Part shown: piece by piece, positions 1 to 64,000 of the stretch | Numbering within the stretch: position 1 is the stretch's first letter | Layout of the letters: the number at the start of each line of letters is the position of its first letter | NCBI GenBank assembly: GCA_903789615.1 | Contig: CAIFEV010000001.1 | Location: forward strand, 62,001 to 126,000 | DNA length: 64,000 nt | Source: an uncultured Lachnospiraceae bacterium | Lineage (GTDB): Bacteria; Bacillota; Clostridia; Lachnospirales; Lachnospiraceae | Direction: 5' to 3' | Position numbers and translations under genes: made by a program | Notes under the pieces: model-generated | Told to the model about the DNA's origin: nothing | The model's database searches: none | What the model saw: only the letters and a program-made list of their open reading frames with translations

Positions 1-655
1 GCTGCACACAGGGTACAAGACCCGCCAGGCGGCCAATGCACGCGCCATCGAGCTTCTTAAGATGGTCGGCGTCAATGAACCGGAGAGCCGTATAAAGCAG
101 TATCCGTTCGAGCTTTCCGGCGGTATGCGCCAGAGAGTCATGATCGCCATGGCGCTTGCCTGCGAGCCGGATATCCTGATCGCGGACGAACCGACGACGG
201 CGCTGGATGTGACCATTCAGGCACAGATTCTGGAGCTGATGAAGGACCTTCAGAAGAAGCTGGGCATGGCTATTATTCTGGTGACGCACGATCTGGGTGT
301 GATCGCCTCGATGTGCGATGAGGTCATTGTTATGTACGGCGGCCGCGTCTGCGAGCGCGGTACGGCCGATGACATCTTTTACCGGCCATGTCATGAGTAC
401 ACAAAGGGACTTCTCCGGTCCATTCCGAGTGCCGGAAACATGAAAAAGAAGCTGATCCCGATCGGCGGCACACCGATCAATATGCTGGCTCTTCCGGAAG
501 GCTGCGCGTTCTGTCCGAGATGCGCGAATGCCATGAAGATCTGCCTGACACAGCAGCCGGAGGAATTGGAGATGCCGGACGGGCATTTCGCGTCCTGCTG
601 GATGAACGTCAAAGAGGCATACGAGGAAGAACATAACGGGAAGGCAGGTGCATAA
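1..655 (+). CDS. oppD: Oligopeptide/dipeptide ABC transporter ATP-binding protein (OppD/DppD-like), 5' truncated by window edge
   Basis: Open frame from position 2; ABC signature LSGGMRQRV, Walker [14 protein letters not shown]-terminal Cys-rich oligopeptide-transporter tail ([14 protein letters not shown]). Confidence 0.93.
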
Positions 656-1636
656 ATGGGAGTTCCGGAAAAAATCGACACCGAGAATCTTGTCGAACTG
701 CATAATCTTAAAGAGTATTTTCCGGTGAGGACGGGTGCATTTTCCACGGTTCCGCTGAAGGCGGTCGACGGGGTGTCCTTTAACATCCGGGCGGGCGAGA
801 CGCTCGGCCTGGTGGGAGAGTCCGGCTGCGGCAAGACGACGGTTGGCCGGACGATGCTGCGGCTGTATAAGCCGACCGGCGGCGAGTTTTATTTTGACGG
901 TGAGCTGGTCACCGACAAAAATATACACAGACTGCGCAAGCAGATGCAGATGGTATTTCAGGATCCGTATTCTTCTCTGGACCCCAGAATGACGGTCGAG
1001 GACATCATCGGCGAGCCGCTTGACATCTATCATCTGTACAGCAGTAAAGCGCAGCGCCATGAGCGCATTATGGAGCTGATGGAACTGGTGGGACTCAACG
1101 CGGAGCATGCCACGCGGTATGCACATGAGTTCTCCGGCGGTCAGAGGCAGCGAATCGGCATTGCCAGAGCGCTCGCGGTCAACCCGAAGTTCATTGTCTG
1201 CGACGAGCCGGTGTCCGCTCTGGATGTCTCCATCCAGGCGCAGGTCATTAACATGTTCGAGGACCTGCAGAAGAAGCTGGGCGTCGCGTATCTGTTCATC
1301 GCCCACGATCTGCTGGTCGTCCATCACATCTCGAAGCGCATCGCGGTCATGTATCTCGGAAAACTGGTGGAGATCGCCGACGCGGATGACCTGAACGACA
1401 ACCCGATCCATCCGTACACCCTGTCACTGCTTTCCGCTATACCGATCCCGGATCCGAAGACAGCCCGGGCGTCAAAGCGGATTGTGCTGGAGGGAGATGT
1501 GCCTTCTCCGATGCACATGCCGAGCGGCTGTCCGTTCCGGACCCGCTGCCGGTACGCGACGGAGCAGTGCGCAAAGGAGATGCCGCCGCTTACGGACCGG
1601 GGGAACGGTCACAGCGTTGCGTGCTGGAACCGGTGA
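656..1636 (+). CDS. oppF: Oligopeptide ABC transporter ATP-binding protein (OppF/DppF-like)
   Basis: Walker [10 protein letters not shown], signature [31 protein letters not shown]-terminal [10 protein letters not shown] motif; immediately follows oppD. Confidence 0.94.
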
Positions 1637-1746
1637 AAATCCGGTATGTATTCTGATGAGAACGGAAGGCTGTTTTACCGCTTCCGTTTCCATCCGCTCC
1701 GGAACCGAAAAGACCGGAACGGTATAAATTTTTTCAGGAGGGTATT

Positions 1747-3567
1747 ATGAGGAAGAAAACATTCGCAGTTGCGATGAGTACCGTGCTTGCCGCGGGAAGC
1801 ATCGCAGGATGCGGAAGCGCGGCAAGCGCCCCGAAGGAAGCAGCTTCCGGTGCCGCTTCCGGTCAGGCTGCTACAACTGCTGCTGCCGCTTCAGCGTCCA
1901 CAGAGGACTGGGCGTCCAAAATTCAGTTCACGGCTTCGGCAAAGAACCCGGCAGCGCCGGACTGGACAGAGTATGACAAGCTGATCGATGAAGTCAATAA
2001 TGACGCTGATTTTGCGGACCGCGCCGTAAAGCTGCACAAGGCAGAGGATATGCTGATGGCAACCGGCGCCGTGATCCCGATCTATTACTACAACGATCTG
2101 TATCTGGAGAACCCGGCCTTCTCCGGCGACTACGCATCCATTTTCGGCACAAAGTACTTTATGTACGCGAAGAAGGACGGTCAGCCGACCGACGTGATGA
2201 AGATCAACCTGGCTTCCGAGCCGGATAAGCTTGACCCGGCGCTCAACAGCACTGTCGACGGCGCAGCACTTGCGTCCAACAGTTTTGTCGGTCTGTACAT
2301 TATCGACAAGGACGGCAATTATCAGCCGGCACTTGCAGACGGCCAGCCGGAGGTTTCCGATGACGAGCTGACCTACACCATCCACATGAAGCAGGATCTG
2401 AAGTGGTCCGACGGCACACCGCTTAACGCTAACGACATTGTGTATTCCTGGAAGCGCGCGGCGGATCCGAAGACGGCTTCGGACTACTCCTATCTGTTCG
2501 CTGTATTTGACGGATATTCCGAGGACGGATCTTCTGAGATCAACGTGTCCGCTCCGGATGACAACACCGTCACCTTCAAGCTGGCGGCACCGTGCCCGTA
2601 CATGATGAACCTTCTGGCATTCCCGGTATTCATGCCGGTTCCGAAGGCGGCGGTTGAGGCGGCCGATCCGGACGGGACGAACCCGGGCGCATGGGCGCTT
2701 GAGGCCGGCTTTGTCTCCAACGGTGCATTCACGCTGAAAGAGTGGAAACACAACGAGTCCATGGTTTATGTGAAGAACCCGAACTACTATGATGCCGACA
2801 ATGTCAGCGTGAACGAGCTTGATTTCATGCTTTCCGCGGATGACACGGCGATCCTGGGTGCTTATCAGGCCGGCGACATCGACTATGCCGACACGGTTCC
2901 GAATGACGAGATCAAAAACCTGAAGAGCGGTGCGGATTTCCATGTTGTTCCGAATCTGGGAACCTACTATGTTGGCTTCAACGTAAACTCCAAGATATTT
3001 GATGGCAAGACACCGCAGCAGGCAGCTGACATGCGCCGTGCTCTGGGACTTCTTATCGACCGCCAGTACATTGTAGATACCATCGGTCAGACCGATCAGG
3101 AAGTTGCGACATCCTTCGTTCCGACAGGCGTGAGCGACGGCAACGGCGGCAAGTTCAAGACCAACTCCGATTCCTACAAGTATCCGGTCGACACCGGCTA
3201 CTACCAGGATCTGTCCGTGGCCGGACAGGCCAATGTCGATCAGGCGAAGGCTCTTCTGGAGTCTGCCGGCTACAAGTTTGATGAGAGCGGCAAGCTTTCA
3301 GCGGATACTCCGATCACCATCAACTACATCACCAACAAGGGTACAGGCCATGAGGCGATCGCACAGGCTATCCAGCAGGATCTGGGGGCAATCGGTGTGA
3401 CTGTCAACATCTCCACCGAAGACTGGCAGACATTCGTCAACGACCGCAAGAGCGGCAACTTCGACGTTGCCCGCGGCGGCTGGCTCGGTGACTATGATGA
3501 TCCGATCACGATGCTGAGTCTGTTCACATCCACATCCGGCAACAACGACCAGCAGCTCGGCAAATAA
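1747..3567 (+). CDS. oppA: Oligopeptide ABC transporter substrate-binding lipoprotein (OppA family), apparently circularly permuted
   Basis: Lipobox-like AGSIAGC; SBP_bac_5-type core (ASEPDKLDPALNS...DLKWSDGTPLNANDIVYSWKRAADP...). The family's usual C-terminal segment (YDKLIDEV...AEDMLMATGAVIPIYYYNDLYL) lies near the N-terminus. Confidence 0.92.
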   Translation: MRKKTFAVAMSTVLAAGSIAGCGSAASAPKEAASGAASGQAATTAAAASASTEDWASKIQFTASAKNPAAPDWTEYDKLIDEVNNDADFADRAVKLHKAEDMLMATGAVIPIYYYNDLYLENPAFSGDYASIFGTKYFMYAKKDGQPTDVMKINLASEPDKLDPALNSTVDGAALASNSFVGLYIIDKDGNYQPALADGQPEVSDDELTYTIHMKQDLKWSDGTPLNANDIVYSWKRAADPKTASDYSYLFAVFDGYSEDGSSEINVSAPDDNTVTFKLAAPCPYMMNLLAFPVFMPVPKAAVEAADPDGTNPGAWALEAGFVSNGAFTLKEWKHNESMVYVKNPNYYDADNVSVNELDFMLSADDTAILGAYQAGDIDYADTVPNDEIKNLKSGADFHVVPNLGTYYVGFNVNSKIFDGKTPQQAADMRRALGLLIDRQYIVDTIGQTDQEVATSFVPTGVSDGNGGKFKTNSDSYKYPVDTGYYQDLSVAGQANVDQAKALLESAGYKFDESGKLSADTPITINYITNKGTGHEAIAQAIQQDLGAIGVTVNISTEDWQTFVNDRKSGNFDVARGGWLGDYDDPITMLSLFTSTSGNNDQQLGK

Positions 3568-3586
3568 TCTGCTGCGAATCTCTCTC

Positions 3587-3637
3587 TTCCCCGGTGTTTA
3601 AAGTGCATGCTTTTAAGCACCGGGGAATTTTTTTTGC
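3587..3637 (+). terminator. Rho-independent terminator after oppA
   Basis: CCCCGGTG...CACCGGGG stem followed by AATTTTTTTT. Confidence 0.85.
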
Positions 3638-3800
3638 CTCTTTACCCGGCTTCCCGGACAGGCGAAAGGGCACCGGTGGTCAGGTTTGAATCTCTTGACA
3701 GGCGCTCTTTCCGGAAAATATAATGCGTACGTAGCAGCAGGTGCGGCGGCACTGCGCGTCCTGCCGGACAGGATACGGAGAAGAAAAACGGGAGGTTCCT

Positions 3801-4103
3801 ATGGTTAAGCATATTATTCTGTGACAGCTGAAGGATGAATACACGGAGGAACAGAAAAAAGAAATCCGGGCCGGGATTAAAGAAGGCCTTGAGGGGCTGA
3901 AGGGAAAGGTCCCGGGCCTCCTGGAGGTCTCCGTGAGAACGGAGTTCCTGCCGTCGTCCAACGCGGATGTGATGCTGGACACGACGCTTCAGGACGCTGA
4001 AGCCCTGAAAGGGTACGCCGTTCATCCGGCCCATGTGGCCGTGGCGGACTCGAAGGTCCGCCCGTACACGAAGACCAGAGTATGCATGGATTATGAGATC
4101 TGA
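3801..4103 (+). pseudogene. Dabb (stress-responsive A/B barrel) family gene with in-frame TGA at codon 8
   Basis: GGGAGGT RBS then ATG; translates MVKHIIL*QLKDEYTEEQKKEIRAGIKEGLEGLKGK...SSNADVMLDTTLQDAEALKGYAVHPAHVAVADSKVRPYTKTRVCMDYEI*. TGA at 3822-3824 sits where the family usually has Trp (VKHIxLW). Confidence 0.75.
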
Positions 4104-4113
4104 TATTTTTCAG

Positions 4114-4155
4114 ACAGAGGGAACCGTAAGGCACGTCACGGAGCCCTCTGTTTTC
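4114..4155 (+). terminator. Terminator hairpin downstream of Dabb gene
   Basis: ACAGAGGGAACCGT...ACGGAGCCCTCTGTTTTCATTT. Confidence 0.6.
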
Positions 4156-4184
4156 ATTTGCCATGGGAGAAGGAGAAGAGGAGT

Positions 4185-5168
4185 ATGAAGCTGTACGCAT
4201 TCAGTGTGAGAGAGGATGAGAAGCCGTATTTTGCCGCGCTGCCGGAACGTTTCGGGATTTCCCTCACGGAATCAGACGCCGGGCTGACGGATGCGGCGTT
4301 TACGCAGGTTAAGGGATATGACGCTGTTTCCATCCTGGGCATGCAGAAAATCGACGCGCCGGTGCTTACCGCGCTGAAGGAGGCGGGAGTGCGGTATATC
4401 GCGACGCGCACGATCGGGTACAATCACATCGATGTGGACTATGCACGCTCTCTCGGGCTGCACGTGTTTCATGCGTCGTACGAGCCGAACGGCGTTGCGG
4501 ACTACACGATCATGATGATGCTCATGTGTCTGCGGCACTATAAGGAGTCGCTCTGGAGAACCAATGTCAACGACTATTCGCTTGACGGACTGCAGGGACG
4601 GCAGATGAAAGACCTGACTGTCGGCGTCATGGGGACAGGGCACATCGGAGCGACGGTGATACGGGAACTCTCCGGATTTGACTGCCGCATCCTGGCATAT
4701 GACGTGTATCAGTCAGACGAGGTGAAAGCATACGCGAAGTATGTCGACCTGGACACGCTGTACCGGGAGTGTGATATTATCACGCTGCACATGCCTCTTT
4801 CACCGTCGACATATCACATCATCAATAAAGAGAGCATCGCGAAGATGAAAGATACGGTCGTCCTTATCAACTGCGCCAGAGGCGCGCTGATGAATATCGA
4901 GGATCTCATCGAAGGAATAGAGCAGCGTCATATCGGTGCGCTGGGGCTGGACGTGATGGAACATGAGGAGGGGATCGTACACAGAGATCGGAAGCTCGAC
5001 ATCATCTCCAACCGGCAGATGGCGTACCTGCGGCAGTTCCCGAATGTCGTGCACACACAGCACATGGCTTTTTATACCGACGCGGCTGTGCGCGATATGG
5101 TGTTCACATCGACGGAGGCGATGCTGGCGGCTGAAAAAGGAGAGCGGCGCAGAAACCAGATCTGCTGA
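4185..5168 (+). CDS. D-2-hydroxyacid dehydrogenase (D-lactate dehydrogenase/VanH-like)
   Basis: NAD-binding GVMGTGHIGATVIRELSGFDCRILAYD, catalytic-region motifs NCARGALM, LGLDVMEHE; RBS before ATG 4185 (ORF track starts upstream at 4158). Confidence 0.9.
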   Translation: MKLYAFSVREDEKPYFAALPERFGISLTESDAGLTDAAFTQVKGYDAVSILGMQKIDAPVLTALKEAGVRYIATRTIGYNHIDVDYARSLGLHVFHASYEPNGVADYTIMMMLMCLRHYKESLWRTNVNDYSLDGLQGRQMKDLTVGVMGTGHIGATVIRELSGFDCRILAYDVYQSDEVKAYAKYVDLDTLYRECDIITLHMPLSPSTYHIINKESIAKMKDTVVLINCARGALMNIEDLIEGIEQRHIGALGLDVMEHEEGIVHRDRKLDIISNRQMAYLRQFPNVVHTQHMAFYTDAAVRDMVFTSTEAMLAAEKGERRRNQIC

Positions 5169-5193
5169 CCGGTCTCATGAAGGTGGGAATTGA

Positions 5194-6012
5194 ATGGATA
5201 ATTTCTGGATTTCGTACCGGCAGACGACAGAAAAATATTATCTGCAGAGGCACTACGAGTACCGCTTTCAGGTTCTTGTGATGACAGGCGGAGCAACCGT
5301 TTACCAGATCGGAGAGAAGAGCTTCAGCCTGCAGCGGGGCGATGTGGTTCTGCTCAACACGCTTGAGGATCACACTCTTAAGGTGAAGAGGTATCCGTAC
5401 AGCCGCTATATATTTCAGGTGAGTCCTTCCTATATGCACGGGAGAATTCAGAGCCCGGATATCCTTTCGCTTTTTGTGTGCAGCCCGGAAAATCGTCATC
5501 CTGTTGTACATCTGGAAGAGAGGGATTTTGACAGACTGTGTCAGATTTGCACCGAAATGCTTGATGAATCAGAGCAGCGCGGCAGTCACTGTGAACGGAT
5601 GATCATGGCAGATCTGAACCGCTTTTTCGTGACGATTCTGCGTGTACTGGAAAGGCAGAACAAGGCGGTGCCGGCTGCGGATGCCGGAACGGTACTTTCG
5701 TATAAAGTCCTGAATTATCTGGACCACCATTATGCAGAAGATATTACGGTGGGACAAGTTGCGGATCATTTTTACCTGAGCCGGCACTATATCTCTCATG
5801 TTTTCAAGAAAACTACGGGCAGCGGCATCATGGAATACGTGATTTCCCGTCGGATCAATCACGCCCAGACGCTTCTTTCAGAGAGCGATATGCCCGTCGG
5901 TAAGATCGCACAGGAATGCGGGTATACAGATTTCACCTGGTTTTCGAGGCAGTTCCACAGCATTGTTGGTCAGACGCCGAGCCACTTCCGCGCTGCCATG
6001 CATGAATCCTGA
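5194..6012 (+). CDS. AraC family transcriptional regulator with N-terminal cupin-like sensor
   Basis: C-terminal double HTH: ITVGQVADHFYLSRHYISHVFKKTTGSGIMEYVISRRINHAQTLL...IAQECGYTDFTWFSRQFHSIVGQTPSHFR. Confidence 0.9.
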   Translation: MDNFWISYRQTTEKYYLQRHYEYRFQVLVMTGGATVYQIGEKSFSLQRGDVVLLNTLEDHTLKVKRYPYSRYIFQVSPSYMHGRIQSPDILSLFVCSPENRHPVVHLEERDFDRLCQICTEMLDESEQRGSHCERMIMADLNRFFVTILRVLERQNKAVPAADAGTVLSYKVLNYLDHHYAEDITVGQVADHFYLSRHYISHVFKKTTGSGIMEYVISRRINHAQTLLSESDMPVGKIAQECGYTDFTWFSRQFHSIVGQTPSHFRAAMHES

Positions 6013-6040
6013 GAAAATAACAGAACAGTCTGACCGAAAG

Positions 6041-6070
6041 GGGAAGCCGTTTCCGGCTTCCTTTTTTTTG
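6041..6070 (+). terminator. Terminator after araC-family gene
   Basis: GGGGAAGCCG-TTTC-CGGCTTCC followed by T8. Confidence 0.8.
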
Positions 6071-6181
6071 CAGCACAATAATACTAATTTCAGGCAGAAT
6101 AAAAAGAGAAATAAAAAATTTCGGATGATATCGTATTTCAAGAAGCAGACGTGAAGAAGTCTCTTGCGGAGAGGAGAAAAA

Positions 6182-7192
6182 ATGAAATCCATTGATGTGT
6201 TCTGCCACATGATGCCGCCTCGTTACGCACAGGCGTGCATGAAAGAAGCACCGAACAAGTCCCATATGTTCAAAAGAGCCTTAAAGATCAAATCGATGGC
6301 GGATATGGACTATCGCGACAAAGTGCTTGCCGGTTTCCCGGGATACAAGCAGATTGTGAACATCGTGTCACCGCCGGTGGAAGCTTTTGCCGGGCCGGAT
6401 AAGTCACCGGAACTGGCAGCTCTGGGCAATGACGAGCTTCGGGAAATCGTTATGGCGCGGCCGCAGTATTACTGCGGCTGGATCGCCCAGATCCCTTTCA
6501 ATAATGTGCCGGCGTCGGTCGAAGAGATTAAACGCTGCGTGAAGCTTGGCGCGAAAGGGGTTCAGATTTATACCCATATGAACGGGGAGGCCATTGATCA
6601 GGAAAAATTCTGGCCGATCTATGAGATCTGCAGTGAGCTGGGCCTCCCGATCCTGATTCATCCGGTCGGGGGACAGATGGTTCCGGAATTTCCGACGGAA
6701 ACACGTTCGAAATATGAACTGTGGTTTACCATCGGCTGGCCATATCAGACGACCGTCGCTATCTCCAGACTCGTTTTTTCCGGTATTTTTGTGGATTTTC
6801 CGAATCTGAAGCTGATCACCCATCACTGCGGCGCGATGATCCCGATGCTCGAGGGGCGGATAGAGAACGGACTGAAGCAGTACGGGAGCCGCACAGCGCC
6901 GGAGCTGAAAGATGAACTCACAAGAACCAGAGTCCCTGAGGGGGAGTTCCTGGAACATTTCCGCAAATTTTATGCGGATACGGCATCCTTCGGATCTGCA
7001 TCGGCAATCCGCTGCGGACTGGACTTCTTTGGAGAGGATCAAATCGTCTTTGCGACAGATATGCCGTTTGATCCGGAGCAGGGTTCCGGATACATCAGCC
7101 GCACACTTAGTGCGATTGATTCTCTGAATCTGCCGGAGAAGACGAAAAACAAAATTCTGAACGGGAATGCCAGACGGCTTTTCAAAGTCTGA
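6182..7192 (+). CDS. Amidohydrolase family protein (amidohydrolase_2/ACMSD-like)
   Basis: KSIDVFCHMMPPRYAQA start, LPILIHPVGG, LITHHCGAMIPMLEGRI, IVFATDMPFDPEQG motifs. Confidence 0.85.
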   Translation: MKSIDVFCHMMPPRYAQACMKEAPNKSHMFKRALKIKSMADMDYRDKVLAGFPGYKQIVNIVSPPVEAFAGPDKSPELAALGNDELREIVMARPQYYCGWIAQIPFNNVPASVEEIKRCVKLGAKGVQIYTHMNGEAIDQEKFWPIYEICSELGLPILIHPVGGQMVPEFPTETRSKYELWFTIGWPYQTTVAISRLVFSGIFVDFPNLKLITHHCGAMIPMLEGRIENGLKQYGSRTAPELKDELTRTRVPEGEFLEHFRKFYADTASFGSASAIRCGLDFFGEDQIVFATDMPFDPEQGSGYISRTLSAIDSLNLPEKTKNKILNGNARRLFKV

Positions 7193-7200
7193 GACGGGGT

Positions 7201-8577
7201 ATGAAAGCGATGAAAATAATCAATTCAATTCTGACCAATCAGTTCTTTCTGATGTTTCTGGCGATATCCACGGGACTTCTGCTTGGAAAGATCAAGATCA
7301 AAAATTTCTCTCTTGGAATCTCCGGAGGAATATTCACCGGCATCATCATTGGATATTTTGCAACGGCGTGGGCGCACAGTGTGACGGAGGGAGCGGTCGG
7401 CTACAGCAATGCCAAAAGAATACTCTCGCAGGGCGTTGTGTCCCAGCCGTTTTTCACCTTTTTCCTTTTTCTCTTTCTTGCCTCGATCGGCCTGAAAGTG
7501 GGGAAAAATATCGGCGTGATCTTTAAAAAATACGGTGTGCGGTTCGTGGTACTGGGCGCCATGATACCGCTTGTGTCCATGATCGTTGCCTGTATTGCGC
7601 ACGGGACAGTTTTTAAAAATGACAGGAATCTTTCCTCGTACGAAACGATCGGCGTGTTTTCCGGATCCATGACGTCCACACCGGCATACGGTACGGCTCT
7701 TGATGCCGCGTCGGGGATGGATGTTCAGGCACTGTATGACCGCTCGGATGCGGAAGGAAAAGCGGAAATCCTGCACCGGATTGACAATACGGACAGCCTT
7801 GTTCCTGATGAGGTGACGGTGCTCACAGAGGAGCAGATTGCAGCCTACAAGGAATCCACAGCTTCTTCCGTTTCACTCGGCTATACGGTGGGATTTCCGG
7901 TCGGAGTGCTGGTCATTGTGCTGATGATGCAGTTCCTTCCGCTCATTTTCCGGATTGATGTGGAGGAAGAGAAGAAAAAATACAAGGCGGAGCTGGAAAC
8001 AGCACCGCAGCCTGCAAAGGAACACAAGGACGGACCGCTCGATTTTATCGCATTTGGTCTCGTCATCATGATCGGAATTGCAATCGGCAGCATCACGATT
8101 CCGCTCGGTCCGCTCGGAAGCTTCTCGCTTGGCGCAGCGGGCGGAATTCTGCTCTCGGCGCTGATCCTGTCTCATATCGGAAAGATCGGACCGCTCAACT
8201 TCTGCATGGACGCAAAAGCGCTCGGAATTCTTTCGCGGATGGGGCTTACATTCTTCATGGCGATCGTCGGGCTGCGGTACGGATATGATGTTGTGAACGC
8301 GCTTACCGGTTCCGGTCTGAAACTGGCAGCTGCCTCGGCTGTTATCGAAGCAGTCGCCGTGCTGGTGGCATTTTTCATCGGGAGGAAGGTCTTCCATCTC
8401 AACTGGACGATTCTTTCCGGAGCGATCGCAGGTGGCTGCACATCAGCGCCGGGACTGGGAGCCGCAATCTCTGTGGTAAAGGATGACGAGCCGTCTACCG
8501 GGTTCGGAGCGGCACAGCCATTCGCCATTCTAACAAATGTCATCTTGACGACTATATTCTTTGCTGTATTCTTGTAA
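7201..8577 (+). CDS. AspT/YidE-YbjL-type aspartate:alanine-exchanger family transporter
   Basis: Two repeats with GSMTSTPAYGTALDAA and AGGCTSAPGLGAAISVV motifs; multiple TM segments. Confidence 0.75.
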   Translation: MKAMKIINSILTNQFFLMFLAISTGLLLGKIKIKNFSLGISGGIFTGIIIGYFATAWAHSVTEGAVGYSNAKRILSQGVVSQPFFTFFLFLFLASIGLKVGKNIGVIFKKYGVRFVVLGAMIPLVSMIVACIAHGTVFKNDRNLSSYETIGVFSGSMTSTPAYGTALDAASGMDVQALYDRSDAEGKAEILHRIDNTDSLVPDEVTVLTEEQIAAYKESTASSVSLGYTVGFPVGVLVIVLMMQFLPLIFRIDVEEEKKKYKAELETAPQPAKEHKDGPLDFIAFGLVIMIGIAIGSITIPLGPLGSFSLGAAGGILLSALILSHIGKIGPLNFCMDAKALGILSRMGLTFFMAIVGLRYGYDVVNALTGSGLKLAAASAVIEAVAVLVAFFIGRKVFHLNWTILSGAIAGGCTSAPGLGAAISVVKDDEPSTGFGAAQPFAILTNVILTTIFFAVFL

Positions 8578-8644
8578 TCAGACAGGGCGCCTCCGGGGTC
8601 TGTAAGCCCGGAGGCGTCCGCTGTATGAACGGGAGAAATTATAG

Positions 8645-9997
8645 ATGAGTAAAAAATTTTCCTGGCGCACGCCAAAGGAACTGCGCCGGCGCGGAAGGGC
8701 GCTTGGCGTGAATCTGCCGATGGCTTCCGACACGCGCGTCTGCGGGACGCCGCTTACGGTGGGGAAACTCACGCTGCACAACCGGCTTGGGATCGCGCCG
8801 ATGGAGGGGGCGGATTCGCTCCCGGACGGCTCTCCCTCGGAGCTGACTCTCCGACGGTACGTGCGGGAGGCACAGGGCGGCGCGGCTGTGATCTGGTTCG
8901 AGGCGATCAGTGTCGTTCCAGAAGGCCGTTCTTCAAAGACGCAGCTTCTTCTCACAAAAGAAAATCTGGACGCGTTTAAGCGCATGACCGATGCGGTAAA
9001 AAGAGCCGGCATCATGGCCAATGGCTTCGCGCCGTATCTCATCTGTCAGGCGAACCACTCGGGCCGCTACAGCAATCCGGACAACAGGCCGGCGCCGATC
9101 ATCGCGTTTCGCTCACCGTATCTGGAACAGTTCAGGAAAGCGGACGATTCCTGCATCGTATCAGATGACTATCTGGCATCGCTGGAGGAGCGGTTCGGCG
9201 AGGGAGCCAGGCTGGCGAAGGAAGCCGGGTTTGATGCAGTGGACATTAAGTCGTGTCACGGGTATCTCTTCGCGGAGGTAGCGGCCGGATTCACCAGACC
9301 GGGCCGGTACGGCGGGAGCTACGAAAACCGCACGAGACTGCTTAAAAACAGCATCCGGGCGGCGAAGGTTTATGAGAGTGATACCTTTCAGATTGTCTCA
9401 CGCGTAGGAATCTATGACGGATATCCGTATCCGTACGGTTTCGGAATGAGAGATGACAAGTCTCTTCTGCCGGATTACACTGAGCCGGAACGTCTGGTGC
9501 AGGAACTTTACGGGGATCTGGGGCTGCGCATGATCTGCGTCACGATGGGCAATCCGTATGTCACGACGCATGTGACAAGACCCTTTGACAAGGGAAAGTA
9601 CGAGCCGGCGGAGCATCCGCTAACCGGTGTGGGCCGGATGCTGGACGGCACGCGGGAAATCAAGAAATGGGTGCCGGGCATGACGGTCCTGGCGTCCGCG
9701 CCGACGTATCTGCGGCAGTTTTCGGATTTGTACACGGCGGGCGCCATAGAGCAGGGATACTGCGACGGTATGCTGTTCGGGCGGATGGCATTTGCCAACC
9801 CGGGGTTTGCAAATCAGATCATCCGGGACGGCCGGATTGACGCGTCGAAGGTCTGCATGACCTGCGGGGCCTGCGGCGACCTGATCCGCTCGCACAAGCC
9901 GGCCGGATGCGTGGTGAGAGACGGCGGGATATATCTACCGTATTACCGGGAATTTTTAAAAGAAAAAAGCAGTCTTCCGAAGAATTTCAGGGGATGA
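8645..9997 (+). CDS. Old-yellow-enzyme family FMN oxidoreductase (2-enoate/2,4-dienoyl-CoA reductase-like) without C-terminal FAD domain
   Basis: LHNRLGIAPMEG, DAVDIKSCHGYLFAEVAAGFTRPGRYGGSYENRTR, Cys motif CMTCGACGDLIRSHKPAGC near the C-terminus; ends at 450 aa. Confidence 0.85.
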   Translation: MSKKFSWRTPKELRRRGRALGVNLPMASDTRVCGTPLTVGKLTLHNRLGIAPMEGADSLPDGSPSELTLRRYVREAQGGAAVIWFEAISVVPEGRSSKTQLLLTKENLDAFKRMTDAVKRAGIMANGFAPYLICQANHSGRYSNPDNRPAPIIAFRSPYLEQFRKADDSCIVSDDYLASLEERFGEGARLAKEAGFDAVDIKSCHGYLFAEVAAGFTRPGRYGGSYENRTRLLKNSIRAAKVYESDTFQIVSRVGIYDGYPYPYGFGMRDDKSLLPDYTEPERLVQELYGDLGLRMICVTMGNPYVTTHVTRPFDKGKYEPAEHPLTGVGRMLDGTREIKKWVPGMTVLASAPTYLRQFSDLYTAGAIEQGYCDGMLFGRMAFANPGFANQIIRDGRIDASKVCMTCGACGDLIRSHKPAGCVVRDGGIYLPYYREFLKEKSSLPKNFRG

Positions 9998-10045
9998 ACA
10001 GGAAGTGCATGACAGGTTGACTGTTGACAGATGATGGAGGTTGCG

Positions 10046-10813
10046 ATGAAAAAGACAGCGGTGATTACCGGCGGAACCCGGGGCATCGGGCTGGCGGCGG
10101 CCAGGAAACTTGGGAGTCTCGGCTGCAGCATTGTGATTTTTGCAAGCGGCGCGCAGGAGAAATATCAGCAGACCTTTGATGTGCTCACCGGCATGGGGAT
10201 CGACTGGATCTATGTGCGCGGGTCACTGGATGACAGCGATGACAGGAAGCGTCTGGTTGAAGAAGCCGTGAAGCGTTATGGCCGGATTGATATTCTGGTT
10301 AACGATGCCGGCGTGGCGCCGAAGGAACGCCGGGACCTTCTGGAGATGAGCGAGGAAAGTTTTGACCGCGTCATGGGGATAAATCTGAAGGGCACGATGT
10401 TCCTGACGCAGCTCGTTGCAAAGCAGATGATCGCGCAGGAGAAGATATTTACCCTTAAAGGGCATATTGTCAACGTGGGCTCCTGCTCGGCGGCGGTGTC
10501 ATCGGTTAACCGGGGCGAATACTGCATTTCCAAGGCGGGTGTGTCGATGATCACGACGCTTTTTGCCGACCGGCTGGCCCCGGAGGGAATTGTTGTCAAC
10601 GAGGTTCGTCCGGGGGTCATCGCCACAGATATGACGGCGAAGGTGAAGGAGAAGTATGACCGGATGTTTGCCGGGGATCAGTTCCCGATTGCCCGCTGGG
10701 GGCGTCCGGAGGAGGTGGCCGAGGCGATCGCGTTCTTCTGCTCGGATGCCGTGACGTACACGACGGGAAATTATCTGGATGTGGACGGCGGTTTCCATAT
10801 CCGCAGGCTGTGA
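10046..10813 (+). CDS. SDR family NAD(P)-dependent oxidoreductase (FabG-like)
   Basis: TAVITGGTRGIGLAAARKLG, NDAGVAP, YCISKAGVSMI; GGAGG RBS upstream of ATG 10046. Confidence 0.9.
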   Translation: MKKTAVITGGTRGIGLAAARKLGSLGCSIVIFASGAQEKYQQTFDVLTGMGIDWIYVRGSLDDSDDRKRLVEEAVKRYGRIDILVNDAGVAPKERRDLLEMSEESFDRVMGINLKGTMFLTQLVAKQMIAQEKIFTLKGHIVNVGSCSAAVSSVNRGEYCISKAGVSMITTLFADRLAPEGIVVNEVRPGVIATDMTAKVKEKYDRMFAGDQFPIARWGRPEEVAEAIAFFCSDAVTYTTGNYLDVDGGFHIRRL

Positions 10814-10824
10814 GGCGGTGTGCC

Positions 10825-12762
10825 ATGGATATCCGGGAGAAGAGGTGCCTGAATCTTGTGATCGGGTCGGGAGCAGCAGGCTATGCGGCGGCATTGCGCC
10901 TGCTGCAGCTCGGTGAGACGGACACACTGCTGGCGACAGACCATGTGAACGCCGGTACATCGCGCAACACGGGGTCGGACAAGCAGACATACTACAAGCT
11001 CTCCATGGCAGGAGCTTCGCCGGATTCGGTGCGGCAGATGGCCCGCGATCTCTTCAGCTGTCAGTGTGTGGACGGCGATACGGCTCTTGTTGAGGCCGCG
11101 CTCTCGGCGCGCTGCTTTTACTGGCTTGTGGAGATGGGGGTTCCGTTTCCTGCAACAGAGTACGGCGAGTATATGGGCTACCGGACGGATCACGACGCCA
11201 GCTGCCGCGCCACGAGTGCCGGCCCGTACACATCCCGTATGATGACGGAAGCACTGGAAAGAAGAGCCGGAGAGGAGAAGCTGGAGGTCCTTGACGGGCG
11301 GCAGCTGCTGAAAATCCTGACATCTGACGGGCGCGCTTACGGAGCTTTGTTTCTCGTATCGGAAGGCGGCCGTACTCCTGAAGCACAGATTATCTGGGCG
11401 GACAATGTGGTTCTTGCCACGGGGGCGCCGGCCGGAATGTATAAGGACAGTGTCTATCCGGCCAGCCAGACAGGCGGGTCCGGAGCGGCCTTTGAGGCGG
11501 GGGCGGCCGGAAAAAATCTGACGGAGTGGCAGTTCGGACTCGCGTCAAAAAATCCCCGCTGGAACGTCTCGGGGACATATATGCAGGTGCTGCCGCGCTT
11601 TGTCTCAACGAATGAGACCGGAGGCGATGAGCGGGAGTTTCTGATGGAATTTTACAAAGACCGCTATGAGATGCTGCAGAATATCTTCCTGAAAGGGTAT
11701 CAGTGGCCGTTTGACGCCCTGAAGGCGTCCGGCGGCTCATCGGTGATCGACCTGCTGGTGTATCAGGAGACAGTGGTGAGGAAGCGTCGGGTATTTCTTG
11801 ACTTCACGGAAAATCCCGGGAAAAGGGACATTGACTTCAATAAACTTCCGGAAGAGGCTGCGCAGTACCTCGTGAAAGCCGGTGCTGCATTCGGGAAACC
11901 GGTTGACAGGCTTGAGAAGATGAATCACCCGGCGGCTGACTTTTACCGGGAACACGGTGTGGATCTTCACCGGCAGCGGCTTGAGATCGCGCTCTGCGCG
12001 CAGCACAACAACGGCGGTCTTGCCGGAAATGCAGACTGGGAGACGGGGGTAGGGCATCTGTTTGCGGTCGGGGAGGTCAACGGGACGCACGGCGTCACGC
12101 GCCCCGGCGGAACGGCGCTCAATGCCGGCCAGTGCGGGGCACTCCGCGCAGCCGGATGCATCCGGCTGCGGCATCTGCATGAAACACTTTCGGTTCCGGG
12201 TGAGGAAATGCGGCTGGAAATGCGCAGGCAGGCATCCGGATTTCTGGCGCTGGCAGACGGGTGCCGCGGCACACAGAGCGTGGCCGAAGTCTGGAAGGGT
12301 GCGTCAGAGCGCATGAGCCGCTGCGGCGGCATCATCCGGGAAGCGGGACAGCTTGAAGACGCGCTTCGGGAAACGAAAGAGACCGTAAAGACTCTTGAAA
12401 AGCGGACAAAGAAGCCTTCCGGCAAAGAGCTCTGCGCGTGGTACCGGCTGCGGGACATGCTCCTTTCCCAGATCGTCTATCTGTCCGCAATGCTGGATTA
12501 CTGCCGCGGGGGCGGCGCGTCCCGCGGCTCGGCCCTGTACGTGGACTCTTCCGTCAGGCGCGGCTGTGACCGGTTTCCGGAGCAGCTCCGATACAGAACG
12601 GATGCGGGGACGTCCGGCGGACAGATTCAGGAGGCACATCTGGATCCGGTTACGCTTGACGCCTGCTGCACGCGGCGGCCTGTGAGGCCGATTCCGGATA
12701 CCGACTATTTCTTCGAGAACCAGTGGCGGGCTTACCGGGAAAGATGGAAAGAACAAACTTAA
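10825..12762 (+). CDS. FAD-binding fumarate-reductase/succinate-dehydrogenase-flavoprotein-like oxidoreductase
   Basis: LVIGSGAAGYAAALRL dinucleotide-binding motif, CAQHNNGG...GHLFAVGEVNGTHGVTRPGGTALNAGQCGALRAA. Confidence 0.85.
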   Translation: MDIREKRCLNLVIGSGAAGYAAALRLLQLGETDTLLATDHVNAGTSRNTGSDKQTYYKLSMAGASPDSVRQMARDLFSCQCVDGDTALVEAALSARCFYWLVEMGVPFPATEYGEYMGYRTDHDASCRATSAGPYTSRMMTEALERRAGEEKLEVLDGRQLLKILTSDGRAYGALFLVSEGGRTPEAQIIWADNVVLATGAPAGMYKDSVYPASQTGGSGAAFEAGAAGKNLTEWQFGLASKNPRWNVSGTYMQVLPRFVSTNETGGDEREFLMEFYKDRYEMLQNIFLKGYQWPFDALKASGGSSVIDLLVYQETVVRKRRVFLDFTENPGKRDIDFNKLPEEAAQYLVKAGAAFGKPVDRLEKMNHPAADFYREHGVDLHRQRLEIALCAQHNNGGLAGNADWETGVGHLFAVGEVNGTHGVTRPGGTALNAGQCGALRAAGCIRLRHLHETLSVPGEEMRLEMRRQASGFLALADGCRGTQSVAEVWKGASERMSRCGGIIREAGQLEDALRETKETVKTLEKRTKKPSGKELCAWYRLRDMLLSQIVYLSAMLDYCRGGGASRGSALYVDSSVRRGCDRFPEQLRYRTDAGTSGGQIQEAHLDPVTLDACCTRRPVRPIPDTDYFFENQWRAYRERWKEQT

Positions 12763-12872
12763 GAAACGGGAAGGACGGAATATGTCCGGCGCCGCAGACG
12801 CGCGCGCCGGGCATCTTTTATTCCAACGGCAAAAATGTTAGAATCTTTTTGTCTTAAGCAAAGGGGATTCTT

Positions 12873-14321
12873 ATGAGCCAGAGCGTAAAGAAAAATTACC
12901 TGTACAATCTGACCTATCAGATGCTGACCCTGATTCTGCCGCTCGTCACCACACCGTATGTGTCCCGGGTACTCGGTGCGCAGAATCTGGGTATCTACAG
13001 CTACACGCTCTCGATCAGCGCGTTTTTTATTCTGTTCGGGTCGCTCGGCATTGCAATGTACGGGCAGCGGGAGATCGCATTTGTCAGGGACAGCCGGGAG
13101 AAGCGCAGCAGTACGTTCTGGGAGATTGTGACGCTCAGAGCCATCACGATGCTTTTTTCGATCGTCATCTTTTACATCGCGTTTGTAAACGGGAACAATG
13201 ATTACCGGATGTACTACCGGATCCTGCTGCTGGAAATGATCGGCAACGTCGCCGACATCAGCTGGTTCTTTCAGGGGCTGGAGGATTTCCGGAAGACGGT
13301 TACGCGGAACATGGCCGTCAAGCTGGCGAGCGTGACCTGTATTTTTTTGTTTGTGCGAAGCGAGGACGATCTTCCCGTCTATTTCCTGATCTATGTGTTT
13401 TCAATTCTGCTGGGGAATCTTTCTCTCTGGCTGTATCTTCCGAAGCTCATATACGGGCCGAGGCGCGGGAAACTTCATGTTTTCCGGCACCTGAGGCCGA
13501 CGCTCGCGCTCTTCATCCCGCAGATCGCCGTTCAGGTCTATACGATTCTGGACCGGACCATGATCGGTGCGATCATCGCCGACAAGAGCGAGGTCGGGTA
13601 CTACGATCAGGCGCAGAAGATCGTCAAGATGCTTCTGACGGTCGTGACGTCAATCGGCACCGTTCTGATGCCCCGCATCGCCCACACGTATGCGTCCGGG
13701 GACATGGAGAAGGTGCACGGGTACATGCGCAAGTCCTTCCGGGCTGTTTTCTTTCTGGCTTTTCCGCTCATCTTCGGAATTATATCCGTATCGGATGCGT
13801 TTGTCCCCGCGTTCTTCGGTGCGGGCTACGACAAGGTCAGGATTCTGATGCCTGTCATCAGTCCGATTATGTTCCTCATCGGAATGAGCAATGTCACGGG
13901 GACGCAGTATCTGCTCCCGACCATGCGGCAGAAGGAGTACACGATCTCGGTGCTGGCCGGGTCGGGTGTGAATTTCTGCATGAACGCACTGCTCATTCCG
14001 CATTTCGGCGCACTCGGCGCCTCCATCGGCACGGTCATCGCCGAGACGGCCGTGACCGGTGTCCAGATTTTCTTTACGCGCCATGACTTTCAGTGGCTGC
14101 GGATCATCCGGTCGATGGGACCGTACCTGCTCGCAGCACTTGCGATGTTTGCGGGGTGCCTTGCATTTCGGCATTTTATCCCGGCGGGATGGAGCTCTGT
14201 CATCGGACAGGTTGTCGTCAGTGCACTTCTTTACGGCGGGATCCTGATGCTCATGAAGGACCCGTGTGTGTATATGTTTCTTAATGCGGTGAAGAAAAGA
14301 GGCAGAAAGAGTAAAGAATAA
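12873..14321 (+). CDS. Oligosaccharide/polysaccharide flippase (Wzx/MVF superfamily)
   Basis: KKNYLYNLTYQMLTLILPLVTTPYVSRVLGAQNLGIYSYTLSISAFFILFGSLGIAMYGQREIA; multiple TM. Confidence 0.9.
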   Translation: MSQSVKKNYLYNLTYQMLTLILPLVTTPYVSRVLGAQNLGIYSYTLSISAFFILFGSLGIAMYGQREIAFVRDSREKRSSTFWEIVTLRAITMLFSIVIFYIAFVNGNNDYRMYYRILLLEMIGNVADISWFFQGLEDFRKTVTRNMAVKLASVTCIFLFVRSEDDLPVYFLIYVFSILLGNLSLWLYLPKLIYGPRRGKLHVFRHLRPTLALFIPQIAVQVYTILDRTMIGAIIADKSEVGYYDQAQKIVKMLLTVVTSIGTVLMPRIAHTYASGDMEKVHGYMRKSFRAVFFLAFPLIFGIISVSDAFVPAFFGAGYDKVRILMPVISPIMFLIGMSNVTGTQYLLPTMRQKEYTISVLAGSGVNFCMNALLIPHFGALGASIGTVIAETAVTGVQIFFTRHDFQWLRIIRSMGPYLLAALAMFAGCLAFRHFIPAGWSSVIGQVVVSALLYGGILMLMKDPCVYMFLNAVKKRGRKSKE

Positions 14322-14345
14322 CAGGAATATCAGCGGGAGGCACAA

Positions 14346-15068
14346 ATGTTTATTCTGGAAGCACTTGACTGGATGATCGCCATCTACGTGCTGGCGGCAC
14401 TTCTCCCGGCGATTTTTCTCATGCGCTACATCTACAAGATGGACACGTATGAGAAGGAGCCGGCGTATCTTCTCTGGGGCTGTATCCTGCGCGGCGTTCT
14501 CGCGGCGCTCGTGTCCATCATCCTGGAGATGATCGGGGAAAATCTTTTGGGGATCAGCCCGGTCGACAAGAATTCGGTCACATACACGGCGCTGCTGGCA
14601 TTTTTTGTCGTCGCGGTAGTCGAGGAGGGCACGAAGTATTTCTTCATGGGGCGCCTTACCTGGCATGATCCCAACTTCAACTATCTGTTTGATGCCATCG
14701 TTTACTCGGCATTCACCTCACTTGGCTTCGCGGCTTTTGAAAACGTGAAGTATGTGTTCTCCTACGGCCTTGGCGTGGCCCTCACGCGGGCGGTTCTCGC
14801 CGTTCCGGGGCATCTGGGTTTCTCGGTGGTCTTCGGGTATTTTTACGGTCGCGCGAAGCTGGCAGGGGACAGAGGCGCAAAAGCTCTTAGCGCCGTGGAC
14901 ATCGCCGTCGGCTACGCGCTTGCTGTATTTCTGCACGGGTTCTACGATTTCTGCGCGATGATGAATACCAGTCAGTCTATGGCGCTGTTCATCGCATTTG
15001 TCGTGATTATGTATGTCGTGATCATCCTGCTGCTGCGCCGGGAGTCAAAGCACAACCGCCCGGTGTGA
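14346..15068 (+). CDS. PrsW-type intramembrane metalloprotease family protein
   Basis: VVEEGTKYFF (EExxK), FDAIVYSAFTSLGFAAFENVKY, HGFYDF motifs in a polytopic protein. Confidence 0.85.
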   Translation: MFILEALDWMIAIYVLAALLPAIFLMRYIYKMDTYEKEPAYLLWGCILRGVLAALVSIILEMIGENLLGISPVDKNSVTYTALLAFFVVAVVEEGTKYFFMGRLTWHDPNFNYLFDAIVYSAFTSLGFAAFENVKYVFSYGLGVALTRAVLAVPGHLGFSVVFGYFYGRAKLAGDRGAKALSAVDIAVGYALAVFLHGFYDFCAMMNTSQSMALFIAFVVIMYVVIILLLRRESKHNRPV

Positions 15069-15151
15069 GGCGCGCGTGACATGGCGCAGTGGTTTGTGCT
15101 AAAGTAGAAGTGTTAACGAAAATAACGGCAGAACAGGCAGAGGAGAAGCAT

Positions 15152-15523
15152 ATGGTTAAGATCAGCACAGACAAGGCACCGGCCGCCATCGGCCCGTATT
15201 CCCAGGCAGTTTCGGCAAATGGTTTCATCTTCGCTTCCGGGCAGACACCAGTAAGTCCGGAGACCGGAAAGTTTGAAGGCGGCATTGAGGAACAGGCCGA
15301 GCAGGCCTGCAAAAATGTCGGTGAGATTCTTGCGGCCGGCGGCAGCGGATTTGACAAGGTCGTGAAGACGACCTGCTTCCTCGCGGATATCGCGGATTTC
15401 AAGGCGTTCAACGGTGTGTACGCGAAGTACTTCACGTCCAAGCCGGCGCGCAGCTGTGTGGCGGTGAAGGACCTTCCGCTCGGCGTCCTCTGCGAAATCG
15501 AGGCGATCGCCGTCAAGGACTGA
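15152..15523 (+). CDS. RidA family enamine/imine deaminase
   Basis: KISTDKAPAAIGPYSQAVSANGFIFASGQTPVSPETG...ARSCVAVKDLPLGVLCEIEAIAV. Confidence 0.95.
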   Translation: MVKISTDKAPAAIGPYSQAVSANGFIFASGQTPVSPETGKFEGGIEEQAEQACKNVGEILAAGGSGFDKVVKTTCFLADIADFKAFNGVYAKYFTSKPARSCVAVKDLPLGVLCEIEAIAVKD

Positions 15524-15527
15524 TGCG

Positions 15528-16559
15528 ATGAGAAGAGCACTGTTTATCGGCGGTACGGGCACGATCAGCACGGCCATCGTGAGAAGGCTGCTCGCGTCCG
15601 GCATCTGGGAAGTATGGCTTCTCAACCGGGGAAGCAGGAGCGGCCTGTTTGACGGCCCGGTTCACGAGATACGCGCCGACATTCACGACCCTGGGGCGGC
15701 AAAAGCGGCGCTTGCAGGAATGGATTTTGACTGCGTATGTGAATTTGTCGGCTTTCAGGAGGAGGATGTACGGCGCGACTATGAGCTGTTCAAGGGCAGA
15801 ACGGGACAGTACATCTTCACGAGCTCCGCATCGGCCTATCACAAGCCGGCGGCCTCGTACATCGTGAGCGAGGGCACGTCGCTTTCCAACCCGTACTGGG
15901 AGTACTCCCGCGGGAAGATTGCGTGCGAGGATTTTCTGATGCGCAAGTACCGTGAGGAACAGTTTCCTGTCACGATCGTACGCCCGAGCCACACCTACTG
16001 CGAGCGGTCGATCCCGACTGCGCTTCACGGCGCGAAGGGTTCCTGGCAGGTTATCTCGCGTATGATGGAAGGCAAACCGGTTATTGTGCACGGCGACGGC
16101 AGCTCGCTGTGGACGCTCACCTTCAGCACCGATTTCGCGGTCGGCTATACCGGTCTGATGGGCAATGAAGCCGCCATCGGCGAGGCATTTCAGATCACCG
16201 GAGACGAGACGCTCACCTGGGATCAGATCTACCGCACGATCGGCGGGGCACTGGGCGTCACGCCGCATCTGTTCCATGTCTCCTCGGATTTTCTCGCGGC
16301 TGCGGGAAAGCCGGCAGGGTATGATTTCAGAGGCGCGCTGCTGGGTGACAAGGCGGTTTCGGTGCGGTTTGACAACCGGAAGCTCAAGAGACTTGTCCCG
16401 CAGATGCGCACAAATGTGCCGTTTCATGAGGGTGTGCGCATCGCGCTTTCCTACATACAGGAGCACCCGGAGTGCCGCAGGCCGGATCCGGACTTTGACG
16501 TGTGGTGTGACAAGGTCGTGAAGGCACAGGAGGCGGCCGTACATCTCTTTGACTGCTGA
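15528..16559 (+). CDS. NAD-dependent epimerase/dehydratase family protein
   Basis: RALFIGGTGTISTAIVRRLLASG; extended SDR-like architecture. Confidence 0.85.
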   Translation: MRRALFIGGTGTISTAIVRRLLASGIWEVWLLNRGSRSGLFDGPVHEIRADIHDPGAAKAALAGMDFDCVCEFVGFQEEDVRRDYELFKGRTGQYIFTSSASAYHKPAASYIVSEGTSLSNPYWEYSRGKIACEDFLMRKYREEQFPVTIVRPSHTYCERSIPTALHGAKGSWQVISRMMEGKPVIVHGDGSSLWTLTFSTDFAVGYTGLMGNEAAIGEAFQITGDETLTWDQIYRTIGGALGVTPHLFHVSSDFLAAAGKPAGYDFRGALLGDKAVSVRFDNRKLKRLVPQMRTNVPFHEGVRIALSYIQEHPECRRPDPDFDVWCDKVVKAQEAAVHLFDC

Positions 16560-16595
16560 GGACTTTTAACATTTTCACAGGAAGGAGAGAACGGC

Positions 16596-17141
16596 ATGTC
16601 GGCTGAATACGAATATACGCAGGAGCGGATCGATATCTATGACTGTGACCGGCGTCCGACCGGGCGCACTAAACCCCGGCACGGCGAAGGATCGCGCCTC
16701 GCGCCGGACGAATACATGCTCTATGCACTGACGCTGATTGAAAATGAAGCGGGAGAATTCCTCATCACGCGGCGGACCATGGACAAGAAGTGGGCCGCCG
16801 GTGCGTGGGAGATCCCGGGCGGCGGCGTGAGCCAGGGGGAGACGAGCCGGAAGGCGGCGGACCGCGAGGCATATGAAGAGACGGGGATCTCCGTGACAGG
16901 AGCAGAACCGGTCTCGGTCTATACCTACCGCAACGATGACGCGGAGGGCGGCGACAACTATTTCTGCGACATCTATCATTTCCGTCTGGACTTTACCCCG
17001 GAACAGGTAAAAGTCGAAGAGGACGAGGTTTCCGGCTGGAAACTGGCGACCCTGACGGAAATGCGCAGACTGGCGGAAAGCGACGGCTTTCTGCACTACA
17101 AAAGGATCTGCGAAGCTCTGAAAGCAGAAAATAAAGTTTGA
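16596..17141 (+). CDS. NUDIX hydrolase
   Basis: Nudix box GGGVSQGETSRKAADREAYEETGI (GX5EX7REUXEEXGU-like). Confidence 0.92.
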   Translation: MSAEYEYTQERIDIYDCDRRPTGRTKPRHGEGSRLAPDEYMLYALTLIENEAGEFLITRRTMDKKWAAGAWEIPGGGVSQGETSRKAADREAYEETGISVTGAEPVSVYTYRNDDAEGGDNYFCDIYHFRLDFTPEQVKVEEDEVSGWKLATLTEMRRLAESDGFLHYKRICEALKAENKV

Positions 17142-17150
17142 AAATCAAAT

Positions 17151-17185
17151 AAACCCCGAGGCTTTCTTTTGCCCCGGGGTTTTTC
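17151..17185. terminator. Terminator between convergent NUDIX and ABC genes
   Basis: AAACCCCGAGGC-TTTCTTTT-GCCCCGGGGTTTTT. Confidence 0.85.
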
Positions 17186-20100
17186 TTACTCTGTTCTCAG
17201 TGCCTCGACCGGATCGGAACGGGAAGCCTTGCGTGCCGGGAAGAGGCCGCTTATGAGAGTCAGAGCGACACTTAAAGCTATGAGCGCCAGGGCAGCCATT
17301 GGCGGCATCGACGCGGTTATGTCCTGTCTCCCGGCGATGCGCAGGATGACGGCGTTGGTCGGTATGAGAAGCAGCAGCGCAATTCCGATACCCATCAGCC
17401 CGGCAAGGAGTCCGGTGATAAATGTCTCCGCGTTGAAGATCTGTCCGACGTTGCGTTTGGAGGCGCCGATGGCGCGCAGAATGCCGATTTCCTTCCTGCG
17501 CTCAAGCACGCTGATGTGTGTGATGACGCCGATCATGATCGAGCTCACGACAAGCGATATGGCGACGAACGCGATGAGAACCCAGCTGATCACGTTGATG
17601 ATTCTCGTGACAGAGGTCATCATCGTTCCGACGATGTCGGTGTAGGTGACGGTCTTGTCTTCCTGACCGGCGTCTTTCATCTGCTGGTTGTAGCCATCAA
17701 GAATCGTTTCGATCTGCGCCTTCGCGTCAAAGTCGTCCGGATAGATCGTTATCTCCGACGGGCTGTCTTCTGCCGCGTACCCCAGTGACGCCAGATTCGC
17801 CTCATACGATGAGGAGTTACCTGAGAGCATCGAACTGAAGATCTGCTGCATCTCCTGCATCCCCATGTTCAGCGAAATCGCCGACTGAAACGCATCCATA
17901 TCAAAGGAGAAGGCGTTCGGAATCTGCTGCGCCATAGACTCCATTGCCTGGCTTACCGAAGCGGAAACAACCGTCCCGATCTGCTGCGTCACCGTCTGCA
18001 TGTACGAACCGAGCTGCGCGCCCAGGACCTGTGCCAACTGGTTTTCGATGTCCGTGAAACTGACCATCTGCTTCAGATCGTCCGTGAGGATTTTCTGTCC
18101 CTGCTCCCCGAGCAGAAACGCCTGAAAATCCGCGGAGAAAGAGTCGGCAAATCCGCCGGATTTCGCGTAGTTCTGGTACGCTGCGGCCACATCGGAAAGA
18201 AGCTGCTTCTGCTGATCAGATGTCAGTGTGAGATTCTGTGCGATCTGTGACATGTATCGGCGGATGATTTCCTGTCCGTCCGCACCGGAAACATACTGTG
18301 AAAATCCATTGGTCAGCTCGTCGCGGTTTGTCGGAAGGGATTTGTTTTCAGAGGCAAGCTGCTTCACGTATCCGTCCATCAGTTCCTGATACATGCTGTT
18401 TACCAGACCTGCGGCTTCAGAGCTTCCGGCGTTCTTTCCGGCAAAATCCGACAGGTCGCGGCTGATGATCTGCTGTACCTCGCCGGACTGCAAAAACGCT
18501 TGTATCCCGTTGTCCAGTGTCGAACTGTCCAGATACCCGGATGCAACATCCGTGAAAATTTTCTTCAGATCAATGCCGGATGTGTCGATATGGATCTGCG
18601 ACAGAGCCGATTCAAGATCTGCCCCGTTAAAGTCCGGCATGCTGATCTGAGAGGACAGGGAAGAAAGATCCAGCTGTCCCGCGTCAAAGGTCAGCTTTCC
18701 GGCATCAAACTGAAACGCCTGGGAAAGCTTGTCCGTGTCAACCGAAAAGAGGGCGGAAGGATCCAGGCTCTCACTGCTCACACCGAACGCCTCCCCGGTG
18801 AAGATATTCGTGTCCGGCGAGGAGAGCTGCGCGAGCACCGGCGCACTCTGAGCGCTGCTCTCCATTACATGCCGGATGAGGTCCGGTGTATAGGCAATTC
18901 CCGCGCTAAGCATGCTGACGGCCGATTCGGCCGCCGGCTGTACGACGCCGACGACGGTCAGAGGTTCGCTGTTTTCTGCGAGCTGTCTGACATAGTCCTC
19001 ATCGTTGCTGCGATCGGCCCACACGCCAAGCGACTCGTCCCAGGTGTACAGGTCGGAGTTGTTCACCAGCTTAAACTGCGCGCCCATGAGCTCATCATAT
19101 GAATAGGCCGTTTCGTCGGTGCTCTCCGACACCGTGCTCCCGGTGTCATCGCTTAAACTGTCGACGATCGCCTGCAGCGCGCTGTAGTCCTTCACGCCCA
19201 GCGTGTAGAGCGTCATATCGGAGATGGAACCGTTAGCGGAGAGCACGACAACCGCTTCGTTGTAATTCTGCGGCCAGTGGCCGGCCTTCACGTCATAAGC
19301 GCTGCTGTACAGATCCGCATCAGACGGCAGAACGGAAAATACGCTCGTGGAAAAGGAAGAACTGTACAGAGAAGAGGATGGCACGAGCCCCGTTGAGTTT
19401 AAAAGCCGGTTCGGGTTCACCTGATAGACGCTTTCCCCGTCCAGACGGAAGATCTGCGGCGTGACGTCATAGGAATATTCGATGGAGCGGGAGAGTCCGT
19501 CAATACCGGTCGTCCCGGTGTCCAGCCATTCCTTCAGGGATTTCAGGTCGTTTTTGGACACCTGCGAGACCATCTTCCCGATTGTGTCCCGTTCGACGGC
19601 CGCGTCCTGCGTGCTGTTTACGCTGCTTCCGGAAGCAGAGTCGCCTCCTGTCATCATGGACGCAAGATCCACCGAGGATTTCCGGATCTGGAGCGGATAC
19701 TCACTGAGCGTCTCCTCCTCGGTGCTCTTGATGAACATATTCACGCCGTTTGAGAGCGAGAGGATCAGCGCGATGCCGATGATGCCGATCGACCCGGCGA
19801 AGGAGACAAGAGTCGTCCGGGCCTTTTTGGTCATCAGATTATTAAAGGAAAGAGACAGCGCGGTCAGAAACGACATCGAGCTTTTGCCCATGTTCCTGTG
19901 CTGCGGCGGCGCCACAGCCAGCTCGTCGATGACAAATGGATCCGAATCCGAGGTGATGACACCGTCCTTCAGAGTGACGATTCTGGTGGCGTAGCTGCGG
20001 GCCAGTTCCGGGTTGTGGGTCACCATCACGACGAGCCGGTCTTTAGCCACTTCCTTCAGAAGATCCATGACCTGGATGGAGGTTTCGGTGTCCAGAGCGC

Positions 20101-20608
20101 CGGTCGGTTCATCGGCAAGCAGGATGGCCGGGTTGTTCACCAGCGCTCTGGCAATGGCCACGCGCTGCATCTGTCCGCCGGAAAGCTGCCCCGGTTTCTT
20201 TTCAATCTGCTCTCCGAGCCCGACTTTTGTCAGCGCCTCGCGGGCGCGCTCCCGCCGCTCGCTCCGGGAGATTCCGGAGATAGTCAGGGCAAGTTCAACA
20301 TTGGCCAGAATGGACTGGTGCGGGATCAGGTTGTAGGACTGGAAGATGAAGCCGATGGTATGATTGCGGTAGCTGTCCCAGTCGCGGTCTTTATACTGTT
20401 TCGTGGAGATGCCGTTAATGATGAGGTCGCCGCTGTCGTACTTGTCCAGGCCTCCAATGATGTTGAGCATGGTGCTCTTGCCGGAGCCGGAAGGCCCCAG
20501 AATGGCGACAAACTCGTTGTCGCGCAGGTTCAGGGATACGTCATCCAGCGCCTTCTGGACGAGTGTCCCCGTTTTATATTCCTTGCAGATGTTTTTAAGC
20601 TGCAGCAT
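17186..20608 (-). CDS. MacB-like ABC transporter: fused ATPase and FtsX-type permease with large extracytoplasmic domain
   Basis: N-terminal GPSGSGKSTMLN...LSGGQMQRVAIARALVNNPAILLADEPTGALD; C-terminal FtsX-like TM block (RRKEIGILRAIGASKRNVGQIF). Confidence 0.92.
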   Translation of the reverse strand: MLQLKNICKEYKTGTLVQKALDDVSLNLRDNEFVAILGPSGSGKSTMLNIIGGLDKYDSGDLIINGISTKQYKDRDWDSYRNHTIGFIFQSYNLIPHQSILANVELALTISGISRSERRERAREALTKVGLGEQIEKKPGQLSGGQMQRVAIARALVNNPAILLADEPTGALDTETSIQVMDLLKEVAKDRLVVMVTHNPELARSYATRIVTLKDGVITSDSDPFVIDELAVAPPQHRNMGKSSMSFLTALSLSFNNLMTKKARTTLVSFAGSIGIIGIALILSLSNGVNMFIKSTEEETLSEYPLQIRKSSVDLASMMTGGDSASGSSVNSTQDAAVERDTIGKMVSQVSKNDLKSLKEWLDTGTTGIDGLSRSIEYSYDVTPQIFRLDGESVYQVNPNRLLNSTGLVPSSSLYSSSFSTSVFSVLPSDADLYSSAYDVKAGHWPQNYNEAVVVLSANGSISDMTLYTLGVKDYSALQAIVDSLSDDTGSTVSESTDETAYSYDELMGAQFKLVNNSDLYTWDESLGVWADRSNDEDYVRQLAENSEPLTVVGVVQPAAESAVSMLSAGIAYTPDLIRHVMESSAQSAPVLAQLSSPDTNIFTGEAFGVSSESLDPSALFSVDTDKLSQAFQFDAGKLTFDAGQLDLSSLSSQISMPDFNGADLESALSQIHIDTSGIDLKKIFTDVASGYLDSSTLDNGIQAFLQSGEVQQIISRDLSDFAGKNAGSSEAAGLVNSMYQELMDGYVKQLASENKSLPTNRDELTNGFSQYVSGADGQEIIRRYMSQIAQNLTLTSDQQKQLLSDVAAAYQNYAKSGGFADSFSADFQAFLLGEQGQKILTDDLKQMVSFTDIENQLAQVLGAQLGSYMQTVTQQIGTVVSASVSQAMESMAQQIPNAFSFDMDAFQSAISLNMGMQEMQQIFSSMLSGNSSSYEANLASLGYAAEDSPSEITIYPDDFDAKAQIETILDGYNQQMKDAGQEDKTVTYTDIVGTMMTSVTRIINVISWVLIAFVAISLVVSSIMIGVITHISVLERRKEIGILRAIGASKRNVGQIFNAETFITGLLAGLMGIGIALLLLIPTNAVILRIAGRQDITASMPPMAALALIALSVALTLISGLFPARKASRSDPVEALRTE

Positions 20609-20811
20609 AGGTGAAAAAACTCCTGTTTATCCTCATAATCCGTAGCCCTCAGTATACCATTGTGTATATGGATGACAAAATTATCTTTTCGTAAAAACGG
20701 TGAGGGAAGGTGCGGGAAGTGCAGCAAACTTCTGACGCGGCTTTGTAGGGCGGCGCAAAATATGGTACAGTTATGTAAGAAACAGGAGCATTTGTGCTCA
20801 GGGGAGTTTGC

Positions 20812-22179
20812 GTGAAACAGGATCTTGATTTCGGAACGGCGAAGATGCTGCCGCTGATCGTGAAAATGTCTCTGCCGACCATTGCGGCGCAGTTCGTGAA
20901 CCTGCTGTACGGGATTGTGGACCGGATCTTCATCGGACACATTCCGGAGGCAGGCACGCAGGCGCTGGCGGGGGTGGGAGTATGCAACTCCATCATCCTG
21001 ATCGTGTCTGCCTTTGCGCAGTTCACCGGCGGCGGAGCGTCTCCTCTGGCGGCGATCGAACTGGGAAAGGGAGACAGAAAGCGGGCGGAGAAGATGCTGG
21101 GCAACGGCATCACGCTGCTGCTCATCTTCGGCGTTCTTCTGATGGCTGTTGTCTATGCTCTCATGGACCCGATGCTGCGGCTCATCGGCGCGTCCGATGC
21201 CACGCTTCCCTACGCGCACAGCTATCTCGCGTGGTACATGACCGGCACGATCTTCGTGATGATTACCATCGGGCTCAATCCGTTCCTTACGACGGAGGGA
21301 CATCCGAAAGCTGCGATGATTTCGGTTCTGATCGGCGCCGGAATCAATATTATACTGGACCCGCTGTTTATCTTCACGTTTGGAATGGGTGTGAAGGGAG
21401 CTGCGATCGCGACGGCACTCTCGCAGGGAGTGAGCTCGGTCTGGATTCTCAAGGTGCTTCTGTCTGAGAATGCACAACTTTCCGTGAATTCCGGCACGCT
21501 TAAGCCGGACGGGCAGATCATCCGGCGGATCCTGGCGCTGGGCGTTTCTCCCTTCGTCATGGGTTCTACGGAGAGTCTTATCGGGTTTGTGATGAACGCG
21601 GGGCTCGCGGCATTCGGCGACATATATGTCAGCACGCTGACCATCCTGCAGAGCTGTATGTCGATCATCTCCACGCCGCTGCAGGGCTTCACGGCCGGCG
21701 TGAGCCCGGTTATTTCGTATAATTACGGACAGGGAAACATCAGCCGGATCAAAGAGGGCGGACGGATCGTCTTCAACGTGATGACAGGTTTCAACTTCAT
21801 CATCACGGTGCTCATCATCCTGTTCCCGACAGCCTTTGCCAGGATTTTCACGAGTGACGCGCAGCTCATCGGGGAAGTGAAAGAATATGCGGCTGTATTC
21901 CTTAGCGGGTTCCTGATTTTCGGACTTCAGAGGTCGTGTCAGTGCATGTTCCTTTCGATGAATCAGCCGAAAATCTCGCTTTTTATCGCGCTGCTGCGCA
22001 AGGTGTTCCTGCTCGTTCCGCTGGCTCTCATCCTTCCGGAATTCTTCGGCGTGACGGGAATCTACATGGCAGAGTCGGTTGCGGATGCGTCGGCGGCGAC
22101 ATGCTGTTTTCTGATATTTATAAACCGGTTCCCGAAGATTCTGGACAGCGTGCGCAGAAAAGAAAAAGGAAATGCTTGA
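20812..22179 (+). CDS. MATE family efflux transporter
   Basis: SLPTIAAQFVNLLYGIVDRIFIGHIPEAGTQALAGVGV; 12-TM pattern; GGGGAG RBS before GTG 20812. Confidence 0.92.
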   Translation: MKQDLDFGTAKMLPLIVKMSLPTIAAQFVNLLYGIVDRIFIGHIPEAGTQALAGVGVCNSIILIVSAFAQFTGGGASPLAAIELGKGDRKRAEKMLGNGITLLLIFGVLLMAVVYALMDPMLRLIGASDATLPYAHSYLAWYMTGTIFVMITIGLNPFLTTEGHPKAAMISVLIGAGINIILDPLFIFTFGMGVKGAAIATALSQGVSSVWILKVLLSENAQLSVNSGTLKPDGQIIRRILALGVSPFVMGSTESLIGFVMNAGLAAFGDIYVSTLTILQSCMSIISTPLQGFTAGVSPVISYNYGQGNISRIKEGGRIVFNVMTGFNFIITVLIILFPTAFARIFTSDAQLIGEVKEYAAVFLSGFLIFGLQRSCQCMFLSMNQPKISLFIALLRKVFLLVPLALILPEFFGVTGIYMAESVADASAATCCFLIFINRFPKILDSVRRKEKGNA

Positions 22180-22204
22180 CAGGACCGCACCCGTGTGTTT
22201 AAAA

Positions 22205-22512
22205 TACAGGCAATTTAACAAAGCAAACCGCTGAAGCAGAGATTAAACAGGCAATGGTCTTACAGAGAGCCGGGAAAGCTGAGAGCCCGGCAGAACGCGT
22301 ACCTGCAAATGGACTGCCGAGGGCATCAGGAAAACCCGGTTGGGGTGAGTATTTGATGACGGATGACTCCCGTTACGAGTCAGGGATATGTTTGTATCCT
22401 ACAGAGAGCCCGGAACTTGTGTTTCAGGAATCAGGGTGGCACCGCGATTTGAATTTCAAGTCGTCCCTGGTGAAAGCTTTAAACAAGCCTTCACCAGGGA
22501 CGACTTTTTTAT
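22205..22512 (+). ncRNA. T-box leader (tryptophan operon)
   Basis: T-box core AGGGTGGCACCGCG at ~22433-22446; terminator AAGTCGTCCCTGGTGAA...TTCACCAGGGACGACTTTTTT at 22458-22510; candidate Trp specifier TGG at 22310-22312; upstream of trp genes. Confidence 0.92.
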
Positions 22513-22523
22513 TGTATTAAGCC

Positions 22524-22587
22524 GTCGTCAGGCAGGTGGTTTTCGGGCACGCGGATGCGTGCACGGAAAACCATATGCCTGAACGAC
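22524..22587 (+). promoter_or_regulatory. Long near-perfect hairpin in the trp leader downstream of the T-box terminator
   Basis: GTCGT-C-AGGCA / TGCCT-GA-ACGAC, then GGTTTTC/GAAAACC, then GCACGC-GGAT-GCGTGC. Confidence 0.6.
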
Positions 22588-22717
22588 GCAAACGTGTATG
22601 AGCATGAAGCGATGCGAAGCAGCGCGGGAATGCGAATACACGTGGCAGCTGCGGAAGCTGCGGAGGCAGCGGAGCAGCTGGCTTAATACAGAGAGAACAT
22701 AAAAAGGAGAGAGAAAA

Positions 22718-23740
22718 ATGATTAAAGAAGCCATCATCAAAATCGTAAACAAGGAAGACCTCACGTACGAAGAAGCAAAGCAGACGATGCTGGAGATCAT
22801 GAACGGCAGGACCACGCCGACACAGAATGCCGCGTTTCTGGCGGCTCTCTCCACGAAGTCGGCGAGGGCCGAAACAATTGACGAGATATCCGGCTGCGCC
22901 GAGGCGATGCGCAGCCTCGCAACACCGGTACCGCATCCGGGCATGGAAGTTCTCGAAATCGTCGGGACGGGCGGCGACAACGCGCACAGCTTCAACATCT
23001 CCACGACGGCGGCCATGGTGATCGCCTCCGCCGGAATCAAAGTTGCCAAGCACGGCAACCGCGCAGCTTCCTCTCTTTCCGGTACGGCAGACTGTCTCGA
23101 GGCGCTGGGCGTGAACATACACCAGACACCGGACAAGGCACTTGAGATGCTCGAAAAGACAGGATTCTGCTTCCTGTTTGCCCAGCAGTACCACGCCGCG
23201 ATGAAATATGTCGGCCCGATCCGCAAGGAACTCGGATTCCGCACGGTATTCAATATTCTCGGGCCGCTCACCAACCCTGCAAAGCCGGAGATGTTCCTGC
23301 TCGGGGTGTACGACGAGTATCTGGTTGAGCCGGTCGCAAAGGTTCTCACATCCCTGGGCGTGAAGCGCGGATTTGTCGTGTACGGGCAGGACAGGCTTGA
23401 CGAGATTTCGGCGTCGGCACCGACTTCTGTCTGCGAGATCCGCGACGGCTTCTACCGCACGACGGTCATCAGCCCGGAGGACTTCGGCCTGGCGCGCGGG
23501 ACCAAGGACGAGATCGTCGGCGGAACGCCGCAGGAAAATGCGCAGATCACCAGAGAGATCCTCTCCGGAAAGCAGCAGGGCACGAGAAGAAACATCGTCC
23601 TGATGAATGCCGGCGCAGCTCTGTACATCGGCGGAAAGGCAGACAGCATTGCTGACGGCATTGCGCTCGCAAGCGACTTACTTGACTCCGGGAAAGCTAT
23701 GAAGACGCTTGAAGACGTCATCCGGGTTTCCAACGGGTAA
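22718..23740 (+). CDS. trpD: Anthranilate phosphoribosyltransferase
   Basis: [63 protein letters not shown]. Confidence 0.97.
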
Positions 23741-23768
23741 GTTTCCGGAAGAAAGGAGACAAAAGGGG

Positions 23769-24575
23769 TTGAACATTCTGGATCAGCTTGCCGGATACGC
23801 GAGAGTACGGGTGGCGGAAAAGGAAAGAAAAGTCCCCGGGAATGAGATCCGGGAACTGGCCCTTCAGATGAAAACCGACACGGGATTTCCATTTGAGAAG
23901 GCACTCTCCGGCAGGACGCCGGAGGGGGACATCATTCACTTTATCTGCGAGTGCAAAAAAGCCAGTCCGTCCAGGGGACTCATCGCCCCGGACTTCCCGT
24001 ATGTCAGCATCGCGAAGGAATACGAAAGAGCGGGTGCCTCGGCGGTCTCTGTGCTCACGGAGCCGAAGTGGTTCCTGGGGGATGACCGGTATCTGAAGGA
24101 AATCGCCGCCGCTGTCAGTCTTCCCTGCATCCGCAAGGATTTCACGGTGGACTCCTACATGATTTATGAGGCAAAACTTCTCGGGGCATCCTGTGTGCTC
24201 CTCATCTGTGCCATTCTCTCTGACAGAGAGCTTGCGGACGACATCCGCCTGTGTGACAGTCTCGGCCTCTCGGCGCTCGTCGAGGCACACGATGAGCAGG
24301 AAGTGAAGCGGGCGGCGGCAGCGGGTGCCCGGGTTATCGGCGTCAACAACCGCAACCTGAAGGACTTCACGGTTGACATCCGCAACAGCGAACGTCTTCG
24401 CACTTTCGCGCCGAAGGACACCCTGTTTGTAGCTGAGAGCGGCATTAAGACGGCGGCGGATGTACAGGTATTGCGCGAGTGCGGCGTAAACGGCATCCTG
24501 ATCGGCGAGACGCTCATGCGTGCCCCTGACAAATGCCTGGCACTTAAAACACTGCGGGGCAGCCTATGTGTGTAA
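23769..24575 (+). CDS. trpC: Indole-3-glycerol-phosphate synthase
   Basis: [60 protein letters not shown] start with GAAAGGAGA RBS. Confidence 0.96.
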
Positions 24576-26383
24576 AAGTCAAAGTGTGCGGACTGCGCAC
24601 GCAGGAGGATGTCCGGGCAGTCAATGAAGCGCTGCCCGACTATGCCGGTTTCATCTTTGTCCCCGGCAGGAAGCGTTTTGTAAGTCCCGGGACGGCGGCG
24701 GAGCTTCGCAGGGCCCTTGCACCGTCCATAACCCCCGTCGCGGTCTTCGTAAATGAGACGATTGATGACATTCTGCGGATGACGGCAGCGGCCGGGATAG
24801 ACACGGTGCAGCTGCACGGGCAGGAGACGGATGCCTACATACGGGAACTGAAGGGAAGATCCGGCGGGCGGCTGAAGATCATTAAAGCGTTCCGGGTCGA
24901 GTCAGAAGGAGACGTCCGGGCGGCAGAAGAGTGTGCGGCGGATGTGATTCTGCTTGACAACGGCGCCGGCGGGACCGGCGAGACGTTTCGCTGGGAGAAC
25001 CTGAGGGGAATAAAGAGAAAATTCATACTGGCCGGCGGCATCGGACCGGACAATGTGGCACAGGCCATCCGGCTGACCGGGGCGTCGGGGGTGGATGCAA
25101 GCTCGCTGCTTGAGACGGACGGGCACAAGGACAGAGGGAAGATTCTGAAGTTTGTAAGGGCGGCAAGAGAGCCCGGAAAGGAAGGAGACATGAATTCAAA
25201 TTCCAGAGGGAGATTCGGCGTACACGGCGGACAGTACATACCGGAGACGCTGATGAACGCGGTCATTGAACTGGAAGACGCATACAACCGCTATAAGGAT
25301 GACCCGCAGTTTAACGCCGAGTTAAAAGAACTGCTCGACAATTACGCCGGCCGGCCGTCAAGACTGTACTACGCACAAAAGCTGAGCCGTGACCTTGGCG
25401 GCGCGAAGATCTATCTCAAGCGGGAGGACCTGAATCACACCGGTGCGCACAAGATCAACAACTGCCTCGGACAGGCACTCCTCGCCAAAAAAATGGGCAA
25501 GACCAGGCTCATCGCCGAGACCGGAGCCGGACAGCACGGTGTCGCGACGGCGACAGTTGCCGCGCTCATGGGAATGGAGTGCGTGGTCTTCATGGGCAGG
25601 GTCGACATGGAGCGGCAGGCGCTCAATGTCTACAAAATGCGGCTCCTGGGCGCAGATGTACAGGAGGTTGACTCCGGAACCGGGACGCTCAAAGACGCGG
25701 TGTCTCAGGCGATGCGGGAGTGGACGAGCCGGATCGATGACACACACTACTGCCTCGGCTCCTGCATGGGCCCGCACCCGTTCCCGACGATTGTGCGCGA
25801 CTTCCAGAGTGTCATCTCCAGAGAGGCCAGACAGCAGATCCTGGAGAAGGAGGGACGGCTTCCGGACGCGGTACTTGCCTGCGTGGGCGGCGGTTCCAAC
25901 GCGATCGGCTCTTTCTATCACTTTATCCCGGACAAGAGTGTAAAGCTCATCGGCTGTGAGGCTGCCGGCAGAGGCATTGACACCGACAGGACGGCGGCGA
26001 CGATAAATACCGGGAGTCTTGGCATCTTCCACGGGATGAAATCCTATTTCTGTCAGGATTCGTACGGCCAGATCGCGCCGGTGTACTCTATTTCCGCAGG
26101 CCTTGACTACCCGGGTGTCGGACCTGAGCACGCGTATCTGCACGACATCGGCCGGGCGCAGTACGTCGGGATCACCGATGACGAGGCGGTGAACGCCTTT
26201 GAGTACCTCTCCAGAGAAGAAGGGATCATTCCGGCCATCGAAAGCGCGCACGCCGTTGCGTACGCCATGAAGCTGGCCCCCACCATGAGAAGAGACCAGA
26301 TCATCATCGTTACGATTTCCGGAAGAGGCGACAAAGACTGTGCGGCCATCGCGCGGTACAGAGGGGAGGACATCCATGATTAA
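24566..26383 (+). CDS. trpFB: Fused phosphoribosylanthranilate isomerase - tryptophan synthase beta chain (TrpF-TrpB)
   Basis: One 605-codon [19 protein letters not shown]...VQLHGQE...[17 protein letters not shown] (TrpF) then [25 protein letters not shown]...[37 protein letters not shown] (TrpB). No stop between; internal AAGGAGA-N-ATG at 25190. Confidence 0.93.
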
Positions 26384-27155
26384 GATTTCGGACGCGTTTG
26401 ATAACAAAAAGGCATTTATCGCATTTATCACGGTGGGAGACCCCGATCCTGCTTCAACGGAAAAGATCGTGCGTGCCGCCGTGGAAGGCGGTGCGGACCT
26501 CATCGAGCTGGGTATTCCGTTCTCGGATCCGACGGCCGAGGGACCGGTGATCATGGAGGCAGACCTGCGGGCGCTGGCTGCCGGGACCACGACGGACAAG
26601 GTGTTTGATCTGACGAAAAAACTGCGGGATGACGGCATCCGGGTGCCATTTGTCTACATGACGTATGCGAACGTGATTTATCACTACGGGACGGAAAAAT
26701 TTGCCGAAAGAGCTGCACAGGCAGGCGTGCAGGGGGTGATTCTGCCGGACGTTCCGTACGAGGAGAAAGAGGAGTTTGACGTTCCGTTTTCGAAATACGG
26801 CATTGACCTGATTTCCATGATCGCTCCGACTTCCGAGCAGCGCATCGCCATGATCGCGCGGGAGGCAAAAGGCTTTCTGTACCTGGTGTCATCCCTGGGC
26901 GTCACCGGAACGAGGGATTCCATCACGACCGATATCGGCGCGATGACGGCTCTGGTCCGCCAGGCATCGGATATCCCCTGCGCGGTCGGATTCGGTATCG
27001 CCACTCCTGCGCAGGCCGCGGCCATGGCCGGGGTGTCCGGTGGAGCCATCGTCGGCTCTGCCATTATGCGTCTCATCGCGAAGTACGGGAAGGACGCGGC
27101 CGGCCCTGTTAAGGAATATGTGAAGTCGATGGCGGACGCGGTTCACGCGCTGTGA
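26376..27155 (+). CDS. trpA: Tryptophan synthase alpha chain
   Basis: [64 protein letters not shown]. Confidence 0.96.
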
Positions 27156-27185
27156 GCGCTGGAAAAGAAAGAGAGGGGATTTGTT

Positions 27186-28652
27186 TTGATCACTCCCACG
27201 CTTGAAGAAGTGCTGAAGATCCGTGATGACGGTGCTTACACCTGCATGCCGGTGTGCCGCGAGATTTTCTCGGACTTTATCACGCCGATCACGGCGCTCC
27301 GGAAGCTGAAGCACGTTTCCCGGCATGTCTATCTGCTGGAGTCGGCGTATCACAAGGAAAAATGGGGCCGCTATACCTTCCTTGGATATGACCCGAAGCT
27401 GCAGATTTCCTGCCGGGCGGGCCATATGCAGGTCGGAGAGCTCACGTTTGATACCCGCGATCCGGGCGGATACATAAACCGGATCCTTGAGCGGTACCGC
27501 TCGCCGAAAGTGCCCGGCCTCCCGCCGTTTACCGGCGGTCTTGTCGGATATTTCTCATATGATTACATGCAGTACGCCGAGCCCACACTGCGTCTTGACG
27601 CGAAGGACACGGAACATTTTAACGACGTGGACCTGATGCTGTTTGACAAGGTCATCTGCTTTGATAACTTCCGGCAGAAAATCTATCTCATCGCCAATGT
27701 GCGGCTGAATGAAGCGGAGACGGAATACAACCGCGCAGTCAGGGCAATCGACGAGATGGAGCGGCTGCTGAAGGAAGGAGCCGTGGGGCAGGACGAACCG
27801 GGCAGGCTGCGCTCGGAAATCCGCCCGCTCTTCTCAAAGGAAGAGTACTGCCGCATGGTTGAGAAGGCGAAAAAATACATTCACGAGGGCGATATTTTCC
27901 AGATTGTGCTTTCAAACCGCCTGGAGGCCGAATTCTCCGGCAGCCTGCTTGACACGTACCGGGTGCTGCGCACACTCAATCCGTCGCCGTACATGTTCTA
28001 TTTTTCGGGGACGGACGTGGAGACGGCCGGGGCATCGCCGGAGACGCTCGTGAAGCTGGAAGACGGCGTGCTTCACACCTTCCCGCTCGCTGGCACCAGA
28101 CCGCGCGGAAAGACGCCTGAGGAAGACGAGCGTCTGGAGAAGGAACTTCTGGCCGACCCGAAGGAGCTCGCGGAGCACAATATGCTCGTGGACCTGGGAC
28201 GCAATGATATCGGCAGAGTCAGTCAGTTCGGAACGGTTAAAGTCGAGCGGTACCATGAGATCCAGCGGTATTCGCATGTGATGCACATCGGGTCTACGGT
28301 CCGGGGGATAATAAGGCCGGAACTCGGGCCTCTTGATGTGATAAATGCCGTTCTGCCGGCGGGGACGCTTTCCGGAGCGCCCAAGCTTCGTGCCTGCCAG
28401 CTCATCAATGACCTGGAAAACAACAAGCGCGGAATCTACGGCGGGGCCATCGGGTACGTCGATTTTTCGGGCAATGCGGACACCTGCATTGCGATCCGCC
28501 TGGCGTACCGGAAGAACGGAAAGGTGTTCATCCGGAGCGGTGCCGGAATCGTGGCGGACAGCGTGCCGGAAAACGAGTGGAATGAGTGCATGAACAAGGC
28601 GCGGGCGGTTGTGACGGCGCTGAAGGAGGCAGGCGATGCTTCTGCTGATTGA
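27186..28652 (+). CDS. trpE: Anthranilate synthase component I
   Basis: GDIFQIVLSNRLEAEF, FYFSGTDVETAGASPETLVKLEDG, PLAGTRPRGKTPEED, IRSGAGIVADSVPENEWNE. Confidence 0.96.
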   Translation: MITPTLEEVLKIRDDGAYTCMPVCREIFSDFITPITALRKLKHVSRHVYLLESAYHKEKWGRYTFLGYDPKLQISCRAGHMQVGELTFDTRDPGGYINRILERYRSPKVPGLPPFTGGLVGYFSYDYMQYAEPTLRLDAKDTEHFNDVDLMLFDKVICFDNFRQKIYLIANVRLNEAETEYNRAVRAIDEMERLLKEGAVGQDEPGRLRSEIRPLFSKEEYCRMVEKAKKYIHEGDIFQIVLSNRLEAEFSGSLLDTYRVLRTLNPSPYMFYFSGTDVETAGASPETLVKLEDGVLHTFPLAGTRPRGKTPEEDERLEKELLADPKELAEHNMLVDLGRNDIGRVSQFGTVKVERYHEIQRYSHVMHIGSTVRGIIRPELGPLDVINAVLPAGTLSGAPKLRACQLINDLENNKRGIYGGAIGYVDFSGNADTCIAIRLAYRKNGKVFIRSGAGIVADSVPENEWNECMNKARAVVTALKEAGDASAD

Positions 28653-29208
28653 CAACTATGACAGCTTTTCCTATAACCTGTATCAGATGATCGGAGAGAT
28701 GTGCCCGGACATCCGCGTCGTGCGCAACGACAGCCTCAGCCCGGAGCAGATCCGGGAGATGTCTCCATCCGGCATCATCCTCTCTCCGGGACCCGGGCGG
28801 CCTGCGGATGCGGGGATGTGCGAGGAGGTCGTGAAGACCCTGTCAGCAGGCATACCGATCCTCGGCGTGTGCCTCGGTGAGCAGGCAATCGTGGAGGCTT
28901 TCGGCGGTGTTATCACATACGCGAAGCACCTGATGCACGGCAAGCAGTCCGAGACGAAGCTGGATCTGTCGTGTCCTGTTTTCAAGGGCCTTCCGGAGAC
29001 GGTAAAAGTCGCGCGGTATCATTCGCTGGCGGCGGAGGAAAAGAGTCTTCCGGAAGTGCTCAAAATCACGGCGAGGGCGGATGACGGGGAGATCATGGCT
29101 GTCGCGCACAGGCAGTATCCGGTATTCGGTCTGCAGTTTCATCCCGAGTCGATCATGACCCCGGAAGGCAAAGTAATGCTGAAAAATTTCCTTGACATTA
29201 CCGCCTGA
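28636..29208 (+). CDS. trpG: Anthranilate synthase component II (glutamine amidotransferase)
   Basis: LIDNYDSFSYNLYQ, LSPGPGRPADAG, ILGVCLGEQAI, FGLQFHPESIMTPEG. Confidence 0.95.
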   Translation: MLLLIDNYDSFSYNLYQMIGEMCPDIRVVRNDSLSPEQIREMSPSGIILSPGPGRPADAGMCEEVVKTLSAGIPILGVCLGEQAIVEAFGGVITYAKHLMHGKQSETKLDLSCPVFKGLPETVKVARYHSLAAEEKSLPEVLKITARADDGEIMAVAHRQYPVFGLQFHPESIMTPEGKVMLKNFLDITA

Positions 29209-29235
29209 AATCTTCAATATAGATTACAGAAGCAG

Positions 29236-29268
29236 TTGGCGCCTTTCTGGAAAAGGCGCCCTTTTGTC
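29236..29268 (+). terminator. Likely terminator of trp operon
   Basis: TTGGCGCCTTTCTGGAAAAGGCGCCCTTTTGT hairpin. Confidence 0.7.
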
Positions 29269-29283
29269 GTACCGGGGGATGTC

Positions 29284-30660
29284 ATGAACAATCAGAAAAC
29301 CAACGAAATTACTACGGGCGTGATCTGGAAGCAGATCCTGATTTTCTTTTTTCCGATTCTGCTGGGGGCTTTTTTCCAGACACTCTACAACACGGTCGAC
29401 GCGTCGGTTGTCGGAAAATTTGCCGGCGAGGAGGCACTTGCATCGGTCGGAGGGTCGTCCGGCCAGATCCTGAACTTCGTGTTCAGCTTCTTCATGGGAC
29501 TCGCGACCGGCGCTACCGTCATCATCGCGCAGTACTTCGGCGCGGGGGACGTAAAATCTCTTGATGACGCGCTGCACACCGCCTACACCGCCGCCCTCAT
29601 CGGCGGTCTGGTTTTGAGTGTGGCGGGTGTGATTTTCTGCCGTCCGTTCCTGGAACTTCTTGACACGCCGGAGTCCCTTATGGCGTCTTCTGCCGTCTAT
29701 GTGCGTGTTCTTATGGCGGGACTGGTATTCACGCTGATCTACAACATCGGATCCGGAATCCTGCGCGCAATCGGCGATTCAAAGCGGCCGCTGTACATTC
29801 TCATGGCCTGCTGCGGTATGAACATCGTCCTGGATCTGTTCTTTGTCGTGACGCTGCACCTCGGAGTATTCGGCGCGGCCATCGCCACGGACATCTCTCA
29901 GGCTGCCTCGGCGGCGGTCGTGACCTGGATCCTCATGAAGAAAACCGACGGCATGAAGCTGGCCTTTGCAAAGCTCCACATCCGCACCGCGACGCTTTGG
30001 AAAATTCTGAAGATCGGCCTTCCGACGGCCATTGCCGGGAGCATGTTCTCTGTTTCCAACATGATCGTGCAGACGGCAATCAACCACATGGGCGTTCCGA
30101 CCATGGCTGCCTGGACTGCCTATGGCCGCATTGATGCGCTGTGGTGGATGATCAATCAGGCGTTCTCGGTTTCGGTGACGACATTTGTCGGGCAGAACTA
30201 CGGCGCAATGCTGCCGGACAGGGTGCGCAAGGCGGTTCGCGAGGTTCTGGTGATGGAGATCTCTTCGGGTATCGCGATGGGGGCTCTTTTTATTCTCGAG
30301 GCACCGGTTCTGCTGGGAGTTTTCACGAGCAACGATGAAGTCATCAGCCTCGGCATTCAGATTTCTCTGTACATGGCGCCGTTTTACTGGACATTCGCCA
30401 TATCGGAGATTCTTTCGGCGACCCTTCGCGCCGAAAATTACGTCATGGTTTCCACCGTGGCCAACCTGCTGGGTGTATTTGCCTTCCGGATTATCTGGAT
30501 TAAGTGGATCGTGCCGGATGGTATGCTGCAGCAGGTGATTTCCTGCTATCCGATCAGCTGGTGTCTGATATCCGCCTTTGTCGCAGGGTACTACCTGTAC
30601 CGCCAGCCGAAGATCACGCGCAGCATGCGGGCAGCGGCGGAGAAGAAGATGGCAGCGTGA
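29284..30660 (+). CDS. MATE family efflux transporter
   Basis: KQILIFFFPILLGAFFQTLYNTVDASVVGKFAGEEALASVGGSSGQ; polytopic. Confidence 0.93.
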   Translation: MNNQKTNEITTGVIWKQILIFFFPILLGAFFQTLYNTVDASVVGKFAGEEALASVGGSSGQILNFVFSFFMGLATGATVIIAQYFGAGDVKSLDDALHTAYTAALIGGLVLSVAGVIFCRPFLELLDTPESLMASSAVYVRVLMAGLVFTLIYNIGSGILRAIGDSKRPLYILMACCGMNIVLDLFFVVTLHLGVFGAAIATDISQAASAAVVTWILMKKTDGMKLAFAKLHIRTATLWKILKIGLPTAIAGSMFSVSNMIVQTAINHMGVPTMAAWTAYGRIDALWWMINQAFSVSVTTFVGQNYGAMLPDRVRKAVREVLVMEISSGIAMGALFILEAPVLLGVFTSNDEVISLGIQISLYMAPFYWTFAISEILSATLRAENYVMVSTVANLLGVFAFRIIWIKWIVPDGMLQQVISCYPISWCLISAFVAGYYLYRQPKITRSMRAAAEKKMAA

Positions 30661-30667
30661 CAAAAGG

Positions 30668-30722
30668 ACATACAAAAAGACGAGACCTGATGCGTTTTAC
30701 GCATCGGACCCCGTCTTTTTTT
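30668..30722. terminator. Bidirectional terminator between MATE and TVP38 genes
   Basis: AAAAAGACGAGACCTGATGCG-TTTTA-CGCATCGGACCCCGTCTTTTTTT. Confidence 0.75.
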
Positions 30723-31452
30723 CTATATTCGCTTTCGGATCCGGACGGCCGAAGCGGTCGAGGATTTTTTTGCGGTTCATGCCGCAGAAGATAATAATGG
30801 CAATCTGAGCAACAAACGAGAGGATCATAAATCCGACCTGACCCTGCATCAGAAAATGGCCGGCGACGCAGTTGGAAAGGATCTGAATCCAGCTTGAAAT
30901 AGCCACAGATGCGGCATATTCGCGGGTGCGCAGTTTTGCGGCGGCGGCAAAATAAGGGATTACGCCGTTTGGAATGCCGGGAACCAGGCATGCCAGCGCG
31001 AATACAAAGGCCGGATCGTACTTATTGACAGTGGAGATGATCCAGCCGGTTTTTCTTTTGTCAGCTTTGACAGTCCTGCGGAATGTTCGTGCAAACCGGA
31101 ATACGAGGACATTGGCGAACACGAATCCCAGATAGCACATGAGAAAGGCTTTCCACCACGAGTAGAGCATCCCGCCGACGAACTGGATGATGATGCCGGG
31201 GATCACAACACTGATTACCTGAATGATGGAAAGAAAGAACATGGAGAGAAGCCCGCGCCACTGTTCCTGAGAGGAAAGATAATCGGCTATTTCGTCTTCC
31301 CGGTCTTCTCTGAGCATCCGGATCAGCTCCGGCAGCTGCGGCCCGAAAAGCTCCCAGGTGGCAAAGACGAGGAGAGCGACGATACCAATAGAAAGCAGAA
31401 TCCTCGCGGCATTTGATTGTTTCAGTTTATTCATGCAGTATAAATTCCCCAA
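30697..31452 (-). CDS. TVP38/TMEM64 (SNARE-associated/DedA-like) family membrane protein
   Basis: SIIQVISVVIPGIIIQFVGGMLYSWWKAFLMCYLGFVFANVLVFRFAR, LACLVPGIPNGVIPYFAAAAK. Confidence 0.85.
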   Translation of the reverse strand: MGNLYCMNKLKQSNAARILLSIGIVALLVFATWELFGPQLPELIRMLREDREDEIADYLSSQEQWRGLLSMFFLSIIQVISVVIPGIIIQFVGGMLYSWWKAFLMCYLGFVFANVLVFRFARTFRRTVKADKRKTGWIISTVNKYDPAFVFALACLVPGIPNGVIPYFAAAAKLRTREYAASVAISSWIQILSNCVAGHFLMQGQVGFMILSFVAQIAIIIFCGMNRKKILDRFGRPDPKANIEKKTGSDA

Positions 31453-31590
31453 TTATACATATTCATTTCCGGAAATCGACTTATAAAGGATACCACATTT
31501 CGCGCGCACGGCCTATTCTTTTTTCAAAGTCGGGGCGTGCAGAGACCGGATCTGCGGTTCCCGGGGGGTGATTGTGAAGATGCTATTGAT

Positions 31591-31655
31591 TTATCGTCCA
31601 AAATAGCAAAAAGTTGGACGAAATCAAAGAGTGTTGGACGGAAAAAGAGATTTTG
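31591..31655. repeat. Dispersed hairpin repeat, copy A (CGTCCAA...TTGGACGAAA...TTGGACGgAAA)
   Basis: ATCGTCCAAAATAGCAAAAAGTTGGACGAAATCAAAGAGTGTTGGACGGAAAAAGAG; aligns with copies at 33524 and 36453. Confidence 0.7.
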
Positions 31656-31712
31656 ACTTCGGCGCAGACGTGCCTGTAACATAAGTAGTATTATAGATTC
31701 AGTAACGAGATC

Positions 31713-31853
31713 ATGATAATAAGTGGACTCAAGAGCCGGATCGATAAATTGCAAGGAGAGATAAGTCCGGCAAAACAGGAAGCCGAAGAAGCAAAACAGG
31801 GAAATGAGCGGTTAAAAGGCTGTGGCTTCTGGACACGGGTCTTTAATCGGTAA
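31713..31853 (+). CDS. Small hypothetical protein (46 aa, charged/coiled-coil-like)
   Basis: MIISGLKSRIDKLQGEISPAKQEAEEAKQGNERLKGCGFWTRVFNR*; not in the supplied ORF list. Confidence 0.4.
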   Translation: MIISGLKSRIDKLQGEISPAKQEAEEAKQGNERLKGCGFWTRVFNR

Positions 31854-31868
31854 AGAGAGGAGACTTCC

Positions 31869-32090
31869 ATGACTGTAGATGAGTATATGGCCCTGCCGTA
31901 CAGATTGGAGATTGTCCCGGATCCGTACGAAGGCGGGTATGCAGCAAGATATCCGGATCTCCCTGGCTGCATCACAACCGGTGAGACGATCGAAGCTGTC
32001 CGCAAAAACGCAGAGGATGCAAAGCGCGCCTGGCTGGAAGCTGCCACGGAAGACGGGTCAGCAATTGCTATGCCAGGCACTCATAAGTGA
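31869..32090 (+). CDS. HicB-family antitoxin-like protein (no HicA adjacent)
   Basis: YRLEIVPDPYEGGYAARYPDLPGCITTGETIEAVRKNAEDAKRAWLEAA is the HicB fold signature. Confidence 0.8.
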   Translation: MTVDEYMALPYRLEIVPDPYEGGYAARYPDLPGCITTGETIEAVRKNAEDAKRAWLEAATEDGSAIAMPGTHK

Positions 32091-32101
32091 GAGGCGACAA
32101 A

Positions 32102-32326
32102 ATGAGCTTTTTAGTGGCTGCTAAGCCCGGAGAAGAGGGCTGTCTGGCCGTCAAAATGGAGGGCGGACCGGCACTTGCTGGTTTGGCAACCTATCTGGGT
32201 CTTAGAACATTGGACACAGGTATCGAGATTATGACAATCTCCCCCCCAGATGCATACGGAGAGTACGAGCCGTACCAGATTGTAGACAGCGAGAAAGAGT
32301 TTATTTGGAGAGTGCTGGACATGTGA
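32102..32326 (+). CDS. Small hypothetical protein (possibly DUF6718-like)
   Basis: FLVAAKPGEEGCLAVKMEGGPALAGL...IEIMTISPPDAYGEYEPYQIV; family call from memory only. Confidence 0.4.
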   Translation: MSFLVAAKPGEEGCLAVKMEGGPALAGLATYLGLRTLDTGIEIMTISPPDAYGEYEPYQIVDSEKEFIWRVLDM

Positions 32327-32344
32327 TAACACCATAACAAAATT

Positions 32345-32388
32345 CCATTAACACCATAATGGGGAAAATACCATTATGGTGTTAATGG
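32345..32388. repeat. Perfect 18-bp inverted repeat
   Basis: CCATTAACACCATAATGG-GGAAAATA-CCATTATGGTGTTAATGG, lies in the gap between convergent small ORFs and reaches into the 3' end of the 32382-32654 ORF. Confidence 0.85.
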
Positions 32389-32654
32389 CTTTTGCGTCCG
32401 GCCATAACGAGCGCCACAACATCATCTTCCGACATTATGCCTGCCCGCTCCGCCTCTCCGGCCATTGCCAACTGGAACTCCTTGAGCGCACGGACAGCAG
32501 GATTATCATCCGGCTTTTGATTCGCCGATCCGTTGGCAAGCTCCGTATAGGCCTCTCGGTTTTGAGCAAGCAGTCGCTTGGAAACATCAAGTACATCATC
32601 GTCGCTGGCAGCTTGTATCTGCTGACCTTGTGACGGGGCATTATTCCCTGACAT
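32382..32654 (-). CDS. Small hypothetical protein (antitoxin-like features)
   Basis: DDVLDVSKRLLAQNREAYTELANG...AGIMSEDDVVALVMAGRKSH; AGGAGGGAATGCT before ATG. Confidence 0.5.
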   Translation of the reverse strand: MSGNNAPSQGQQIQAASDDDVLDVSKRLLAQNREAYTELANGSANQKPDDNPAVRALKEFQLAMAGEAERAGIMSEDDVVALVMAGRKSH

Positions 32655-32696
32655 AGCATTCCCTCCTTATTGCAAATTCTATCACAGCATAAAAAC

Positions 32697-32969
32697 ATGA
32701 GTGAAATGAATAAAAAAGTAAAAATAGCCAAATCCCTGCTTGGTGCGCTGCCAAACGACATGACGCTCGAGGACGCCAAGGCAGACAGGGCGCAGCAATT
32801 GGTCCGTGTCAATATCGATATTACGCAGCCATTAACGGCGGAGCAGGTAAAAATGCTGCAAATGGCCGAAAAAATGCCGATTGTGTGCGACGAGGACTGC
32901 CCGGAGCTTACGGATGAGCAACTGTCCAAATGCCGCAGGACGGCGGATGACAACCCGTTGGATTCGTAA
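32697..32969 (+). CDS. Small hypothetical protein
   Basis: MSEMNKKVKIAKSLLGALPNDMTLEDAKADR...MPIVCDEDCPELTDEQLSKC; divergent from preceding gene. Confidence 0.5.
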   Translation: MSEMNKKVKIAKSLLGALPNDMTLEDAKADRAQQLVRVNIDITQPLTAEQVKMLQMAEKMPIVCDEDCPELTDEQLSKCRRTADDNPLDS

Positions 32970-33094
32970 TAACACCATAGTGAAATTCCAAGTGGCTATG
33001 TGTTGCTTGTAGCCTTGTGCTGCCGATCCGTTTTGTCGTTATTTTGATTGTGTCGGGATGAATCAATAGTTTTTGCTATTACAAAGGACGGAAT

Positions 33095-33391
33095 ATGGCA
33101 CAGATAGGGTACTACCTGTACAACAAGTATAATCTAACGACGCAGATATCCAAACACATCGAGATATTATCTAACCGACTACAGCAGGATCAGGCAACAA
33201 TAGGCAATGTCAACATTAAAAAGTTGGATGCTGCGTATACGCCGGAGCGGGTAAAGATTGCGGAAGCCCTTGAGATCTTGCAGCATTATCAATACATCGA
33301 GGACTTGGATGAGACATCTTTGCGTACATACTTAGATGCATGCACAGATATACTGCCAAAAGATGTGGCGTATGTATTATCCAGGCACTAA
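33095..33391 (+). CDS. Hypothetical protein, 98 aa
   Basis: Open reading frame with upstream AAAGGACGG RBS-like sequence. Confidence 0.4.
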   Translation: MAQIGYYLYNKYNLTTQISKHIEILSNRLQQDQATIGNVNIKKLDAAYTPERVKIAEALEILQHYQYIEDLDETSLRTYLDACTDILPKDVAYVLSRH

Positions 33392-33443
33392 TATGATCCG
33401 TCTACAATACAGTTATTACGACAGATCTGCCGTAGGGCCGATT

Positions 33444-33484
33444 CTGAAATTTGGCAGTAAATCGCATTTACTGCCGAAATTCAG
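33444..33484. repeat. Palindromic repeat P, copy 1
   Basis: CTGAAATTTGGCAGTAAAT-CGC-ATTTACTGCCGAAATTCAG. Confidence 0.8.
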
Positions 33485-33523
33485 TTGTCTGCGCAGCTCT
33501 CTAATTTTTATGCTGCCGGCCGT

Positions 33524-33616
33524 CTTTTCGTCCACCAGCTTGTTTTGCGTCCAAATTCGTGCAATATTGGACGAAAAGCAGAGCGATTGGACGAAAAAGA
33601 AATGAGGAATTTTAAT
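33524..33616. repeat. Dispersed hairpin repeat, copy B
   Basis: CTTTTCGTCCACCAGCTTGTTTTGCGTCCAAATTCGTGCAATATTGGACGAAAAGCAGAGCGATTGGACGAAAAAGAAATGAGGAATTTTAAT. Confidence 0.8.
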
Positions 33617-33787
33617 TTTTTTTTCGCAACGGTGTCTTGATACACCTTTTCGCTCAAGTTTTAAAGTCGATCACTGCACATTTGAAATTTTTTACAATCT
33701 ATTTAGGGCGAGAAAGCCCACGCTTTTAACCGTGGGATGATAGCCCTTTTTTTGCCTTTGTGTATAAAAAGATATATAATATATACA

Positions 33788-34189
33788 ATGGAAAATAAAT
33801 ATAAAAGAACAGCTACAACAGTATCATTCATCAACTATCATATCGTATTTTGTCCCAGATACCGCAGAAAGATATTTAACATACCAGGTGTCGAAGACAG
33901 GTTTAAAGAACTCACACGACAGGAGTGCAAATGCAGGGATATCGACATCATCGCTATGGAGTGTCATGTTGATCACGTCCACATGTTTGTAAGTGTCTAT
34001 CCCCAGATGCCCATACCGGATATCCTGAAATACATAAAAGGTGCGACTTCCTATGTACTAAGGGATGAGTTTCCCCAGCTTGGGAAGATGTCTTCCCTGT
34101 GGACAAGATCGTACTTTGTCAGTACGGCAGGCAATGTAAGTTCTGAAACCATCAACTGGTATGTGGAGACACAGAAAACGAGGTCATAG
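33788..34189 (+). CDS. tnpA: IS200/IS605 family transposase TnpA (Y1 HUH)
   Basis: NYHIVFCPRYRRKIF, HUH motif VDHVHMFVS, C-terminal AGNVSSETINWYVETQ with candidate catalytic Tyr. Confidence 0.93.
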   Translation: MENKYKRTATTVSFINYHIVFCPRYRRKIFNIPGVEDRFKELTRQECKCRDIDIIAMECHVDHVHMFVSVYPQMPIPDILKYIKGATSYVLRDEFPQLGKMSSLWTRSYFVSTAGNVSSETINWYVETQKTRS

Positions 34190-34192
34190 TCT

Positions 34193-35743
34193 ATGACGGG
34201 AACAAAAACACCAAAACCTATGCATACTGTATGCTTAAGACTTGATGCATCTGAATACGAAGGTTATCTCATAGACCGAAGCTTCCATGCATTGTCGCAT
34301 ATCCATAACGTACTGGTAAAACATGCACGGAAACTCCTTATACAGCTGGAGCATGATCAGGACTACCAGCAGCTGAGGACAGAATATACCGCATTTCTTA
34401 AAAACCACAAGAATGATGGAAAACTTTCAAAGACAGATGCTTCATATCAGAAAGAACTGTCAGACAGAATGAAGACCATCCGGCAGGATATGGGGCTTAC
34501 GGAATACAGCTTCCAGTCATATATAAAGAAATGTGCAAAACTGTATAATAAGCTCCTGTCGTCACAGCAGGTGCAGAAAGAAGCCACCCGTGTATGGCAG
34601 TCGGTAGAGAAGTATCTTTTCGGTGACGGGAAGGCAGTACACTTCAAAAAATACAGGGACTTTGATACCATAGGCGGGAAATCCACTAAAAACGGTATGA
34701 GGTTTGATAAGGAGACCTTCTCCGCCGTATGGATGGGTCGCACTTATAAGGTGAAACGCCCTAAAAAGTCATCAATGGACTATGTATATAAAGCACTCTC
34801 TTCTGATATAAGCTACTGCGATGTTAAACGCCGGATGTTCCCGAACGGCAGGCACTACTATATCGTAGTCGTCCTGAAAGGACCGGCTCCAAAGAAACTG
34901 ACCGCAGGGGATAACACCTGCGGTATAGACCCGGGGGTATCCACCATGGCAGCAGTATCAGATGAAGACGTATATCTTGAAGAGCTGGCTCCTGATATCG
35001 GTAAGTATAACAAAGAGATTATAGATACCCAGTATCACATGGATCTTTCCAAAAGAGCCTCGAACCCGGATAAATACAATCCTGACGGTACGATAGACAA
35101 AAGCAATCATGACAGGTGGGAATTCTCAAAGACATATATCAGGCTCGGGAACAGGCTGAAATATCTGTACCGTGTACGGTCGGATTATATAAAACAGTCA
35201 CACAGCAGGCTGATCAATAAACTGCTAAAAGATGCCAGAAACTTTTATATCGAAGATATGGATTATAAGGCTCTGGCGAAGAGATCAAAGAACACTGAGC
35301 GCTCAGACAGGATTTATGAAGTAAAAGCTGAAGACGGCTCCATAAAGCAGGTACATAAATACAAGCGCAAAATACGTTTCGGAAGATCCTTAAACAACAG
35401 GGCTCCGGCATTATTTATACATCTGCTGGAACAGAAAGCTGCACTTTATGGCGGATCAGTAACAAAGATAGCGACGAAAGACTATAAGGCGAGCCAGTAT
35501 GACCATAGCACGGATACCTGTACTAAGGCTCCGCTATCGCAGAGAACCAAGACCATAGATGGACGTACAGTACAGAGAGACCTGTACAGTGCGTTCCTGA
35601 TACTTAATACAGACGATACATTAACACATCCCGACAGAGATAAATGCATCAGTACCTTTGACAGTTTTGTCAGACGGCAGGACAAACTTATATCGGAAAT
35701 GAAGAAAAGCAATATATCCATGAAGCAGTGTTTTGGCTTTTAA
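34193..35743 (+). CDS. tnpB: TnpB-family RNA-guided endonuclease-like protein, lacks the usual CxxC...CxxC zinc finger
   Basis: RuvC-like motifs CGIDPGVSTMAAVS, FYIEDMDYKALAKRS, VQRDLYSAFLI; the region before the last motif reads SQYDHSTDTCTKAPLSQRTKTIDGR rather than CSxCG...CxxCG. Confidence 0.88.
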   Translation: MTGTKTPKPMHTVCLRLDASEYEGYLIDRSFHALSHIHNVLVKHARKLLIQLEHDQDYQQLRTEYTAFLKNHKNDGKLSKTDASYQKELSDRMKTIRQDMGLTEYSFQSYIKKCAKLYNKLLSSQQVQKEATRVWQSVEKYLFGDGKAVHFKKYRDFDTIGGKSTKNGMRFDKETFSAVWMGRTYKVKRPKKSSMDYVYKALSSDISYCDVKRRMFPNGRHYYIVVVLKGPAPKKLTAGDNTCGIDPGVSTMAAVSDEDVYLEELAPDIGKYNKEIIDTQYHMDLSKRASNPDKYNPDGTIDKSNHDRWEFSKTYIRLGNRLKYLYRVRSDYIKQSHSRLINKLLKDARNFYIEDMDYKALAKRSKNTERSDRIYEVKAEDGSIKQVHKYKRKIRFGRSLNNRAPALFIHLLEQKAALYGGSVTKIATKDYKASQYDHSTDTCTKAPLSQRTKTIDGRTVQRDLYSAFLILNTDDTLTHPDRDKCISTFDSFVRRQDKLISEMKKSNISMKQCFGF

Positions 35744-35930
35744 GATAGCAATCCATAGATCATACAAAAGGCGCAGACGTCAGCCTTCCGTCTTGGAGAC
35801 TAGATACCCTGTATCGAAATCCGCACAGGCGGTAAAACCTGAAAACGGTCATCTATATCTTATTCTATACGGATAAGTGATGTTGGCTTTATCTTAAGGA
35901 ATCCCACGGCTTTAGTCGTGGGAGGATGTC
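35744..35930 (+). ncRNA. Candidate omegaRNA scaffold (tnpB 3' region to RE hairpin)
   Basis: Noncoding ~190 nt between tnpB stop and RE stem-loop, the position expected for omegaRNA in IS200/IS605 elements. Confidence 0.45.
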
Positions 35931-36266
35931 AATCAATCGCAAATATCACGGAGCTAAAAAGTGCATCGCTGAAATGGATGCCGGGATTCATGTGTCCGAA
36001 CATGAGATATCAAATGTTGATGATGAATGACGGCCGGATATAAGGTGATTGGGTGAGCGCAGTGTACGAAGTATTATGCAGGGTCTGCAAGAGGTCGCAC
36101 AGGATATCGCCGGGGAGAAAAAGCTTTCTAGGAATACAATTTCCATCATGGCGCCTGAAGGACAGAACAATAAAAAGGACAAAAAGACGAGCGGGCATGG
36201 CAAAGGCAATTAAGCCTGAATTTGCAGCACAAGGGAACTACCCGTATATAACCTTATATAACTTTT

Positions 36267-36307
36267 CTGAATTTCGGCAGTAATTTCAATCTACTGCCGA
36301 AATTCAG
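36267..36307. repeat. Palindromic repeat P, copy 2 (perfect 16-bp arms)
   Basis: CTGAATTTCGGCAGTA-ATTTCAATC-TACTGCCGAAATTCAG. Confidence 0.85.
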
Positions 36308-36321
36308 TTGCTCAGAAAACG

Positions 36322-36453
36322 GGTGGCCTGTTTCCTTGTCATCTTTGCGTCGGCGGTTGTCATTGTTCTGCTGGAGATGGCAAGAGAAGGAATCGGAGGA
36401 TTTATCCGCGCGTAACGCATCAATAAAAAATCATTGTGGTCCGGGGACTGTTC
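36322..36453 (+). repeat. Direct repeat R1 (truncated gene copy), ~92% identical to R2
   Basis: GGTGGCCTGTTTCCTTGTCATCTTT...CGTAACGCATCAATAAAAAATCATTGTGGTCCGGGGACTGTTC; same sequence 521 bp downstream with ~10 mismatches. Confidence 0.9.
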
Positions 36454-36545
36454 TTTTCGTCCAATCATTTGTTTTCCGTCCAAATTTGTGCGATATTGGA
36501 CGAAAAGTAGAATGATTGATCGAAAAGGGAAATGAGAAATTTTAA
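36453..36545. repeat. Dispersed hairpin repeat, copy C
   Basis: CTTTTCGTCCAATCATTTGTTTTCCGTCCAAATTTGTGCGATATTGGACGAAAAGTAGAATGATTGATCGAAAAGGGAAATGAGAAATTTTAAT. Confidence 0.8.
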
Positions 36546-36547
36546 TA

Positions 36548-36625
36548 ATGAGGAATGGTGTAACAATTTACGCAGATATCTTCCTGCCTGCTGACGCGGA
36601 AAGACATCCGGCAATATCGATACCG
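36548..36625 (+). pseudogene. N-terminal fragment resembling CocE/NonD hydrolase
   Basis: MRNGVTIYADIFLPADAERHPAISIPHH matches the family's start (MRDGVxLYADIYRPADAE...PAI), then unrelated sequence. Confidence 0.5.
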
Positions 36626-36717
36626 CATCATCGGATGCGGAATACATTGCAGTCAGACGTTACTGTTGAGGCATCTGGCTGCTTGTTTTGTTTTCTGGAC
36701 CTGATTGAACGGGATCG

Positions 36718-36936
36718 GTGCAGACGTACGAGATGATGGAAGTCTTTACATTGTCAGAGAAAAGAAACAAAAAAATCACATCCATATGCATGGCCGGAAA
36801 GGCACAAATCAAAGGATGCAGAGAAACCATGACCGGAATGGCGGTGGCCTGTTTCCTTGTCATCTTTGTTGCGGCGGTTGTTATTGTTCTGCTGGAGATG
36901 GCAAGGGAAGTAATCGGAGTTTTTATCCGCTCGTAA
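36718..36936 (+). CDS. Small single-TM protein; its 3' part is duplicated upstream (R1)
   Basis: ...GMAVACFLVIFVAAVVIVLLEMAREVIGVFIRS*; C-terminal hydrophobic segment. Confidence 0.45.
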   Translation: MQTYEMMEVFTLSEKRNKKITSICMAGKAQIKGCRETMTGMAVACFLVIFVAAVVIVLLEMAREVIGVFIRS

Positions 36937-36974
36937 CGCATCAATAAAAAATCATTGTGGTCTGGGGACTGTTC
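36843..36974 (+). repeat. Direct repeat R2
   Basis: See R1 (36322-36453). Confidence 0.9.
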
Positions 36975-37016
36975 CGCTTCTTCAGGTGGGGTGGTCTCCG
37001 GATTTTTTCGTTATAT

Positions 37017-37503
37017 TCATTGCGCTTTCTGTTTAAACATTTCCTCAATTTCCTCTGGGGTATCAGCAAAATTATTATCAATCATTGCGCGAATGATTCC
37101 GTAGGTTAAGTAGGTTGTGTCATAGAGCGTGTACCGGACGGAACCAGTGCTGCTTTGCGGAACAATGACCTTCACGAAGAGCTGCTCTACGAGGTGCACA
37201 AGGTTGTGTTTTCTGAGGGCACGGATGTATTCCTGCTCAGCATAGAAATAGCGGACCAGGTGCTTCGTGACTTCAGACTGCGGTCTTTCCGCAACTTTGT
37301 TCAGTTCTGCGTATTTTGCCCATCCGACGATCAGGTGGTAAATAAACACATCATCCATACGATCGAAGTTCCGATAAAAGGCATTCCGGGAAACGCCTGC
37401 TTTTCGACAGACAGAAGTTACGGTGATGTCTTTGTTACTGATCAGCAGCTGTGCAGATGCTTTTTTTTGTCAGCAGCGCAATTTCAGCATTATTTGGATT
37501 CAT
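37017..37503 (-). pseudogene. TetR/AcrR family regulator with frameshift in an A8 tract
   Basis: MNPNNAEIALLTKK | ASAQLLISNKDITVTSVCRKAGVSRNAFYRNFDRMDDVFIYHLIVGWAKYAEL...; frame changes at poly-A (37461-37468, coding strand AC-A8-GC). Confidence 0.75.
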
Positions 37504-37700
37504 GTTCTCCCTCGTGACGTCACAGATCTGGTTGTACTGTGACTTTATCAGTAATCTGGAACCTGCTAAAGTGTATGACATAGACTTACCTGTTTCTGGT
37601 TTTTAATTTGCATGAATAAAAGAGTTCAATCGTCTTACAAAGGAAAAGAACGTGGAATATGCCCGGTACCGTACCGAGCGGGAACGGATGAGCAATCTTG

Positions 37701-37788
37701 TCTGCTCTTAAATGGGTAGAAAATGCGGCCTGTATGCGAGGTGCCGGCGTTCCTATCGAGATGCTGATTGAGTATGTCCGGCTGTTTC
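37701..37788 (+). pseudogene. MerR-family regulator fragment
   Basis: SALKWVENAACMRGAGVPIEMLIEYVRLF matches the MerR dimer-helix region; no HTH present. Confidence 0.5.
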
Positions 37789-37814
37789 CGATGCTCAGGA
37801 GGAGGTTCGGAGCA

Positions 37815-38100
37815 TTTCCGAAAACACGACCTGGGGATACGGAAATCATTTTCTGACGGGAAAGCAAGCATACCATACAGCCGGTTTCTCGGATACGATA
37901 AAGGCGAAAACGGAAAATTTGTGATCAACGAGAAGGAAGCAGAGACCGTAAGGGGAATTTTCCAGCTTTTCATTTCCGGTTATTCCTTTGACGCGATTTG
38001 CAGAAAACTTGAGGAGAAGGGCGTGAAGCCGCCAGCTGGGAAGGACACGTGGCGGCCTTCAACAGTTCAGTCCATGATCCGAAAAGAGAAGTGCTTACAG
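37815..38100 (+). pseudogene. Serine recombinase (large resolvase) fragment
   Basis: IRKSFSDGKASIPYSRFLGYDKGENGKFVINEKEAETVRGIFQLFISGYSFDAICRKLEEKGVKPPAGKDTWRPSTVQSMIRKEK; preceded by frameshifted SENTTWG; no catalytic domain. Confidence 0.8.
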
Positions 38101-38471
38101 GCAGAGAAAACGAATACCCTTTCTGTAAGCGCTTATCCTTTTATGTAATCCAAGCATTATCCTCAGTAAGATCAGTTCCGGCTTATCCTGTGCTGCACGC
38201 CGTCAGGACCAGCCGGAATATAGTGGTATCTGTCTTTGTATCTGACAAAGCAGTAAACAGTGAGGGCAATGCCGAGTCCTTGGAAAGGTGAAACCGCCGC
38301 ACCACCATTCCCGGATAATCACGGTACATCCTTCAATATTGTAAGTTGTCATAAACCACACGTCTTCTGTGATCTCTGATAGATGATTCTCATAAAGACG
38401 GCTCTTCAGATGGTTTTCTTACCAGATCGGAATGCTTATTCTTTGTACATTTCATACGTTTCTGTAGTTAT

Positions 38472-38696
38472 TCAGCTTACCTCATCTATCTCAATTTCTG
38501 GTTCACCAGCCTTTTGTGACTCATACAGTTCCTCTTCCTGGTCACCCATCATTTCCATGATTTCGCCACCTTCATGGTAGCAGCTTAAGTCATAAAGGGC
38601 TGCGTCATTTGCATCCTCCTCATTCTCAAAAACTCTACCATCATCAACCTCTAACCGTTCACCATCATTAAATACAAGATATGCTTTCCACCCCAT
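38472..38696 (-). CDS. Small acidic hypothetical protein
   Basis: MGWKAYLVFNDGERLEVDDGRVFENEEDANDAALYDLSCYHEGGEIMEMMGDQEEELYESQKAGEPEIEIDEVS; AGGAGAATCGT before ATG. Confidence 0.5.
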   Translation of the reverse strand: MGWKAYLVFNDGERLEVDDGRVFENEEDANDAALYDLSCYHEGGEIMEMMGDQEEELYESQKAGEPEIEIDEVS

Positions 38697-38771
38697 ACGA
38701 TTCTCCTTTCACATATTCAGTTTTCGCCATGGAACAACATAAGAATGGACTATACAATATTTATTATAGTA

Positions 38772-39071
38772 TCATTTTTTATAAATTACATTATCTATAT
38801 AAAAATATAATTGTTCTGGTTCAGCATCCGGTTCAATCGTCTTCTTTGCTGTCTGAATCGCTCGTTTTCTTTGCTTCTCCTGTTTAAGAAGAAAACTGAA
38901 GGAAAACCATATTTCGTATACATGACCGTTGTGTAAAGCGGTATTTCTCTTCCAGTGTTTTACCCTGACGTAAAGTGTCGATGACTTCATCCAGAAGAGA
39001 AAGATTTTTTCCCGCTTTTTCATAAGCTTATCGTTTTTCTTATAAGCAGTGGTGAATTTGACGGTCAGCAT
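38772..39071 (-). pseudogene. YafQ-family toxin pseudogene (frameshifted)
   Basis: MLTVKFTTAYKKNDKLMKKR in frame; another frame continues LSLLDEVIDTLRQGKTLEEKYR, the expected YafQ continuation. Confidence 0.75.
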
Positions 39072-39344
39072 TTATTTGTCGAGCGCGTTCCTGAGATCGT
39101 CCATGTTCGTATATCCCGGAACGTCAGGGGTGCGGGAGATAGACTTAACTTCCTTCATGGCGTCCAACACTTTGCGGGAATACTGCGGCACCTCTACGGT
39201 AATACGGTAGGCCGACACGCAGGACGCACCGACGAAGAAATATATTAACTGCTCCGGACATGTCCCTCCCAAGCTTTCCAAAGAGTTCGTTGGCCTGTTT
39301 TTTATATTCGCATCAATACAAATCTGAGTAGGAACTGTAGCCAA
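39072..39344 (-). pseudogene. RelB/DinJ-family antitoxin with compensating frameshifts (ORF still open)
   Basis: MATVPTQICIDANIK in frame, middle in another frame reads KQANELFGKLGRDMSGAVNIFLRRCVLRVGLP, then back in frame TVEVPQYSRKVLDAMKEVKSISRTPDVPGYTNMDDLRNAL. Confidence 0.75.
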
Positions 39345-39493
39345 ATAATTATCTCCTTCTATCGATAATAATTTACATTGTCAATCAAATACCAGACTGA
39401 AAAATGGCGCGATATGCAAATTTACCAAAGAGTGGGGGATACTCTGATGCTGCTGAATTTCATATACCCCTGGCCAGTCTGTGTTGCCGGAAC

Positions 39494-39513
39494 AGCTTAT
39501 AATAGCTTATAAT
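39494..39513 (+). promoter_or_regulatory. Tandem 10-bp duplication containing two TATAAT hexamers upstream of AKR gene
   Basis: AGCTTATAATAGCTTATAAT; TTGCCG 18 bp before the second TATAAT. Confidence 0.5.
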
Positions 39514-39542
39514 GACTGGCAACTGGTCTGAGGAGGAATTCA

Positions 39543-40394
39543 ATGGCGGAGTATCCTTTCATAACTATACAGGACAAGCAATATCCCTTGTACGGCCTTG
39601 GAACCACCGTCTTCTGGAACGGCTGCCCGGAGGCGGAGGACGCGTACGCGTCTGTCATAAGCGACGGTCTGGTGAACATGATCGACTGCGCGGAGATGTA
39701 CGGAGATGGCCGGTGTGAGGAAGCGGTCGGCAGGATTCTGAAACGGACCGGCAGAGACCGCGTGTATCTGGTCGACAAGATCCTTCCGGACAACGCCGTG
39801 CCGGGGCAGTTCATGAAAAGCCTGAAACAGTCTCTGAAGCGTGTCGGGACGGATCACTTTGACCTGTATCTTCTCCACTGGAGAGAAAAGGCGGATCTTC
39901 CATTTGTCATCGACAGCATGGAGCGGGCGGTGAAGGAAGGCCTGATCCGGCATTGGGGTGTTTCAAATTTCGATGTGAAGGACATGGAGGATCTGTTTGC
40001 CTGCGAGGGCGGAAGAGGATGTGCGGCCGATCAGGTCATGTACAATCTTGGGACGCGGGGCATTGAGTATGACCTTCTGCCGTGGCTAAAGACAAACGGC
40101 GTGCTGCCGATGTCGTATTCCACGCTCGGGTCTTCCCAGCTTGACACGCGGCAGGTGGTGGCGGACAGTCCCGTTGTCAGGCGGATCTGCGGGGAGATGC
40201 AGGTGAGTCCTTCGGCGCTGATGCTTGCTTTTGCGCTGCGAAACCGAGATATATGCACGCTTTTCTCAAGCCGCTCCGAGTGCCACATCCGGGAGAATCT
40301 GGCCGGGGCGGCAAAGGTCTCTGAAAAGGTTCTTGAAATGCTGGATGAGGCTTTCCCGGCACCGGCTGAAAAGACACCGCTTGCGAAATTGTAA
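39543..40394 (+). CDS. Aldo/keto reductase family protein
   Basis: GLGTTVFWNG..., NMIDCAEMYGDGRCEEAVGRIL, DLYLLHWRE, IRHWGVSNFDVKDMEDL. Confidence 0.9.
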   Translation: MAEYPFITIQDKQYPLYGLGTTVFWNGCPEAEDAYASVISDGLVNMIDCAEMYGDGRCEEAVGRILKRTGRDRVYLVDKILPDNAVPGQFMKSLKQSLKRVGTDHFDLYLLHWREKADLPFVIDSMERAVKEGLIRHWGVSNFDVKDMEDLFACEGGRGCAADQVMYNLGTRGIEYDLLPWLKTNGVLPMSYSTLGSSQLDTRQVVADSPVVRRICGEMQVSPSALMLAFALRNRDICTLFSSRSECHIRENLAGAAKVSEKVLEMLDEAFPAPAEKTPLAKL

Positions 40395-40417
40395 TGAAAG
40401 ATGAAAGAAGAAGGATT

Positions 40418-41368
40418 ATGGATAGGATAGCCGTACTGATTCCCTGCTACAACGAGGCAAAGACAATCCGGAAGGTCGTGACGGACTTCAGAAAGGCGAT
40501 TCCGGAGGCGTCGATTTATGTATATGATAACAACTCGACGGACGGCACGGCGCAGATTGCGCGGGATGCCGGCGCCATCGTGCGGCATGAGTACATGCAG
40601 GGCAAGGGCAATGTGGTGCGCCGCATGTTCCGGGAAATCGACGCAGACGTTTACGTGATGACCGACGGCGACGACACGTACCCTGCGGAATATGCGCCGC
40701 AGCTGGTTGCGCCGGTGCTGGAGCACCACGCGGACATGGTTGTGGGTGACCGGCTTTCCTCCACATACTTTGAGGAGAACAAGCGGCCGTTTCACAATTT
40801 CGGCAATTCCATCGTGCGCAGTATGATCGACCATCTGTTCCGTACGGATATCAAGGACATCATGACCGGATACCGCGCGTTCAGCTATGAGATGGTGAAG
40901 ACGTTTCCGGTGATTTCAAAAGGCTTTGAGATCGAGACGGAAATGAGCATTCACGCGGCTGACAAGAATCTCCAGGTGGAAAATGTCGTCATCCCCTACC
41001 GGGACAGGCCGGAAGGCAGCGTCTCGAAGCTGAATACGTTCTCGGACGGCCGCAAGGTGATCGGAACAATCTTCCGGCTTCTGCGGACGTACAAGCCGAT
41101 GCGGTTCTTCGGGATCCTGGGACTGGTGTTTCTGATTCTGGGCATTGCCTTTGTGATCCCGGTTTTTGCGGATTACATCGCGACGGGACTGGTCAGACGC
41201 TATCCGACACTGATTGTGTGCGGATTTTCTATTCTGACTTCGGTGATTTCCTTTTTCAGCGGTCTTGTCCTGCAGACGATCGCCTGGAAGAACCGGCAGG
41301 ATTTTGAGCTTGCGTACAACGCGGCGGCGGAGAAAAAAGAAGAGAAGATGAAAAAGAAAGACGATTGA
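40418..41368 (+). CDS. Glycosyltransferase family 2 (polyprenyl-phosphate glycosyltransferase, DPM1/GtrB-like)
   Basis: IAVLIPCYNEAKTIRKVV, YDNNSTDGTAQIARDAGA, MTDGDDTYPAEYAPQLV; two C-terminal TM segments. Confidence 0.9.
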   Translation: MDRIAVLIPCYNEAKTIRKVVTDFRKAIPEASIYVYDNNSTDGTAQIARDAGAIVRHEYMQGKGNVVRRMFREIDADVYVMTDGDDTYPAEYAPQLVAPVLEHHADMVVGDRLSSTYFEENKRPFHNFGNSIVRSMIDHLFRTDIKDIMTGYRAFSYEMVKTFPVISKGFEIETEMSIHAADKNLQVENVVIPYRDRPEGSVSKLNTFSDGRKVIGTIFRLLRTYKPMRFFGILGLVFLILGIAFVIPVFADYIATGLVRRYPTLIVCGFSILTSVISFFSGLVLQTIAWKNRQDFELAYNAAAEKKEEKMKKKDD

Positions 41369-41458
41369 TGAGTTACGGGTTATCTGTACCGATTTCCGGG
41401 CGGCATGCAGAAGGTCGGAAATACGAACAGATACATGTAAGTATTTACAGTAGCCAGA

Positions 41459-41498
41459 GAAAACCACCTGCGGTATAATTACAGGCAGGTGGTTTTTA
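41459..41498 (+). terminator. Rho-independent terminator
   Basis: AAAACCACCTGC-GGTATAATTACA-GGCAGGTGGTTTTT. Confidence 0.8.
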
Positions 41499-41548
41499 AA
41501 ATGTCGGCCCGTTACGTAAAAGCGGGCCAGTAAAAGGAGAGCTTCAGA

Positions 41549-42970
41549 ATGTTAGTTGACACAAAGGCAAGGGTGGGAGTATTTTCCATCGCTCTGGGGG
41601 CGTATCTTCCGCAGTTCCCGCAGCTTGTCCCGGAATTTGAGGGGCAGTATGCGGCGTTTAAGAAGACGATCCCGAACAGCGTGGAGCTCATCGACGGAGG
41701 AATGGTTACCACAAAGGAGCAGGCCATGGCGGCGGGCGACAAGTTCCGCGCGGCTGACGTTGACCTTGTATTCCTGCAGATGCTCACGTATGCGACTTCG
41801 TACAATGTTCTTCCGGCCGTGAGAGACCTGGACGTTCCGGTCGTCATCGTCAATGTTCAGAAGAAGAAAGCTCCGGATTACGCAAACACAGATATCCCGA
41901 CATGGCTCGGGACCCTGTACGCCTGCGGAGCGACGGGCGAGGCCGTGGCGGATCTGGAGAGAGCCGGCAAGCGGCATGCCATGATAACGGGCGTCGTCGA
42001 GGGAGGCGACCCGCAGGTTCAGAGCGAAATCGACGACTGGTGCCGCGCAGCACAGGTCAGACGGAGATTCCGCGACACCAACCTGGCGCAGATCGGAAGA
42101 CCGTATCCGGGCATGATGGACCTGTACATCGACGAGACTAATCTCTATAACCGCATGTTCGTGTACACGAAGCAGTTTGACTGGGAGAAGATGTGGTGCA
42201 TCGCCGATAACGTCACGGATGAAGCGGTCATCCGCGCAAAGGCAGAGGATATCCTGGACACCTTCGACATCGAAGGCGGCGGGACTGTCGAGAAAGTATG
42301 GGACATGGCGCGCTATGTCGTCGCCTTTGAACAGTGGGTGAAAGACGAGAAGATCGGACTGGTGGCTTCCCACTACGACGGCTTCGCAAAAGGAGTCGCG
42401 GGGAAACTCGACTCGATGCTGATTCCGGCATTTTCCATGCTGATCAAGCAGGGGACAGCCTGCGCGGTTGAGGGCGACATCAAGGTTGCCATGGCGATGA
42501 GCATCTTAAAGACGATCGCGGGCACCGGCCAGCTCTCCGAGATGTATTCCATCGACTTTAATGAAGATATCTGCATCATCGGCCACTCCGGATCCGGCGA
42601 TGCGGCGATCTCGACGGCGCACAAGCCGACAATGAAGATTGTTCCGGTCTTCCACGGCAAGGCCGGCGGCGGGTATCTTACGCAGTTCTATCCGCCGACA
42701 GGCGACGTGACCTATCTTGCCATCACGCAGGATGCGGACGGCCACTTCAAGTTCGTCACGGCGGAAGGTGTGAACCAGCCGGGGCCGATCTTCACATTCG
42801 GCGATACCAACATGAGAACGAAATTCTCCTGCGGCGCGCGCGAGTTCGTGAACCGCTGGAGTGAGGCGGGCCCGACCCATCACATGGCCGCCGCCATCGG
42901 ACGCCATATCGGGACGATTCAGAAAGTGGCGGAGATCCTGAATATTCCGTGTGAAGTTATAACAAGATAA
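41549..42970 (+). CDS. L-arabinose isomerase-like / L-fucose isomerase-related sugar isomerase family protein
   Basis: DLVFLQMLTYATSYNVLPAVRDLDVPVVIVNVQKK, IGRPYPGMMDLYIDET, C-terminal GPTHHMAAAIGRHIGTIQKVAEIL. Confidence 0.8.
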   Translation: MLVDTKARVGVFSIALGAYLPQFPQLVPEFEGQYAAFKKTIPNSVELIDGGMVTTKEQAMAAGDKFRAADVDLVFLQMLTYATSYNVLPAVRDLDVPVVIVNVQKKKAPDYANTDIPTWLGTLYACGATGEAVADLERAGKRHAMITGVVEGGDPQVQSEIDDWCRAAQVRRRFRDTNLAQIGRPYPGMMDLYIDETNLYNRMFVYTKQFDWEKMWCIADNVTDEAVIRAKAEDILDTFDIEGGGTVEKVWDMARYVVAFEQWVKDEKIGLVASHYDGFAKGVAGKLDSMLIPAFSMLIKQGTACAVEGDIKVAMAMSILKTIAGTGQLSEMYSIDFNEDICIIGHSGSGDAAISTAHKPTMKIVPVFHGKAGGGYLTQFYPPTGDVTYLAITQDADGHFKFVTAEGVNQPGPIFTFGDTNMRTKFSCGAREFVNRWSEAGPTHHMAAAIGRHIGTIQKVAEILNIPCEVITR

Positions 42971-42998
42971 TCCGGATAAACTCAATCAATTCTTCAGA

Positions 42999-43037
42999 GG
43001 CTGACGCGTCAAAAGATGATGCGTCAGCCTTTTTTTC
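42999..43037 (+). terminator. Rho-independent terminator
   Basis: GGCTGACGCGTC-AAAAGAT-GATGCGTCAGCC followed by T7. Confidence 0.85.
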
Positions 43038-43060
43038 TTCAGGCGACGCTTACTCCGGTG

Positions 43061-43339
43061 TTATCTGCATAGAAAATGGATGTGCGGATTTTCGTCTGCG
43101 GCGCGGGTGATGATTTTCAGGAGCGTAAAGGAAAAGGAAGAAGCGGCGAGGAGTACCAGCGTCTGTCTGTCTGCCGTAAGTGCAACGTCTTCTTTTATTT
43201 CGGTCATTGCGTCAAACAGGGCGTCAAGGTTTTCGGCGTTTCCTGCCGGAAGCCGCAAGGTTTCCCTGAACCATTCGAGAGCCGTTTTGCGGGAGGTGAG
43301 TGCCGCGGCGTCAAGCGGGATTTCGCGCGTATTGTTCAT
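43061..43339 (-). CDS. Barstar-family ribonuclease inhibitor
   Basis: EIPLDAAALTSRKTALEWFRETLRLPAGNAENLDALFDAMTEI; 4-bp overlap with barnase-like gene. Confidence 0.85.
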   Translation of the reverse strand: MNNTREIPLDAAALTSRKTALEWFRETLRLPAGNAENLDALFDAMTEIKEDVALTADRQTLVLLAASSFSFTLLKIITRAADENPHIHFLCR

Positions 43340-43797
43340 TGTCCGTCTCCGTACAGCAGGCTGAAACTCTCATAGTGGTCGTCGGTGTACCAGATGTCCA
43401 GATCGTCATAGGCAGCAGAATATACGATGCGTTTCGCGCCCCGGGTATCGGACGTAAGGGTGTCGATGTCGCACTCTTTGTAGTCTTTGTCCTCCGGCAG
43501 CAGCCCCTCGTAGTTTCCGAAGTCATCGCCTCCGATGCACATGTCCGGCACGGTGAGGTGCAGTGCGCCGCCTTCCCAGCCGTGTTTCCGGGCCTCTTTT
43601 TTCGTCATGTAGTTTCCCGGCAGGCACCGGTAGCTTTCAAGATATACGGCTACGCCGTCCCGGTCATCCCCGGTCCAGCTTTCCGGTACAGACGTGCCGG
43701 CCGCCGCAGAAGCGGCAGAATGTCCGGAGCTGCCGCATCCGGACAAAAGGAAAAGTGCTGTCAGCGCGGCGGCAGCAAACTGCAAGGCCCGTTTCAT
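43336..43797 (-). CDS. Barnase-family ribonuclease, predicted lipoprotein/secreted
   Basis: Lipobox LFLLSGCGSS; GVAVYLESYRCLPGNYMTKKEARKHGW, IGGDDFGNYEGLLP, ECDIDTLT, AKRIVYS, YTDDHYESFSLLY, retaining Glu, Arg, His equivalents of barnase. Confidence 0.9.
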   Translation of the reverse strand: MKRALQFAAAALTALFLLSGCGSSGHSAASAAAGTSVPESWTGDDRDGVAVYLESYRCLPGNYMTKKEARKHGWEGGALHLTVPDMCIGGDDFGNYEGLLPEDKDYKECDIDTLTSDTRGAKRIVYSAAYDDLDIWYTDDHYESFSLLYGDGQ

Positions 43798-43894
43798 TCC
43801 CTGATCCCCCTGTAAATTTAAAACTTTTGTTAATTCTACCATTTCGCGCTGAAAAAATCCCGGCCGTGATAAAATATACGCGGAGGACACGAGA

Positions 43895-44434
43895 ATGAAG
43901 GAGATCTATTTTACCCGCCACGGGCAGACAGTATGGAACGTTGAGAACAAGATCTGCGGCGCGACGGACAGTCCGCTGACTGATAAGGGACGCGCGCAGG
44001 CATCAGACCTTGCCGCGCGGATCCGGGACAGTGACATTAGCATCGATGAGATCCTGTATTCGCCTCTCTCAAGAGCGGCGGACACGGCGCGCATCATCTC
44101 GGACGTCACCGGCATTCCTGCCCGGGAAGAGCCGCGTCTCACGGAGCAGAACTTCGGCAGGTGGGAAGGCACGGCAAGGGACGGTGCGGCGTTTAAAGAG
44201 TCCAAGCGGCATTTCGCCGATTCCTACGGCGGCGGCGAGTCTATGCTGCGCCTCGCACAGCGCGTCTACACGCTGCTTGACGAACTTAAAGGACAGCCGG
44301 ATGACAGGACCGTCCTGCTCGTCGCGCACAACGGCATTGCGCGCGTCGTCAACAGCTATTTCCATGACATGACCAATGATGAGTATGCGTCGTTCGGAAT
44401 TAAAAACTGTGAACTGGTGAAATATACATTCTGA
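43895..44434 (+). CDS. Histidine phosphatase family protein
   Basis: IYFTRHGQTVWNVENKICGATDSPLTDKGRAQA, LLVAHNGIARVV. Confidence 0.93.
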   Translation: MKEIYFTRHGQTVWNVENKICGATDSPLTDKGRAQASDLAARIRDSDISIDEILYSPLSRAADTARIISDVTGIPAREEPRLTEQNFGRWEGTARDGAAFKESKRHFADSYGGGESMLRLAQRVYTLLDELKGQPDDRTVLLVAHNGIARVVNSYFHDMTNDEYASFGIKNCELVKYTF

Positions 44435-44444
44435 GGTGATCTGT

Positions 44445-45833
44445 ATGATTGTGGGAGCACTTGTCCTGCCGCATCCGCCGGCGGCCGTTCCGGAAATCGG
44501 ATACCGCGATACAGAATGCATGCAGGCGACAGAAGAAGCGTACCGGAAAGCGGCCGGCTTTGCGGCGGCAAAAGCCCCGGAGACGATTGTCGTTTCGTCG
44601 CCCCATGCCCTTGCTTACCGGGACTATTTCAACATATCCGGCGGGCGTACTGCTGACGGGGATTTCGGGAAGTTCCGGGCACCCGGCGTGAAATTTCATG
44701 TGGAATATGACACGGATTTTGTCGGGACGCTTGCCGGGCTGTGTGAAAAGGAACATTTCCCGGCCGGGACCGACTATGACCGGGAACCGGAACTTGACCA
44801 CGGGACGATGGTTCCGCTGTATTTCATCCGGAAGGCATATCCGGATTTCAAACTGGTCCGTATCGGGCTCTCGGGGCTTTCACTGCGGGAACACTACCGC
44901 CTCGGACAGCTGATTCAGGAGACGGCACAAATCACGGGCCGCCGCGTTCTGTTTCTTTCGTCCGGTGACCTGTCGCACTGTCAGAAGGCTTCCGGCCCGT
45001 ACGGATACCGGGAAGAAGGGCCGGAGTATGACCGGCGCATCATGGAGGATCTGGGCGGCGGGCACTTCGGAAACCTGTTTGCATACCCGGAGGGGCTTCT
45101 TTCAAAGTCGATGGAGTGCGGACACCGGTCATTTGTCATCATGGCAGGAGCTCTGGACCAAACAGCCGTGAAGGCGGAGGTGCTCTCGCACGAGGCGCCG
45201 TTTGGTGTCGGATACGGCGTTGTGACCTATACGGCAGCCGGAGAGGACCCGGAAAGAAATTTTCTGGAGCGGTTTGAGAGTGACGAGAAGGCCAGGGTTC
45301 TTAATGAGAGCAGGCGGGAGGACGCGTATGTGGCGCTTGCCAGAAAATCGGCGGCGTGCTGGGTTCGGGAGAGGCGCGTGCTACCTCTTCCGGAAGGACT
45401 TCCGGATGATATGAGAAAACGAAAAGCCGGCGTTTTTGTTTCGCTTCATGAGGACGGGCAGCTGCGGGGGTGTATCGGAACCATCCGTCCGGTGCAGGAC
45501 AGTATCGCAGAGGAGATTGTTCAGAACGCCATATCCGCGGCGAGCCGCGACCCGCGGTTTGAGGCGGTACAGGAGGAGGAACTTGCGTATCTGGAGATTT
45601 CGGTCGATGTGCTTGGCGTGCCGGAGGAGGTCTTGGACGCGTCTGCGCTGGATCCGCAGCGCTACGGTGTGATCTGCAGCAAGGGCGTAAAGCAGGGACT
45701 GCTGCTCCCGCGGCTGGAGGGCGTTGACACGGTGGAGGAACAGATCCGGATTGCCTGCCGCAAGGCGGGGCTTTCCCCGGAAGAGGGCGGAATCCGCCTG
45801 CAGCGGTTTGAGGTCGTGCGCCATGAGGCTTGA
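44445..45833 (+). CDS. MEMO-like (LigB superfamily) domain fused to AMMECR1 domain
   Basis: N-terminal LVLPHPPAAVPEIG...VVSSPHALAYRDYF...DLSHCQ; C-terminal GVFVSLHEDGQLRGCIGTIRPVQDSIAEEIVQNAISAASRDPRF (AMMECR1). Confidence 0.92.
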   Translation: MIVGALVLPHPPAAVPEIGYRDTECMQATEEAYRKAAGFAAAKAPETIVVSSPHALAYRDYFNISGGRTADGDFGKFRAPGVKFHVEYDTDFVGTLAGLCEKEHFPAGTDYDREPELDHGTMVPLYFIRKAYPDFKLVRIGLSGLSLREHYRLGQLIQETAQITGRRVLFLSSGDLSHCQKASGPYGYREEGPEYDRRIMEDLGGGHFGNLFAYPEGLLSKSMECGHRSFVIMAGALDQTAVKAEVLSHEAPFGVGYGVVTYTAAGEDPERNFLERFESDEKARVLNESRREDAYVALARKSAACWVRERRVLPLPEGLPDDMRKRKAGVFVSLHEDGQLRGCIGTIRPVQDSIAEEIVQNAISAASRDPRFEAVQEEELAYLEISVDVLGVPEEVLDASALDPQRYGVICSKGVKQGLLLPRLEGVDTVEEQIRIACRKAGLSPEEGGIRLQRFEVVRHEA

Positions 45834-46659
45834 GGAAAAGGAGGAGATCGTCTGCACGGTCTGCCCGAGGCACTGCCGGATAAAGGAAGGCGGGTACGGC
45901 TTCTGCCGGGCCCGGAAATGTGAGAACGGCCGGAACGTGTGTGCGAATTATCCGTATCTGACGGCACTGGCCCTTGACCCGGTTGAGAAGAAGCCGCTGC
46001 GGCGCTTTTTTCCGGGCAGCCGGATTTTATCGGCCGGGTCGTTCGGCTGCAACCTGACGTGTCCGTTCTGTCAGAATTACACGATTTCCCAGGTTCCCAG
46101 GGAACAAATCCTTCCGGAATGCCGGAAGTTTTCGGAGCGGGAACTGGCTGAAATAGTACTTGCCAGAGATGACAGCATCGGAATTGCCTTTACCTACAAT
46201 GAGCCGCTGATCTCGTACGAATACATCATCGGGACCGCGCGTCTTATGCGCCCTAAGAAAGTTGTCATCGTGACGAGTGGCTGTGTCTCCCGGGAGGTCA
46301 TGGAAGCGGTGCTGCCGTATACGGACGCGATGAATATCGACCTGAAGGGCGACGCGGCATTTTACCGGGAGAAACTTAACGGGGACCTCGAGACGGTGAA
46401 GGAGAATATCCGGCTTGCCGCCGCCGCGTGCCACGTGGAAGTGACGACCCTGGTGATCCCCGGGGTGAACGACACGGACGAATGGATGCGGCGCGAGGCG
46501 GCGTGGCTTGCAGGACTCAGCTCTGAAATCCCGATGCACATCACCCGCTATTTTCCGCGGTACCGCTGCCAGATCCCGGCCACGCCGGTGCAGACTGTGT
46601 ACCGCCTTGCGCGTGTGGCCGGCGAATATCTGAAATACGTGTATCCCGGCAATGTCTGA
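45823..46659 (+). CDS. amrS: AmmeMemoRadiSam system radical SAM enzyme
   Basis: CTVCPRHCRIKEGGYGFCRARK, GSFGCNLTCPFCQNYTISQ (radical SAM CxxxCxxC), GIAFTYNEPLISYEY; overlaps upstream gene. Confidence 0.93.
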   Translation: MRLEEKEEIVCTVCPRHCRIKEGGYGFCRARKCENGRNVCANYPYLTALALDPVEKKPLRRFFPGSRILSAGSFGCNLTCPFCQNYTISQVPREQILPECRKFSERELAEIVLARDDSIGIAFTYNEPLISYEYIIGTARLMRPKKVVIVTSGCVSREVMEAVLPYTDAMNIDLKGDAAFYREKLNGDLETVKENIRLAAAACHVEVTTLVIPGVNDTDEWMRREAAWLAGLSSEIPMHITRYFPRYRCQIPATPVQTVYRLARVAGEYLKYVYPGNV

Positions 46660-47278
46660 ACGGAAAAGGAATATGAAAAATCTTACAAAACAGGCGATCC
46701 GCGCGGAGGTCATCCGCCAGCTGAACGAGCAGCCGCTGAACCGGATAAGTGTGCGCGGCATCTGCGACGAACTGGAGATCAATCACAACACCTTTTACTA
46801 TTACTATTCGGATATCTACGCGGTCATCCAGGAGGGATTCGCCGAGGATCTGAAGCAGGTTGAACTGACGTACCGCAAGACGGATTCCTGGGAGCAGGCG
46901 TTCATCCGGGCGGTTCAGCCGATCATGCAGAACAAGACGGCAACCTATCACATCTACGATTCCATGCGCAAGGAAGACCTCGAGACGTATATCTTTGGCA
47001 TCGGGAGTCAGATCATGAAGCGTTTCGTGGCGGGGATCTGCCCGGATGAGGCGGCAAAGCAGGAGGACCGGGAGCTCATCGCGCATTTCTACGGCTGCGC
47101 GCTGACGGAGATCCTTATGCGCTGGCTTTCCGGCGGGATGAAGCAGAAGCCTGAGGATATGATCCGCCGGATCGGCTTTCTGTTTGACGGGTCGATCGAA
47201 GAGGCGCTTAGAAGAAGCGCAGCAGAGGATTCGGCCGGAAAACGTGACCATTTCAGACAGACAGGGGAAGGTATCTGA
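46652..47278 (+). CDS. TetR family transcriptional regulator
   Basis: IRAEVIRQLNEQPLNRISVRGICDELEINHNTFYYYYSDIYAVIQEG. Confidence 0.88.
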   Translation: MSERKRNMKNLTKQAIRAEVIRQLNEQPLNRISVRGICDELEINHNTFYYYYSDIYAVIQEGFAEDLKQVELTYRKTDSWEQAFIRAVQPIMQNKTATYHIYDSMRKEDLETYIFGIGSQIMKRFVAGICPDEAAKQEDRELIAHFYGCALTEILMRWLSGGMKQKPEDMIRRIGFLFDGSIEEALRRSAAEDSAGKRDHFRQTGEGI

Positions 47279-47399
47279 TTTTCAGAGCCTTCTTTTATTT
47301 TGTCTGAAGAATCTTCCGCAGCCGGATGATACAGTAAATATACAAAATAAATATATCTGATGGCCAATGTATCAGATCCCGCGCACAGGAGGAAATCAT

Positions 47400-49199
47400 A
47401 TGGATTATCACATCAAATCAAAGGACCCGAGACTTACGTTTTATGCCGGCGACTGCGATGCGCTGGTGCACGCGAGGAAACCCGCCGGAATCGATGACAA
47501 GAAGGCGTATATGATCGGCACCGGCATCGGCGCCCTGGCGGCCGGATGCTTCCTGATCCGCGACGCGCACATGGACGGAAGTAAGATTACATACCTTGAA
47601 CAGCTGGACATCCCGGGCGGATGTCTGGACGGCAAGGTGATTCAGAATGTCGGATATGTTGCCCGCGGCGGCCGTGAGATGGGACACCATTTTGAGGTTC
47701 TCTGGGACCTGTTCAGCTCCCTTCCGTCCGTGGAGGACCCGGAGGTATCGGTTCTGGATCATCTCTACTACATCAATAAGGACGACCCGAACTTTTCAAA
47801 CTGCCGTATTACCGAAAAATGCGGCAAACGGTATGACAACGGCAAGTTCAACCTCAGCCAGAAATGCGCGATGGAGCTCGCCAATTTCCTGATGATGAGC
47901 GACGAGTCTCTTCAGGACAAGTCCATCGAGGACATCTTCTCGGACGAGCTGCTGCACTCTGATTTCTGGTGCTACTGGCGCACGATGTTCGCGTTCCAGA
48001 ACTGGCACAGCGCGCTGGAGATGAAGCTGTACATGAACCGCTTCATCCACCATGTCGGCGGTCTGGCCGATCTCTCTGCCCTGCAGTTCTGCAGACGGGA
48101 CCAGTTCACGGATTTCGTCACGCCGATGATCAACTATCTGAAGGCGCACGGCGCGAATTTCCGCTTCGGCGTGACCGTGACCAACGTCGAATTTGAGATC
48201 ACGGACAAGAAAAAAGCCGCGAGAAAGATCGTCGCCCACGACAAGGACGGTAAGGATATCAGCATCGACCTCACCGACAACGATCTGTGCTTTATCACAA
48301 ACGGATCCATGACCGAGAGCTCCGGGTACGGCGCAGATGACAAGCCGGCTCCGTGGACGCCGACACTGGGCGGATGCTGGGAGATGTGGAAGAACATCGC
48401 AAAGCAGTCCCCGGATTTCGGACATCCGGAGAAGTTCTACTCCCAGCCGGAGAAATCGAAGTGGGAATCCTGCACGATCACCGTCAGCGATCCGCGCATC
48501 GTGAAGCTCGTCGAGGCGATCACAAAGCGCTCTCCGTACGGCGGCCATATCTGCACCGGCGGTATTGTGACGGCAAAGGATTCCGGATGGCTGATGAGCT
48601 GGACGATCAACCGGCAGGAACAGTATTACGGACAGCCGGAAGATGACTTTGAGGTCTGGGTTTACGGTCTGTTTGCTGACGCGCCGGGCGATTTCATCAA
48701 AAAGCCGATGCGCGAGTGCACCGGACACGAGATCACGGAAGAGTGGCTGTATCACATCGGCGCTCCGAAGGACAAGATCGGGGAGCTTGTAAATACCTGC
48801 CACGCGGTTCCGGTCATGATGCCTTTTATCACGAGCATGTTCATGCCCAGAGCGTTCGGCGACCGCCCGTACGTAGTTCCGCAGAACGCCGTGAACTTCG
48901 CGTTCCTCGGTCAGTTCGCAGAGACGCTGGATGAGCCGGGGCGGGACACGGTATTTACCATCGAGTATTCCGGACGGACCGCGATGGAAGCCGTGTACAT
49001 CCTCGCCGGTGTACAGCGCGCGGTGCCGGAGGTATTCGCCAGCCGGTATGACGTGCGATACCTTCTCAACGCGGCGAGCGAGATGCTCGACGGACAGAAG
49101 CCGCAGATCAAACTTCCGGCGCTCGTGCGTCATCAGATCGAAAAGAAGATCGCCGGGACGGACATTGAACTTCTGCTGAAAGAGTACAATATCATCTGA
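47400..49199 (+). CDS. ohyA: Oleate hydratase (myosin-cross-reactive-antigen family)
   Basis: IGTGIGALAAGCFLIRDAHMDGSKITYLEQLDIPGGCLDG, GGREMGHHFEVLWDLFSSLPS, FAFLGQFAETLDEPGRDTVFTIEYSGRTAMEAVY. Confidence 0.96.
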   Translation: MDYHIKSKDPRLTFYAGDCDALVHARKPAGIDDKKAYMIGTGIGALAAGCFLIRDAHMDGSKITYLEQLDIPGGCLDGKVIQNVGYVARGGREMGHHFEVLWDLFSSLPSVEDPEVSVLDHLYYINKDDPNFSNCRITEKCGKRYDNGKFNLSQKCAMELANFLMMSDESLQDKSIEDIFSDELLHSDFWCYWRTMFAFQNWHSALEMKLYMNRFIHHVGGLADLSALQFCRRDQFTDFVTPMINYLKAHGANFRFGVTVTNVEFEITDKKKAARKIVAHDKDGKDISIDLTDNDLCFITNGSMTESSGYGADDKPAPWTPTLGGCWEMWKNIAKQSPDFGHPEKFYSQPEKSKWESCTITVSDPRIVKLVEAITKRSPYGGHICTGGIVTAKDSGWLMSWTINRQEQYYGQPEDDFEVWVYGLFADAPGDFIKKPMRECTGHEITEEWLYHIGAPKDKIGELVNTCHAVPVMMPFITSMFMPRAFGDRPYVVPQNAVNFAFLGQFAETLDEPGRDTVFTIEYSGRTAMEAVYILAGVQRAVPEVFASRYDVRYLLNAASEMLDGQKPQIKLPALVRHQIEKKIAGTDIELLLKEYNII

Positions 49200-49214
49200 C
49201 AAAAGGAAAGATGC

Positions 49215-50984
49215 ATGGAAAGACTGTCAAAGCTTGAATCCGGGCGGCTTGCGCGCCTGCGGGCGCATGAGCCGGACCCGGAAGGGCTTGCGGGAGAGTA
49301 CAGCGCGTATATCCGGGAAAAGCGGGAGGAAGCCGGCAGGAAACTCTCGGATCTGGAACGGGAGACGGCGTACGAGAAGGTAAAACTGGAGGAGGCAAGA
49401 AGAGAGGCGTCGTGCGGGACGGTAGGCGGAGAGCGGCGCAGCACGGAGGAAACACGCCGGCATGTGCAGAAGCTCACCGGTCTTGCCCGGCAGAAAAAAG
49501 CCCTGGAGGAGCTGGATCCGGATATCTTCTACATGGCGCGCGAAAAAGAGCTGCTGCAGGACACTGAGGACGAGCGGTGCGGAAGATTGATTGACGTTTC
49601 GTATCTTAAGCGCACCCGGGCGCAGATCGCCGCCTCGCTCGGGTCGGGTATTCCCGTTTATCTGGTGGGTCATCTGGGGTCCGGAAAGACGCAGCTGGCC
49701 ATGGAGGCGGCGGAAGATTTCTCCCGAGAAAAGCGCCTGACAGATGCACTGCTTGCGAAACTTGCTGCGTTCCGGGAAGACGTTCCGTCCGCTTCCAGGG
49801 ATCAGGAGCTGGCATTTTTTAAGGATGTTTACCCGGACGTCCTGCGGGCGGCTGATGAGGAAAAAGTGCAGCCTTTGTTCATCGCCGGTTCGCATAACCT
49901 GACGGCGGAGGAGATGTTCAGCGAAAAGACGCTCTCCCTTGAGACGCGTGAAAACGGGGCCTTCGGCACGGTCGTGAAGCGGATTGACAAGGAGGTTCTG
50001 AAGGCGTTGAAGGAAGGGCGGCCGGTCATTATCGACGAGATCAACACCATCGCTATGCCCAACCTCATCGCCTTAAACGATATTCTGCAGCATCACGCGG
50101 GACAGGACGTCTACGTCACCGGTGTCGGAAAGGTGCGGATTCAGGACGGTTTCTGTCTTATCGGCACCGGAAATCTTTCGACCTCGTCCGTTTCCTACGA
50201 GGGGACCAATGTCCTGAATCCGGCGTTTCAGTCGCGCTTCACGACACTTGCCTACAACTATGTGCCGCAGAACACGAAGGGAAAGCTCCAGGAGCAGAAG
50301 AACCCGCAGGAAAACGAACTTTTTCACATGATAATCGTTCATCTTTGCGGCAGGGACGGCGAACTGGCGCTTCCGGAGCCGGAAGTAAGTCTTGACGCTC
50401 TCTTCCGCCTGGCGCAGCTTGCCCGCATGAGCCAGAACATCTTTGAAGGGCGCAGCGAGGAGACGGGAGAAGACGGAAGTGTGCCTGTACTGCATGAGAG
50501 TGTCCTGTCCATCCGGGGCCTGTTTCACGTACTGGATCTCTGGAACTGCGGCGAGGAGATGGATCTTTCGATGGCGCTGTGGAACGGCTTTCTCACGTCT
50601 GTCACCAATCCGGACGACCGCAGCCTCCTGCTGTCTCTTGCCGCGCGGTACGGCTTTTTCCGGAATCAGGACGGCTGGGATGTGACGGCAAGAAGACCGG
50701 GCGAAGGAGCACTGACCTACGAGGACATCCGGAAAACGCCGTATACGCATGACACGCTGCCGCTTGTGAAGTTGTCCAGAGAAGATGTCGTACATCTGCT
50801 TTACGGCGGCGGCCCGGCAAGAAACGATCTTCCGGATGAACTGAAAAGTCAGATCTTTATGGATGAGGCTGCCGGATCTTCGGTAGCTGATTTTCTGGAG
50901 ACTGACCGGCAGATCCGGGATCTCGAGCAGTCGGCAAGGATGCTGGAGAACATCGGAGCGGATGAGGAAGAAAGAAAAGCATGA
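49215..50984 (+). CDS. MoxR-type AAA+ ATPase with N-terminal coiled-coil extension
   Basis: Walker A GHLGSGKTQLA, Walker B RPVIIDEINTI, sensor-like LIGTGN, Arg finger NPAFQSRF. Confidence 0.85.
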   Translation: MERLSKLESGRLARLRAHEPDPEGLAGEYSAYIREKREEAGRKLSDLERETAYEKVKLEEARREASCGTVGGERRSTEETRRHVQKLTGLARQKKALEELDPDIFYMAREKELLQDTEDERCGRLIDVSYLKRTRAQIAASLGSGIPVYLVGHLGSGKTQLAMEAAEDFSREKRLTDALLAKLAAFREDVPSASRDQELAFFKDVYPDVLRAADEEKVQPLFIAGSHNLTAEEMFSEKTLSLETRENGAFGTVVKRIDKEVLKALKEGRPVIIDEINTIAMPNLIALNDILQHHAGQDVYVTGVGKVRIQDGFCLIGTGNLSTSSVSYEGTNVLNPAFQSRFTTLAYNYVPQNTKGKLQEQKNPQENELFHMIIVHLCGRDGELALPEPEVSLDALFRLAQLARMSQNIFEGRSEETGEDGSVPVLHESVLSIRGLFHVLDLWNCGEEMDLSMALWNGFLTSVTNPDDRSLLLSLAARYGFFRNQDGWDVTARRPGEGALTYEDIRKTPYTHDTLPLVKLSREDVVHLLYGGGPARNDLPDELKSQIFMDEAAGSSVADFLETDRQIRDLEQSARMLENIGADEEERKA

Positions 50985-51607
50985 GAGAAGACCTGGCGGG
51001 GCAGGCGGCCCGGTATGCCGCCGAAGTAAGAGACCTGCGGGAGAGGTTTGAACGCGCGAAGAAAACAGGGGTGCTGCCGGAAGGCATAAAGGAAAAGGCT
51101 GTGCAGCTTTCCGCACAGCTAAACAGGCTTCTTGTACAGGCTCTTCCGGTATACCGGAGCCGGCATCTTGACGATCCGGGGCTTCCTGCCGTGCTGACGC
51201 CTGTTCTGCGGGATCTGAAGGACCTCGCCGAATCTGATCTCCCCGCGCACGAAAAGCAGCTCATCGGAGAGCTGGCCCTGGCAGAGGGCTGGCCGGAGCT
51301 GCCGGACATCCCGGACGCCGATGGGTTTGATGCCGGGCGGTATAACGGCGAGACCTTTTACGGGTGCGTGAGAGGCGATGTGTCGGCATTTGTCTTCGGG
51401 GACGAAGGGGATGTGCTGCTGTTTGAGAAGAATCAGGACCGCTGGCAGTGCCGTGAGCAGCCGGTTCTGACCAGTTGTTTTGCCGATGGCGCCGTCATGG
51501 AGAGCGACAGCGCATGCCTGATAAAGAATCTTGACGGCGGGGTGGACCGGATCTCGTACAGCCGCATGGACAGCGCCGGGAAACTTGCGAAGGCGCCGCT
51601 GTTTTAA
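50981..51607 (+). CDS. Uncharacterised protein between MoxR and VWA genes
   Basis: 208 aa; 4-bp overlap with AAA+ gene; no domain recognised. Confidence 0.8.
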   Translation: MREDLAGQAARYAAEVRDLRERFERAKKTGVLPEGIKEKAVQLSAQLNRLLVQALPVYRSRHLDDPGLPAVLTPVLRDLKDLAESDLPAHEKQLIGELALAEGWPELPDIPDADGFDAGRYNGETFYGCVRGDVSAFVFGDEGDVLLFEKNQDRWQCREQPVLTSCFADGAVMESDSACLIKNLDGGVDRISYSRMDSAGKLAKAPLF

Positions 51608-51636
51608 GCCGGTGCGCTGCGGAAAGGAGAGCAGCC

Positions 51637-53541
51637 ATGGAGCGCAGTATTTTTCATGACCAGTGTGCGAAGATCCTGGAAAGGCAGGAGCAGATGCTGC
51701 TGTTGTTTTCCGGTGATGCACGGCTGACGTATACGCTTGATGACACCGGCGAACAGTTTGCCTTTTTCCCGGAGCGCCAGGAGATGCGGATTCCTCTCGC
51801 CTTCTTTCAGGAGATTCACGCTGACGAGACGAAGCTGCTCTGGCATCTGTATGAGGCGCTGGCGCTGTATCCGGACTGGCAGGAGAACGCCGGACTCTAC
51901 ATCAGGCGCCCGGAAGTGTTCCGGCCGGAGGCAGAAGATCTGACGCAGGCGTACCTGAACCGGGCGAAAATCTGCGGCGTGTCAGACGACGCGGCGTATC
52001 AGCCGGACATTCTCTACGCATATATTCAGGAAGGGATCAGCGGTTTTCTGCAGGATCTCGACCGTTTTGCGTCCTGTCTGATCGTCGAAGCGAAAGCGCC
52101 GGTCTACCGGAACCGTGAAGTAAAGAAGAGCATCGGGGAGATGCTGCTCTGGGAGGACGGCTTTGGAAGCGGCGCGCAGGGAAGCAGCGGGACGGCCCCG
52201 CACCGAAGTCTTGGCAGCGCTCTGATACAGAGTCTGTTCTTTACGACGGACTCGCTTGATGAGGGACCTGTTCGGACTGCGCTGAAGTCGCCGGTGCTTG
52301 GCAGTCCGCTTTTTGACTTCTTTTACGGGCAGGAGGCGGAACTTGCCGCAGGCTTTGCGGACGTGGACAAAAGAGACGCGCTGGTTCACACATTTGTCAT
52401 GCCGGTGTTTGTGAAGCTCTGGAAAGAGGAGATCGCGAAGAGTAACCTGCAGCGCGCAGAGGAAAACGGCAAGAACACGGATAAGGGAGAGAAAAAGCAG
52501 AAAACCGCGAGGCACCGGCCGGACCAGACCCGGGAGAATCAAAAAAAGATGCTCGCGCAGATGGACGAGGAGAAAAAGGCGGGCGGGAAGGCGCTCCGGC
52601 AGGCGGAACGGGAAGACGATCTGAGTGAGTTCGGCGTGACGGCTAAAGACCGGGCGGTCTTTTCGCACTACGAGGCGGCGGTCCGCGTGCAGCGGGAACA
52701 GATGAAGCGGTTCTGGCGGCAGCTCATCGGCGGCGCGGCAAAGGAGACAGGGGTCAAAGTGCACGGCACGCAGCACGGGCAGCTGGATGTACCGCTTCTC
52801 ATCGCGCAGTGGCCGGACTTTATCGAGGCGCAGCAAAAGCAAAACTACCGGGATCTGCGGATTTTTGACGAGTGGGAGCTTGAGAAACGGTTCCGGATGC
52901 TGCCGGAGACGCTGGATATTTCGTTTGTGATCGACAACTCGGGGTCGATGCGCTCCGGAAAGCTGCCGGCGGCCCGGAAGGCGCTCGCGATCGTGCTGCT
53001 GTCCCTGCAGGATTTTCAGGAATATCTGCAGCGCCAGGCGGCCGCCGCACACACAAAGATCACTCTGCGCACGGAAGTCTGGCTGTTTGGAACCGGGTGC
53101 CGCAAGATTCTGTCGTTTGAGGATGCGGGGAGAAAACGCACGGCGGGAACTGTACTTTCCATTTCACGGCTCGCCGGGGATGATGGCACGACGGACGACG
53201 GAAACTGCCTTGAGAAAATTGCAGAGGAGATAACGCCGGGACAGGCGCGGGAGCTGGCCTCCGGGAAGCGGATCCACCTGATCTTCGAGGTTACGGACGG
53301 CGCTTCCTCATTTCCCGGTTCGGCCAGGGCTGCCGTTGAAACGCTTCGCAAAAAACACGTGGAGATTCAGGCACTTGAGATCGGCCTGAAAGGAGACGAA
53401 GAGGCGCGCAGAATATTTCAGTATATTTTCGGGGAGCAGGGGACGTTCCTGGGAGAGCGGACGGATCTTCTCCCGCAGACGCTGACGGACTCGGTGAAAC
53501 GGCAGATGGTGTCAGTGTTTCACGGGAAAGCGCCGGTATGA
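51637..53541 (+). CDS. VWA-domain protein (MoxR partner-like)
   Basis: MIDAS DISFVIDNSGSMRSGKLPAARKALAIVLLSL, DDGTTDDGNCL, IFEVTDGASSF. Confidence 0.85.
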   Translation: MERSIFHDQCAKILERQEQMLLLFSGDARLTYTLDDTGEQFAFFPERQEMRIPLAFFQEIHADETKLLWHLYEALALYPDWQENAGLYIRRPEVFRPEAEDLTQAYLNRAKICGVSDDAAYQPDILYAYIQEGISGFLQDLDRFASCLIVEAKAPVYRNREVKKSIGEMLLWEDGFGSGAQGSSGTAPHRSLGSALIQSLFFTTDSLDEGPVRTALKSPVLGSPLFDFFYGQEAELAAGFADVDKRDALVHTFVMPVFVKLWKEEIAKSNLQRAEENGKNTDKGEKKQKTARHRPDQTRENQKKMLAQMDEEKKAGGKALRQAEREDDLSEFGVTAKDRAVFSHYEAAVRVQREQMKRFWRQLIGGAAKETGVKVHGTQHGQLDVPLLIAQWPDFIEAQQKQNYRDLRIFDEWELEKRFRMLPETLDISFVIDNSGSMRSGKLPAARKALAIVLLSLQDFQEYLQRQAAAAHTKITLRTEVWLFGTGCRKILSFEDAGRKRTAGTVLSISRLAGDDGTTDDGNCLEKIAEEITPGQARELASGKRIHLIFEVTDGASSFPGSARAAVETLRKKHVEIQALEIGLKGDEEARRIFQYIFGEQGTFLGERTDLLPQTLTDSVKRQMVSVFHGKAPV

Positions 53542-53545
53542 TACA

Positions 53546-54853
53546 ATGCTTCCAAAAACCGCGCCGGATTTCGCGGCTGCAGTGTCCGGGGCAGCCAAAG
53601 AGCGCGGGAGAAAGGATTCTGGAAGGTTGAACAGCGTCATTGAACATTTCGGCGGTGCCGTCGGAAATCTCTCCGCCATAAGGCCGGGTCTGGCCGCCTC
53701 TATTCTTTCGCATACCTACCGGGCGATCAGCCGGCAGGCTTATCATCACCCTTCAAAGAAAAGAACGGCTTCCCGCGAGTATCTTCAGGGGGTCACAGCC
53801 GGTCTCATGGCAGACCTGCTTAAGGATCCGTCGGGGAGTGCGGTCGTAAATATTTTCATGCCCTGTGAGATCTTTCACGCGATGGGCATTCCGGCGATGG
53901 TGCCGGAGGGACTGTCGGCATATCTTGTCTGCACGGCCTGTGAGCAGCCGCTTCTTGGCGCCGCGGAAAGCGGCGTTCTAAAAAAACCGATGATCATCGC
54001 CAGCACGACGCTCGCATGCGATGCGAACCAGCTCACATTTGCCAGGCTCGCGCAGATCTGGAAGGTGCCGCGGCTTCAGATCGATGTGCCGTATGACACC
54101 GGAAGAGACGCGGTACTGTACGTGGAACAGCAGCTGCGGGACATGGAGAAGACGCTTGAAGAAGTGTCGGGGAGAAAAGCAGACCCTGCGCGGCTCAAAG
54201 AGGCAGTCTGCCGCAGCTGTGAGGCGCAGAAGAATTTTCGGGAGTACCTGCGGCTGCGGCCTGCGGTTCACTTTCCGGAGACGTTTACGCCGGAGCTGCT
54301 GTGCGACATCAATCAGCACGTGTATCTGGGCAGCCGCGAGGCGGTGGAGTTCACAAAGCGGCTGCTCTCGGATGTGAGGAAAGCGCCGAAGCTCACGACA
54401 CAGAAAAAAATCGTCTGGATGCACACGCTTCCGAACTGGCAGGATTCTCTCATGCACATCTTCCAGGGAGCGGACAACGGCAGAATGGAGATCGTGGCTT
54501 CCGATCTGGCGCTTAGCGGCCTGACGGAGATGGATCCGGAAAAACCGTATGAGTCGATGGCAAGGCGTCTTGTGGAGGATTCCTTCAACGGACCGGGCAG
54601 CCGCCGGATCGGCGCCGCGCTTGATGCTGCCCGGCAGATGAAGGCAGACGGGATAGTGATCTTCGCGCAGTGGGGCTGCAGACAGACGCAGGGACTTGTC
54701 ATGGAGGCAAAGCGTGTTTTCGAGGAGAACGGCTTTCCGACGCTGATCCTTGACGGAGACGGCGCAGACCGCACAAACGGAGGCAGTGAGCAGATTCTGA
54801 CACGCGCGGACGCCTTTGCGGAACAGCTGGAAGGAGCGCGAGGAACAGCATGA
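53546..54853 (+). CDS. 2-hydroxyacyl-CoA dehydratase subunit (HgdB/BcrBC-like)
   Basis: IFMPCEIFHAMGIPAMVPEGLSAYLVCTACEQPLLG, DGIVIFAQWGCRQTQG, GFPTLILDGDGADRTNGGSEQILTRADAFAEQL. Confidence 0.85.
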   Translation: MLPKTAPDFAAAVSGAAKERGRKDSGRLNSVIEHFGGAVGNLSAIRPGLAASILSHTYRAISRQAYHHPSKKRTASREYLQGVTAGLMADLLKDPSGSAVVNIFMPCEIFHAMGIPAMVPEGLSAYLVCTACEQPLLGAAESGVLKKPMIIASTTLACDANQLTFARLAQIWKVPRLQIDVPYDTGRDAVLYVEQQLRDMEKTLEEVSGRKADPARLKEAVCRSCEAQKNFREYLRLRPAVHFPETFTPELLCDINQHVYLGSREAVEFTKRLLSDVRKAPKLTTQKKIVWMHTLPNWQDSLMHIFQGADNGRMEIVASDLALSGLTEMDPEKPYESMARRLVEDSFNGPGSRRIGAALDAARQMKADGIVIFAQWGCRQTQGLVMEAKRVFEENGFPTLILDGDGADRTNGGSEQILTRADAFAEQLEGARGTA

Positions 54854-56586
54854 TAACGTATTTCTGCAAGTATACGCCCGTCGAGCTGCTTGAGGCATTC
54901 GGGGAGCAGGTCCGCATGCCCAACTGGGAAGTCCCGGACTTTACAGAGGCGGACGCGTACATCCACAGCTCGGTCTGCACGCACGCAAAATGTCTGCTTC
55001 TGGACGGGAACGACTGGAACCGTAAGCATCCGGAGAACCGGTACGCAGCTGTGTTCACAAACTGCTGCGACAGTGTGCGGCGGGTAAACGGCTGTATGCC
55101 GGACCTCAGCTTTTCTTTCCGAAAGGTGCTTGATCTCCCGCACACGGCTTCCGACGCGGCGGTTTTCCGCTACGCGGGGCAGCTGCAGTCCCTGGCGCAG
55201 GCAATGGCCGCGCGCACGGGGAGAGTGTTCTGCGCCGAGAAACTTATCGGCTTGTGGAAGATGACGGCGGACGCGTGGGAAAGCCAGCGGGAAAACAAGG
55301 CGGAAACCATCGCGGTACTTGGCGCGAGGGTGTCCGATGAGCTGCTTGAGACCATCCGGGAGACGATGCCGCTTCCGGTAACGGACCTAACGTGCGGAGG
55401 CCTCCGGCCGCTTCCGCATCCGCCGGAGGGACTTGAAAAAAAGACGGATGAAGAGATCCTCACGGCATACGCGAAGGCGCTTCTCACCCAGATACCCTGT
55501 CCGCGCATGGAAGACTCCGGCAGAAGAAAAGAGCTTCTGAAACCGGCCGGAATACGGGGCATCGTCTACCATACAGTGAAATTCTGCGACTATTTCAGCT
55601 TTGAGTACGCGGATCTGACGGATGAGACGGCACTGCCGGTTGTAAAGATCGAGTCGGATTACACGTCGCAGGCATCGGGACAGCTCTCGACGCGGCTGGC
55701 GGCATTGGCCGAGAGGATGCAAAGACCGAAGGAAAGCGGCGGGAAGGACGCGGAAACTATGCGGGAGAAAAAGGAACGGATCCTGACAGAGTCTGCCAGC
55801 AGAGGCAACGCCGGTATTTATGTCGGCCTTGACTCCGGCTCGACGACAACAAATGCGGCGGCTATTGACCGGGACGGCCGGCTTCTTGCCTCCGTGATCC
55901 TGCGCACCGGCGCGAAAGCGGCAGACGCGGCGGACAGGGCGCTTGAAGAAATCCGTGAGAAGCTCGGGCCTGATGCCGGCAGCATCGCCCGCGTGGTGGC
56001 GACCGGGTACGGCCGTGATTTTATCCGCGCGGCGGACAGCACCGTGACGGAAATTTCCTGTCACGCAAAGGGCGCACATTTCTGCAGCCCCGAGGCGCGC
56101 ACGATCATCGACATCGGCGGGCAGGACAGCAAAGTCATCACTCTGGACGAGTCCGGTGATGTCTCCGGCTTCGTCATGAATGACAAATGTGCGGCCGGGA
56201 CCGGACGCTTCCTGGAGATGATGGCCGGCACACTGGAGCTTTCCATGGACGAGATGAGCCGGCTGGGCTTAACGTGGAAAAAGGACCTGACAATCACGTC
56301 CACCTGCACGGTGTTTGCGGAGTCGGAGGTTGTGTCCCTCATCGCGCAGAACACACAGACTGCCGACATCATCCATGCGCTGAACAAGTCGGTCGCCTCG
56401 CGCACCGTATCCATGGTCCGCCGCGTCCGCGGCCATGCGCCTTTCATGATGACCGGCGGCGTTGCCAGAAACGCCGGTGTCGTGAAGGAACTGGAAAAGC
56501 TTCTCGGATCGAAACTCATCATTTCCGAAATTCCCGACCTGACCGGCGCTTTAGGGGCCGCGCTGTACGCGGAGGAAGGCATGTAG
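54850..56586 (+). CDS. 2-hydroxyacyl-CoA dehydratase subunit fused to HgdC-type activase (BadF/BcrAD ATPase)
   Basis: N-terminal ITYFCKYTPVELLEAFG...VKFCDYFSFEYADL...VVKIESDYTSQASGQLSTRLAALAE; C-terminal YVGLDSGSTTTNAAAIDRDG, TIIDIGGQDSKVI, NDKCAAGTGRFLE, FMMTGGVARNAGVV. Confidence 0.9.
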   Translation: MITYFCKYTPVELLEAFGEQVRMPNWEVPDFTEADAYIHSSVCTHAKCLLLDGNDWNRKHPENRYAAVFTNCCDSVRRVNGCMPDLSFSFRKVLDLPHTASDAAVFRYAGQLQSLAQAMAARTGRVFCAEKLIGLWKMTADAWESQRENKAETIAVLGARVSDELLETIRETMPLPVTDLTCGGLRPLPHPPEGLEKKTDEEILTAYAKALLTQIPCPRMEDSGRRKELLKPAGIRGIVYHTVKFCDYFSFEYADLTDETALPVVKIESDYTSQASGQLSTRLAALAERMQRPKESGGKDAETMREKKERILTESASRGNAGIYVGLDSGSTTTNAAAIDRDGRLLASVILRTGAKAADAADRALEEIREKLGPDAGSIARVVATGYGRDFIRAADSTVTEISCHAKGAHFCSPEARTIIDIGGQDSKVITLDESGDVSGFVMNDKCAAGTGRFLEMMAGTLELSMDEMSRLGLTWKKDLTITSTCTVFAESEVVSLIAQNTQTADIIHALNKSVASRTVSMVRRVRGHAPFMMTGGVARNAGVVKELEKLLGSKLIISEIPDLTGALGAALYAEEGM

Positions 56587-56660
56587 AAGGCGGAAGGCTT
56601 CAGCTAAAATGAATGTCTGTCTGCTTTTTGCTGAATATTGCGGTCCCGGTTAAGAATGAT

Positions 56661-57434
56661 TTACCCGTTCCAGATTCCCTGATCCTCAGAGCCGTACCCG
56701 GATGCCCCTGCGTAGTTGTGCGGCTGATTGAAATGCATGTCGCGAATGACCGTATAGAGCTCGGCGTCACATGCGGCCTTGTACGGGTCGACGTAGAAGA
56801 TGCCGACAAGACCGACGGTCACACTGCTTAAGATGTACCAGCCGATGAAGGAGAGGTCATACACAAAGCACTCCCACTTGTGGCCTTCCATCATCTCCTC
56901 GGAGTAGGAAAGAGCATCCTGCCAGGAAAGGTCAGGTTTTTCGGAGAGAATGTACGGAACCATCCGGTAGGAATAGAACTTCACGATGCCGGGGATCACA
57001 AACAGCAGACTCCAGAGGAAGATAAAAAGATTCTGCAGGAACAGGGTCTTCACGATGTTCAGATACGAGTTGTTAAAGGCAAAGAGCACCTCTCCGAAGT
57101 TTGTATCTTTTCCGTGGTCGCGGTTGAGAAGATAGAAGCGGCGGACGCCTGCCTCGATTGGCTGCAGCACAAAGATCTGGATGAATATGCCCACGAGAAA
57201 GACCATGATGGCCGCTGACAGCATGGCAGCAGCAAGCGACGGGGAGATGAGGATGTCTGCACCGCCTGCTGCCTGACTGCCGTACGAAGTTGTGGCGTAG
57301 GTTAGAGACGTTCCGGATGGTCCGCTGTTGCTGCCCATGACGAGCCCGAGAAGAAGAGCGGCCAGAAAGCACTTCCAGTAGGAAGTCAGGAAGGCGCTCC
57401 GTCCGGCCTGTTTTATCGCCTGTCTGTCAATCAT
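56661..57434 (-). CDS. DUF975 family membrane protein
   Basis: FLLNRDHGKDTNFGEVLFAFNNSYLNIVKTLFLQNLFIFLWSLLFVIPGIVKFYSYRMVPYILSEKPDLSWQDAL; GGAGG RBS before ATG at 57434. Confidence 0.85.
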   Translation of the reverse strand: MIDRQAIKQAGRSAFLTSYWKCFLAALLLGLVMGSNSGPSGTSLTYATTSYGSQAAGGADILISPSLAAAMLSAAIMVFLVGIFIQIFVLQPIEAGVRRFYLLNRDHGKDTNFGEVLFAFNNSYLNIVKTLFLQNLFIFLWSLLFVIPGIVKFYSYRMVPYILSEKPDLSWQDALSYSEEMMEGHKWECFVYDLSFIGWYILSSVTVGLVGIFYVDPYKAACDAELYTVIRDMHFNQPHNYAGASGYGSEDQGIWNG

Positions 57435-57679
57435 AAAATCCTCCATGCGCCGGCAGTCTGACACTGCCGATTATTCTTTTTCTGATTCTGACACAATTGT
57501 ATCATACGGAGCGTTCTTTTTTTGTAAAATGTAAGGAAAGCGGACACGGCCGGTTGACAGAAAGGCCCGGAACGATTACCATTTGTTTATGGTTAGCGGC
57601 AACAAACGCTTTCCCGGCTTATAGGTGCCCCTAAATACCGGCACATACATCACATATGCATTTGCAGAAAGGGCGGATC

Positions 57680-58483
57680 ATGCTCGACTTTAACACGAAA
57701 AAAGGATTTATCTGCGATATGGACGGCGTCATCTACCACGGGAACCAGATTCTCCCCGGTGTCCGGGAATTCATCCAGTGGCTGCAGGACAACGGCAAGG
57801 GATACCTGTTTCTGACCAATAACAGCGGGCTGACGCCGCTGGAACTGCACCAGAAGCTTTTGAGGATGGGGATGGATGTCCCGCCGGAGCACTTCTACAC
57901 GAGCGCGCTGGCGACGGCGGCATTCCTGAAGGCGCAGTCCCCGGGATGTTCGGCGTATGTCATCGGCGAGGCGGGGCTTCTCAACGCCCTGTATGACGCG
58001 GGGATCACGATGAACGACGTGGATCCGGACTATGTGGTGGTCGGTGAGGCAAAAGCTTATTCGCTGGATACACTGACGACGGCAACCAATCTCGTCCTGA
58101 AAGGAGCCAGACTCATCGGCGCCAATTCCGATGTGTCCGGTCCGATCGAAAACGGCATCGCCCCGGCATGCGGCGCGCTGACGGCCCCGATCGAGCTTGC
58201 GACCGGCCGGAAAGCCTATTACTGCGGCAAGCCGAATCCGCTGATGATGCGGACCGGCCTGAACATCCTCGGATGCCACTCCGCCGAGGCCGTGATGGTC
58301 GGCGACCGCATGGACACGGACGTGATTTCAGGCCTTGAGAGCGGCATGTCCACCGTGCTCGTGCTTTCGGGAATCTCTACGCGAAAGACCCTTCAGGAAT
58401 ACGCGTACGGCCCGTCCGTCGTGCTGGACGGCGTTGGAGATATCGTGAAGATGGCACAGGATGTAAAGATACAAAAATCATGA
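57680..58483 (+). CDS. HAD-IIA family hydrolase (NagD-like)
   Basis: GFICDMDGVIYHGNQILPGVREFIQWL, FLTNNSGLTP, VMVGDRMDTDVISGLESGMSTVLVLSGIS. Confidence 0.93.
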   Translation: MLDFNTKKGFICDMDGVIYHGNQILPGVREFIQWLQDNGKGYLFLTNNSGLTPLELHQKLLRMGMDVPPEHFYTSALATAAFLKAQSPGCSAYVIGEAGLLNALYDAGITMNDVDPDYVVVGEAKAYSLDTLTTATNLVLKGARLIGANSDVSGPIENGIAPACGALTAPIELATGRKAYYCGKPNPLMMRTGLNILGCHSAEAVMVGDRMDTDVISGLESGMSTVLVLSGISTRKTLQEYAYGPSVVLDGVGDIVKMAQDVKIQKS

Positions 58484-60897
58484 CAAATGACGGCCTGCAT
58501 ACAAATGCGAAAAGGGGGGCGGCTGTTTTGACACTTAAAGATTTAAAGCCCGGGCAGTCTGCCGTCATTGAGACGGTAGGCGGGGAGGGAGCCCTGAGGC
58601 AGCATTTTCTGGATATGGGCGTCATTCCGGGCGCTGACGTAACACTCGTGAAATACGCGCCCATGGGTGATCCGATGGAACTGCGGATTCACGGATACGA
58701 GCTGACACTGCGGCTTGACGACGCGGCGCAGATAGGAATCAGGCGCGCCAGCGCCGAGCAGGCGGCCCGCGCTGACGTAGCACAGGAGCGGCGTGATACG
58801 GAGCGCGCTTCTGCCAGACCGGCTGATCATCCGGCTCTCGGCGAACCCGGTATCCACCACGTGAAAGGCAGCGGCAGCCCGCTGCCGGAGGGACATGTCC
58901 TCACATTTGCCCTGGTGGGCAACCAGAACAGCGGAAAGACGACCCTGTTCAACCAGCTGACCGGTGCCAACCAGCACGTCGGAAACTTCCCGGGTGTGAC
59001 GGTAGACCGCAAGGACGGCGTGATCCGTGGGCACAAAAACACAAAGATAACGGATCTTCCGGGCATTTACTCGATGTCTCCGTACTCAAACGAGGAGATC
59101 GTCTCCCGGAATTTCGTCCTGCAGGACAAGCCGGACGCGATCATCAACATAATCGACGCGACCAATGTCGAGCGGAATCTGTACCTGACGATGCAGCTTC
59201 TGGAGATGGACCGTCCGATGGTTGTGGCTCTCAACATGATGGACGAGGTCACCGGCAACGGCGGCAGCATTGCCGTCAACAAAATGGAGGCGATGCTGGG
59301 CGTCCCGGTCGTTCCGATCTCTGCCGCGAAAAATGAAGGTGTGGACGAGCTCATCACCCATGCTCTTCACATCGCGCAGTATCAGGAAAAGCCGCTCAGA
59401 CAGGATTTCTGCTCGGAAGATGACAACGGCGGCGCGGTGCACCGCTGCCTGCACGCCGTGGGCGATCTGATTTCCGACCACGCCGCGCGCGCCGGCCTTC
59501 CGGTGCGCTTTGCCGCGAGCAAGGCGATTGAGGGCGACCGGGATGTTCTGGACAGGCTGGAGCTTGATCAGAATGAGCGGGAGACACTTGAGCACATCAC
59601 CCTGCAGATGGAAAAGGAGCGTGGACTTGACAGAAGCGCTGCCATCGCCGACATGCGCTTCACCTTCATTGAAAAGGTGTGCTCCGCCTGTGTTGTGAGA
59701 CCGCAGGAGACAAAAGAGCACAAGCGCAGCGCGAAAATCGACCGGGTTCTCACCGGAAAGTACACCGCCATCCCGATTTTTATTGGTGTCATGGCGCTGG
59801 TATTTTATCTGACATTCAACGTCATCGGCGCATTTCTGCAGGATCTGCTGGCCAGCGGGATAGACGCCCTGACCGTTGTAGTCGACAGGGCCCTTACGGC
59901 AGCCGGCGTCAGTCAGGTGATTCACAGCCTGATCGTGGACGGGATCTTCAGCGGCGTCGGATCGGTGCTCAGCTTCCTGCCGATCGTCGTGGTGATGTTC
60001 TTCTTTCTGTCTCTGCTGGAGGACAGCGGGTATATTGCCCGCGTTGCCTTCTTCATGGACAAGCTGCTGCGCAAGATCGGCCTTTCCGGCCGCAGCATCG
60101 TACCGCTTCTGATCGGCTTCGGCTGCTCGGTCCCGGCCATCATGTCCACGAGAACGCTTCCGTCCGAGCGTGACCGGCGCATGACGATCCTGCTGACACC
60201 GTACATGAGCTGTACGGCCAAGCTGCCGATCTATGCGTTCTTCGTGAATGCGTTCTTCCCGGGGCGGGGCGGTCTCATCATGACCGGCCTGTATGTGCTC
60301 GGGATTCTCATGGGGATTCTGGTCGCGCTTCTTGACCGCCGCACGATCTTCAAGGGCAATGCGATTCCATTTGTCATGGAGCTGCCGAACTACCGCCTGC
60401 CAAGCCCGAAGAGCACGGTGCAGCTGATGTGGGAGAAGGCGAAGGATTTTCTGCAGAAGGCGTTTTCTGTCATCATGATTGCGACGGTGATCGTGTGGTT
60501 CCTGCAGAGCTTTGATTTCCGCCTGAACCTCGTGAGTGACTCCTCGCAGAGCATCATGGCGGCCATCGCCGGCCTGCTCGTGCCGCTGTTTGAGCCCCTG
60601 GGACTGGGTGACTGGCGGATTGTGACTTCGCTCATCAGCGGTTTCATGGCCAAGGAGAGTGTTGTTTCGACGCTGGAGGTTCTGTTTGGCGCCGAGGGAG
60701 GCATCGCCGCGGCGATTACGCCGCTTTCGGCCGGCTGCCTTCTTGTGTTCAGCCTGCTGTACACTCCCTGCGTCGCGGCCATTGCCGCCGTGCGCCGGGA
60801 ACTCGGTTTGCGCTGGGCGCTTCTAGTGGTCGTATGGCAGTGCTTCGTCGCGTGGATTGCGGCATTTGCCTTCCGGATGATCGCGATGCTGTTCTGA
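58480..60897 (+). CDS. feoB: Ferrous iron transporter B with N-terminal FeoA domain (FeoAB fusion)
   Basis: FeoA-like LKDLKPGQSAVIETVGGEGALRQHFLDMGVIPGADVTLVKYAPMGDPMELRIHGYELTLR; G-domain GNQNSGKTTLFNQLTG, TDLPGIYSM; FeoB membrane core. Confidence 0.95.
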   Translation: MTNDGLHTNAKRGAAVLTLKDLKPGQSAVIETVGGEGALRQHFLDMGVIPGADVTLVKYAPMGDPMELRIHGYELTLRLDDAAQIGIRRASAEQAARADVAQERRDTERASARPADHPALGEPGIHHVKGSGSPLPEGHVLTFALVGNQNSGKTTLFNQLTGANQHVGNFPGVTVDRKDGVIRGHKNTKITDLPGIYSMSPYSNEEIVSRNFVLQDKPDAIINIIDATNVERNLYLTMQLLEMDRPMVVALNMMDEVTGNGGSIAVNKMEAMLGVPVVPISAAKNEGVDELITHALHIAQYQEKPLRQDFCSEDDNGGAVHRCLHAVGDLISDHAARAGLPVRFAASKAIEGDRDVLDRLELDQNERETLEHITLQMEKERGLDRSAAIADMRFTFIEKVCSACVVRPQETKEHKRSAKIDRVLTGKYTAIPIFIGVMALVFYLTFNVIGAFLQDLLASGIDALTVVVDRALTAAGVSQVIHSLIVDGIFSGVGSVLSFLPIVVVMFFFLSLLEDSGYIARVAFFMDKLLRKIGLSGRSIVPLLIGFGCSVPAIMSTRTLPSERDRRMTILLTPYMSCTAKLPIYAFFVNAFFPGRGGLIMTGLYVLGILMGILVALLDRRTIFKGNAIPFVMELPNYRLPSPKSTVQLMWEKAKDFLQKAFSVIMIATVIVWFLQSFDFRLNLVSDSSQSIMAAIAGLLVPLFEPLGLGDWRIVTSLISGFMAKESVVSTLEVLFGAEGGIAAAITPLSAGCLLVFSLLYTPCVAAIAAVRRELGLRWALLVVVWQCFVAWIAAFAFRMIAMLF

Positions 60898-60958
60898 AGT
60901 AAGTGAAAGGCTGACCGCGGAAGGGCAGATTAGGAAACGGGAGATACCGGGAGGAGAC

Positions 60959-61327
60959 ATGGGCGCTGTACTGGTTTATATCGCACTGGCTGCCGGGATC
61001 GCGGCCGCGGTGTCCGCAGTGTTCCGGCGCAGCCGAAACGGCAGTGCGTGCTGCGGTAAGACGGAGAAGGTAAAGAAAACAAAACCGTCCGGCGGCGGGA
61101 AGGACTACCGCCATGAGGCCGTGGCGCGCATTTCCGGGATGATGTGCGAGAACTGCGCCGCGAAGGTACAGAACGCCTTAAACGGTCTCCCGGGCGTTCG
61201 CGCCCGCGTCACGATTGACGGAAAGCAGACGAGGATTTTTTCCAGAGATCCGGTCGACGAACAGGCCATCCACCGCGCTGTGCACGCGGCCGGGTATGGT
61301 GTCTGCGACTTTACAATCATCCGGTAA
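60959..61327 (+). CDS. Small membrane-anchored protein with HMA-like metal-binding domain, downstream of feoB
   Basis: N-terminal TM, CCGK motif, then ISGMMCENCAAKVQNALNGLPGVRARVTIDGKQTRIF (MxCxxC HMA). Confidence 0.85.
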   Translation: MGAVLVYIALAAGIAAAVSAVFRRSRNGSACCGKTEKVKKTKPSGGGKDYRHEAVARISGMMCENCAAKVQNALNGLPGVRARVTIDGKQTRIFSRDPVDEQAIHRAVHAAGYGVCDFTIIR

Positions 61328-61472
61328 AGAGAAGATCCGCCGGTTTCATGCCGGTGGTATCCTTTCTTTTTGTACAAAATTAGATACAACTAACCAAATG
61401 TTGCCTGCACAACTTACAAAGGGCTGAAAGCTGTGATATGGTCTGCCTGTAAGAGGAAATCAAGGTTCTTGA

Positions 61473-62780
<1,308 letters not shown>

Positions 62781-62784
62781 AAAA

Positions 62785-62806
62785 TCCCGCTAATGTGCGG
62801 GATTAA
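62785..62806 (+). terminator. Short hairpin after eno
   Basis: AATCCCGC-TAATGT-GCGGGATT; no strong T run, may be attenuating only. Confidence 0.4.
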
Positions 62807-62821
62807 ACAGAGGAGAAACAT

Positions 62822-63664
62822 ATGGAACTGCCTTTTCAGATTGATCTGACAGGTCAGACCGCTGTGGTGACGGGCGGCAGCGGCGTCATCGGCGGAGTGT
62901 TCTGCCGGGCGCTTGCCGCCTGCGGGGCACAGGTCGCGGTACTAGGCCGCAGCAGCGAAAAATCGGAAGCGGCCGCTGAGGCAATCCGCAAAGAGGGCGG
63001 GAAGGCTTTCGGCATCGCGGCAGACGTGCTGGACAGGGACAGCCTGCTTGCGGCCAGAGAGAGTATTCTCTCTGGCACCGGCGGGATCAACATCCTTGTC
63101 AACTGCGCGGGCGGCGCCGTGCCGGGAGCTGCCATCCCGCAGGACAGGCTGGCGGAAGCCGCTCCGGGCGAGACGACCTTTTTCACGGCTGATATCGAAA
63201 AAATTCACAGGGAACTGGACCTCAACATCTACGGGACCATGCTCCCGACGCAGATCTTCGGCGAGTGCCTCCCCGGGCAACAAAATGCAAACATCATCAA
63301 CATCGCCAGCATGGGCTCGGACAGGCCGCTCACCAGACTTGCCGGTTATTCGGCGGCCAAGGCTGCCGTGGCGAATTTCACGCAGTGGGCTGCGACGTAT
63401 TTCGCGAAATCCGGCGTGCGGGTCAATGCGATCGCACCGGGGTTCTTCCACACGACGCAGAATCACTCGCTGCAGTACAATCCGGACGGAACGCCGACAG
63501 TGCGCTCCGGAAAAATCCTGCGCGCCACGCCCATGGAGCGCTACGGACAGCCGGAGGACCTGATCGGCGCGCTTCTGTATCTTGTCAGCCCGAAGGGCAG
63601 TGCATTTGTCACGGGCGTGGTTCTGCCGGTAGACGGCGGATTTGAGGCGTACAGCGGCGTATAA
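62822..63664 (+). CDS. SDR family oxidoreductase (D-mannonate/fructuronate reductase-like)
   Basis: TAVVTGGSGVIGGVFCRALAACG, NCAGGAVPG, YSAAKAAVANFTQWAATYFAKSGVRVNAIAPGFFHTTQN. Confidence 0.85.
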   Translation: MELPFQIDLTGQTAVVTGGSGVIGGVFCRALAACGAQVAVLGRSSEKSEAAAEAIRKEGGKAFGIAADVLDRDSLLAARESILSGTGGINILVNCAGGAVPGAAIPQDRLAEAAPGETTFFTADIEKIHRELDLNIYGTMLPTQIFGECLPGQQNANIINIASMGSDRPLTRLAGYSAAKAAVANFTQWAATYFAKSGVRVNAIAPGFFHTTQNHSLQYNPDGTPTVRSGKILRATPMERYGQPEDLIGALLYLVSPKGSAFVTGVVLPVDGGFEAYSGV

Positions 63665-63668
63665 AAGG

Positions 63669-64000
63669 TCAGCCGGCCATGACGCGCCGGAAGGCGGGCA
63701 CAATCTGTGCAGCGACGACGGATTTCACGAGGTCAAGCGGAATAAAGGGCACGAAGCCTGCCAGCAGCCCCACGGTGAGTCCGAGCTGGTTCATGTGCAT
63801 GAGCCAGAACGTGCCGAACAGGTCAATGAAGACGGCGCCGGCGACGGCGGCAAGCGTGTAGCGTAAACGGCTGTAGGAGCGGCCGCGCAGAAGCGGCAGC
63901 AGCAGTCCCACGAGCGGGAAGACGGCCGTGTAGCCGCCGTAGGGCATCAGGAGATAACCGAAGCCCGAACCGCCTCCGATGAAGACCGGCAGCCCGATGA
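63669..64000 (-). CDS. bioY: BioY-like biotin ECF transporter S component, 5' end beyond window
   Basis: SSGLPVFIGGGSGFGYLLMPYGGYTAVFPLVGLLLPLLRG...GLLAGFVPFIPLDLVKSVVAAQIVPAFRR. Confidence 0.85.
   Translation of the reverse strand, partial: IGLPVFIGGGSGFGYLLMPYGGYTAVFPLVGLLLPLLRGRSYSRLRYTLAAVAGAVFIDLFGTFWLMHMNQLGLTVGLLAGFVPFIPLDLVKSVVAAQIVPAFRRVMAG

Follow-up and report, generated by a model that had tools for sequence, protein, structure and literature searches.

Organisation of the locus

The window analysed here is a 64,000-nt stretch of contig CAIFEV010000001.1 (assembly GCA_903789615.1) from an uncultured Lachnospiraceae bacterium. An unbroken open reading frame at 1747-3567 encodes a 606-aa SBP_bac_5/OppA protein and belongs to an operon with oppBCDF, of which oppB and oppC are placed immediately upstream, outside the window. 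The gene is likely to encode the peptide-binding lipoprotein of an oppBCDF-A importer; peptide binding is inferred here, without binding or transport data. The features are as follows.

1..655, + strand: oppD (ABC ATPase), 3′ part only
656..1636, + strand: oppF (ABC ATPase), same operon as oppA
1747..3567, + strand: oppA, circularly permuted oligopeptide-binding lipoprotein, 606 aa (ORF, profile and alignment)
1747..1809, + strand: lipoprotein signal peptide, residues 1-21, MRKKTFAVAMSTVLAAGSIAG cleaved before C (sequence, lipobox SIAGC)
1810..1953, + strand: predicted acylated Cys22 and low-complexity Ala/Ser/Thr linker, residues 22-69 (mostly disordered in the model)
1954..2172, + strand: displaced OppA C-terminal segment, residues 70-142, APDWTEYD...KYFMYAK (alignments and AlphaFold2 elements)
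2173..2202, + strand: linker KDGQPTDVMK, residues 143-152, from the old C-terminus to the old N-terminus
2203..3564, + strand: OppA core, residues 153-606, INLASEPD to ...SGNNDQQLGK (alignments)
3587..3636, + strand: intrinsic terminator, 17-pair stem (3587-3627) and T-run, 3′ of oppA

Further downstream comes a small Dabb-domain (stress-responsive A/B barrel) gene (3801-4103), and between it and the oppA terminator is a perfect TTGACA-18-TATAAT promoter match (3695-3724). The Dabb gene is broken at codon 8 by an in-frame TGA, where L031, a near relative, reads TGG (Trp). Since no SelB was found above the cut-off in the genome, the TGA looks like a point nonsense change, not selenocysteine.

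A circularly permuted OppA

The preliminary description, made from the sequence alone, proposed that this oligopeptide-binding protein is a natural circular permutant, with about 75 residues moved from its end to its beginning. This held, and the permuted order itself is demonstrated: the tail occupies residues 70-142 and the core residues 153-606, and the two segments together cover one homologous protein completely, in swapped order. The Pfam family SBP_bac_5 matches residues 192-600 (E = 2.4e-89; 300 bits against a gathering cut-off of 32.4). In phmmer searches of the PDB, residues ~141-601 align with 12-449 of Bacillus subtilis OppA (8are), and residues 74-139 align with the C-terminal 455-520 of the same chain as a second, order-swapped stretch. 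With the N-terminal piece as lone query, the only significant matches were OppA-type C-terminal tails, namely those of DppE (449-504; E = 1.3e-8), B. subtilis OppA (453-520; E = 1.3e-3) and enterobacterial OppA (434-497; E = 3e-3), far above chance expectation. Identity to canonical sisters is 52-66% in the core.

The finer claims of that description also held. The missing tail had been placed after the lipoprotein leader and before the usual N-terminal start, where the equivalent of OppA ~444-517 is indeed found. The moved unit is refined to ~73 aa (about residues 70-142), comprising the end of domain III and the last strands of domain I, and a linker of ~10 aa connects it to the old N-terminus (INLASEPD, 153-160). 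As claimed, the protein stops without the usual tail (its end is ...SGNNDQQLGK), a clean terminator follows the stop, and no normal tail remains downstream, with no second tail near the gene here or in related loci. Homologues with the same order were found in dozens of independent assemblies; the large size of this family and the many order changes among its orthologues had not been foreseen.

An AlphaFold2 model built with an alignment of 59 permuted homologues is a confident single fold (mean pLDDT 89, pTM 0.86), with residues 1-51 below a pLDDT of 50. The displaced segment (pLDDT 93-98) runs helix-helix-strand, as does the OppA tail: helices 74-84 and 89-106 and strand 109-121 correspond to helices 504-515 and 519-535 and strand 539-551 in the tail of the canonical sister L119. 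The model was compared with OppA by Foldseek, which aligns in chain order, and its match to OppA had an E-value of 1.7e-35. Against 8are, 475 columns were aligned (TMt 0.73), versus 551 columns (TMt 0.87) for L119, which has its tail in the usual place; the deficit roughly equals the tail in length. The permuted pieces thus probably form one OppA-like fold, as predicted by the model and without a permutation-aware superposition.

In OppA, domain I comprises residues 1-44, 189-269 and 487-517 and domain III residues 270-486 (PMC6305025). Therefore, the break (~438-444) falls in domain III, and the two old termini belong to domain I. The amino end of the peptide is held by D419 of OppA (PMC5736914). 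The equivalents of D419, R404 and R413 of Salmonella enterica OppA are D582, R567 and R576 of the window protein; among the 59 permuted proteins D582 is invariant and the two arginines are nearly so. Peptide binding by the window protein is inferred from these equivalences, in the absence of binding data.

Permuted and canonical orthologues

Relatives were collected by scanning GTDB species genomes and by searches across the family, order and class, and a profile-based classification was applied to 142 classifiable reading frames, including a few duplicate records of one gene. From Lachnospiraceae and other Clostridia, 84 of the 142 were permuted and 58 canonical, and a later batch supplied further members of both kinds. 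None of the 142 had a tail at both ends, and no double-core or double-tail intermediates occurred among them; stray tail or core fragments adjoining oppA were absent from every long locus examined. Where flanks were covered, permuted and canonical orthologues alike close an oppB-C-D-F-A operon, with the exceptions of L188 and L190, whose opp neighbours are divergent or incomplete; L047, L060 and L104 had no opp neighbour within the DNA covered.

Identity of permuted members to the window protein ranges from ~95% down to ~50%, leaving L158 apart. The L031 protein, from a separate assembly, is 93-95% identical and has the same order, which is also present in isolates (e.g. Blautia caecimuris DSM 29492) and in single-contig genomes. 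The displaced tails of permuted proteins share up to 70-78% identity with the C-terminal ones of their canonical sisters, and syntenic permuted and canonical orthologues reach ~84% core identity. The distant homologue L158 (G334; 36-39% identical) is also permuted and is possibly another separate event. An internal stop or a disrupted frame was seen in the permuted oppA copies L140 (G279), L101 (which includes a masked stretch) and L055. Two canonical oppA-like genes lie in tandem, ~600 bp apart, on contig 2 of G329 (637957-641154), so tandem duplication of oppA does occur in distant relatives within the family.

Signal peptides were also inspected. SPase I-like signal peptides without a lipobox Cys occur, across several clades, in about 19 of 77 permuted proteins, five of these being ambiguous; a lipobox-like Cys was seen in all 57 of 57 canonical proteins. 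An independent-pairs test had too few pairs, and the association of lipobox loss with permutation is without statistical support. The SPase I-like proteins are L072, L075, L078, L064, L122, L125, L118, L083, L077, L073, L088 and L193, together with L058 and L123; L059, L063, L065, L067 and L079 are ambiguous.

The chain order has changed repeatedly among these orthologues. A careful core-only tree required nine order changes, seven of them forced by well-supported branches, and the core plus tail tree also required nine. In a careful tree of concatenated OppBCDF, which is independent of oppA, there were eight changes, six of them forced, and none of 200 OppBCDF bootstrap trees was compatible with a single change. 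Holding all permuted rows together was rejected (AU test; P = 7.9e-39 for the core, P = 0.00026 for OppBCDF). Nested cases include permuted L049/L097 with canonical L109 and L117/L172, permuted L136 and L138 within a canonical clade, and permuted L217 with canonical L218/L219. For L049, L136, L138 and L217 the nearest relatives of the tail are those of the core, so the tail was rearranged in place, and its acquisition by transfer was rejected. At the DNA level, permuted L049 and canonical L109 align in place over the 5′ leader (62%), with the core at 80% and the tail shifted en bloc (70%). A search for recent switches in same-genus genomes of L119, L136 and L138 gave only one extra match, the canonical L192, which falls elsewhere in the tree.

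At least six order changes among orthologues are therefore established, and eight to ten is the most likely number. With two-state models on the OppBCDF ingroup, gain-only (10 gains) had a lnL of -24.0 versus -31.5 for loss-only, and reversible models (-24.6 to -24.8) were near gain-only. We infer that most changes were independent canonical-to-permuted events, and an occasional reversal remains possible. Because deep ingroup nodes are weak, several changes are of uncertain direction, and the operon tree should not be read as a species tree.

Mechanism, alternatives and significance

The breakpoint is in the same loop in every permuted protein, and in 77 of 84 the exact end follows ...QxG[K/R] (a second count, with duplicates and fragments removed and the later batch included). 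The loop that separates ...SGNNDxQxG[K/R] from xPxWxxYD is anywhere from ~6 to ~45 residues long in canonical relatives and is therefore dispensable. Insertions of 25-45 residues occupy this exact loop in canonical L153, L154, L155, L157, L161 and L165. The N-terminal linker of the window protein (...AKNPAAPDW) resembles canonical linkers such as GKNPTPQAPDW, and it is possible that both sides of the loop were retained.

We propose that an in-frame local duplication would have produced core-tail-core-tail, after which the outer pieces (core 1 and tail 2) would be lost and the leader retained. Permutation by duplication is a known natural mechanism (PMC3320104); here, the duplication step remains an inference because no intermediate has been found. 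The old termini, meeting in domain I, are joined by the ~10-residue linker, and new termini open in the domain III loop after ...SGNND-xQxG-K/R. Fold and peptide site are probably retained, and the lipid tether now enters domain III, not domain I. The recurring end point may reflect a dispensable loop whose edges delimit the folded domain. Overall, a true permutant with its fold and peptide site kept and with repeated order changes is the likely reading, its peptide binding being inferred. Weighing against it, duplication models predict intermediates and 0 of 142 reading frames provided one, and a residue-identical C-terminus is surprising for supposedly independent events, leaving fewer origins with recombination or reversion possible.

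A bolder reading, to which the balance of evidence tips us slightly, is that OppA of Lachnospiraceae-type Clostridia was permuted in place within the oppBCDF-A operon, at one identical loop, on some ten separate occasions, and perhaps reversed as well, making circular permutation a frequent, repeatable step that was possibly selected for re-siting of the tether. The strongest alternative concerns the cause only and is compatible with repeated in-place permutation: the change may be neutral, with a loop that tolerates opening, tandem duplication at the 3′ end easing the change and no gain from the tether move. The variable length of the canonical loop and the tandem oppA copies of G329 support neutrality; against it, the permuted order is frequent in the clade and persists across deep clades, with a single permuted protein (L158) among the more distant relatives examined. 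We regard this explanation as marginally the less probable one.

It is also possible, but less well supported, that one ancient permutation was followed by repeated reversions, or that permuted and canonical alleles later recombined via tail-core-tail intermediates. The shared end point and the permuted state of the basal OppBCDF ingroup branches speak for this, and homologous recombination is common between related gut bacteria. Against it, the loss-only model fits far more poorly, tail relatives track the core and not a donor of opposite order, and double-tail forms are lacking among the 142 reading frames. Furthermore, the gene trees place permuted L136, L138 and L217 within or next to canonical clades (for L136 and L138, so does the operon tree), and a GK-[DN]P...AP-W pattern is common to linkers of separate canonical clades, as if retained and not re-made.

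An assembly artefact or chimera is all but ruled out, since only the draft state of the source assembly (21 contigs) speaks for it, and against it stand the same order in L031, isolates and single-contig genomes, the intact ORF and the syntenic operon. Nor is there much room left for an unrelated, convergent or added N-terminal domain on a tail-less OppA. In its favour, a Pfam scan of the fragment yields no real family, because the SBP_bac_5 match stops before the tail; against it, the fragment specifically matches OppA/DppE tails and has corresponding secondary-structure elements, and permuted tails reach 70-78% identity to those of canonical sisters.

The permuted protein shares with OppA/DppE (SBP_bac_5, cluster C; PDB 8are, 8ay0 and 1ola) the fold, the peptide-binding Asp and Arg equivalents, the oppBCDF operon and the lipoprotein leader. 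It differs in carrying the C-terminal ~73 residues at its N-terminus, with a tether that leads to domain III and a new C-terminus in the domain III loop. Treponema pallidum Tp0684 (MglB-2), a circularly permuted glucose-binding protein, is likewise a natural permuted, tethered substrate-binding lipoprotein, and its relatives are present in Gram-positive gut bacteria (PMC4990184). However, Tp0684 belongs to an unrelated subfamily (a type I/cluster B sugar binder), carries a usually N-terminal segment at its C-terminus and has a fourth hinge crossing (PMC4990184). No repeated origin among syntenic orthologues is described for it in the sections of that paper bearing on the question. A Tp0684-like Type Ic identity for the window protein was rejected, as its matches are to SBP_bac_5/OppA. 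Circularly permuted DNA methyltransferases and swaposin are precedents for natural circular permutation and for the duplication mechanism (PMC3320104); in OppA, by contrast, the same break is found many times over among orthologues that share one place in the operon. As a rule, natural circular permutations are known from one-off events in the distant past. The literature searched held no report of a circularly permuted OppA/SBP_bac_5 protein, Tp0684 being the sole natural precedent among substrate-binding proteins, and none of repeated permutation of syntenic orthologues; for the former this is weak evidence, as most subscription papers were not covered.

The tail escapes profile tools that work in chain order, and permuted OppAs could therefore be mistaken for truncated proteins by annotation pipelines. 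Because permuted and canonical forms are syntenic orthologues with up to ~84% core identity, the origin, reversal and effects of permutation are directly testable. These proteins suggest that an N-terminal tether may lead into either lobe of a substrate-binding protein, and they provide an unusually clear natural case of repeated protein rearrangement in gut and rumen bacteria.
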